DNA of 37,923 nt from Deltaproteobacteria bacterium (lineage in GTDB: Bacteria; Desulfobacterota; Desulfomonilia; UBA1062). The position numbers and the translations under genes were made by a program. The notes under the pieces are model-generated. The model was not told where the DNA came from. It did no database searches and saw only the letters and a list, made by a program, of their open reading frames with translations. This document shows, in pieces, positions 1 to 37,923 of this stretch (within the stretch, counting starts at the first letter, position 1; every line of letters begins with the position of its first letter). The stretch lies in the NCBI GenBank assembly GCA_017992605.1, contig JAGOOG010000019.1:1-37923 (forward strand), given 5' to 3'.

Positions 1-1412
1 CCGATGCTGAAGATGAAGTCGCCATCCTCGTAGCTGTCAATCCACGGCGTGTACAGGATGAAGTAGTTCTGGTACATCTCATTCAGTGCGTGGAAGTAGC
101 CCTGGCCATCGGTTGCCGGCAGGTCTTCCAGGTACGGATACCAGGGAACCAGGTTGGCATCGGTGAGATGCGCGCTGGCATTGATGTCAACATGGTATCT
201 TGCGCGTACGAACTCCACCACCTCGGCGGTGCCTCCGAACGGATTAGCGATGTCAAGGATCTCCTCATCGGAGTAGTAGTCGGGTGTGATGGTCATCACG
301 CCTGCAGAGGTCATGGACACGGAGAAGTCCTTCAGACTAACAGTAGCTTCTGCAGTGGCTGCAGTCGTGCTGGCACCGTTGGAAGTGACGAGCACAGTGA
401 TATCGGCATAGACATTGACCGCATTGTACTTCAGGGAGCGGGATACCTTCATGGCCTCGCTGAAGGTGAACACGATCTCGTCGATGTCGGCCGGGGTCAG
501 GTCCGCGAAGTGGTCATCGCTGATGACATCGGTCTCGGCACCTGCATCTGCCTGGACGATGTACGGAACGGTCATGTCGCGCAGCGGGTCAGGGGTCAGG
601 CCCACCACGACGCCGCTCAGGCCGGAGTTGCAGGGAACGGCGCACTCGATTGCGAGCCACCCGCAGGAACCTCCGCAGGAGACCTTCTCGCCGTCAGCGT
701 ACTTGTACCCTGGCTTGTCGACCACGAGGTAGTAGCCATCATAGGCGGGCGGGATGCCGGTGAAGCTGAACGCGCCCGTGGTGGTGGTCTGCGGAGCTGC
801 CGCCAGGACACTGCCGTAGTACAGGGAAACCGTCGCGGCCGTTCCTGCGCCGGGGGCGTTGGGTGCCGTCGGGGCCATGCTCAGGTCGTACACGTTGCCG
901 GAAATGCTGGAGTTGAGCGGGCCGACCTCAAAGATCACGCCGTTGCCGAGCTTGTTCACCGGCGTGGCCGCTCCGCTGCCGCTCTCGGTGAACTCGTCCG
1001 CATAGGCCATGTTGGTGCCGTCCAGGAGGTACCCTGCGGCGACCCAGACCTCTTCTACTATGGAGTAGCCGAAGCCGGTCTTGTCGGAAAGGTCGCACAC
1101 GACGTAATAGCCCTGGTCTGCCTCGATAAGCTCGCCTACCCAGTTGACAGGGACATTGTCAAAGGCGAACTGGCCGTTGGCCTTGGTGGTCACCTGGCGG
1201 ACCTTGCCTGCATAGGCAACGGACACCACTGCGCCCTCAACCGGATTGCTGCTGTTGCACATGTCAACAACAACGCCTGAGATGGAACCCGTCGGGGCGA
1301 ACACGTCAGGATTCGGGTTCACCACGCTCGCGCTCTCATCACCTTCCGAACAGCCTGCCACGAAGAAACCGAGTGTGAGCAGTGCGATCAGAACTAGAAA
1401 CCTCTTAGCCAT
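1..1412 (-). CDS. Secreted lipoprotein with carboxypeptidase-regulatory-like and Ig-like domains (partial, C-terminus outside window)
   Basis: The frame is open from an ATG at 1412 to the left edge, about 470 codons, so the C-terminus is missing. It starts with a lipoprotein signal: MAKR, a hydrophobic stretch and the lipobox FVAGC with Cys21. A Ser/Asn/Pro linker follows. Two copies of a carboxypeptidase-regulatory-like (transthyretin-like) beta domain begin near residues 43 (SISGVVVDM) and 168 (SISGNVYDL), each with a later Gly-x-Phe-x-Phe type strand. A third SG start lies near residue 266, and near residue 310 there is an SbsA-type Ig-like stretch (IVFTFSEAMK). The product is probably anchored to a membrane and exported to the surface or periplasm. 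An AGGAGG ribosome site sits 6 nt before the ATG, and a near-consensus promoter lies at 1505-1532. The exact function is unknown; no enzyme motif is visible. Confidence 0.85.
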   Translation of the reverse strand, partial: MAKRFLVLIALLTLGFFVAGCSEGDESASVVNPNPDVFAPTGSISGVVVDMCNSSNPVEGAVVSVAYAGKVRQVTTKANGQFAFDNVPVNWVGELIEADQGYYVVCDLSDKTGFGYSIVEEVWVAAGYLLDGTNMAYADEFTESGSGAATPVNKLGNGVIFEVGPLNSSISGNVYDLSMAPTAPNAPGAGTAATVSLYYGSVLAAAPQTTTTGAFSFTGIPPAYDGYYLVVDKPGYKYADGEKVSCGGSCGWLAIECAVPCNSGLSGVVVGLTPDPLRDMTVPYIVQADAGAETDVISDDHFADLTPADIDEIVFTFSEAMKVSRSLKYNAVNVYADITVLVTSNGASTTAATAEATVSLKDFSVSMTSAGVMTITPDYYSDEEILDIANPFGGTAEVVEFVRARYHVDINASAHLTDANLVPWYPYLEDLPATDGQGYFHALNEMYQNYFILYTPWIDSYEDGDFIFSI

Positions 1413-1504
1413 ATCTTCCTCCTCTACTTAATCTTTTTATTTTTTCCTGGGACTAACTTCACCTCTAACCATTGCCATTCTATAAATAATCAGCTTGAGA
1501 TACT

Positions 1505-1532
1505 ATTATAGAGGGCATGAACCGTTTGTCAA
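1505..1532 (-). promoter_or_regulatory. Sigma-70 promoter for the lipoprotein gene
   Basis: On the minus strand, TTGACA (1527-1532) and TATAAT (1505-1510) are separated by 16 bp, both perfect consensus hexamers. The predicted start is near 1498, giving an untranslated leader of about 85 nt before the ATG at 1412. The rest of the spacer 1533-1780 holds nothing I can identify. Confidence 0.75.
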
Positions 1533-1780
1533 CAAAGAAAACAAGGATTTGTGAGGTCACCGAACGACCCGGTAGCGACTTCGAAAAAACATCCCGATTA
1601 TCCCCGTACCTGCCAACACATGAATCGATGCCAAGATACTCCTCTCCATAGGATGCGATGACTTCAAGCAAACTGCATGCCATCATGTTCATCATTGATA
1701 TCCATATATTAAATGCATCTCCCCACCAGAATGTGTTGGATTTCCGCCACAGCGGCACTGCCATATCAACACACCCGGCC

Positions 1781-1809
1781 TTGCATTGCACCACGAGCTC
1801 TGCTAAAAA
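1781..1809 (+). promoter_or_regulatory. Promoter of tRNA-Leu
   Basis: TTGCAT (1781-1786), a 17-bp spacer and TAAAAA (1804-1809), preceded by an extended -10 TGC. It ends 10 nt before the first base of the mature tRNA. Confidence 0.65.
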
Positions 1810-1819
1810 TCCTGCACGT

Positions 1820-1907
1820 GCCGGAGTGGTGGAACTGGTAGACGCGTCGGACTCAAAATCCGATGGACTTAAGGTCCGTGGGGGTTCGATTCCCTTCTCC
1901 GGCACCA
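1820..1907 (+). tRNA. tRNA-Leu (anticodon CAA)
   Basis: The acceptor stem GCCGGAG (1820-1826) pairs with CTCCGGC (1897-1903). The discriminator A is at 1904 and CCA is encoded at 1905-1907. The anticodon stem TCGGA/TCCGA encloses the loop CTCAAAA with anticodon CAA at 1854-1856, which reads UUG. A long variable arm (class II tRNA) and the T-loop TTCGATT are present, as expected for leucine. A run of six T at 1911-1916 follows and may serve as its terminator. No other tRNA is seen in the window. Confidence 0.96.
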
Positions 1908-1931
1908 GCCTTTTTTCAGCCTTCCCAGAGC

Positions 1932-2549
1932 TCACACGAGCGGGTGGATGCCGGGCAGGACCCACAACCCGAAGTTGGCCGCGGCGTGGAGCACGAAGCC
2001 TGGCCAGACGTTGTTCCTCCACTCGTACAGGCACGCGAAGAGCACGCCTCCGACGAGCTGCACCACGGAGAGGTGGCCGTGCACCGATGCGAACAGCACG
2101 GAGGTGAGCGCGATGCACAGCCAGGCCGCGAGCCCCTGTCTCATCCACGCGTAGAGCAGGCCCCTGAAGAAGAGCTCCTCCACGAAAGGCCCCACCATGC
2201 ACGCCGTGAAGAAGTACAGCAGCCACGCGTCTGCGCTCTGCCCCGCGAGCAGCCCGCCGAGCAGCCCGCCGAGCAGCCCGCCATCGATGAAGAGCCGGCT
2301 CGCGAGGTCGCCAGCGATGACGAGAACGCCGAAGGCCGCCGACACGGCGAGGCCCAGGGCCATTTCCCTGCGTACGGACGAAGCGACGACCCCGCACTGC
2401 TCAAAGGCAATGGCAAGGATGAAGCCCATCTCGACGGTCCTCGCGAGAAGCGTCCAGGCGAGCCGGTCCACCGCGACGTGGCCGGAGACGAACCTGAACC
2501 CCGCCTCGATGATGCACACCGCTACGATGGCCGCCAGCCGTCTGTCCAT
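1932..2549 (-). CDS. CPBP family intramembrane glutamic endopeptidase (CAAX protease-like)
   Basis: 205 residues, largely hydrophobic, with about six membrane helices. The three family motifs are present: EELFFR (Glu124, Glu125, Arg129), a histidine in ASVHG (His157) and HAAAN (His188, Asn192). These form the active site in the CPBP/Abi (Rce1-like) family. In bacteria, members process peptides or act as membrane regulators; the substrate here is unknown. The hydrophilic-poor segment before the active site contains three tandem GGLL units (residues 90-101) encoded by an exact 12-nt repeat. The gene is divergent from selB. The ATG lies only 9 nt after a TATATA -10 box and has no Shine-Dalgarno, so translation may be leaderless. 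Confidence 0.88.
   Translation of the reverse strand: MDRRLAAIVAVCIIEAGFRFVSGHVAVDRLAWTLLARTVEMGFILAIAFEQCGVVASSVRREMALGLAVSAAFGVLVIAGDLASRLFIDGGLLGGLLGGLLAGQSADAWLLYFFTACMVGPFVEELFFRGLLYAWMRQGLAAWLCIALTSVLFASVHGHLSVVQLVGGVLFACLYEWRNNVWPGFVLHAAANFGLWVLPGIHPLV
2247..2282 (-). repeat. 12-bp tandem repeat x3 within the CPBP gene
   Basis: Plus-strand unit gagcagcccgcc is repeated exactly at 2247-2258, 2259-2270 and 2271-2282. It encodes GGLL three times in the CPBP protein, so unit gain or loss keeps the frame and changes a loop or helix length. Confidence 0.9.
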
Positions 2550-2558
2550 GCACCAGGA

Positions 2559-2587
2559 TATATATAAGGAATACCCGGCCGCGACAA
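2559..2587 (-). promoter_or_regulatory. Promoter of the CPBP gene (leaderless configuration)
   Basis: Minus strand: TTGTCG (2582-2587), 17 bp, TATATA (2559-2564). Only 9 nt separate the -10 box from the ATG at 2549, so the predicted start of transcription is at or 1-3 nt before the start codon. Confidence 0.5.
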
Positions 2588-2613
2588 GGACAACCTCCGC
2601 TCACGCGTCCACG

Positions 2614-2643
2614 TTGACGATCCGTGCACTCTCCGTCTATACT
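2614..2643 (+). promoter_or_regulatory. Promoter of selB (leaderless configuration)
   Basis: TTGACG (2614-2619), 18 bp, TATACT (2638-2643). The ATG at 2651 follows 7 nt after the -10 box, so the transcript should begin essentially at the A of the start codon. Confidence 0.6.
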
Positions 2644-2650
2644 GCCCGCC

Positions 2651-4525
2651 ATGAAGAGGGTGGTCATCGGCACGGCGGGCCATGTGGACCATGGCAAGAC
2701 GTCGCTCATCAAGGCGATAACCGGCATCGACTGCGACCGGCTCAAGGAGGAGAAGGAGCGCGGGCTCACCATCGAGCTCGGCTTCGCCTCCATGAACCTC
2801 CCCTCGGGGGAGCGCGTGGGCGTCGTCGACGTGCCCGGCCACGTGCGGTTCATCCGGCACATGCTCTCGGGCGCATCGGGCATCGACCTCGTGCTCCTCG
2901 TGATCGCGGCCGACGAGGGCGTCATGCCCCAGACCAGGGAGCACATGCAGATCTGCGAGCTCCTGGGCATCGAACGCGGCGTGGTGGCGCTCACCAAGAA
3001 GGACCTGGTCGACGACGACCTCCTCGAGCTCGCCACCGGCGACGTGCGGGACTTCATCGCCGGCACCTTTCTCCATGACGCGCCCATCATCCCGGTGAGC
3101 TCCGCCACGGGCGACGGCATCGAAAGCCTCCTCGCCGAGCTCGATGCCCAGGTCGCCCTGGTGCACGAACGGCAGGTGACCGGCATCCCGGTCCTGCCCG
3201 TGGACCGGATCTTCACCATCAAGGGCTTCGGCACGGTGGTGACCGGGACGCTGACGCGCGGCACCTTCACCGGCGACATGGAGGTGGAGGTCCTCCCCGC
3301 GGGCAGGACTGCCAGGATACGCAACCTCCAGGTGCACGACGAGGACGTGAACCAGGCGCTGGCGGGCATGCGCACCGCGGTCAACCTCCAGGGGCTCTCC
3401 ACCGAGGACATCGAGCGCGGCCAGTGGGTCGTGCCCGCCGGGGTCTTCGACGCGACCCGCCTCATCGACGCGAGGGTCACCCTCCTGCGCAAGCCGGGCA
3501 GGGGGGGCATCCGCATGTACATCGGCACGGCCGAGGTCATGGGCGATATCAGCCTGCACGCGGCGGGCGGCCGGGATGCGGCGCGGATCAGGCTCAAGGC
3601 GCCGGTCGTGGCCGCCTACGGCGACCGCTTCATCCTGCGGGCCGTCTCGCCGCCGGTCACCATCGGGGGAGGCACCGTGCTGAACCCGCACCCGGCCAGG
3701 AGGTTCTCCGGGGAGGTCATGGAGGATCTCCTCAGCGACGACCCGGCCCGGCGCATCGTGGGCCTGGCAAAGGACGGCGGCATGCACGGCATCGCCCGCA
3801 GGGTCATCGATGCGGTGTTCCCCGACGCGCCGGCGCGCACGGACAAAGCCATCGCGGCGCTCCTGTCCGCCGGAGAGCTCGTCCGGTTCGACGCGGCCGG
3901 CGACCTGTACGTGCACGGCAGCCACCTGGAGAAGCTCAAGGCGATCCTCGTCTCGAGGGTCGACGACTATCACGGCGCGAACCCTTCGACCTCGGGCATC
4001 TCGCGGGAGCACCTGCGATCCTCCGTGCAGGGCGGCGTCGAGGCGAAGCTCTTCCACAAGGTGCTCCAGGACCTCGTGAAGAAAGGCGCCCTCGCCGAGA
4101 CGGGGCACACCCTGTCGAGGCCCGGCTTCAGCGCATCGCTGGCCGCCGACCGCACCGGCACGAGCGACCGGATGGCGGCCATGATCGAGAAGGCCGCGTT
4201 CGAGCCGCCCAGGATCGCCGAGGTGGCCGAGGCCCTGCGCATCTCCCCCAGGGAGGCGGGCGAGATCCTCGCCTTCCTCTGCAGGGAGGGCCGCCTCGTG
4301 AAGATCAAGGACGACATCTACCTCTCCCGGACGAACGAGGAGGCACTCAGGGAACGGGTCAGGGAGTTCATAGGGAAGAACGCGTCCATGGCCGCCTCCG
4401 ACATGAAGGCGGTAATCGGCGTGTCACGGAAATACGCCATCCCCTATCTCGAGTACCTCGACCGCATCCACTTCACCATGCGGGTGGGGGATGTGCGGAA
4501 GCTCGCCGCGGCAAAGCAGCCCTGA
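2651..4525 (+). CDS. selB: Selenocysteine-specific translation elongation factor SelB
   Basis: 624 residues. The N-terminal GTPase has GHVDHGKT (residues 10-17), DVPGH (60-64) and TKKD (115-118), the EF-Tu-like G1, G3 and G4 motifs. Beta-barrel domains 2 and 3 follow (PVDRIFTIKGFGTVVTGT is typical), then a C-terminal array of winged helices that in SelB binds the SECIS hairpin of selenoprotein mRNAs. It delivers Sec-tRNA to in-frame UGA codons. I chose ATG 2651 because it begins directly with the GTPase strand. An upstream in-frame ATG at 2624 would lie inside the -10/-35 region and adds unconserved residues. No Shine-Dalgarno is visible. selA, selC and selD are not in the window and no selenoprotein gene was recognised here. 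Confidence 0.97.
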   Translation: MKRVVIGTAGHVDHGKTSLIKAITGIDCDRLKEEKERGLTIELGFASMNLPSGERVGVVDVPGHVRFIRHMLSGASGIDLVLLVIAADEGVMPQTREHMQICELLGIERGVVALTKKDLVDDDLLELATGDVRDFIAGTFLHDAPIIPVSSATGDGIESLLAELDAQVALVHERQVTGIPVLPVDRIFTIKGFGTVVTGTLTRGTFTGDMEVEVLPAGRTARIRNLQVHDEDVNQALAGMRTAVNLQGLSTEDIERGQWVVPAGVFDATRLIDARVTLLRKPGRGGIRMYIGTAEVMGDISLHAAGGRDAARIRLKAPVVAAYGDRFILRAVSPPVTIGGGTVLNPHPARRFSGEVMEDLLSDDPARRIVGLAKDGGMHGIARRVIDAVFPDAPARTDKAIAALLSAGELVRFDAAGDLYVHGSHLEKLKAILVSRVDDYHGANPSTSGISREHLRSSVQGGVEAKLFHKVLQDLVKKGALAETGHTLSRPGFSASLAADRTGTSDRMAAMIEKAAFEPPRIAEVAEALRISPREAGEILAFLCREGRLVKIKDDIYLSRTNEEALRERVREFIGKNASMAASDMKAVIGVSRKYAIPYLEYLDRIHFTMRVGDVRKLAAAKQP

Positions 4526-4527
4526 GG

Positions 4528-4635
4528 TCACCGCCGGGGGATGAGCTTGCGGATGAGGAATGCCCTGTCCTTGAGCTTGAGTCTCCAGTACAGAGGGCTC
4601 AGGACCAGGGCCCGAATGATCTCCTTCTTGGTCAT
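4528..4635 (-). CDS. Small basic protein of 35 residues, unrecognised
   Basis: A short frame opposite the end of selB, with its stop 2 bp from the selB stop. It starts MTKKEIIRAL, continues through SPLYWRLKLKDR and ends IRKLIPRR. It is strongly basic with alternating hydrophobic and charged residues, compatible with one or two amphipathic helices and no membrane segment. A purine-rich site (GGGGACGG) ends about 2 nt before the ATG and a 7-bp hairpin lies just upstream. I do not recognise the family with certainty and assign no function. Support comes from the ribosome-binding site, the protein-like composition and tight convergent packing; chance cannot be excluded at this length. Confidence 0.5.
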   Translation of the reverse strand: MTKKEIIRALVLSPLYWRLKLKDRAFLIRKLIPRR

Positions 4636-4647
4636 CGTCCGTCCCCT

Positions 4648-4667
4648 GTCATGAAAAACATCATGAC
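4648..4667 (-). promoter_or_regulatory. Hairpin in the leader of the 35-codon ORF
   Basis: Perfect inverted repeat GTCATGA (4648-4654) / TCATGAC (4661-4667) with a 6-nt loop, immediately upstream of the purine-rich ribosome-binding site of the small minus-strand ORF. It could modulate access to that site. The rest of 4668-4918 is AT-richer DNA in which I see no gene. Confidence 0.5.
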
Positions 4668-4918
4668 GAGGAGGATTGCTTAAATCATGCCACGAATATT
4701 TATCGCAATATATTCAGAGCGTTGAGAGCCTTTCCGGTCTTCTCGGGCCGTGCTGCCGCATGTCAATGTCGGTTCTTCTGACGGTTTCAGGGGCGGCGTC
4801 TCACGCCATAACTCTCCATGAATGCCGATGAAAAGGTCTTCTTCAAGGATTCAGATCTTCCTGGAAACAGCAACAGGGGTAGTTCAATATATTGACAGGT
4901 TTGCCGGCAGCCGGGCGG

Positions 4919-5578
4919 TCATTCCCTTGGCGCGTCCGTCCCGGACGAGCACGCCTCGAGGATGAGCGCGTCGATGTCCTCCCCGAGCTCGGCGTCGGGG
5001 TACTGCGCCTTGACGGCTGCGAAGCGTGCGCACGCCGCAGCGGTGTTGCCCTTTCTGAGGTAGAACCTGCCGATGTACACGTTGTGTCGGGCCAGCTGCG
5101 TGCGCGCCTCGTTCCTGTACCGCGCCGCTTCTTCGGTGTGGGGGGAACCCGGATAGGTCTTCAGGAACGCGTCGAAGCTCTGGATGGCCTTTATGGTCTG
5201 GCTCTGGTCCCGGTCGAAGGTGCCCATCTGCCGGTAATGGCACATGCCGATCCTGAACAGGCCGTAGCCGGCATCCGGGTCCGTGGGGTAGAGGAGCCTG
5301 AATTCCTGGTAGCTCTTGAGCGCCGACGGGTAATCCTCCTCGTCGTAGTAGAGGTCGCCGGTGGCCAGGAGCGCCTTGCGGGCGAGGTCGTGGCCGGGGT
5401 AATACGTCCTCACCTGCATGAACGTGTCGGAGGCCTTCTCCACGTCGCCCTTGGCGGCAAGCCGCGCCCCTTCGTCGAAGAGCTCCTGGGCGGGCCTGAT
5501 CGCATCTTCCTCATGGGCGCACCCGAAGAAGAGCGCCGCGGCAAGGAGGATCGTGATGGTCAGCGGAACGGGCCTCAT
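4919..5578 (-). CDS. bamD: Outer membrane protein assembly factor BamD-like lipoprotein
   Basis: 219 residues. The signal peptide ends in the lipobox LFFGC (Cys20). The mature part is a series of TPR-like helix pairs: ARLAAKGDVEKA, YYDEEDYPSALKSYQEF, a longer QTIKAIQSFDAFLKTYPGS unit and IGRFYLRKGNTAAACARF. This pattern and length match BamD/YfiO (ComL), the essential lipoprotein of the BAM complex that helps insert beta-barrel proteins. ATG 5578 places the lipobox correctly. Another in-frame ATG 30 nt upstream would lengthen the signal; neither start has a clear Shine-Dalgarno. It follows the LpoA-like gene by 35 bp on the same strand and is probably cotranscribed. Confidence 0.88.
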   Translation of the reverse strand: MRPVPLTITILLAAALFFGCAHEEDAIRPAQELFDEGARLAAKGDVEKASDTFMQVRTYYPGHDLARKALLATGDLYYDEEDYPSALKSYQEFRLLYPTDPDAGYGLFRIGMCHYRQMGTFDRDQSQTIKAIQSFDAFLKTYPGSPHTEEAARYRNEARTQLARHNVYIGRFYLRKGNTAAACARFAAVKAQYPDAELGEDIDALILEACSSGTDAPRE

Positions 5579-5613
5579 GCGGAGGCCAACATTAGGACAG
5601 ATCGCCATCGGAA

Positions 5614-6756
5614 TCAAGGATGTATTTCCTGGACACGCCCGCCCCTGACGGTCAGGAGGTGGACGGACTTCTCCAGGCCGCCGTCGGGGAGGAAGGACGT
5701 CTTCCCGCTGGCGCCCTCGAACCCCCTCAGCCCTGCCAGGTATGCCCTGAGGCCCGCGGGGGAGGGACGGTGCTCGTCGAGGAAGGCCTGCATGATGCGG
5801 GCCGTGTCGTAGCCGCAGGCGTCCCACACGGAGGGCTGGGCGCCGAAGGTCTCCTGGAAGGTGCCGATGAAGGCCCGGACGTGGCCCGAGGTGCTTTCGA
5901 GGAAGAACCCGCTCAGGAACACCGCGCCCTCCACGTACCTGCCGCCCACCCTGAGGAATTCGGGGCTGTCCCACAGCGTGGGCCCGAAGATCCGGACATG
6001 GCCCATCTTCAGGTAGCTCAGGTAGGAGGCGATGACGCCGGCATTCTGCGCGGAGTCGGGGATGAGGAGCGCCTCCGGGACGGATGTCTTCCCGAGGCCC
6101 GAGAACAGGGCCGTCAGCTCCTGCCTGTAGTCTGCCTTGCGCAGGGCGTAGACCCGCGTCTTGACCACCTGGACACCGAAGGCGGGGGCAAGCCGCTGGA
6201 ACCGATCCGAAAAGGTCCTGCCGAAGTGGTCATCGGGGCTCATGATCACGAACCTCGTGATGCCCATGGACCGTGCCGCATCGAGCAGGGCTTTTGCCTG
6301 CATCTCGATGGTGAGGAAGTTTCTGAAGCAGCAGGTCCCCTCGCCGGAGGTCATCTCCGCCTGGGTGAACATGACGGCGGGCAGGCCGTGTTTCTGGGCC
6401 TCCCCGCACGCGATCTCCGAGGCGCGCTCCCCGACCGGGCCGATGATGCCCACGATGGCGTCCTCGCGCACCAGTTCGTCGATGATCGCGGGGATGGAGT
6501 CCTCGCTGGCGCCGTAATCCCTGATGATGTACCGCACGTTCGATGCCTGGCCCCGGCTGAACACCCCCCCTGCCGCCAGGACGCCCCTGAGGATCTTCTG
6601 GCCCACGGATTCCCACCTGCCGCTGAGCGGGACGATCACCCCCACGGCGTTCTCGTGGGCAGGGGCCTGGTCGGCGAGGCCGAACGGGAACGCGGCCGTG
6701 CAGAAGAGAAACGCCAGGGCGGCGGCACACAGCGCATGGACAGGTCTGGTCTTCAT
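5614..6756 (-). CDS. Periplasmic-binding-protein-like (LpoA / penicillin-binding protein activator type)
   Basis: About 380 residues with a cleavable signal peptide (MKTRPVHAL start, hydrophobic core, then LADQAPAHE). The mature part has a type I periplasmic-binding fold: VGVIVPLSGRWESVG, IIGPVGERASEIA, GITRFVIMSPDDHFGRTFSDRF and a C-terminal lobe with VWDACGYDTARIMQAF. This matches the Leu/Ile/Val-binding superfamily and the LpoA-like PBP activators; adjacency to bamD favours an envelope role over amino-acid uptake. No permease or ATPase genes accompany it. I chose ATG 6756 because the upstream ATG at 6765 lies only 2 nt from the -10 box TATTAT. With start 6756 the leader is only about 5 nt and lacks a ribosome site. 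Confidence 0.82.
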   Translation of the reverse strand: MKTRPVHALCAAALAFLFCTAAFPFGLADQAPAHENAVGVIVPLSGRWESVGQKILRGVLAAGGVFSRGQASNVRYIIRDYGASEDSIPAIIDELVREDAIVGIIGPVGERASEIACGEAQKHGLPAVMFTQAEMTSGEGTCCFRNFLTIEMQAKALLDAARSMGITRFVIMSPDDHFGRTFSDRFQRLAPAFGVQVVKTRVYALRKADYRQELTALFSGLGKTSVPEALLIPDSAQNAGVIASYLSYLKMGHVRIFGPTLWDSPEFLRVGGRYVEGAVFLSGFFLESTSGHVRAFIGTFQETFGAQPSVWDACGYDTARIMQAFLDEHRPSPAGLRAYLAGLRGFEGASGKTSFLPDGGLEKSVHLLTVRGGRVQEIHP

Positions 6757-6767
6757 GACGACCATGC

Positions 6768-6796
6768 ATAATAGAGGTCTGGACCGCTCCCGTCAA
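6768..6796 (-). promoter_or_regulatory. Promoter of the LpoA-like/bamD operon
   Basis: Minus strand: TTGACG (6791-6796), 17 bp, TATTAT (6768-6773). The start codon at 6756 begins 11 nt beyond the -10 box, leaving a leader of roughly 3-5 nt. Confidence 0.65.
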
Positions 6797-6839
6797 GTCG
6801 GCGTCCTTCGGACGGGTTCCTTCCCGAGGCTTTGCTCAT

Positions 6840-6867
6840 TTGACAGGGCTTCATGAAATGATATAGA
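6840..6867 (+). promoter_or_regulatory. Promoter of the tat-btu operon (leaderless configuration)
   Basis: TTGACA (6840-6845), 16 bp, TATAGA (6862-6867). The ATG at 6876 follows after 8 nt, so transcription should start at or 1-2 nt before the start codon. Confidence 0.65.
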
Positions 6868-6875
6868 TCGAGAAC

Positions 6876-7124
6876 ATGTTCGGTATAGGCGGCCAGGAGC
6901 TGTTCGTCATCCTCATCGTCGCCCTGCTCGTCATCGGGCCCAAGAACCTGCCGGAGATCGCCCGCACCCTGGGCAAGGCCTTCGGACAGTTCCAGCGGGC
7001 CGCCGATGACCTCAAGCGGGAGATCGACGTCTCTTCCTCCCTGCATCGGTCCCCGGGCAGCGACACGGAAAAACAGCCCGCCAAACCGGCCGACCAGCCC
7101 CCGCCCCCTGAAAAGAACCCCTGA
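6876..7124 (+). CDS. Twin-arginine translocase subunit TatB/TatA-like
   Basis: 82 residues: MFGIGGQELF, one membrane helix (VILIVALLVIG), the hinge GPKNLPEIART and an amphipathic helix (LGKAFGQFQRAADDLKREI), then a Pro-rich polar tail. The MFGIG start, the Glu at position 8 and the GPKNLP hinge resemble TatB more than TatA, but deltaproteobacterial members are often bifunctional, so I leave the symbol open. It works with TatC to export folded twin-arginine proteins. tatC begins 26 bp downstream. The start has no Shine-Dalgarno and lies 8 nt after the -10 box. Confidence 0.92.
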   Translation: MFGIGGQELFVILIVALLVIGPKNLPEIARTLGKAFGQFQRAADDLKREIDVSSSLHRSPGSDTEKQPAKPADQPPPPEKNP

Positions 7125-7150
7125 ACGCCGGGGCTGACGAGGACGTGCCC

Positions 7151-7918
7151 GTGGAAGAAGACAAGCTGCCGGTAACCGACCACCTCGAAGAGCTCAGGCG
7201 CAGGCTCATCAAGTGCCTGCTGGCCGTGGCCGTGGGATTCGCCCTGTCCTACTCCTTCTCCAGGCAGATCTTCGACGTGCTGACCTGGCCGCTCATGCAG
7301 GCCATGCCCGAGGACGGCAAGCTCATCTACACCTCGCTCCAGGAGGCGTTCATCACCTACCTGAAGATCTCCTTCTTCGCGGGGATCTTCGTCGCGACGC
7401 CCGTCATCTTCTATCAGATCTGGAAATTCGTCATGCCGGGCCTGTACGCCGACGAGCGCAGGTATGTGCTCCCCTTCGTGCTCACCGCGTGCCTGTTCTT
7501 CATCATGGGGGCGGCCTTCGCCTTCTTCGTGGCGTTCCCCTTCGGGTTCAGGTTCTTCCTCGGCTTCACCACGGAGAACATCCAGGCCCTTCCCTCCATG
7601 AAGGAATACCTGAGCCTCTGCATGAGCCTGCTCATGGCCTTCGGCATCACCTTCGAGCTCCCCGTGGTCATGTTCTTCCTGGCCAGGATGGGCATCGTGA
7701 ACCACCTCATGCTCAGGAGATACCGCAAGTACGCGTTCCTTGCCATCACCATACTGGCGGCCGTCCTGACCCCCCCCGACATCCTGAGCATGACCCTGTT
7801 GGGCATCCCCCTGTACCTGCTCTTCGAGCTCAGCGTGGTGGTCACCTACCTGTTCGGGAAGAAGAGGGTGCCTGCCCCTCCCGAAGAATCCGACGGCTCG
7901 AGGGTCAACGATGCGTGA
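7151..7918 (+). CDS. tatC: Sec-independent protein translocase TatC
   Basis: 255 residues with six membrane helices. It carries the TatC hallmarks: the N-terminal HLEELRRRL that contacts the twin-arginine signal, FFAGIFVATPVIFYQIWKFVMPGLYADERRY, and a second conserved block FGITFELPVVMFFLARMG. TatC is the signal-peptide receptor of the Tat pathway. Two GTG codons could start it. I prefer 7151 because GAGGA at 7139-7143 then lies 7 nt away, while from the GTG at 7145 the gap is only 1 nt. The stop overlaps the next gene by 8 bp, so it is translationally linked to the ABC importer genes. Confidence 0.96.
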   Translation: MEEDKLPVTDHLEELRRRLIKCLLAVAVGFALSYSFSRQIFDVLTWPLMQAMPEDGKLIYTSLQEAFITYLKISFFAGIFVATPVIFYQIWKFVMPGLYADERRYVLPFVLTACLFFIMGAAFAFFVAFPFGFRFFLGFTTENIQALPSMKEYLSLCMSLLMAFGITFELPVVMFFLARMGIVNHLMLRRYRKYAFLAITILAAVLTPPDILSMTLLGIPLYLLFELSVVVTYLFGKKRVPAPPEESDGSRVNDA

Positions 7919-8801
7919 ACACCCGGCGCGGGCAGCGAACCCGCCCATGATGGCTTCTCGGGGCCCGACCGCCATGATCCTGGCCCTCCTGGCCCTGGCG
8001 CTCTCTGCGTGGCCCGCATCGGCCGGACAGGACTCTACGCCGGGACGGATCGTGTCGCTGGCGCCCTCCATCACCAGGGAGCTCTCCGACCTGGGAGCCC
8101 AGGACCTGCTGGTCGGGGCGACGACCCACTGCCCGCTCCCTGCAGGCACTTCCGTCCGGATCGTGGGGAGCCCCGGCCGCATCAGCATCGAGAGGGTCTA
8201 CGCGCTGAAGCCCGATATCGTCCTGGCCAGCACGGACTGCAACAGCAGGGCCGATGTCGCCGCGCTCAAGGGGCTCGGCTGCGCCATCCACGTCTTTGCG
8301 GGGTGCGAGACCCTTGCATGCATGTGTACCTCGTTCCGGGAGCTTGGCGATCTGCTGGGCAGAAGCGATCGGGCGGATGCCATCGTGAAGGACGTCCAGG
8401 CCCGCATCAGGGCGATCGAGTCCGGCGTCCGGGCGACACACCGCCCGAAGGTGTTCTGGCAGGTCGGGGCGAGCCCGCTGGTGACGGCGAGCGATGCCAC
8501 CTTCGCCGGGGAATTCCTGCGCAGGGCCGGCGCGGTCAACGTGTTCGGCGACGCCCGGATGCGCTACCCGCGGGTGAACGCCGAGGAGGTGCTCAGGCGC
8601 GACCCCGACGTCATCATCGTGGTGAGCCGGATGGAGCCCGGCTCCGGGTCGACCCTCTGGGAACGGTACCCCGGCATGAGCGCGGTGAGGAGCGGCCGGG
8701 TTCACGAGTTGAGCGCTGACCTGGTCTGCCAGCCGACGCCGGCGATGTTCCTGAAGGCCCTCGAGGCGGTCGTGGCCGCCGTGCACCCCGGGGAACCATG
8801 A
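7911..8801 (+). CDS. Periplasmic substrate-binding protein of a cobalamin/Fe-siderophore type ABC importer (BtuF-like)
   Basis: 296 residues. An N-terminal signal (AMILALLALALSAWPASA) precedes a class III binding protein: GRIVSLAPSITRELSDLG, KPDIVLASTDCN, ELGDLLGR and WQVGASPLVTASDATFAGEFLRRAGAVN. These blocks are typical of BtuF/FepB proteins, which have two lobes joined by a rigid helix. The ligand cannot be decided from sequence; cobalamin, iron chelate or another metallophore are possible, and no cobalamin riboswitch is visible upstream. Its start overlaps tatC by 8 bp with a GAGGG site 5 nt before the ATG, and its end overlaps the permease gene by 4 bp (ATGA). Confidence 0.88.
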   Translation: MREHPARAANPPMMASRGPTAMILALLALALSAWPASAGQDSTPGRIVSLAPSITRELSDLGAQDLLVGATTHCPLPAGTSVRIVGSPGRISIERVYALKPDIVLASTDCNSRADVAALKGLGCAIHVFAGCETLACMCTSFRELGDLLGRSDRADAIVKDVQARIRAIESGVRATHRPKVFWQVGASPLVTASDATFAGEFLRRAGAVNVFGDARMRYPRVNAEEVLRRDPDVIIVVSRMEPGSGSTLWERYPGMSAVRSGRVHELSADLVCQPTPAMFLKALEAVVAAVHPGEP

Positions 8802-9784
8802 GAGGCCCTGCGACCTTCCTGGCCCTGGCGGCGCTGCTGGCCGTCACGGCGGCACTGGGCGTCTTCCTCGGGGGGTCAGCCCTGCCCGCCCGGGACATCG
8901 TCGACGCACTGCTCCACCCGGGCGGCGACGGCATGGCGCAGACCGTCGTGTGGCAGCTCCGCATCCCCCGCGTCCTCAGGGCGCTGGTGGTGGGGTCGAG
9001 CCTGGCAGGGTGCGGGGTCGTCTTCCAGGCCGTGCTCAGGAACCCCCTGGCCGAGCCCTACACCCTGGGCGTGTCCGCGGGAGGTGCGCTGGGCGCCGCC
9101 ATAGCCATCATGGCGGGGCTGTCGGGCATCCCCATGGTCGCGCTGTGCTTCGCAGGCTGCTTCCTGAGCATCTCGGCGGTGCTGGCCATGTCCACGTTCA
9201 GGGACTTCTCGACCTCCACCATCATCCTGAGCGGCGTGGTGCTGAGCTTCCTGCTCTCCTCGGTCATCATGTTCATCTTCAGCGTGGCGAGCTCCCGCGA
9301 GGTCCATGCCTCGGTGCTCTGGCTCATGGGGAGCCTGGGCGGGACGGACGCGCTGTCCCTGCCGGCGCTCCTGGCCGCCATGCTGCCGCTGCTCTTCGGG
9401 CTGCTGGCGTTGGCCCGCGACATGAACCTGATCTCGCTGGGCGACGAAAAGGCGCACCTGCTGGGTCTCTCCCCGGGTGCGCTGAAGCTCCTCCTGCTCG
9501 GTCTCGCATCGCTGGTCACGGGGCTCTGCGTGGCCGTGGCCGGCATCATAGGCTTCGTGGGGCTCATCGTGCCCCACGCCATGCGGCCCATGGCGGGCGC
9601 CGACCACCAGAGGCTCATGCCCGCGGCCATGCTCGCCGGGGGCGTGTTCCTGCTCCTGAGCGACACGCTGGCCCAGGTGGTGCTCAGGCCCTACGAGCTG
9701 CCCGTGGGCGTCATAACCGGCATCGCGGGGGGCGTCTTCTTCCTGGCCTATCTCCTCAGATCCTCCCCGCCGGAGGTCATCTAG
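8798..9784 (+). CDS. FecCD/BtuC-family permease of the metal-chelate ABC importer
   Basis: 328 residues, strongly hydrophobic, about nine to ten membrane helices. Family motifs are clear: LRIPRVLRALVVGSSLAGCGVVFQAVLRNPLAEPYTLGVSAG near residues 50-95 and the EKAHLLGLSPG coupling region. Toward the C-terminus is GIIGFVGLIVPHAMRP, the loop that contacts the ATPase. It forms the membrane channel of a type II importer with the binding protein upstream and the ATPase directly downstream; the next ATG follows its stop without a gap. Confidence 0.93.
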   Translation: MRGPATFLALAALLAVTAALGVFLGGSALPARDIVDALLHPGGDGMAQTVVWQLRIPRVLRALVVGSSLAGCGVVFQAVLRNPLAEPYTLGVSAGGALGAAIAIMAGLSGIPMVALCFAGCFLSISAVLAMSTFRDFSTSTIILSGVVLSFLLSSVIMFIFSVASSREVHASVLWLMGSLGGTDALSLPALLAAMLPLLFGLLALARDMNLISLGDEKAHLLGLSPGALKLLLLGLASLVTGLCVAVAGIIGFVGLIVPHAMRPMAGADHQRLMPAAMLAGGVFLLLSDTLAQVVLRPYELPVGVITGIAGGVFFLAYLLRSSPPEVI

Positions 9785-10588
9785 ATGACCGGGCTCACCG
9801 CAGAGAGGATCAGGGCCGGCTACCAGGACCGGCCCGTGGTGGACGACGTCTCCTTCGAGGTGGAACCGCGGAGCATCTTCGGCCTCATCGGCCCCAACGG
9901 CAGCGGCAAGACCACGCTGTTCAAGTGCATGTGCGGGCTCCTGAGGCCGTTCTCCGGTACCATCAGGCTCGGGGGGGAGGACGTCTCCCGGATCCCTCGG
10001 AGGAGGCTCGCCCGGATGGCCGCGTTCATCCCCCAGGTACACGCCGTGACCTTCCCCTACACCGTCGAGGAATACGTCCTCATGGGCAGGTACCCGCACC
10101 GGGGCAGGCTGTCGGCCTTCACGAGGGAAGATCACGCCATCGTGGACGAGACCATGGAGATGCTCCGCATAGACCATGTGAGGCGCCAGCGCATCCAGCG
10201 GCTCTCGGGTGGCGAGATGCAGCGGGTGTTCCTGGCGTGCGGCCTCGTGCAGCGGCCCGAGATCCTGCTCATGGACGAGCCCACCGCGCACCTGGACATC
10301 GGTCACCAGGTCAGGCTGCTCACCATGCTGCGCACCCTGTCGGCCGAGAGGGGGCTCACCGTGCTCGTCACCCTGCACGACCTGAACCTGGCGGGCCTGT
10401 ACTGTACCTCGCTCGCCCTGCTCGACAGGGGGCGCATCCATGCCCGGGGGACACCGGGCGAGGTGATCACCCGGGACACCATCGAGCACGTCTACGGGCT
10501 GCGCTCGCAGGTGGCCTGTGACCCCTACCTGAACAGGCCGCACGTGTATTTCCTGGGCTCGTGCGAACGGGAAAACGGGGAATCATGA
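9785..10588 (+). CDS. ATP-binding subunit of the metal-chelate ABC importer (BtuD/FepC type)
   Basis: 267 residues. Walker A is GPNGSGKTT (about residues 37-45), the Q-loop is FIPQVHAV, the signature is LSGGEMQRV, Walker B is ILLMDEPTAHLD and the H-loop is TLHDLNLA. All are intact, so an active ATPase is expected. It powers uptake through the upstream permease. It is the last gene of the tat-importer operon and is followed at once by a GC-rich hairpin and the convergent greA gene. Confidence 0.95.
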   Translation: MTGLTAERIRAGYQDRPVVDDVSFEVEPRSIFGLIGPNGSGKTTLFKCMCGLLRPFSGTIRLGGEDVSRIPRRRLARMAAFIPQVHAVTFPYTVEEYVLMGRYPHRGRLSAFTREDHAIVDETMEMLRIDHVRRQRIQRLSGGEMQRVFLACGLVQRPEILLMDEPTAHLDIGHQVRLLTMLRTLSAERGLTVLVTLHDLNLAGLYCTSLALLDRGRIHARGTPGEVITRDTIEHVYGLRSQVACDPYLNRPHVYFLGSCERENGES

Positions 10589-10591
10589 TGC

Positions 10592-10608
10592 CGGCGCCGA
10601 AGGCGCCG
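10592..10608. terminator. GC-rich hairpin between convergent btuD-like and greA genes
   Basis: Arms CGGCGCC (10592-10598) and GGCGCCG (10602-10608) with loop GAA. It lies 3 nt past the ABC ATPase stop and 8 nt past the greA stop. It has no T-run on either side, so termination strength is uncertain. Confidence 0.5.
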
Positions 10609-10616
10609 CAGAGGAG

Positions 10617-11096
10617 CTACTCGGTGACGATCTCGAGGACTTCGTACTCCCTCTTGCCGCCCGGGGTGTCGACCACGACCTCGTCGGATATCCTCTTGCC
10701 GATGAGGGCCTTGGCCATGGGCGATTCCACGGAGATCCTCCCCCTGTTGAGATCCGATTCGTCCACGCCCACGATCTGGTAGCAGATCTCCTCTTCGGTG
10801 TCCACGTTGCACAGGACGAATCTCGACCCGAACACGATGCGGTCCGTCGGCAGCTTGTTGGTGTCGATGATTTCAGCGTTGCCGAGCTTGTTCTCCAGGT
10901 CCTGCATCCTCGTCTCGATGAAGGCCTGCCGCTCCTTGGCGTAGATGTATTCGGCGTTCTCGGAGAGGTCTCCGTGCCCACGGGCCTCCTCGATGGCCGC
11001 GATGATCTTCGGCCGCTCGTGCTTCTTGAGTCGCTCGAGCTCCTCCCGCAGCGCGGCGTACCCTTCCTTGGTGATGGGGTTTCGTTTCATGCTCAT
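10617..11096 (-). CDS. greA: Transcription elongation factor GreA
   Basis: 159 residues, the usual GreA length. An N-terminal antiparallel coiled coil (residues about 5-78) contains GHGDLSENAEYIYAKERQ, whose acidic tip residues enter the RNA polymerase secondary channel to trigger cleavage of backtracked RNA. The C-terminal FKBP-like globular domain includes ISVESPMAKALIGK and ends in VLEIVTE. I chose ATG 11096 (MSMKRN) because GAGGT lies 6 nt upstream; the internal MKRN start would be too far from it. The leader carries an intrinsic terminator (11119-11150) between promoter and gene, which suggests control by attenuation. Confidence 0.96.
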   Translation of the reverse strand: MSMKRNPITKEGYAALREELERLKKHERPKIIAAIEEARGHGDLSENAEYIYAKERQAFIETRMQDLENKLGNAEIIDTNKLPTDRIVFGSRFVLCNVDTEEEICYQIVGVDESDLNRGRISVESPMAKALIGKRISDEVVVDTPGGKREYEVLEIVTE

Positions 11097-11118
11097 GCCG
11101 TGACCTCGGTAGAAAATG

Positions 11119-11150
11119 AAAAAGATACCGGTAGGCGTCCTACCAGTATC
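11119..11150 (-). terminator. Intrinsic terminator/attenuator in the greA leader
   Basis: On the minus strand a 12-bp stem (11139-11150 with 11124-11135, one U-G wobble) closes a 3-nt loop and is followed by five U (11119-11123) and then a second U-rich stretch. It lies between the greA promoter (-10 at 11161-11166) and the greA ATG at 11096, beginning about 4 nt after the predicted transcription start. Readthrough would be needed to express greA; terminated transcripts would be about 35 nt long. Confidence 0.75.
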
Positions 11151-11160
11151 GTTTGGATGC

Positions 11161-11189
11161 ATTATCCCCGAACAGGGCGGAGGTGTCAA
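11161..11189 (-). promoter_or_regulatory. Promoter of greA
   Basis: Minus strand: TTGACA (11184-11189), 17 bp, GATAAT (11161-11166). Predicted start near 11154. Confidence 0.75.
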
Positions 11190-11216
11190 GGGGTCATCGG
11201 TCATTGGACTTACCCA

Positions 11217-11246
11217 TTGACTTCCCCAGGGGCTTGCCGGTATAGA
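11217..11246 (+). promoter_or_regulatory. Promoter of rplY
   Basis: TTGACT (11217-11222), 18 bp, TATAGA (11241-11246). Predicted start near 11253, inside a small inverted repeat AGTCTC (11248-11253) / GAGACT (11261-11266) that precedes the ribosome-binding site. It is divergent from the greA promoter. Confidence 0.65.
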
Positions 11247-11276
11247 GAGTCTCTATTTTCGAGACTGGAGGATCGT

Positions 11277-11927
11277 ATGGCGGCGAAAGAGAAGCTCACC
11301 CTGGAAGTCAGCGAGCGTGTCCTGAGGAAGAAGAAGGTCGGAAAGCTTCGCAGGGAGGGTATCATCCCCGGTATCGTGCACGGCAAGGACTTCGAGCCGA
11401 TCCACGTCCAGGTGGATGAACGGACGTTCGAACTGCTCTACAGGAAGGCCCACGGGACTTCTCTGGTGAACCTGAACATCGGCGGGAAGGACACCCAGGT
11501 CCTCATCCACTCGGTGTTCAGGGACAAGCTCAAGGGCACCCCGGTCCATATCGAGTTCCTCAAGGTCGACCCCAAGAGGCAGGTCACCGTGGATGTGCCG
11601 CTCGTCTTCGTGGGTGTGTCTCCCGGCGAAAAGGAAGGCAAGGGCCAGGTCACCCACGAGGAGACCTCCATCCACGTGAAGTGTTCCCCCGCCGACATCC
11701 CCTCGGCCATCGAGGTGGACGTGTCGGCCATCTACGACAAGCACGACGTCATCCACGCCTCCGACCTCAAACTGCCCGAGGGCGTACACCTGGCCCACGG
11801 CGTGAGCGAGAAGAAGGTCATAGCGTCGCTGGCCACGGCCCGCATGGCTGAGGCGGCACCCGAAGCCGAGGAGGAGGCCGCAGCGGCGGCGGCAGCAGCC
11901 GAAGAGGCGCCGGCAGCCGAGGGCTGA
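11277..11927 (+). CDS. rplY: 50S ribosomal protein L25/general stress protein Ctc
   Basis: 216 residues, the long two-domain Ctc form. The N-terminal 5S-rRNA-binding L25 domain (residues about 5-92) contains VGKLRREGIIPGIVHGK and VLIHSVFRDKLKGTPVHIEFLKVD. The C-terminal TL5-type beta domain follows, ending in an Ala/Glu-rich tail with a run of alanines. It binds 5S rRNA in the large subunit. ATG 11277 is chosen because GGAGG lies 6 nt upstream and the frame before it enters the promoter. The commonly linked pth gene is absent; the stop is one base from the stop of the convergent rtcB, with no visible terminator between them. Confidence 0.96.
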   Translation: MAAKEKLTLEVSERVLRKKKVGKLRREGIIPGIVHGKDFEPIHVQVDERTFELLYRKAHGTSLVNLNIGGKDTQVLIHSVFRDKLKGTPVHIEFLKVDPKRQVTVDVPLVFVGVSPGEKEGKGQVTHEETSIHVKCSPADIPSAIEVDVSAIYDKHDVIHASDLKLPEGVHLAHGVSEKKVIASLATARMAEAAPEAEEEAAAAAAAAEEAPAAEG

Positions 11928-11928
11928 T

Positions 11929-13371
11929 CTACCCTTTCACCATGGCGAAGGGTCTGAGCCTGGCGACGGCAGTGGCTATGCCGGCCCCGGTCATGGTGTC
12001 CACCACGTCGGAGACGTCCTTGTAGGCATCCGGTATCTCCTCGGCCAGCGTTGCACGGGAGGCGGCCATGGCATGGATGCCCCTGCTGCGCAGTTCGTCT
12101 ATGATCTTCCTGCCCTTTGCACGTTTCTTCGCCTCGTGCCGCGACAGCAGCCTGCCCGCGCCGTGGCAGGCGCTGTAAAAGGTTTCTCTGGCCCCGGAGG
12201 CCCCGGCGAGGATGAAGGACATCCTCCCCATGTCACCCGGTACGAGCACGGGCTGCCCGGTCCGCCGGAATCGCTCGGGAAGCCGTGAATCCCCGGGAGG
12301 CAGCGCCCGCGTGGCCCCCTTGCGGTGAACGCACGCATCGATCCGTCTGCCCCCCCACTCGATGCGCTCCATCTTCGCGATGTTGTGGCAGCAGTCGAAG
12401 AGCATCCGCATGCCGAGCCGCTCGAACGAGCCACCGAAGACCTCCTCGAAGGTCTTCCGTATGAGGAAAACGATGAGCTCCCGGTTGGCAAAGGCGAAGT
12501 TGGCTGCGGCGGCCATGGCACCGAAATATTCCCTGCCTTCAACGCTCGTCACCGGGGCGCATGCGAGCTGGCGGTCCGGCAGGGCGATGCCGTGGCGGGA
12601 GGCGGCCGAGACCATCCCGTGCACGTGGTCGTCGCAGACCTGGTGTCCCAGCCCCCGGGACCCCGTGTGCACGAGGACCACCACCTGGCCCTCGAACAGC
12701 CCGAACCCGCGGGCCGTCTCTGCGTCGGCCACCAGGTCCACCACGTCCAGTTCCAGGAAGTGGTTCCCCGATCCAAGAGTGCCGAGCTGGGGCTGGCCGC
12801 GCTCGATGGCCTTGGCCGAGACGGCGTCCGGGTCGGCGCCGGCGATGCACCCGGCGTCCTCGTGCGCATCCAGGTCGCCGGGCGGGGCATAGCCCTTCTT
12901 CACGGCCCACCGGGCACCCAGCTCGAGCACCTGCTCGAATTCCCGGCCCGAGACCGCGAGGGATTTGTTGCTCGACCCCACGCCGGCGGGCACGTTGTTG
13001 TACAGCGATGCCAGGAGCCTGTCCAGGCGGGGCGTCACGTCGCCGACCCTCATCCCGGTCAGCATGCAGCACACCCCGCAGTTGATGTCGTACCCGACGC
13101 CTCCGGGCGAGATGACGCCGTCGTCCCGCGAGAAGGCGGCCACGCCGCCTATGGGAAAGCCGTAGCCCCAGTGGATGTCGGGCATGGCCATGGACGGCCC
13201 GACGATGCCCGGCAGGGCCGCCACGTTGGCCACCTGCTGGAGCACGTTCTCCTGCTCGAGGGTGCGCTCGATGGCGCGGTTCGCATAGACGAGACCGGTG
13301 GTCCGCATGGGGGGGGTCCTCGCGATCTCGATGCGGAAAGGGTCGAGGCGTCTGATGGTCAGGCCGCTCAT
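11929..13371 (-). CDS. rtcB: RNA-splicing ligase RtcB
   Basis: 480 residues, full length. RtcB joins RNA 2',3'-cyclic phosphate (via 3'-phosphate) and 5'-OH ends using GTP and Mn2+. Visible signature blocks: SMAMPDIHWGYGFPIGGVA, GGVGYDINCGV with the metal-binding Asp and Cys, LGSGNHFLE, VHTGSRGLGHQVC, HRKGATRALPPG, and CHGAGR near residues 402-407, whose His403 should be guanylylated. The start is supported by AAGGTG 5 nt before the ATG. It lies 11 bp after archease in one transcription unit, a classic pairing because archease activates RtcB. It serves RNA repair or tRNA healing. Confidence 0.97.
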   Translation of the reverse strand: MSGLTIRRLDPFRIEIARTPPMRTTGLVYANRAIERTLEQENVLQQVANVAALPGIVGPSMAMPDIHWGYGFPIGGVAAFSRDDGVISPGGVGYDINCGVCCMLTGMRVGDVTPRLDRLLASLYNNVPAGVGSSNKSLAVSGREFEQVLELGARWAVKKGYAPPGDLDAHEDAGCIAGADPDAVSAKAIERGQPQLGTLGSGNHFLELDVVDLVADAETARGFGLFEGQVVVLVHTGSRGLGHQVCDDHVHGMVSAASRHGIALPDRQLACAPVTSVEGREYFGAMAAAANFAFANRELIVFLIRKTFEEVFGGSFERLGMRMLFDCCHNIAKMERIEWGGRRIDACVHRKGATRALPPGDSRLPERFRRTGQPVLVPGDMGRMSFILAGASGARETFYSACHGAGRLLSRHEAKKRAKGRKIIDELRSRGIHAMAASRATLAEEIPDAYKDVSDVVDTMTGAGIATAVARLRPFAMVKG

Positions 13372-13382
13372 GTCATCACCTT

Positions 13383-13784
13383 TTACATGTCGAGAATAAT
13401 GGTGGCGACACAGGCATTGTCAATACGTGCGATCTCGAGATTGTGGTAGGTGACCGCCTTGACCTCGGCCAGCAGGGGCGCACCCGAAAAGGACCCTGCG
13501 AGCATACCCGTGACGCCCGTGTCGGTGAGGTCCTGCAGGGTGATGCCCGAGACCCTGAACCCCTTGACCTCCACCAGGAACAGCACCTCATGGAGCCACC
13601 TCACGAGAAGCTCATCGTGGTCGATGCCCGCGGCCCGGACGGTGACGGCATCCTCCCCGTGGTCCGTCAGCCCTCCCATGATGTCGCACAGCGCGTGCGC
13701 CGCCTCCACGAACAGCTCCTCCACGGTGGGCGCGCTCACCCGCATCCCGATGTCCGCGGTATGGTCTACGAGGGTGTAGGGCAT
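13383..13784 (-). CDS. Archease, activator of RtcB
   Basis: 133 residues. The N-terminus YTLVDHTADIGMRV carries the conserved Asp/His metal-binding residues, followed by LLVRWLHEVLFL and the C-terminal VKAVTYHNLEI plus ATIILDM end. This is the standard archease fold that promotes multiple turnover and NTP use by RtcB. It is the first gene of the archease-rtcB unit. The ATG has no Shine-Dalgarno and lies 10 nt after a possible -10 box (TGATAC, 13795-13800) that lacks a good -35, so it may be another leaderless start. A long perfect inverted repeat stands 62 bp upstream. Confidence 0.95.
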   Translation of the reverse strand: MPYTLVDHTADIGMRVSAPTVEELFVEAAHALCDIMGGLTDHGEDAVTVRAAGIDHDELLVRWLHEVLFLVEVKGFRVSGITLQDLTDTGVTGMLAGSFSGAPLLAEVKAVTYHNLEIARIDNACVATIILDM

Positions 13785-13845
13785 GAGCCGGAGCGTATCA
13801 CAGAGTTGTCGGGATATGAAGTCGGCGGTGAATGTCTTTCCCTTG

Positions 13846-13903
13846 CCTTTTCATTTTGGCGATTTCATCAGGTTTTATCGATGAAATCGCCAAAATGAAA
13901 AGG
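13846..13903. repeat. Perfect 24-bp inverted repeat
   Basis: Left arm 13846-13869 and right arm 13880-13903 are exactly complementary over 24 bp, separated by the 10-nt loop aggttttatc. The arms are AT-richer than the surrounding genes. No T-run follows on either strand, so it is not an ordinary terminator. It sits between archease and the 3' end of rdgB, upstream of the archease start. Confidence 0.9.
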
Positions 13904-14002
13904 ACACACCGTGGACGTCTGTTTTACCCCGACGGATTCATTCGACCCTGAAACGAACAAACGACTATATCATCAATTATTATTCGACAGCCTGCCATGG
14001 GG

Positions 14003-14082
14003 GGTTCAGCCTGGCCGATCTGGTCGACTCCCCCCGAAAGGATGGGGGTGTTGATCATCTCGGCCAGGTCAGCTGAAAACCA
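14003..14082. repeat. Long imperfect hairpin downstream of rdgB
   Basis: Arms CCTGGCCGA (14010-14018) and TCGGCCAGG (14060-14068) are perfect. Inside them GGTCGAC with a C-run pairs with a G-run and GTTGATC, including G-U pairs, around the loop near 14036-14043. Outside them, TTCAGC pairs with GCTGAA with a small bulge. It begins about 18 nt after the rdgB stop on the minus strand. It may end or stabilise the rph-rdgB transcript or be a structured RNA; no U-run follows. Otherwise the 13785-14100 spacer holds no recognisable gene. Confidence 0.6.
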
Positions 14083-14100
14083 AGAACCAGTGCCGGAGGA

Positions 14101-14691
14101 TCAGATGATCCCCTGCACCTCGAGCTTCCCCTTGAGCTCCTCGAGCGCCTTCCTGCGGTGGCTGAGGGCGTTCTTCTCCTCAGCGCTGAGCTCCGCGAAG
14201 GTCCTTCCGCTGCCCGGGTCGAGAAAGACCGGGTCGTAGCCGAATCCGTTCTCTCCCCTCGGCTCGGTGAGGATGACGCCCTCGCACTGCCCGGTCGCCG
14301 TGATCACGGTCTCCTCGGAGACTGCCAGGGCTACCACGCACACGAAGTGGGCGCTGCGACGCCTGATCCCCTCCATGAGCCGCAGGAGGAGCTCGCAGTT
14401 CTCGCGGTCGCCGGCACCGGCTCCGGCGAAGCGCGCGGAGTGCACCCCGGGCCTCCCGTCGAGGGCGTCCACGCACAGGCCCGAGTCGTCCGCAAGACTC
14501 GGCAGGCCGCCCGCCCGATGCCAGGCCAGGGCCTTGGTGGCGGCATTCTCGGCAAAGGTGGTGCCGTCCTCCGGGACATCGAGAAAGAGGTTCAGGTCCA
14601 CCGGGGAGAGGACCGTGATGTTCGGGCCGGAGAGGATCCGGGTGATCTCGCCGATCTTGCCGCGGTTCGTCGTCGCGGCCAGGATCCTCAT
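14101..14691 (-). CDS. rdgB: Non-canonical purine NTP pyrophosphatase RdgB/HAM1
   Basis: 196 residues. The start [14 protein letters not shown] is the SxNxxK substrate-binding motif of the family (here TTNRGK). [36 protein letters not shown] and [11 protein letters not shown] are diagnostic. It hydrolyses dITP, dXTP and ITP to monophosphates, cleansing the nucleotide pool. The ATG overlaps the rph stop (ATGA), showing translational coupling in the rph-rdgB operon, a common pairing in bacteria. Confidence 0.96.
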
Positions 14692-15464
14692 GGGATCCCC
14701 AGGGCGTCGCGCTGCTTGACCATGAGCTCGTTGATGCCCTTGCGGGCGTAATCGATGAGTTCCATGAGCTGATCGAGGGTGAAGGGTGCCTTTTCCGCAG
14801 TGCCCTGCACCTCGATGATCCTGCCGGTCCTGGTCATGACGACGTTCATGTCCACGCTCGCGTTGGAGTCTTCCGCGTAGCTCAGGTCGAGGAAGACCTG
14901 GTCGTCGATGATGCCCACCGAGACCGCGGCCACCTGCTCCAGCAGGGGGCTCCTCGCGATGACCTGCTGGCCCAGCAGTGCCCCGACGGCATCGTGGAGC
15001 GCCACGTAGGCGCCCGTGATGGCCGCGGTGCGCGTGCCCCCGTCGGCCTGGAGGACGTCGCAGTCGATCCACACGGTACGCTCGCCGAGGTCCGCCAGCG
15101 AGGTCGCGGCGCGCAGGGACCTCCCGATGAGCCGCTGGATCTCGTGGGTCCTGCCCTTGGTCCTGCCTCTCGAGGACTCGCGCGCGGTGCGGGTGTTGGT
15201 GGATGCGGGCAGCATGCCGTATTCCGCGGTGATCCAGCCGGTCCCGGTGTTCTTGATGTGAGGGGGCACCTTGTTCTCGACGCTGGCGGCGCAGATGACC
15301 CTCGTATCGCCGATCTCGATGAGGCACGACCCCAGGGCGTGCTTGATGTAGTCCCTGGTGATGCGCGCCTGCCGTATCTCATCGTGGGCCCGGCTGTCCG
15401 AGCGCCTCGCAACCTTCGGCCGTGTGAAGCCCTTGTCCCGCAGGAGTTCCTCTATGGATGCCAT
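14688..15464 (-). CDS. rph: Ribonuclease PH
   Basis: 258 residues. It includes [29 protein letters not shown], the Arg-rich [21 protein letters not shown] phosphate and RNA-binding segment, and [23 protein letters not shown], all typical of RNase PH. It is a phosphate-dependent 3' exoribonuclease that trims tRNA precursors. The ATG at 15464 (MASIEE) has AAAGGAAAGG about 6 nt upstream and a promoter at 15496-15524. A longer in-frame extension reaches across that promoter and is rejected. It overlaps rdgB by 4 bp. Confidence 0.96.
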
Positions 15465-15495
15465 GCACGCCTTTCCTTTTAAGGTCTCGCGGGCA

Positions 15496-15524
15496 ATTCT
15501 ACGGGCACCTCTCCGAGAAGTCAA
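15496..15524 (-). promoter_or_regulatory. Promoter of the rph-rdgB operon
   Basis: Minus strand: TTGACT (15519-15524), 17 bp, TAGAAT (15496-15501). Predicted start near 15489, leaving a 25-nt leader with a good ribosome-binding site. Confidence 0.7.
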
Positions 15525-15575
15525 CTCCTCCCATGACGGGGCCTCCCGGGGCCGTGAATTCACCCATCTCGCCTC

Positions 15576-15605
15576 TTGACACCGTCGGCCCGCCTCATGT
15601 AATCG
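15576..15605 (+). promoter_or_regulatory. Possible promoter of the GT-C-like membrane protein gene
   Basis: TTGACA (15576-15581), 18 bp, TAATCG (15600-15605). The -35 is perfect, the -10 mediocre. It lies 3 nt before ATG 15609, so if used the transcript must start at or after that codon (GTG 15612 or further). Confidence 0.4.
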
Positions 15606-15608
15606 CTC

Positions 15609-17171
15609 ATGGTGACTGGGAGGTCGAGCCTCGTGACATCATGGAGATCCGTCGTATCCCTTGTCCTTGTGGGCGCGGCGAGCCTCGCCCTCCTGCTGCC
15701 GCTGAACCTGTCCATCCCGCCGAGGGACAGCGAGGTGTGGCTCTTCCAGAGCATCAGCGAGATGCAGGACGGGCAGCGCCACCTGCCCCTGCTCAACGGA
15801 GAAGTCCTCAAGGGCAGGAATCCCCTGACGCTGGCCGCCCTCTCGCTCATCCCGGCCGGGGACATCGCGGCGCCGCGCCTCGCATCCTGCGTCTTGGGCA
15901 GTGCACTCGCCGTCCTCGTGTTCGTCTACACCCTGCTCCTCTTCGACCTCAAGAGCGCCGTGGCCGCATCGGCGGTCACGATGACAAGCCTCGGCTACCC
16001 GGCGCTGTTCGGCACGCTCAACCTCATCGCCCTGCCCGTCACCCTCGCAGCGGCGGCCTTCATCCTGTTCTCGCTGGTCTACCTCGGCATGCTGAGCAGG
16101 CCCTGGTACATCGCCTCCTACCTGCTGGCCGCGGGAGCGGCCGTGACCGGCGGCTACCTCATGCTGACCTTCTTCGTCGCAGCGGCCCTGCTCCTCATCC
16201 TCTTCGACCTGGCTCCGTCGAGGCTCTTTTCCATACACCTCGCCCCCGGTGCCGCCATCGTGATCTGCACACTGGCCGTCTACTATGCGGGATACCGCAT
16301 CCTGGCGGGACCCGGGATCACCACCGGTTCCCTGTCGGCCGGCGACCACCTCGGGTTCCTCAGGGGCCTGCTGGCCGCCTTCACGTACGGCGCGCCCTGG
16401 ATCTTCCTGCTGATCCCCGCCCTGGCCTTCGGCGGGGGGCCCTCCGACCAGGAGGCCTGGCGCAGGCTGCTGCCGCTCAGGATCGCCTGCGGTATCGTGC
16501 TGATCATGCTGTGGCTCTCGTGGAAGATCACTCCCCAGCACGCCGTGCTCCTGGTCCCCTTTGCCGCCCCGCTCATCGGTACGTGGTTCACGCACGGCAT
16601 GGGAAGATCCCCGCGCGCCAGGGCGCTGGGAACCTGGATGATGGCGCTGGCGGGCGCCGTCGTGTTCCTCTTTGCACTGGCGCTCCTGGCCATGCCCATG
16701 CTCAGGGGAACCGCCGTAATGCCCGAACAGCTCCTGGCCGCCGCGGCCTTCGTCATCGCAGCCCTGGCCTTCGGCCTCCTCGTCTTCAGGGGCAGGGTCA
16801 TGGCACAGTTCACGCTTGCCGCCGCGACGGTCTTCTTCATCGGGTGGTGCCTGGCCTTCGTGCTCCCGGAGGACCACTGGAACGAGAAGATCAGCTACAT
16901 GCAGGGCATCTGCGGGCACGAACCCCTGGTCGTCTACGAGGACGACGTCACCATGCGGGGTTACCTGAGCGCGGTGACCGCAGAACCTGTGGTGGTAGGC
17001 AGGGACGCCGTTCCCATGAACGAGACGGCCTTCCTCGCGGTGAGCACCTCCGACCTCGAGGATCTGCTCGACGAGATGAAGGGGCGCATGAACCCCGTGG
17101 TGCTCGAGTCCTACCGGGCGGAGAACACCTACGCCCTCATGATGATATCACCCCGGCTCAGGGGGAAGTGA
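15609..17171 (+). CDS. Polytopic membrane protein, GT-C/ArnT-like glycosyltransferase fold (putative)
   Basis: 520 residues with about ten to twelve membrane helices. After the first helix comes [21 protein letters not shown], where an acidic Asp-Ser-Glu stands in the first periplasmic loop, as in lipid-linked sugar transferases of the GT-C class (GT39/GT83, ArnT/PMT). [16 protein letters not shown] follows. The C-terminal soluble part (about residues 430-520) is short. Substrate and donor are not predictable, and the family match is by topology and the first loop only. The start is uncertain because ATG 15609 has no ribosome site and lies 3 nt from a candidate -10 box. Its last 14 bp overlap the end of the convergent TMTC-like gene. 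Confidence 0.75.
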
Positions 17172-19044
17172 CCTTCCCTGCGTCCCTGTCCAGTCTCTTC
17201 CTGAGCGCCCCGAGCAGCCTTGCCAGCTTGTCCTTCGCTTCCCCCTCCTCGAGCCTGTCATAGAGGTCGGAGTAGAGCTCGTAGGCCTTGCGCATGTCCC
17301 TCATGCTGGTGTAGACGCCTGCCAGGTCTGACAGCTTGAACACGTCCCTGCGCAGCCCCGGTTCTGCCACAGCGAGATACCTTCGCGCCTCCTCGTCCAG
17401 CCCGAGCTTCCACGCCGCGTAGCCGAGGCGGTAGTACATGATGACCCGGTGGGCCGGGCTGCCCGTCCTGTTCTCCAGGTGAAGGTCCCTGTAGGCCTCA
17501 TAGGCCCTCGTGTAGTCGCCCTTTTCCCAGTAGGCGTACGCCAGTCCCATGCGGGCCTCGTCCAGGCCGGGCTTGAGCCGCAGGGCCTGCTGGTAGTTGC
17601 TGATGGCGTTGTCGTACTGCTTCATCATGATCTGGGTCAGCGCGAGGTTGCTGATGGCCAGGTAGTCGTACGGCAGCGCCTTGATGGCCTCGATGGCCAG
17701 TCTCTGGGCATCGGCGGGCCTGCCCTGCGAGAGGTAGATGGCAGACAGGTTGACATTGCCCGGGCTCGAGTGCGGATATTTGGCCAGGGTGTCCTCCCAG
17801 AGCGTCTGGCTGTTCTGCCACACGTCGTTCTGGTTGAAGGTCATGTAGGCGTAGAAGAGCCCTATGAAGCCGAACAAACCCGCGGCCAGCGCCGTGAAGA
17901 AGTTCGGCGAGAGCGGCCCGAGGCGCACCTTCACGTGCCAGAGCCTGGAGAGCAGGTACCCCAGCAGGACGCACCAGCTCAGGGACGGCAGGAGGGCATA
18001 GCGGTCCGTCAGGACCTGGGAGATGGGGAAGATGTGGGAGACGGGCAGCAGGAAGGCATAGTACCAGGCCACGAAGAAGCTGTAGACATATCGCTTCATC
18101 GCGAACGCCGCCGCGGCGCTGCCGACGATGAGCACGTTGAGACCCACGTAGAGCCACGGCCGCCAGGTCCCGGGGTCGGTGAACAGCGGTATGGGGTAGT
18201 CCGCGGCATAGTTGATGTTGAACCCGATGAGCCGGATGTAGCTGATGAGGATCTGGGACACGGCCAGCAGGTTCGTCCAGAAACTGCCGCCATGGTAGGG
18301 CTTGACCCCGCCGGCTGTCTGCATCATGACGACGAGCCGCACGATCATGGGGATCACGACGATGAGGATGGGCACGTACAGGACCAGCCGTTTTTTCCAG
18401 AACGAGGGCTCCCTCAGCCGTGCCTGAAGGGCGATGTCCAGGACGAACATGACCCCCGGTATCACCAAAGCCGTGGGCTTGGAGAGGATGGCGAGCACCA
18501 TCGCCAGGGCGCTCAGGAGGTAATACCGCCACGACCCCAGCCTCGCCTTGAGGAAGGCCCACAGGGACAGGAAGGTGAAGATGCCCAGCAGCGGCTCCTT
18601 GCGGGCGAAGAGCCATGCAACGCTCTCCACGTGCACGGGGTGGACGGCGTAGAGCACGCTCGCCAGGGCGGCCCAGATGGCACACTCGTCCTCGTCGTCG
18701 TGGAACACCCGCAGGAGCCTGCGCAGGAAGGCATAGCAGGTGAAGATCATGAGTATGTACAGGATGATGCTCTGGACGTGCATGCCGAGCACCGCACGGT
18801 CGCCCCAGAGGCCGAAGTCGACCATGTAGGAGAGGTCGCGCAGGGGCTGGTAGGTGGAACCGCTCCGGAAGGTGAGCGCCTCCTTCACGTGGTCCCAGGT
18901 GAAACCATAGTACATCTTCTTGGTGAACAGTACCGGGTCGTCCCAGTTTGTGGCGCTGTTGTCCAGGGTGTTCGAGTAGAGCGCAGCGACCATGACGGCC
19001 AGCAGGACAGCTATGATGAACGGCGAACGGATCCTCTCAGCCAT
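17158..19044 (-). CDS. TMTC-like polytopic membrane protein with C-terminal TPR repeats
   Basis: 628 residues. The N-terminal membrane part (residues about 8-400) has a first loop with NWDDPVLF, then PLRDLSYMVDFGLWG and HPVHVESVAWLFARKEPLLG, the blocks typical of the TMTC/DUF1736 family related to protein O-mannosyltransferases. The C-terminal part (about 415-620) holds TPR units: NVNLSAIYLSQGRPADAQRL, AISNLALTQIMMKQYDNAI, ARMGLAYAYWEKGDYTRAY. It probably glycosylates or recruits protein partners at the membrane; the substrate is unknown. AGGGAG lies 6 nt before the ATG. The stop overlaps the neighbouring membrane protein gene by 14 bp, tail to tail. Confidence 0.85.
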   Translation of the reverse strand: MAERIRSPFIIAVLLAVMVAALYSNTLDNSATNWDDPVLFTKKMYYGFTWDHVKEALTFRSGSTYQPLRDLSYMVDFGLWGDRAVLGMHVQSIILYILMIFTCYAFLRRLLRVFHDDEDECAIWAALASVLYAVHPVHVESVAWLFARKEPLLGIFTFLSLWAFLKARLGSWRYYLLSALAMVLAILSKPTALVIPGVMFVLDIALQARLREPSFWKKRLVLYVPILIVVIPMIVRLVVMMQTAGGVKPYHGGSFWTNLLAVSQILISYIRLIGFNINYAADYPIPLFTDPGTWRPWLYVGLNVLIVGSAAAAFAMKRYVYSFFVAWYYAFLLPVSHIFPISQVLTDRYALLPSLSWCVLLGYLLSRLWHVKVRLGPLSPNFFTALAAGLFGFIGLFYAYMTFNQNDVWQNSQTLWEDTLAKYPHSSPGNVNLSAIYLSQGRPADAQRLAIEAIKALPYDYLAISNLALTQIMMKQYDNAISNYQQALRLKPGLDEARMGLAYAYWEKGDYTRAYEAYRDLHLENRTGSPAHRVIMYYRLGYAAWKLGLDEEARRYLAVAEPGLRRDVFKLSDLAGVYTSMRDMRKAYELYSDLYDRLEEGEAKDKLARLLGALRKRLDRDAGKVTSP

Positions 19045-19180
19045 GACAACTCCCTCTTCTGACGGGTATCGGGAAAACCGGGGCCGGCCCCTTCATGGCC
19101 CCTCACATACCACCACTCGCGGGACCTCACAAGGACCAAAAGCTCGTGCTGACCTGCGCGAATGGATCCATGAGTGTATC

Positions 19181-19209
19181 TGTACATTCTCCGCCATGCC
19201 TGCTATCAT
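19181..19209 (+). promoter_or_regulatory. Promoter of the aminotransferase gene
   Basis: TGTACA (19181-19186), 17 bp, TATCAT (19204-19209) with an extended -10 TGC. The remaining spacer 19045-19180 shows nothing further that is clear. Confidence 0.5.
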
Positions 19210-19239
19210 GCCGATCTATTCAACGCCGAGGAGGTCGCC

Positions 19240-20400
19240 ATGCCGGTCGCTGCAAAGATGCTCGAGTTCATGGACAGGTCCTCGTGGATCAGGAAGATGT
19301 TCGAGGAGGGGGCACGGCTCAAGGCCATCCACGGGGAGGACAGGGTCTATGACTTCAGCCTGGGCAACCCCGACGTCCCGCCGCCGGCCCGCGTCATCGA
19401 ACGGATGACGTCCCTGGCCGGGCGCATGTTTCACGGGTACATGCCCAACGCCGGCTACCCCGAGGTGCGTGCAGCCATCGCCGGCTACCTCGCCCCGGTC
19501 TACGGCGTGCCGCTCACCGGCGACGACATCATCATGTCCTGCGGCGCGGGCGGCGCCATGAACGTGGTGCTCAAGGCCCTGCTCAACCCGGGCGACGAGG
19601 TCATGGCCCTGGCCCCCTACTTCGTGGAGTACGGCTTCTACGTGGACAACCAGGGCGGGTCGCTGGTGGTGGCGGACTGCGGCAGCGATTTCCTTCCCGA
19701 CATGCAGCGCATCAGGAAACGGATCACTGCACGCACCAGGGCCATCATCGTCAACTCGCCCAACAATCCCACGGGAAGGGTATACCCGGAAGGGGTCCTG
19801 AACGAACTCGCCGGACTCCTCAGGGAGTTCCCCGACGTGGTCGTCATATCCGACGAGCCCTACCGCGCCATCGTGTACGACGGCCGCACCGTGCCCTCGA
19901 TCCTCAGGAGCATCCCCTGTTCCGTGGTGGTGACCTCCGCCTCCAAGGAGCTTTCGCTGGCCGGGGAGCGCATCGGCTACATTGCGGTGAACCCGGGCAT
20001 CGACCGGAAGAACGAGCTCGTCGCCGCCATGATCCTGGCGACCCGCATCCTGGGGTTCGTCAATGCCCCGGCGCTCATGCAGAAGGTCATGGCCGAGTGC
20101 CTGGACGACCGGGTGGACGTGGACATCTATCGCACCCGCCGGGACGTGATGTGCGCGGTCTTCGACGAGGCGGGCCTGACCTACGCGCCGCCCGAGGGGG
20201 CCTTCTACCTCTTCGTGAAGTCACCCCTCGAAGACGAGGTGGCCTTCTGCAATCTCCTCGTGGAAGAACGCGTGCTGGCCGTGCCGGGCAGGGGCTTCGG
20301 CTGGCCTGGATGGGTGCGTTTCACCTACTGCGTGGACGATGCCATCATCAGGGCGGCCGGCCCGGGCATACGGAAGGCCGTGGAGAAGTGCAGGACATAG
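19240..20400 (+). CDS. PLP-dependent class I/II aminotransferase
   Basis: 386 residues. It has the fold type I pattern: YDFSLGNPDVPPP near the N-terminus, YMPNAGYPEVRAAIAGYL, the NSPNNPTGR motif (172-180), VISDEPYR and the catalytic lysine in TSASKELSLAGERIGY (Lys236). It probably acts as an aspartate, alanine or broad-specificity transaminase; the amino acid cannot be fixed from sequence. The ATG at 19240 is chosen because GAGGAGG lies 6 nt upstream; a longer frame from 19174 lacks a ribosome site. It is monocistronic and ends at a bidirectional terminator. Confidence 0.93.
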   Translation: MPVAAKMLEFMDRSSWIRKMFEEGARLKAIHGEDRVYDFSLGNPDVPPPARVIERMTSLAGRMFHGYMPNAGYPEVRAAIAGYLAPVYGVPLTGDDIIMSCGAGGAMNVVLKALLNPGDEVMALAPYFVEYGFYVDNQGGSLVVADCGSDFLPDMQRIRKRITARTRAIIVNSPNNPTGRVYPEGVLNELAGLLREFPDVVVISDEPYRAIVYDGRTVPSILRSIPCSVVVTSASKELSLAGERIGYIAVNPGIDRKNELVAAMILATRILGFVNAPALMQKVMAECLDDRVDVDIYRTRRDVMCAVFDEAGLTYAPPEGAFYLFVKSPLEDEVAFCNLLVEERVLAVPGRGFGWPGWVRFTYCVDDAIIRAAGPGIRKAVEKCRT

Positions 20401-20427
20401 AGCACTGAGGCTTCGGTACAAGAGAAG

Positions 20428-20460
20428 AGGCGGGCCGGACCGAGACGATCCGGCCCGCCT
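20428..20460. terminator. Bidirectional terminator between aminotransferase and ssb
   Basis: A perfect 12-bp stem, 20428-20439 with 20449-20460, and a 9-nt loop. It lies between two convergent stops (20400 and 20478). There is no long T-run; the high GC stem is typical of this window. Confidence 0.7.
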
Positions 20461-20477
20461 GCGTTGTCACAGGTACT

Positions 20478-20912
20478 CTAGAAGGGCACGTCGTCGAACT
20501 CGGGCGAACCGGGCACGCCGTTGCCTGCAGCCGCTTCGCCCCCCTCGTCACCGGCGTACGTCCGGTCGGGGCCGCCTTCCATGGCGCCGAGGATCTGCAT
20601 GGCGTTCGCCACGATCTCGGTGGTATAGCGTTTGTTGCCGTCACGGTCGTCCCATGACCGTGTCTGGATCCTGCCCTCGATGTACACCTGCTTGCCCTTG
20701 CCGAGCAGCTTGGCGCAGTTCTCTGCCAGCTTGCCCCAGGTGACGATGCGGTGCCATTCGGTGCGCTCCTGGCGTTCCCCGTTCTGGTCCGTCCAGTACT
20801 CGTTCGTGGCCATGGTGAAGTTGGTGACCGCCCTGCCTCCCGGGGTGAAGCGCATCTCCGGATCCTTTCCGAGCCTCCCGATCAAGATAACCTTGTTCAC
20901 TGAACCTGCCAT
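20478..20912 (-). CDS. ssb: Single-stranded DNA-binding protein
   Basis: 144 residues. The OB fold is clear: [65 protein letters not shown] and [14 protein letters not shown] Gly-rich linker leads to the acidic tip FDDVPF that recruits repair and replication proteins. It covers ssDNA as a tetramer. GGAGGAG stands 8 nt before the ATG. Upstream lies a possible promoter, TTGACG (20969-20974), 16 bp, TACCCA (20947-20952), with a poor -10. Confidence 0.97.
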
Positions 20913-20946
20913 GACAGAAACTCCTCCTTGTGGATGGTGCAAAGTG

Positions 20947-20974
20947 TGGGTATCGATTCAAAACGCACCGTCAA
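20947..20974 (-). promoter_or_regulatory. Possible ssb promoter
   Basis: Minus strand: TTGACG (20969-20974), 16 bp, TACCCA (20947-20952). The -10 is poor, so this is tentative. Confidence 0.35.
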
Positions 20975-21345
20975 CCCAGCATCGGCCGTGTCGTTCGTCG
21001 ATGACGTTCTTCGCGTGCAGGACATCTTACCTCATGCCCGTGAGTTCCTCAAGGGGGGTGTTCATGGACGTGGACTTCCCGGAAGCACAGGTTCGGCACA
21101 CCTCATGCGAGGGTGGGAGCAGGCGCTCAGGCGGTACTGATGGAGTCGATGACGTCCTGTGCGAAAAAGGATGCACGATCTCCGGGGCGTTGCAGCTTGC
21201 ACGACGGAACCGGCTGCAGGCAGCCTCCCGGCCCCGCCTTCCTCGGAACAGGGCGGGAGGCGTGTCCTTGAGCCCTCTTTTTTGCTTTTCGTGCTCCTCT
21301 GCGACGGGGATCTTTTCCTTCTTCCCCGGGTTGCTCCCCGTGTAC
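20975..21345. other. Non-coding spacer between ssb and the HU gene
   Basis: About 370 bp with no gene I can support on either strand. It contains a GC hairpin with arms GCCTCCC (21223-21229) and GGGAGGC (21255-21261), extended by GCCC/GGGC across a one-base bulge, roughly 85 nt past the HU stop. This could end the HU transcript. A six-base T run follows on the plus strand too far away to act with it. Confidence 0.5.
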
Positions 21346-21621
21346 CTATTTGTTCACCGCATCCTTCAGGGCCTTGCCCGCCCTGAAACGAGGGGCCTTG
21401 CTGGCCTTGATCTTGATCTTCTGCCTGGTCCGGGGATTCACGCCCATCCTGGCAGCCCTTTTCGCCACGTCGAAGCTGCCAAAGCCGACCAGCGTGACCT
21501 TGTCGCCCTTCTTGAGTGCCCCGGCAATCGCATCGGTGAGGGCATCCACCACGGCCAGTGCCGCGGCCTTGGAAATCTTCTGCTTGCCGGCTACCACATC
21601 AACCAGATCCATCTTTGTCAT
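21346..21621 (-). CDS. HU-family DNA-binding protein
   Basis: 91 residues, standard HU/IHF size: MTKMDLVDVVAG, helix ALAVVDALTDAIAGAL, KKGDKVTLVGFGSFDVAKRAARMGVNPRTRQKIKIKASKAPRFRAGKALKDAVN. The Asn-Pro pair at the arm tip, which intercalates into DNA, is present in GVNPRTRQ. It bends and compacts DNA. The HU type (not IHF) is likely from the sequence but was not tested. GAGGAGGAAG sits just before the ATG. The 72-bp gap to the upstream gene suggests possible cotranscription. Confidence 0.96.
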   Translation of the reverse strand: MTKMDLVDVVAGKQKISKAAALAVVDALTDAIAGALKKGDKVTLVGFGSFDVAKRAARMGVNPRTRQKIKIKASKAPRFRAGKALKDAVNK

Positions 21622-21693
21622 GACTTCCTCCTCGTATGTATAGAGAGATATTGTTGGTCTTTTCCGTACCCGGACGCCTGGCGGCAAGGAGCA

Positions 21694-22116
21694 TCACTCG
21701 GTCGACTCCCTGAGCCTGTATTTCCCCTTGCCCAGGTAGACCAGGTAGTCCTTGCCGTTACGGTAGTACTTCCAGGAGGTATGCTCCGGGGCCGCCGAAA
21801 TGACTGTGGTGTTGAAGCTCTTCCTGTTCAGCTCGGGATACTTCCTCGATGCCTGCCGGTAGAGATCCACCGATGAGAAGACGCCGCCCTCTGTATTTCT
21901 GGAAACCTTCCTGGCGGATTCCAGGACGATGTCGTGGATGGATTTCCCCACCTTCTTCCTGCGGGGCCGCTGCCCTTTCGCGGGTGCCGCCCCCAGGGGC
22001 AGGGACACCTCGGGAGGCTTGATCCTGACATCCTTCACCACAACCTGCGCGGAACCATTCCTGACCTCCAGGGCCATATCCACGGTCAGGACGAACTTCA
22101 TGCCCTTTTTCCTCAT
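21694..22116 (-). CDS. Small basic protein with a C-terminal winged-helix-like domain (DUF7669-like, tentative)
   Basis: 140 residues. The N-terminal third (MRKKGMKFVLTVDMALEV...) is beta-rich and is followed by a basic Pro/Arg/Lys linker (GQRPRRKKVGK). The C-terminal region, from SIHDIVLESARKVSRN to LGKGKYRLRE, has helix-helix-strand spacing and the ELNRKSFNTTVISAAPEHTS block. It resembles a small DUF often seen beside or fused to restriction-type nucleases; the match is from memory and uncertain. GGAG lies 5 nt before the ATG and a promoter at 22153-22180. It lies just upstream of the HU gene, so a DNA-binding role is plausible but not shown. Confidence 0.72.
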   Translation of the reverse strand: MRKKGMKFVLTVDMALEVRNGSAQVVVKDVRIKPPEVSLPLGAAPAKGQRPRRKKVGKSIHDIVLESARKVSRNTEGGVFSSVDLYRQASRKYPELNRKSFNTTVISAAPEHTSWKYYRNGKDYLVYLGKGKYRLRESTE

Positions 22117-22152
22117 AGAGTCTCCTCATGGCAGGATAATACTATATTTGAT

Positions 22153-22180
22153 TCTATAACTCCAAGACACACTATTGCAA
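22153..22180 (-). promoter_or_regulatory. Promoter of the small basic protein/HU unit
   Basis: Minus strand: TTGCAA (22175-22180), 16 bp, TATAGA (22153-22158). Confidence 0.5.
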
Positions 22181-22184
22181 GGCT

Positions 22185-22211
22185 CATGATGCCCTTCCCC
22201 CCATGATGCCC
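22185..22211. repeat. Direct repeat CATGATGCCC x2 in a C-rich divergent promoter region
   Basis: CATGATGCCC occurs at 22185-22194 and 22202-22211. The interval and its right flank are C-rich (CCC at 22192-22194, six C at 22197-22202, seven C at 22209-22215), so the minus strand could form a three-layer G-quadruplex. The element stands between the two divergent promoters of the small basic protein and Fic genes. Confidence 0.6.
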
Positions 22212-22228
22212 CCCCGGGAAAAAGGTGC

Positions 22229-22258
22229 TTGCCTTGTTATTATCGTTATTGATATATT
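22229..22258 (+). promoter_or_regulatory. Promoter of the fic-recD2 unit
   Basis: TTGCCT (22229-22234), 18 bp, TATATT (22253-22258). Confidence 0.5.
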
Positions 22259-22308
22259 TCGAAAATAACCAGCAGCCCTATTTTCATCGACGCAGAGAGG
22301 GGGAACCC

Positions 22309-23463
22309 ATGGCGACGCCTTCCAGGAGCCCGGGACGGTCCGTGAAGATCAGGCAGGGGATCACCGCCTTTGTCCCTGACCCGCTGCCCCCGAAACTGAC
22401 CTGGACCCCGGCCCTGCTGCGCTCGCTGTCCGAGGCGGACCGTCTCGTGGGGTGGCTGGCAGGCGAAGGGGGCAGGTTGGCCAACCCGCACCTGCTCATG
22501 CGCCCGTTCCTTGCCCGCGAGGCCGTGCTGTCGAGCCGCATCGAAGGGACCCAGGCCACCCTGGGCGAGATCCTGGCCGCCGATGCCGGCGCCTCGGTCG
22601 AACGCAGCCCCGATGACCTGAAGGAGGTGGCCAACTACGTGGCGGCCCTGGACCACGGCATCAGGCGCCTCAAGGAGCTGCCCCTGTCCACCCCGCTGAT
22701 CCTGGAGCTCCACGAGCGCCTCATGCAGGATGTGCTGGGCGAGCTTGCCACACCCGGCGAGTTCCGCCGCATGCAGAACTGGATCGGCTCTCCGGGGTGC
22801 GCCATGGCCGATGCCAGCTATGTGCCTCCGCCTCCGGAAGAGCTCCCCGAATGCATGGCCGCACTGGAGGCGTTTCTCCAGGACGCGAGCCTGCCCCCCC
22901 TGGTCCAGATCGCCCTGGCCCACTACCAGTTCGAGGCCATCCACCCCTTCATCGACGGCAATGGGCGTGTGGGCAGGCTCCTCATCACCCTGTTCCTCGT
23001 CGAGCGAGGCGTGCTGCCCACTCCCATGCTCTACCTGAGCGCCTTCTTCGAGGCCACCAGGGACCACTACTACTCCTGCCTGCGCAGGGTCAGCCGGGAG
23101 GGCGACTGGGAGGCGTGGCTCACCTACTTCTTCAACGGCATGGCCCGCCAGGCCGAGGACGCACTGAGCCGCGCGGAGACCATCAACGACCTCCTGGCCC
23201 ACTGGCGCACCGCCGTCGCCGGCATCCCGTCAAAGGTGCTGCCCCGGACGCTGGACCGTCTGGCCGCGAATCCCTACATCACGGCCAAGAGGCTCTCCTC
23301 GGACCTTGGCATCGCCTTCACCACGGCACAGCGGGCCATCGAGAAGCTGCAGGACCTGGGCATCGTCAGGGAAATCAGCCAGACGAAACGCGACCGCGTG
23401 TACTGCGCCAGGGGCATCCTCGAGGTGCTGGAGCAGCCCGCCCGGCTGGTGCCGTTCCGGTGA
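22309..23463 (+). CDS. Fic family protein (AMPylation-type, class II) with C-terminal winged helix
   Basis: 384 residues. The N-terminal Fic_N region contains SSRIEG (Ser75 to Gly80), which fits the (S/T)xxxE(G/N) inhibitory helix of class II Fic proteins, so the enzyme is probably self-inhibited. The catalytic motif HPFIDGNGRVGR starts at His212 and is intact. After it comes a C-terminal HTH or winged-helix (TAKRLSSDLGIAFTTAQRAIEKL, about residues 325-347). Fic enzymes transfer AMP (or another NMP) to hydroxyl groups on proteins; the target is unknown. AGAGAGGGGG lies just upstream of the ATG; the frame before it has no ribosome site. recD2 follows after 16 bp. Confidence 0.94.
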   Translation: MATPSRSPGRSVKIRQGITAFVPDPLPPKLTWTPALLRSLSEADRLVGWLAGEGGRLANPHLLMRPFLAREAVLSSRIEGTQATLGEILAADAGASVERSPDDLKEVANYVAALDHGIRRLKELPLSTPLILELHERLMQDVLGELATPGEFRRMQNWIGSPGCAMADASYVPPPPEELPECMAALEAFLQDASLPPLVQIALAHYQFEAIHPFIDGNGRVGRLLITLFLVERGVLPTPMLYLSAFFEATRDHYYSCLRRVSREGDWEAWLTYFFNGMARQAEDALSRAETINDLLAHWRTAVAGIPSKVLPRTLDRLAANPYITAKRLSSDLGIAFTTAQRAIEKLQDLGIVREISQTKRDRVYCARGILEVLEQPARLVPFR

Positions 23464-23479
23464 CGGGAAAGGGAAACCC

Positions 23480-25681
23480 ATGAAAGGGAACACCCCCGGC
23501 GAGGAAAGCGCCACCCCGGACCACGCCCCCGATGCGGGCATCGTCTCCGGGGTCATCGAGCACGTGCGCTATCACCGCGAGGACACGGGCTACACCGTCG
23601 CCCGGGTCAAGCCCCTGGGTGAGGAGGAACGGTCCATGACCGTGGTGGCCCACATGCCCATGCCCCGCACCGGCGACCTCTACCAGTTCACGGGCTCCTG
23701 GGTCAGGCACCCCAGGTACGGGCTGCAGTTCCAGGCCGTGCAGTTCGAGGTGAAGCCGCCGGTGACCATCGACGGCATCAGGGCCTATCTCTCCTCCGAA
23801 ATCGACGAGGTCGGCCCCGAGCTCGCGCGCCGCATAGTGGGTGCCTTCGGCATGGACACCCTGGCCGTCATCGAGCATGCCCCCGAGCGGCTCCGTGAGG
23901 TCACGGGCATCGGACGCAAGCGTGCCGAGGCCGTCACCCTGGCATGGAGGGACCACAGGAGACGCCGGGACACCTTCGTGTTCCTCTACAGCCAGGGCAT
24001 CACGGCAGGACTTGCCGCCCGGGTCTTCAAGCGGTACCAGGACGACACCGTGGAGGTGATCCGGACCAATCCCTACCGCCTGGCCGTGGACATCCCGGGC
24101 GTGGGGTTCCTCACCGCGGACCGCATCGCGGCGAAGACGGGCATCGCCCAGGACGCGCCCGAGCGTATCAGTGCCGGGATCGTCTACACGCTGGAGGTCG
24201 CTTCTGCCCAGGGGCACACCTACCTGCCCCGGCGCATGCTGCTCCACGAAACCGCGAGGCTCCTGGGCGTCGGAACAGACCTCGTCGAGCTGCAGCTCGA
24301 GGAGCTCGAGGCCCTCAGGGAGGTGTCCACGGAACACGGTGCCGAGGACCCCGTGTACCATGCCCCGCTCGAGCTCGCGGAGAGGCATGCGGCGGCAAAC
24401 CTCCTGTCCATGGCCACGGCGGACAAGGAGGCCCATGACCTCGATCCCGCCCGGGCCATCGAATGGATGGAGGCGCGCGGGCAGCTCGACCTGTCCGACC
24501 GGCAGAAGGAGGCGGTGCGGCGCGCGGCCCTGAGCACGTGCATGGTCCTCACGGGAGGTCCCGGCACGGGCAAGACCTCCACCATCACGGCCATCCTCCA
24601 CATGTACCGCGAGGCCGATGCGCGGATCGTGCTCTGTGCACCCACCGGCCGTGCGGCCAAACGCATGACCGAGGCCACCGGGCACGAGGCATCCACCATC
24701 CACCGGCTCCTCGAGTTCAGCCCGCGGGAGGGAGCATTCCAGCGCGCCGCGGACAATCCCCTTCAGGCCGATCTCATCATCGTTGACGAGTTCTCCATGG
24801 TGGACATCGTGCTGCTGCACCACCTCCTGGAGGCCGTCATACCGGGCACGACCCTGGTCTTCGTAGGCGACGTGGACCAGCTCCCGTCCGTAGGGCCCGG
24901 CAACTGCCTCAAGGACATCATCACCTCGGGCGTCATCGACGTGGTGCGGCTCGACACCATCTTCAGGCAGGAGCTCGCCAGCAGGATCATCGTGAACTGC
25001 CACCGGATCAACGAGGGCCGCATGCCCGAGGCCTACCCCGACGGCAGCGGAGATTACCTCTTCATCCCCGAGGAGGACCCCGAGCGTATCCTCGCCGAGA
25101 CCATCCGTCAGGTGACCCTGGGGCTGCCCGGCCGGTACGGCCTTGACCCGATGCGGGACATCCAGGTGCTGAGCCCCATGCACAAGGGCGTTCTGGGAGT
25201 GGAGAGCCTCAACCGGCACCTGCAGCAGGCGCTGAACCCTTCGGGCAGGCCTTTCCGGCGGGGCTCCGTGGAATTCCGCGTGGGCGACAAGGTCATGCAG
25301 ACCCGCAACAACTACGAGCTGGAGGTCTTCAACGGCGACATCGGGACGCTCCTGGCCGTCGACGAGCGGGACGGCACGTTCCACGTGTCCTTCGACGAGC
25401 GGGTCGTGCTCTACAATGCAGGGGATGCGGACGATCTCACGGTCGCCTACGCCACCACCATCCACAAGGCCCAGGGGAGCGAATACCCCGCGGTGCTCCT
25501 GCCCATCCACACGCAGCACTCGGTCATGCTGGCCCGCAACCTGCTCTACACCGCCGTATCCCGGGGCAGGCGCCTGGTGGTCACCATCGGATCGGCCCGG
25601 GCCGTGAAGGCGAGCGTCGAGAACAGCCGCAGCAGGAGGCGGTTCACCCGGTTCGCCCGGCGGCTCGCCGGGAATGGCTGA
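23480..25681 (+). CDS. recD2: RecD2-type DNA helicase (ATP-dependent, RecBC-independent)
   Basis: 733 residues, the usual RecD2 length. An N-terminal OB-like domain (GVIEHVRYHREDTGYTVARVK) is followed by tandem helix-hairpin-helix regions (about 130-230). The SF1B helicase core has Walker A LTGGPGTGKTST (Lys365), Walker B IIVDEFSMVD, VFVGDVDQLPSVGPGN and VAYATTIHKAQGSEYP plus ARNLLYTAVSRGRR. RecD2 unwinds DNA 5'-3' and acts in recombination and repair. No recB or recC is nearby. It starts 16 bp after the Fic stop with GGGAAAGGG before the ATG, so the two are probably cotranscribed. Confidence 0.96.
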   Translation: MKGNTPGEESATPDHAPDAGIVSGVIEHVRYHREDTGYTVARVKPLGEEERSMTVVAHMPMPRTGDLYQFTGSWVRHPRYGLQFQAVQFEVKPPVTIDGIRAYLSSEIDEVGPELARRIVGAFGMDTLAVIEHAPERLREVTGIGRKRAEAVTLAWRDHRRRRDTFVFLYSQGITAGLAARVFKRYQDDTVEVIRTNPYRLAVDIPGVGFLTADRIAAKTGIAQDAPERISAGIVYTLEVASAQGHTYLPRRMLLHETARLLGVGTDLVELQLEELEALREVSTEHGAEDPVYHAPLELAERHAAANLLSMATADKEAHDLDPARAIEWMEARGQLDLSDRQKEAVRRAALSTCMVLTGGPGTGKTSTITAILHMYREADARIVLCAPTGRAAKRMTEATGHEASTIHRLLEFSPREGAFQRAADNPLQADLIIVDEFSMVDIVLLHHLLEAVIPGTTLVFVGDVDQLPSVGPGNCLKDIITSGVIDVVRLDTIFRQELASRIIVNCHRINEGRMPEAYPDGSGDYLFIPEEDPERILAETIRQVTLGLPGRYGLDPMRDIQVLSPMHKGVLGVESLNRHLQQALNPSGRPFRRGSVEFRVGDKVMQTRNNYELEVFNGDIGTLLAVDERDGTFHVSFDERVVLYNAGDADDLTVAYATTIHKAQGSEYPAVLLPIHTQHSVMLARNLLYTAVSRGRRLVVTIGSARAVKASVENSRSRRRFTRFARRLAGNG

Positions 25682-25706
25682 TCATGAGGTTCTGAAGAAA
25701 TCATTG

Positions 25707-25776
25707 CCTGCTCGATCAGTGCATCTCGCACCTGAAAAGGATCTATCTGAGAAGCGAGATGCACTGATCGAGCAGG
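25707..25776. repeat. Perfect 23-bp inverted repeat downstream of recD2
   Basis: Arm 25707-25729 is exactly complementary to arm 25754-25776, with a 24-nt loop (25730-25753). It stands 25 nt past the recD2 stop. No U-run follows, so it is not a typical terminator; it may be an mRNA-end stabiliser or a mobile or repetitive hairpin. It has the same design as the 24-bp repeat at 13846-13903. Confidence 0.9.
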
Positions 25777-25851
25777 TTCACTCCCCCCTCCTGTCGAGAG
25801 ATCGTGCTGACCCTGGAAACCTGCGCCACTCCTTCATCTGTCCGAGTTTGC

Positions 25852-25880
25852 TTGACACCCCCACCCCCATACGATACATC
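25852..25880 (+). promoter_or_regulatory. Promoter of the kdsA-lpt-rpoN cluster
   Basis: TTGACA (25852-25857), 17 bp, TACATC (25875-25880). The AGGA of the kdsA ribosome site follows. Confidence 0.55.
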
Positions 25881-25900
25881 TGCTGGCAGGAAAGAGCCCT

Positions 25901-26713
25901 ATGAACACGGTACAGGTCCGCGACATCACCTTCGGAGACGGCACCCTGGTGCTGATCGCCGGGCCGTGCGTCATCGAGTCGCGGGACCACGCCCTGTTCA
26001 TGGCCGAAACCATAGCGGCGGCCTCGTCGCGAGCCGGCTTCCCCTTCATCTTCAAGGCATCCTTCGACAAGGCCAACCGCTCCTCCATCGATTCCTACCG
26101 GGGCCCCGGCCTGGAAAGAGGCCTGGAAATCCTCGCGGAGGTGAAGCGCGCCCTGGGTGTGCCGGTGCTCTCGGACATCCACGAGCCGCCCCAGGCCCAG
26201 CCGGCCTCCGAAGTCCTGGACATGCTCCAGATCCCCGCCTTCCTGTGCCGCCAGACGGATCTCCTGACGGCTGCCGGCAGGACCGGCGTCCCGGTCAACA
26301 TCAAGAAGGGCCAGTTCATGGCACCCTGGGACATGGCCCACGCCGCGGCCAAGGTGCAGAGCACCGGGAACAACGCCATCGTGCTCACCGAGCGCGGTGC
26401 CACCCTGGGCTACAACAACCTCGTCTGTGACCTGAGGAGCCTCGCCTTCATGCGGGAGCAGGGTCGTCCCGTGGTCCTGGACGTCACCCACAGCCTCCAG
26501 CTGCCCGGGGGGAGGGGCAGCTCCTCGGGCGGGACCGCCGAGCTCATCGGACCGCTGGCCCGGGCCGGGGTGGCCTTCGGCCTCGACGGCATCTTCCTCG
26601 AGGTGCACGACGACCCCGCCCATGCCCTGAGCGACGGCGCCAACAGCCTGCGCCTCGAACGCCTGGAGCCTCTGCTCGGGCAGCTCAGGCGGATCCACGA
26701 GGTCGCTTCGTGA
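25901..26713 (+). CDS. kdsA: 3-deoxy-8-phosphooctulonate synthase (KDO-8-P synthase)
   Basis: 270 residues. It condenses arabinose-5-phosphate with PEP to make KDO-8-phosphate for LPS inner core. Signature blocks: IAGPCVIESRDHAL, FKASFDKANRSSIDSYRGPG, LSDIHEP, IPAFLCRQTDLL, NIKKGQFMAPWDM, LTERGATLGYNNLVCD and DVTHSLQLPG. Cys23 in AGPC corresponds to the metal-ligand cysteine of the metal-dependent KdsA class (as in Aquifex), whereas E. coli-type enzymes have Asn there, so a metal-dependent enzyme is likely. Its stop overlaps the GTG of kdsC (GTGA). Confidence 0.97.
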   Translation: MNTVQVRDITFGDGTLVLIAGPCVIESRDHALFMAETIAAASSRAGFPFIFKASFDKANRSSIDSYRGPGLERGLEILAEVKRALGVPVLSDIHEPPQAQPASEVLDMLQIPAFLCRQTDLLTAAGRTGVPVNIKKGQFMAPWDMAHAAAKVQSTGNNAIVLTERGATLGYNNLVCDLRSLAFMREQGRPVVLDVTHSLQLPGGRGSSSGGTAELIGPLARAGVAFGLDGIFLEVHDDPAHALSDGANSLRLERLEPLLGQLRRIHEVAS

Positions 26714-27213
26714 GCGCCATTTCATGCATGGTCTTCGACGTGGACGGCGTGCTGACCGACGGCGGCATCTCCATCACGGATGCGGGCGATGAGATCAAGA
26801 CCTTCAACAGCAGGGACGGCCACGGCATGAAGCTGCTGATGCGCGCGGGCATCGAGGTGGCCATCCTCACCGGGAGGACCTCCCGGGTCGTGGAGCACCG
26901 TGCCCGGGAGCTGGGCATCACCCATGTCGTCCAGGGAGCCAGGGACAAGAGGGTCGCCCTGCTGGACCTGGCCGAGCGGATCGGCATCGACCCCGCCGCC
27001 ATGGCCTACATGGGCGACGACGTGGTGGACCTCCCGCCCATGGTCCTGTGCGGCCTGACCTTCGCACCGGCGGACGCCGTGGACATGGTCAGGGATCGGG
27101 CGGACGTGGTCACCACGCTCCCCGGGGGTCGTGGTGCGGCCCGCGAGGCCATCGAGGTCCTGCTGAAGCGCCTGGGGCTCTTCGAGAAGGTCATGGAGCG
27201 TTATGGTGTATAA
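26710..27213 (+). CDS. kdsC: 3-deoxy-D-manno-octulosonate 8-phosphate phosphatase (KdsC)
   Basis: 167 residues, small HAD phosphatase without cap. The nucleophile motif is MVFDVDGVLTDGG (Asp10, Asp12), followed by FNSRDGHGMKLLMRAGIEVAILTGR and YMGDDVVDLPPM with the metal-binding aspartates. It removes phosphate from KDO-8-P, the step after KdsA. The GTG start overlaps the kdsA stop by 4 bp and the end overlaps lptC by 11 bp, so the cluster is tightly coupled. Confidence 0.95.
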   Translation: MSAISCMVFDVDGVLTDGGISITDAGDEIKTFNSRDGHGMKLLMRAGIEVAILTGRTSRVVEHRARELGITHVVQGARDKRVALLDLAERIGIDPAAMAYMGDDVVDLPPMVLCGLTFAPADAVDMVRDRADVVTTLPGGRGAAREAIEVLLKRLGLFEKVMERYGV

Positions 27214-27736
27214 GGTCCTGCTCTTCGCCTGCGTGGTCGTCCTCACGATATTCTTTTTTTCCTCGTCCCAGGAGCCTGACCAGGGTGCGCCGGCACCCGG
27301 AGCCGAGTCCATGTCGCGCAGGTCCACCAACGTGGTCATGGTCGAACGAACCCATGAGTCGGGCCGTTCGATGGAGGTCAGCGCCCGCGAAGTGGTGGAG
27401 ACGGGGGATCAGGTGGCACGCTTCAGCGACTTCGTCATCGAGCAGGAGGGGGGTCCGCGACTCTTTGGCACGGACGCGACCTATGACCGGAAGAGCTCGG
27501 TCCTGTCGATCCACGGCCCGCTGGACATCGAGGCTGAACAGGGCGCCCGGGTGCGCATCGACGGCCTGATCTGGGACAGAGAGGCCGACGCGGCACACAC
27601 CGACCGACCGGTGAGGTTCGAGGGCTGGGACAGCATCGTGACGGCGGACCGCGCGGGGTTTTCGGACGGGTTTACCACGATTGCGCTGACAGGCAGGGTC
27701 CATGCGAAGATTATGCAGAATATTCTTGATATGTAG
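27203..27736 (+). CDS. lptC: LPS export ABC transporter periplasmic component LptC
   Basis: 177 residues. One N-terminal membrane helix (YKVLLFACVVVLTIFFF) anchors a periplasmic beta-jellyroll. The mature part has the typical Lpt repeat rhythm (ATYDRKSSVLSIHGPLDIEAEQGARV, DGLIWDREADAAHTDRPVRFEGWDSIVTADRAGF). LptC couples LptB2FG to the LptA bridge. Identity rests on position before lptA and this repeat pattern because LptC is poorly conserved. Confidence 0.87.
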   Translation: MVYKVLLFACVVVLTIFFFSSSQEPDQGAPAPGAESMSRRSTNVVMVERTHESGRSMEVSAREVVETGDQVARFSDFVIEQEGGPRLFGTDATYDRKSSVLSIHGPLDIEAEQGARVRIDGLIWDREADAAHTDRPVRFEGWDSIVTADRAGFSDGFTTIALTGRVHAKIMQNILDM

Positions 27737-28208
27737 CCTGCTGTGGCCGCTGGCCGCCCTCGCGGCGGACCTCAAGACCGGCCAACCGGCGTCCGCCACG
27801 GTGGACATCGAGGCCGACAGGCTGGATGTGAACACCAGGGACGGGACAGCGGTATTCAGGGGAAACGTCAAGGCCTCCAGGGCCGACATCGTGGTCCGGG
27901 GCGACACCCTCGCGCTGGCCTACGATGAGAAGACCCGCAGGATCACCACGCTCACCGCGGACGGTGACGTCTCCATACAATGGAAGGGCAGGCAGGCGAC
28001 CTGCGAGCGGGTTTCGTACGATCTCGCCAGGGAGACCATGGTGCTGACCGGCAACGTCGTCATATCACGGGGCCAGGAGAAGCTCTCGGGCCAGAAGGTG
28101 ACGCTGGACATGAAGAACGACACCCAGATCGTTGAAGGCGGCGGCGGGAGGGTGAACGTGCGGGTGAACACCGGGGAAAGCACGGGTATCATGCAATGGA
28201 AAAAATGA
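27702..28208 (+). CDS. lptA: Lipopolysaccharide transport periplasmic protein LptA
   Basis: 168 residues. A Sec signal peptide (RIFLICSLLWPLAALAA) is followed by OstA/LptA jellyroll repeats: VDIEADRLDVNTRDGTAVFRGNVKASRADIVVRGDTLALAYD, ITTLTADGDVSIQWKGRQATCERVSYDLARETMVLTGNVV. The protein forms the periplasmic bridge carrying LPS from the inner to the outer membrane. It overlaps lptC by 35 bp and lptB by 13 bp. Confidence 0.93.
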   Translation: MRRLCRIFLICSLLWPLAALAADLKTGQPASATVDIEADRLDVNTRDGTAVFRGNVKASRADIVVRGDTLALAYDEKTRRITTLTADGDVSIQWKGRQATCERVSYDLARETMVLTGNVVISRGQEKLSGQKVTLDMKNDTQIVEGGGGRVNVRVNTGESTGIMQWKK

Positions 28209-28924
28209 TACTCCGCGCGGAGAAGCTCCAGAAGAGCTACGGGAAGGCCCATATCATCAAGGGCCTGTCCATCCTGTGCACCCCGGGTGAGGTCATAGGC
28301 CTCCTGGGCCCCAACGGCGCGGGCAAGACCACGACCTTCTACATGGTGGTGGGCCTCATCCAGCCTGACAGCGGCAGCGTGTACCTCGGCGACGAGGATA
28401 TCACCGGCATCGACCTCGCGGGCCGGGCCATGCGGGGCATCGGGTACCTGCCCCAGGAACCTTCCGTGTTCCGCGGTCTCAGCGTGGAGGACAACATCGC
28501 CGTCCCTCTGGAGGCACGGGGGCTCAAGGGAACCGACCTGAAGATGCAGCTCGACGAGATCGTCGCCGGGTTCGGTCTCGATCACGTGCGCCGGAGCAAG
28601 GGCGTCTCGCTCTCCGGCGGCGAGCGTCGCAGGGTGGAGATAGCCCGCGCCATGGCCCTGAAACCGACCCACATGCTCCTCGACGAACCCTTCGCAGGGA
28701 TAGATCCCATCACGGTCAAGGACATCCAGGACATGATCGTCAACTTGAAAAATCTGGGAATTGGTGTCATTATAACAGACCATAATGTGAAGGAAACCCT
28801 GAAGATCTGCGACAGGGCATACATCATCCATCAGGGTGTTGTTATCGAGGAAGGAACACCGGAACAGGTAGTGGCGAATGAGAACGTGCAACAGATCTAC
28901 GTCGGCAGGGACTTTTCCCTGTAG
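28196..28924 (+). CDS. lptB: LPS export ABC transporter ATP-binding protein LptB
   Basis: 242 residues. Walker A GPNGAGKTT, Q-loop YLPQEPSVF, signature LSGGERRRVEIARA, Walker B HMLLDEPFAGIDP and H-loop TDHNVKETL are all present. The LptB motif around the Q-loop (PQEPSVFRGLSVEDNI) and the location between lptA and rpoN set it apart from other ABC ATPases. It drives LPS extraction from the inner membrane with LptF and LptG, which are not in the window. Confidence 0.97.
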   Translation: MEKMILRAEKLQKSYGKAHIIKGLSILCTPGEVIGLLGPNGAGKTTTFYMVVGLIQPDSGSVYLGDEDITGIDLAGRAMRGIGYLPQEPSVFRGLSVEDNIAVPLEARGLKGTDLKMQLDEIVAGFGLDHVRRSKGVSLSGGERRRVEIARAMALKPTHMLLDEPFAGIDPITVKDIQDMIVNLKNLGIGVIITDHNVKETLKICDRAYIIHQGVVIEEGTPEQVVANENVQQIYVGRDFSL

Positions 28925-28942
28925 GCACGGGAGGATGTAGGG

Positions 28943-30322
28943 ATGGCCCTGGAACTCAAGCAGCATCTCAAGCTGGCGCAGCAGCTCATCATGACGCCGC
29001 AGCTCCAGCAGGCCATCAAGCTCCTCCAGCTCTCCAGGCTCGAGCTGCAGGAATACATTGAAACCGAGCTCGAGCAGAACCCCCTGCTCGACGTCGACAC
29101 TACCAGGGTCCGCGAGGAAACCCCTGAGTCCATCGCCGAACGGCAGCAGCTGAGACAACGCTGGGATGCCTACCTGGAGACCTACGGCCAGGACAACATC
29201 CCCTACTACGAGGACGAGGAGCGGCCCTCCATCGAGTCCACCACTTCGAAACCCGAGGGCCTCCTGGACCATCTCCTCTGGCAGATCAGGATGAACGACT
29301 TCACCGAGAAGGAACGCGAGATAGGCCTGTTCATCATCGGCAACCTCGACCACAACGGGTACATGTCGATGGACACGCAGACGATCTGCGAGGAGGCCGG
29401 GGCAACGCCGGGCGAGGTGGAATCAGCCATCGAAAAGATCCAGCGGTTCGACCCGCCGGGCATCGCTGCCCGGGACCTCAAGGACTGCCTCCGGATCCAG
29501 TCCCGGATCCTGGGGCTGGAAGGCTCCCTCGTGTGGAAGATCATAGAGTCCCACCTGAACGACCTCCAGACCAAGAACTACAACAAGATCGCCCAGGACC
29601 TCGGTGCCACCGTCGACGACGTGGCCGAGGCGGCCCAGATCATCGTCAACATGGAGCCGCGCCCGGCCCGCGACTATTCCGACGACCCCCCCCAGTACAT
29701 CGTACCGGACGTGTATGTGGTGAAGCTGGAGGGGGAGTACGTGGTCCTGCTCAACGAGGAGGACCTGCCCATACTCAAGCTCAACAGGGAATACCAGGGC
29801 ATGATGAAGTCGGACGCCATGGGCAAGATGGCCAGGGACTATCTCTCCGACTGCTACAAATCGGCCCAGTGGCTCCTGAAGAGCATCCAGCAGCGGCAGA
29901 ACACCCTGTGCAAGGTCACCGAGAGCATCGTCAAGTTCCAGAGGGATTTCCTCGACCATGGCATCACGCACCTCAAGCCGCTGGTGCTGCGCGATGTGGC
30001 CGATGACGTGGGCATGCACGAATCCACCATAAGCAGGGTTACATCTAATAAATATGTGCACACCACCCAGGGCACATTCGAACTCAAGTACTTTTTCAAC
30101 AGCGGCATATCCAAGAGTGACGGCAGCTTCGTGGCATCCCAGAGCGTCAAGAACGAGATCGAGAACATCATCAAGGCGGAGGATGTCAGGCATCCTCTGA
30201 GCGACCAGGCCATTGCACAAAAACTCAAAGGGAAAGGGGTGAGCATCGCACGCAGGACCGTAGCCAAGTATCGCGAGCTGCTTGGTATTCTTCCCTCCAA
30301 CCAGAGGAAGAAGCACTTCTGA
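28943..30322 (+). CDS. rpoN: RNA polymerase sigma-54 factor
   Basis: 459 residues. The Gln/Leu-rich activator region I (LKQHLKLAQQLIMTPQLQQAIKLLQLSRLEL) is at the start, then an acidic region II (about 50-110). The core-binding region follows and the DNA-binding part has an HTH (LKPLVLRDVADDVGMHESTISRVTSNKYV, -12 recognition) and the RpoN box ARRTVAKYRE (436-445), which reads the -24 element. It needs NtrC-type ATPases for open complex formation; one is encoded at 36404-37780. It is the classical downstream neighbour of lptB and the hpf-ptsN pair. Confidence 0.98.
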   Translation: MALELKQHLKLAQQLIMTPQLQQAIKLLQLSRLELQEYIETELEQNPLLDVDTTRVREETPESIAERQQLRQRWDAYLETYGQDNIPYYEDEERPSIESTTSKPEGLLDHLLWQIRMNDFTEKEREIGLFIIGNLDHNGYMSMDTQTICEEAGATPGEVESAIEKIQRFDPPGIAARDLKDCLRIQSRILGLEGSLVWKIIESHLNDLQTKNYNKIAQDLGATVDDVAEAAQIIVNMEPRPARDYSDDPPQYIVPDVYVVKLEGEYVVLLNEEDLPILKLNREYQGMMKSDAMGKMARDYLSDCYKSAQWLLKSIQQRQNTLCKVTESIVKFQRDFLDHGITHLKPLVLRDVADDVGMHESTISRVTSNKYVHTTQGTFELKYFFNSGISKSDGSFVASQSVKNEIENIIKAEDVRHPLSDQAIAQKLKGKGVSIARRTVAKYRELLGILPSNQRKKHF

Positions 30323-30350
30323 AACGCTGTTAACCACGAGAGGAGGCTTT

Positions 30351-30875
30351 ATGCAGACTGACATTACCTTTAAGAACATCGACTCGTCCGATGCCCTCAG
30401 AGACTACGCCATCAAGAGGCTCTCGAAGATAGACAAATACATCGACCGTACCGCCGAGGCACATGTCGTCCTTTCCGTGGAAAAGCGCAGGCACAAGGCC
30501 GATGTCACGCTGAACGCAGACGGCGCGGTGATCAACGCCGTGGAGATCACCGAAGACCTTTACGCCGCCATCGACACGGTGATGGACAAGCTGGAGAGGC
30601 AGATCAAGAAACACAAGGAAAAGCTGCAGGGCAAGAAGACGCAGCCCAAGGCAGCCGTCGCTGCCGGGCCCGTGAGCCCCGCAAAGAAGGCCAGGCCCCG
30701 CCTCGTCTACGAGAGGGACTACACCGTCAAGCCCATGAGCGTGGACGAGGCCCTCCTGCAGATGGACACCATCGCCCAGGACTTCATCATCTTCCAGAAC
30801 ACGGAGTCGCAGCAGCTCAACCTCATCTACAAGCGGCAGGACGGAGAGCTCGCACTGGTAGAGCCGCAGATATGA
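30351..30875 (+). CDS. hpf: Ribosome hibernation-promoting factor, long form
   Basis: 174 residues. The N-terminal S30AE domain (residues 1-95: ITFKNIDSSDALRDYAIKRLSKIDKYI, VEKRRHKADVTLNADGAVINAVE, LYAAIDTVMDKLERQIKKHKEKL) is followed by a basic linker and a C-terminal dimerisation domain (about 115-174: IVYERDY-type VYERDYTVKPMSVDEALLQMD). The long form makes 100S ribosome dimers alone. AGAGGAGG stands before ATG 30351. The stop overlaps ptsN (ATGA). Confidence 0.96.
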   Translation: MQTDITFKNIDSSDALRDYAIKRLSKIDKYIDRTAEAHVVLSVEKRRHKADVTLNADGAVINAVEITEDLYAAIDTVMDKLERQIKKHKEKLQGKKTQPKAAVAAGPVSPAKKARPRLVYERDYTVKPMSVDEALLQMDTIAQDFIIFQNTESQQLNLIYKRQDGELALVEPQI

Positions 30876-31336
30876 AGATTGCGGACATCCTGAGGCCGGA
30901 GTGCGTCATCGCGGACATGCAGGCCGGCGCCAAGAAGGACATCCTCGAGGAACTTGCAGCACCCGTTGCCCGTGAGTACCACCTCGACCTCGACGAGCTC
31001 GTGGGTGTCCTTCAGGCCAGGGAAAAGCTCGGGTCCACGGGTATCGGCGAGGGCGTCGCGATCCCCCACGGCAAGATGGTCAACCTGGAGACCGTGGCTG
31101 CGGCCATGGCCAAGAGCTCCCAGGGGCTCGACTTCGATGCCATCGACGGCAAGCCCTGCCACATCTTCTTCATGCTGGTGGCGCCCAGCAACTCGGCAAG
31201 CCAGCATCTCAAGGCCCTCGCCAGGGCCTCCATGCTGCTCAAGGATCCCGCCCTGCGCCAGAAGCTCATGGAAACACGAACCTCTGCAGATATGTACCAC
31301 CTCATCATCGACTACGACAGCCGCCTGGACGACTAG
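30872..31336 (+). CDS. ptsN: PTS IIA-like nitrogen-regulatory protein PtsN
   Basis: 154 residues. The IIA fold includes the phosphorylation site GVAIPHGKM (His66) and the block IDGKPCHIFFMLVAPSNSASQHLKALA. In the Ntr phosphotransfer chain it is phosphorylated by PtsO and regulates potassium and nitrogen-linked targets, often alongside rpoN. It ends the kdsA-ptsN run and is followed by a strong terminator. Confidence 0.95.
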   Translation: MKIADILRPECVIADMQAGAKKDILEELAAPVAREYHLDLDELVGVLQAREKLGSTGIGEGVAIPHGKMVNLETVAAAMAKSSQGLDFDAIDGKPCHIFFMLVAPSNSASQHLKALARASMLLKDPALRQKLMETRTSADMYHLIIDYDSRLDD

Positions 31337-31357
31337 CGGTCCACGCTCGACGAAAGC

Positions 31358-31389
31358 AAAGGCCCCGCCGTTACCGGCGGGGCCTTTTT
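31358..31389. terminator. Rho-independent terminator after ptsN (bidirectional)
   Basis: AAA plus stem GGCCCCGCCG (31361-31370), loop ttac, CGGCGGGGCC (31375-31384), then five T (31385-31389). It closes ptsN on the plus strand. The minus-strand version has three U after the stem and may also serve the convergent Cache-domain gene (stop at 31417). Confidence 0.9.
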
Positions 31390-31416
31390 CACTGACCTGG
31401 ACAGGTGCTGTCCTGA

Positions 31417-32718
31417 TTAATCCTCGTCGTCATACTGGGGCGGGTTGAGCGCCTCGGGCGGAACCTCCGATGCGATGGAGCGGTTGATGCCCCTCGAAAG
31501 GATGACCGCGATGCTGAACAGGATGACCATTGCGCCGAAGATGATCAGGATGATGGTGGTCAGCCATACCTGGGCTTCCTTCTCGATCTTGCCGGACTCG
31601 AGCTTGGCCTGCTCCAGGAACTTCTCCACGTCGACGGCCATGCCCACCCATCCGAAACCTGCCGGTTTGGGGTAGTCCGCCGTATAGAAGGGAACCGGGG
31701 CGTAGGCCACGATCTTGGTATGGTCCTCGAACTTGTAGGTCTTGATGCCCGACTTGCCTGCCACGGCCTCTCTGGCCACTTCGGGCAGGGCGGGATCGAT
31801 GCCGCCGAGCTGGTTGAGGTTCAGCACCTCTTCACCCTTCTTCCTCATATCCTCGTAGGTGGCCGATGTGACCGGGGGGACCTGGGTCCCGTCCTTGTAA
31901 AGGCCCACTATGTGATAGTCGTCCGGGTGGGAGATGACGTATCCCCGGTTGTCGACGAGATAGGCGTAGTTGCCCGTAGAGCTGTCCGACTCAATGACGT
32001 ACTCGGCCTCGGTCGGGATGATGTTATCCGTATATCTGGCAAGGGCTCTCACATCCATGGCGAGGGCGAGAACCCCGGTGAAACCCTGCTTGTCGAACAG
32101 CGGAGTTGCCATTCGGATAATCCCCTCGAATCTCTTCCCTTGTTCAAACTCTGCCTTGTTTACATACCACCCGGTGACCTGGGAGATAAAGACCTCACCC
32201 TTGTTGAGCTCCTTGGCCCTTGTGAAATAATCCTCCACCTTGTACGTGGTATTGGCAGGATTCGTCACGTTGACCAGCTCTTCGGCGGGCACGATCTTAC
32301 CGTCCCTGATCCTGATGAGCTCATTCCCGTTGGTGTCGGTGAGCGTCGCCTCTACATAGAGCGGCAACTGCTCTTTCACGATGCCGGTATCTTTCTTAAC
32401 CCAGAGGTCATAGGTCTTGGTCTCCAGGAACTGCTTGTAGGCCTGCGCGTTCACGGGAAGGATGGTGGTGATGAGGATATCCTTCTGCCGCTCGCGAAGG
32501 AAATCGGCGATATTCTGTGCAACGTCCGTCGCACGCACGCGGATCTCCTGCTGCGCCTTCTGGTCAAGAGCTGCCATCGTGCCTGTCTTGGACAGGCCGC
32601 CAAGGTTGAAGATGCTGAAGGCAATAAGGGAAGCTATCAGTAATAAGGGGATGATCACAAGCAGGAAAAATAACCTTGCAACCGTTAACAAGCGACTTCC
32701 TTTGATCGATTCAGGCAT
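31417..32718 (-). CDS. Orphan double-Cache-domain membrane protein without output domain
   Basis: 433 residues. It has a first membrane helix (residues about 10-38), a periplasmic dCache sensor (about 50-375: YFTRAKELNKGEVFISQVTGWYV, MATPLFDKQGFTGVLALAMDVRAL, YAYLVDNRGYVISHPDD) and a second helix near 390-415. Only a short tail follows, ending in the acidic YDDED. There is no HAMP, MCP, kinase or cyclase domain, so this is a free sensor. GGGGG lies 5-6 nt before ATG 32718. It lies 54 bp after atpE on the same strand and may share the sigma-54 promoter there. Function unknown: it could modulate another signalling protein. Confidence 0.85.
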   Translation of the reverse strand: MPESIKGSRLLTVARLFFLLVIIPLLLIASLIAFSIFNLGGLSKTGTMAALDQKAQQEIRVRATDVAQNIADFLRERQKDILITTILPVNAQAYKQFLETKTYDLWVKKDTGIVKEQLPLYVEATLTDTNGNELIRIRDGKIVPAEELVNVTNPANTTYKVEDYFTRAKELNKGEVFISQVTGWYVNKAEFEQGKRFEGIIRMATPLFDKQGFTGVLALAMDVRALARYTDNIIPTEAEYVIESDSSTGNYAYLVDNRGYVISHPDDYHIVGLYKDGTQVPPVTSATYEDMRKKGEEVLNLNQLGGIDPALPEVAREAVAGKSGIKTYKFEDHTKIVAYAPVPFYTADYPKPAGFGWVGMAVDVEKFLEQAKLESGKIEKEAQVWLTTIILIIFGAMVILFSIAVILSRGINRSIASEVPPEALNPPQYDDED

Positions 32719-32772
32719 TTTTTCCCCCTTATCATGCATAGCGTTCTGTTAAAGTATACCCCCGGTAGTCCA

Positions 32773-33147
32773 TCATCCAAACAGGAAAGTCTTGTAGGGG
32801 TTCGCGAAGATGAGAATAAGGGTGATAACCAGCGAGTAGATTGCGATGGATTCGGCCATTGCCATACCGACCATCATGGTCATCATGATCTTGCCCTGGG
32901 CGGCTGGATTCCTGCCCACCGCTTCGGAAGCGCCCGCTGCTGCATTACCGATGCCCGCACCCGCACCGATGCACCCCAGGCCGATGGCAAGGCCCGCACC
33001 GATCATGGCGCCGACGGAGAAGATCACCTTGATGAGCGGATCCCCGGCAGGGATTGCGTCAGCTGCAAAGACGGCGGGTGACGACAGAAGCCATACTGCT
33101 GCTGTTGCTGCAAACGTGAACAGGAATTTGGTTGCGTGACGATACAT
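32773..33147 (-). CDS. atpE: F0 ATP synthase subunit c with N-terminal extension
   Basis: 124 residues, longer than the usual 70-90 because of an N-terminal signal-peptide-like extension ([22 protein letters not shown]). The two-helix hairpin has [23 protein letters not shown] in helix 1, the RNPAAQ loop, and [20 protein letters not shown] with the ion-binding Glu99 in helix 2. The helix 1 glutamine of Na+-binding rings (as in Ilyobacter) is not evident, so H+ is the likely coupling ion. AGAAAGGAGA lies before the ATG. The other atp genes, including atpB, are not adjacent. A sigma-54 promoter stands 74-88 bp upstream. Confidence 0.95.
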
Positions 33148-33220
33148 ATTGGTCTCCTTTCTTACTGATAATGGTTTCGCTCGCATCATTGAGTGAATCC
33201 TCAATGTTGCCCCCAGAAAA

Positions 33221-33235
33221 GCAATAGCTGTGCCA
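33221..33235 (-). promoter_or_regulatory. Sigma-54 promoter (-24/-12) upstream of atpE
   Basis: Minus strand TGGCAC-AGCTA-TTGC: GG and GC dinucleotides are separated by exactly 10 bp, matching the TGGCAC-N5-TTGC consensus, followed by T. It lies 74 bp before the atpE ATG; transcription would begin near 33209. No convincing sigma-70 promoter is seen upstream of atpE. Confidence 0.65.
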
Positions 33236-33315
33236 CCATGCATCCCACGGTTGCAATAATACGCAACTAACCGTTATTGATGATGTTTTGCTCTACCTCG
33301 AGGTCGTGTCTCCTT

Positions 33316-33371
33316 CCTGACCAGATGGTCCGGTTAAACGTATCGTTCAATTGGGTCCCGTGAGGTTGAAC
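33316..33371. promoter_or_regulatory. Candidate enhancer sites (two palindromes) upstream of the atpE sigma-54 promoter
   Basis: A near-perfect palindrome at 33316-33333 has core GACCA-ga-TGGTC with CC/GG outer pairs. A second inverted repeat has GTTCAA (33345-33350) and TTGAAC (33366-33371) 15 bp apart. They are about 85-140 bp upstream of the -24 element, where NtrC-type activators usually bind. A further exact palindrome, ACCTCGAGGT, lies at 33295-33304. Which of these binds a protein is unknown. Confidence 0.35.
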
Positions 33372-33453
33372 AAAAGATGCTACACCCCGATGAGCATGAT
33401 ACACGACATATAATAAGGATACACCCTGGCATCGGCTAGAGGTGGACGCCATT

Positions 33454-33717
33454 ATGGTGTTGAACAGAATGTGTATTCCTTATACAATGCCTGAACCGGA
33501 AGCAGGGATACAGGCACCACGAACTCCACAGAGAAGGCTGGTGGGCATGCGGGAAATCGGCGCCATCGCGGCATATTTGATTTCATGGCTCTTCTGCGAA
33601 CTGGTCCTCGGCATTCAGAGCGGCCTGCTCACCCTGATCATCTCACTGCTCTTCGCCATCGGCATCTATGCCCTCATCGCTGTCGCAGAGCACGAGGAGA
33701 GGGACAAGAACGCATAG
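33454..33717 (+). CDS. Small membrane protein, unrecognised
   Basis: 87 residues. A polar N-terminus with prolines is followed by two membrane helices (about 35-53 and 56-77) joined by GIQSG, and a charged tail (AEHEERDKNA). I chose ATG 33454 because AGAGGTGG lies 8 nt upstream; a GTG 12 nt earlier or an ATG near 33547 are alternatives. A TATAAT at 33409-33414 has no clear -35 partner. It precedes the histidine kinase by 59 bp on the same strand and could be part of that operon. I do not recognise the family. Confidence 0.6.
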   Translation: MVLNRMCIPYTMPEPEAGIQAPRTPQRRLVGMREIGAIAAYLISWLFCELVLGIQSGLLTLIISLLFAIGIYALIAVAEHEERDKNA

Positions 33718-33776
33718 ATGACGCCCCCGGAGCTCTCTCTCACGCACCGCAGCCGGCATGACGAGGGAACCGGGAG

Positions 33777-36344
33777 ATGAGTCCCTCCTTCCCCATGAAC
33801 AAGAAGATCTCCACCACCTACCTGAGGTACTCCATCTGGCTGACCGCGCTGATCGTCGTCGTCCTCATCGTCCTCCTCGCGCTGACCGTGTACACCGTGC
33901 GCGAGCGGTCCATCATCGAGCTCTTCAGCCAGCAGCAGGCATCCATAGCGGAGCAGAAAGCCTCCCGCATCAACGAGACGATCGCCAAGTGCGAGAAAGG
34001 CCTCGTGATGCTCGCCGGCAATGCCTCCCTCGCGGACGACGACCCAGCGGTGAGAGAGAAGCTCCTGCAGACCCTGTACGAAGAGCTTCCCGGCATCATC
34101 CTGACCGTTGCCCTGCTCGACGGTGACGACGTGATCCGCGCCGTCTATCCCCACGACGCGGAACCGGGCATGACCGGGAACAGCATCGAGGACCCTGCCG
34201 TGGTGCATGCCATGAAGAAGATGCACCAGCGCTACATGGGAGAACTGACCGTCACGGACGGGCCCACGGGCCCCTCCGCGAAGACCGTGGCCATAGGCAT
34301 GCCCATCATTGGTCCTGCTCAGACGTACCGGGGCGCACTCCTGGCCGTTCTGCATCCCGGGTTCATTGTCGGCCGCCGTCATCCTCCAGGCATGGCCGAC
34401 CCGGGAGACTTCTGGCTCGTCGATGAATCCGGCCTCATCGTGTTCCATCCCGACAGTGCCGTGATCGGCTCGTCCATCGAGGACCTCTCCCCGCCCGGGG
34501 ATTCCCCGTTCCGGATGTTCACCTACGCCGACAGGCACTACCGCGACATCGTCCTGAAAAAGGACGGCGGGCTGGAGACCTGCATCGCCGCCTATGCCCC
34601 CATCAGGATCGGCATCTCCCAGTGGTGGGTCGTGCTCGTGACCCCCCACGAGAAGGTCCTGGGTCCTGTCCGGAGGGCATCGCTGAACATCATGCTCGGC
34701 GCCATGGGCCTCATCGCGGTGACCATCGTCACCGCCGTGTCCATCGCCCGGTCCGACGTGAAGCGAATGCGGCTGAAGGAGGAGCTCAAGAGGCTCAAGG
34801 AACGCGAGGAGTGGCAGTCCAAGCTCCTGCGGGAGAAGATGACCATGGAGGGCATCGTCGAGGGGTCCCCCGTGCCCATGTTCGTCATCGACAAGAACCA
34901 CCGGGTCATCCTGTGGAACCGTGCCTGCACCGACCTGACCGGCTGGGGGCCGGAGGAGATGATCGGAACGGATCATTATTATAAGCCGTTCTACGAGATC
35001 AAGCGACCGTTCCTGGCTGACTTCATCGTGGACGGCAACGCGGGTGACTTCGAGACCTTCTACGGTGAGGGAAAGGTGGCCAGGTCCGAAACCATCGAAG
35101 GCGCCTACGAGGCGGTGAAGCACTTCACCAAGTTCAAGGGCAGGGATCGCCACCTCCACTTCCTGGCCGCTCCCATCCACAACGAGAAGGGCGAGGTCGT
35201 GGCCGCCATAGAGACGTTCCTGGACGTTTCGAAGGAGGTCGAGCTGACCAGGAATCTCCAGGAGTATGCCGAGACCCTCCAGAACGAGCTCGAGGAGAAC
35301 ATCCGGCTCAACAGGGAGGTTGAGAAGCTCTACCGCTATCTCCAGAGCATCCTCGACAGCCTGCCCGACAAGGTCTATGAGCTCAACCGTGACGGCATCA
35401 TCAACTATGTGAGCAGACAGATCCGCCCGGGGGTGTACGATCCCAAGGGAAGGCACTTCACCGACTACGTGCTGCCCGAGCACAGGAATTTTGTCATCAC
35501 CAAATGGGAGGACGCCAAGAAGGGCATCTTCAGACCTTATGAGCTGGAGTTCGTGAACAAGGAGGGCAAGAAGCGGTACCTCCTCATGACCCCGGGCCCG
35601 GTCAAGGGCACTGACCGTTTCGTGCTGGTGGAACGCGACATAACCGAGTTCAAGGAGCTCGAGAAGAAGTTCTACGAGAGCCAGAAGCTCGCCGCCATCG
35701 GCCAGCTCTCGGCAGGCATCGCCCACGAGGTGCGCAATCCCCTGTCGTCCATCAAAATGAGCCTGCAGATCCTGGAGAAGCGCTTGCAGCCCGACGGTAA
35801 CGACCTCAAGCGCTTCAGGATAGCCCAGCGGGAGGTGGAGCACCTCGAAAAGCTCGTCAGCGACGTGCTCATCTATGCCAAGCCATCGGCCCCGGCCAAG
35901 GCGCCGTGCGACATGCGCTCCATCATCGACCAGGCCCTGGCCATGGTTGAGAAGTCGATCAACGACAAGGAGATCGACGTCGTGAAGAACTACCAGGAGC
36001 CTGTCGATCTCATCAGTGTCGATCCTTCCATGATCAGCCAGGCACTCATCAACATCTTCCAGAACGCAGTGGATGCCATGGACCACGGGGGGCGGCTCGT
36101 CATAGCGATGAAGATCGACCACGCAGCCCTGACCCTGGAGATAGAAGACAACGGGTGCGGCATTCCCGAGGACGATCTGCCCTACCTCTTCAACCCGTTC
36201 TTCACGAAGAAGAGCTACGGCACCGGTCTCGGGCTGACCCAGGTCGAAAAGATCATCGACCAGCACGAGGGGAGCATCCAGGTGCACAGCAGGAAGGGAG
36301 AGGGCACAAGATTCGTGATCGTTCTTCCGAGAGGCATGGTATGA
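33777..36344 (+). CDS. Membrane sensor histidine kinase (Cache-PAS-PAS-HisKA-HATPase), NtrB/ZraS type
   Basis: 855 residues. TM helix 1 (about 20-42), an extracytoplasmic double-Cache domain (about 45-295; DFWLVDESGLIVFHPDS is typical) and TM helix 2 (about 300-322) come first. A short coiled coil leads to PAS 1 (about 358-485: SPVPMFVIDKNHRVILWNRACTDLTG), a second coil and PAS 2 (about 520-620). The HisKA box has the phospho-acceptor His650 (AHEVRNP), and the ATPase has N763 (QNAVDAM), DNGCGIPEDD and GTGLGL. It should phosphorylate the NtrC-type regulator encoded 59 bp downstream. The ligand is unknown. Confidence 0.96.
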   Translation: MSPSFPMNKKISTTYLRYSIWLTALIVVVLIVLLALTVYTVRERSIIELFSQQQASIAEQKASRINETIAKCEKGLVMLAGNASLADDDPAVREKLLQTLYEELPGIILTVALLDGDDVIRAVYPHDAEPGMTGNSIEDPAVVHAMKKMHQRYMGELTVTDGPTGPSAKTVAIGMPIIGPAQTYRGALLAVLHPGFIVGRRHPPGMADPGDFWLVDESGLIVFHPDSAVIGSSIEDLSPPGDSPFRMFTYADRHYRDIVLKKDGGLETCIAAYAPIRIGISQWWVVLVTPHEKVLGPVRRASLNIMLGAMGLIAVTIVTAVSIARSDVKRMRLKEELKRLKEREEWQSKLLREKMTMEGIVEGSPVPMFVIDKNHRVILWNRACTDLTGWGPEEMIGTDHYYKPFYEIKRPFLADFIVDGNAGDFETFYGEGKVARSETIEGAYEAVKHFTKFKGRDRHLHFLAAPIHNEKGEVVAAIETFLDVSKEVELTRNLQEYAETLQNELEENIRLNREVEKLYRYLQSILDSLPDKVYELNRDGIINYVSRQIRPGVYDPKGRHFTDYVLPEHRNFVITKWEDAKKGIFRPYELEFVNKEGKKRYLLMTPGPVKGTDRFVLVERDITEFKELEKKFYESQKLAAIGQLSAGIAHEVRNPLSSIKMSLQILEKRLQPDGNDLKRFRIAQREVEHLEKLVSDVLIYAKPSAPAKAPCDMRSIIDQALAMVEKSINDKEIDVVKNYQEPVDLISVDPSMISQALINIFQNAVDAMDHGGRLVIAMKIDHAALTLEIEDNGCGIPEDDLPYLFNPFFTKKSYGTGLGLTQVEKIIDQHEGSIQVHSRKGEGTRFVIVLPRGMV

Positions 36345-36403
36345 CTGCTATTATGGAGACAACGACCGCTGCACGGACCTTTGTCTCAAGGGGATGAACC
36401 GGA

Positions 36404-37780
<1,377 letters not shown>

Positions 37781-37815
37781 CTCCGTCTCCCTGAACCGTT
37801 CAACGTTTCATCGAT

Positions 37816-37922
37816 TGAGTTGAAAGAAAGGTTGAAGGGGATGGGGGATAGGGGGGTGGATCTGGGGGGTGTGCGGGAATGCGCGGTTCATTTAATCTAT
37901 TGAGTAATCAATGAGTTGAAAG
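37816..37922. repeat. Direct repeat TGAGTTGAAAG x2 after the response regulator
   Basis: The 11-bp sequence occurs at 37816-37826 and 37912-37922. Each copy is preceded by a GTTCA element (GTTCAA at 37798-37803, GTTCAT near 37886). The window ends right after the second copy, so further copies cannot be excluded. Between the copies lies a G-rich tract. Confidence 0.7.
37837..37869 (+). other. G-quadruplex-prone tract
   Basis: Four G-runs of 4, 5, 6 and 6 bases (37837-37840, 37843-37847, 37851-37856, 37864-37869) with loops of 2, 3 and 7 nt fit a four-layer intramolecular quadruplex. It lies in the intergenic region downstream of the response regulator. The remaining bases of 37781-37923 hold no gene. 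Confidence 0.65.
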
Positions 37923-37923
37923 T

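Follow-up and report, generated by a model that had tools for sequence, protein, structure and literature searches.

An additional gene for an ATP-synthase c subunit, here called c-A, is preceded by a sigma-54 promoter in a bacterium of the Desulfobacterota. The gene was studied in a stretch of 37,923 nucleotides (contig JAGOOG010000019.1; hereafter the window). Together with the receptor gene that follows it, Cache-A, it appears to be switched on by a sensor and an activator of its own, encoded divergently beside it. The c subunits of ATP synthase are generally regarded as constitutive housekeeping parts. The components of this system are known ones, and their arrangement is without description in the papers searched, in which we found neither an orphan c gene under the control of a sensor nor a c/Cache pair. 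The features of the window are listed in Table 1.

The relatives used for comparison are metagenome-assembled genomes of uncultured Desulfobacterota, including "Ca. Phosphitivorax" Phox-21 (L096) and UBA1062 (L099). Some members of "Ca. Phosphitivorax" have been described as syntrophic butyrate oxidisers (PMC7082340).

Table 1. Features of the window considered in this work.
Feature	Position	Strand	Remarks
rpoN (sigma-54)	28943-30322	plus	Orthologues found by tblastn
Cache-A: TM, dCache, TM, short acidic tail, no output domain	31417-32718	minus	dCache_1 E 9.9e-16
c-A, accessory c-subunit paralogue with signal-like N-terminus	32773 or 32776 to 33147	minus	PF00137 E 9.7e-19
Inverted repeat with 91% complementary arms	33183-33210	minus	Within the predicted 5' leader; may be an operator or hairpin, conservation not strong
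Sigma-54 -24/-12 promoter element TGGCAC-N5-TTGC	33221-33235	minus	Exact match; c-A/Cache-A operon
Candidate UAS, 17-bp dyad TTGAACG-N3-CGTTCAA	33333-33350	minus	1 mismatch in the window
Small conserved protein, 56 aa, two predicted hydrophobic helices	33547-33717	plus	First gene of divergent set
Histidine kinase with its own dCache, PAS domains, HisKA, HATPase	33777-36344	plus	Profile matches
NtrC-family response regulator: receiver, AAA+, Fis-type HTH	36404-37780	plus	Presumed activator of c-A/Cache-A

Sigma-54 promoter of the c-A/Cache-A operon

A preliminary description of the window had placed a -24/-12 element with GG-N10-GC spacing 74 bp before atpE (our c-A) and had seen no strong sigma-70 alternative. 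Both statements were borne out. The element, TGGCACAGCTATTGC (33235-33221, minus strand), is exact, has the canonical spacing, and is the sole zero-mismatch match in a consensus scan of the window. Its last base is separated by 74 bp from the c-A ATG (33147), for which AAAGGAG serves as the Shine-Dalgarno sequence. A sigma-70 scan of the minus strand from 32400 to 34200 found no sigma-70-like site.

Because a lone exact match could be luck, the promoter was tested in three ways: by counts in the genome, by alignment of upstream regions and by comparison of orthologous loci. In a pattern search of the contigs of the window's genome, TGGCAY-N5-TTGCT was present at 18 sites, compared with 2 for the reversed control pattern. 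Several of the other sites lie just 5' of an Amt-type transporter gene and of FlgH, FlgF, MotA and FliK-type flagellar genes, whose identities were read from their translations. Amt-type transporter and flagellar genes are typical sigma-54 targets, so the consensus behaves as a sigma-54 signal in this genome. When 11 orthologous upstream regions were aligned, they were nearly unalignable save for the -24/-12 element, the Shine-Dalgarno sequence and one upstream block.

The preliminary description had also proposed a search for the same spacer in relatives. The -24/-12 element precedes the orthologous c-A gene in 36 of 36 A-type loci, with 0.06 expected in dinucleotide shuffles; these loci represent about 33 independent genomes (two genomes are duplicated via different collections, and L074-L076 are near-copies). 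They span at least five Desulfobacterota families, and the distance from element to start ranges from 87 to 132 bp. Both requisites of sigma-54 transcription, rpoN and an NtrC-type activator, are encoded in the window's genome. We conclude that the sigma-54 promoter 5' of c-A is real.

The inverted repeat in the predicted leader was considered as a conserved hairpin and rejected. It is not kept in relatives, and its fold z of -1.0 is not significant. Two further consensus sigma-54 sites are of note. One, in the window itself (1667-1682, minus strand), precedes a lipoprotein-like gene of that strand by 270 bp. The other is in L058 at about 1500, 50 bp before the gene for a small periplasmic protein resembling ZraP/CpxP.

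Divergent kinase, regulator and candidate activator site

The small open reading frame that heads the divergent set was absent from the preliminary description. It was present in all 22 A-type relatives examined, with E values of 1e-8 to 1e-30, and its product gave no Pfam match (longer frame) and no NCBIfam match. The transmitter of the kinase is AtoS/ZraS-like and scored below the NCBIfam equivalog cut-offs. The regulator was likewise below these cut-offs, with 480 against 714 for AtoC and 341 against 760 for ZraR. Its AAA+ loop is GSFTGA, a variant of GAFTGA. Its recognition region, GISRPTFERKLEKYGI, is nearly invariant among relatives, and the regulator is 75-91% identical in linked loci, even where Cache is only 52-57% identical. 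A single sensor shared by Cache-A and the kinase was rejected, as their dCache domains have no significant similarity.

Almost every A-type locus whose flank is long enough also has the kinase and regulator genes linked to the c gene; L065 has them too, but on the opposite side of Cache. The earlier proposal of a sigma-54 promoter driving atpE and the Cache gene is supported, and this linkage indicates that the divergent pair belongs with it. The same proposal had pointed to the nearby rpoN. We rejected that proximity as evidence because rpoN is close to c-A only in near relatives (L059, L061, L062 and L063); most other A-type loci lack a neighbouring rpoN, and the linkage of rpoN to the module is probably incidental.

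The centre of the candidate UAS dyad lies about 108 bp upstream of the -24 GG, and the spacing is 105-111 bp in most loci of the window's family (f1). A weaker half-site copy lies another 32 bp or so upstream. The window's genome has the full pattern once, at the c-A locus, with one other site at two mismatches. Over 34 loci, the mean best mismatch was 2.71, compared with 5.52 in shuffles. In some loci of f32 and other families the site is a weaker match or lies at about 190 bp, and in a few it is not detectable.

Cache-A and its pairing with the c gene

The Cache gene had been described as an orphan, which does not fit the wider sample: a c gene accompanies it throughout, and there are two paralogous versions of the pair, A and B. 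Wherever a fetched A or B locus includes the upstream gene, a dCache gene follows the c gene on the same strand. Standalone c/Cache pairs occurred in five of the sampled Desulfobacterota families. A viral or mobile origin was considered and rejected, as a search of viral contigs gave no hits. The longer Cache-A frame starts at 32739. We took 32718 as the better start since the conserved sequence AAGGGGGAAAA precedes the ATG there in relatives; this leaves a gap of 54 bp to the co-directional c-A.

In the structural model of Cache-A (pLDDT 83), a TM helix, the dCache domain, a second TM helix and a short tail follow one another. The model matches dCache structures of kinases and chemoreceptors at Z of about 20, including vpHK1S-Z8 (3lie, Z 20.3) and amino-acid chemoreceptors. 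This is a match of fold only, with no convincing sequence relative of Cache-A among solved structures. Outside the pair, the closest relatives of Cache-A are full dCache-HAMP-HisKA kinases of the phylum, with about 32% identity. Cache-A ends after TM2, at the point where HAMP follows in these relatives, and carries no HAMP, kinase, GGDEF or MCP output. Since the relatives are kinases with HAMP after the same TM2, Cache-A is best described as a receptor without an output domain.

Paralogous c-B/Cache-B pair

In the window's genome, c-B and Cache-B are 55% and 38% identical to c-A and Cache-A, respectively. Gene order and protein types are the same in both pairs. However, the promoter of the B pair is sigma-70-like, with a conserved dyad close to the start, and the pair lacks a sigma-54 site (0 of 18 B-type loci), a UAS and a linked kinase and regulator. 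The dyad of the B loci, ATTCAGA-N7-TCTGAAT (L002, about 1396-1480), lies just past the sigma-70-like promoter and is a candidate repressor operator.

In family members that have Rnf, c-B/Cache-B lies directly 5' of rnfABCDGE-nfnAB (e.g. L084, 7416-16808). No rnfC above the cut-off was found in the window's genus (g1; G000-G004), and this genus keeps c-B-Cache-B-nfnAB. As the B pair heads rnf-nfn clusters, the c/Cache pair is tied to membrane ion energetics. The position beside rnf agrees with a passage in PMC13343851 (citing Brandt and Muller 2015), according to which Rnf-dependent anaerobes often have several atpE copies.

c-A compared with other c subunits

c-A scored above the cut-offs of PF00137 (67.8 bits against 24) and TIGR01260 (48.4 against 43.95), and its best PDB match was the c1 subunit of Acetobacterium woodii (4bem). 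In a c-subunit tree with few columns and rough bootstrap, c-A formed a clade (97/100) separate from the canonical c and the N-type c of the family; with such a tree, c-B has no firm branch position. A pN/pS of about 0.09 indicates that c-A is under purifying selection.

The window's genome has a standard atpI-atpB-atpE locus on contig C35 and an N-ATPase locus on C39. It encodes exactly two a-subunits, and its c genes are the F-type, the N-type, c-A and c-B (contig C25), the last two being additional genes outside the atp loci. In three nearly complete genomes from other families, a single a-subunit is accompanied by two c genes, c-A being one of them. c-A is not adjacent to an a-subunit gene and is not the ATP-synthase c gene of its genome, so the earlier view of it as part of ATP synthase assembly is not supported in the simple sense. 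Nor is a place beside atpB a reliable norm for c genes, as had been supposed, since the ordinary c gene is solitary in other Desulfobacterota families, at a distance of kilobases from atpB. It stands alone in L214, L215 and L216; in L214 and L215 it is kilobases away from atpZ-atpI-atpB, beside 2-oxoacid oxidoreductase-like genes.

c-A keeps the rotor carboxylate Glu65, Tyr70, the Arg-Asn-Pro (RNP) loop and the glycine motif. Glu65 is present in all A-type c subunits and Ser66 in nearly all. The Na+-type signature Gln32/Glu65/Ser66 (Ilyobacter numbering) is broken in c-A by Ile32. Residues were numbered on an I. tartaricus sequence that we take to be the reference, and whose residue numbers are self-consistent; alignment with A. 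woodii c1 independently shows Gln opposite Ile32. This ion-ligand position is Ile in 22/22 A-type c subunits and in 11 more c-A from other families, and Gln in 11/12 canonical c subunits of f1, including the window genome's own ATP-synthase c. In the A and B clades alike, position 32 is hydrophobic and the RNP loop and Glu are invariant. In ordinary c subunits of class relatives the residue is Met, and because position 32 varies among ordinary c subunits, an argument from it to ion specificity is weak.

Several members of the family (L119, L125, L126, L127, L132 and L134/L154) encode c-subunit hairpins fused in one frame (ORFs of 326-576 aa, 4-6 domains by hmmsearch). They adjoin a single-hairpin c with Glu at ion position 32, and the fused form is absent from the window's genome.

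Proposed function and alternatives

The promoter, the UAS, the gene pairing, the separate clade and the residue change are read directly from the sequences. From these we propose a conserved five-gene module, in which the genes for the small protein, the dCache histidine kinase and the NtrC-type regulator are divergent from c-A and Cache-A. The kinase would sense an extracytoplasmic signal. The phosphorylated regulator would bind the upstream dyad and activate sigma-54 polymerase at the -24/-12 element. Transcription would then co-induce the additional c-type proteolipid together with the output-less dCache receptor of the membrane. c-A keeps the ring-packing and ion-binding features but has Ile32; it would most likely join or replace c in the existing F1Fo rotor and alter its ion site. 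Cache-A may be a ligand-responsive partner that controls assembly or activity. This proposal as a whole, with c-A as a sensor-induced rotor subunit and Cache-A as its controlling partner, is our preferred reading, which we hold tentatively and judge to be nearly as likely right as wrong. The invariant F1-facing loop favours it, as do the low number of a-subunits relative to c genes in this genome and in the three of other families, the purifying selection on c-A and the place of the B pair at the head of rnf-nfn clusters. Four observations count against it: no sequence feature explains why a rotor subunit should require a receptor partner in every genome, c-A comes without an a-subunit of its own, position 32 is variable among ordinary c subunits as well, and the window's genus has lost Rnf yet retains both c/Cache pairs.

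It is also possible, if less than probable, that c-A works outside ATP synthase. Its own ring or oligomer would then be the membrane partner of Cache-A (a channel, an ion sensor or a signalling base) in a two-component receptor. The strict pairing of c and Cache in at least five families, in two paralogues with different promoters, favours such a receptor complex, as does the form of Cache-A, a sensor of kinase type that breaks off at the expected start of HAMP. The absence of an a-subunit with the pair and the hydrophobic ion-ligand position in A and B point the same way. On the other hand, A and B share without exception the polar RNP loop, which contacts F1, and the Glu that carries the ion; a non-rotary role would not obviously require either. 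We know of no precedent for a complex of a c-ring and a receptor, which also counts against it. A more specific idea is that a ring of c-A (and of c-B) is coupled to the output-less dCache protein; an extracellular ligand would thereby gate, or read, an ion-carrying c-ring, and the A-type device would itself be induced by a dedicated sigma-54 two-component system. We consider this rather unlikely.

The sigma-54 promoter could be real and yet answer to another regulator of the cell rather than to the neighbouring NtrC-type protein. Other sigma-54 promoters, and presumably other activators, exist in the genome, and the match between the HTH of the neighbouring regulator and the UAS is itself presumptive. 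However, the linkage of kinase and regulator persists across nearly all A-type loci with enough flank, even in one rearranged locus, the UAS is unique in the genome, and the B loci lack both UAS and regulator. A different activator is thus improbable. It is more doubtful still that a past duplication of ATP synthase left c-A and Cache-A behind as redundant copies that have neither special regulation nor special function. According to the passage in PMC13343851, anaerobes of this kind commonly carry several atpE copies, but the low pN/pS, the conservation of promoter and UAS over families and the invariant c/Cache pairing make this very hard to sustain. That the -24/-12 match is mere chance and a sigma-70 promoter drives atpE has next to no probability: a single 10-base match alone could arise by chance, but not readily in 36 of 36 loci against 0.06 expected, and the c-A strand has no sigma-70 site from 32400 to 34200.

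An extra c subunit is found under a dedicated and widely conserved sensory sigma-54 circuit and always has a truncated receptor as its partner; in bacteria that include the "Ca. Phosphitivorax" group, Rnf-Nfn energy-conservation clusters begin with its paralogue. This suggests that energy-starved uncultured anaerobes may alter a rotor part, or put it to another use, as needed. If c-A enters F1Fo as we prefer to think, the rotor would change in response to a signal, perhaps in its coupling ion or its ion-to-ATP ratio, which would allow a direct test of life near the thermodynamic limit. If c-A stays out of F1Fo, a rotor protein would have been turned into a receptor component.

Comparison with known systems

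The A. woodii hybrid rotor with c1, c2 and c3, and the Rnf anaerobes with multiple atpE genes, resemble the present case in having extra c genes in a low-energy anaerobe, and here the B paralogue lies beside rnf. The c genes of A. woodii are inside the atp operon and are not known to be sensor-controlled. In contrast, the extra c described here is outside the atp operon, with its own sigma-54 and two-component control and a dedicated dCache partner. Cache-A shares the TM-dCache-TM layout and the fold of dCache histidine kinases and chemoreceptors; it differs from them by stopping after TM2 with a short acidic tail and no output domain. With the NtrC, AtoSC and ZraSR systems, the module shares a dCache/PAS kinase, an NtrC-type regulator with AAA+ and Fis HTH, and a -24/-12 promoter with a dyad UAS about 108 bp upstream of -24. 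It differs from these systems in scores below the AtoS, AtoC and ZraR equivalog cut-offs, and in its target, which is a proteolipid and a receptor instead of metabolic or envelope genes.
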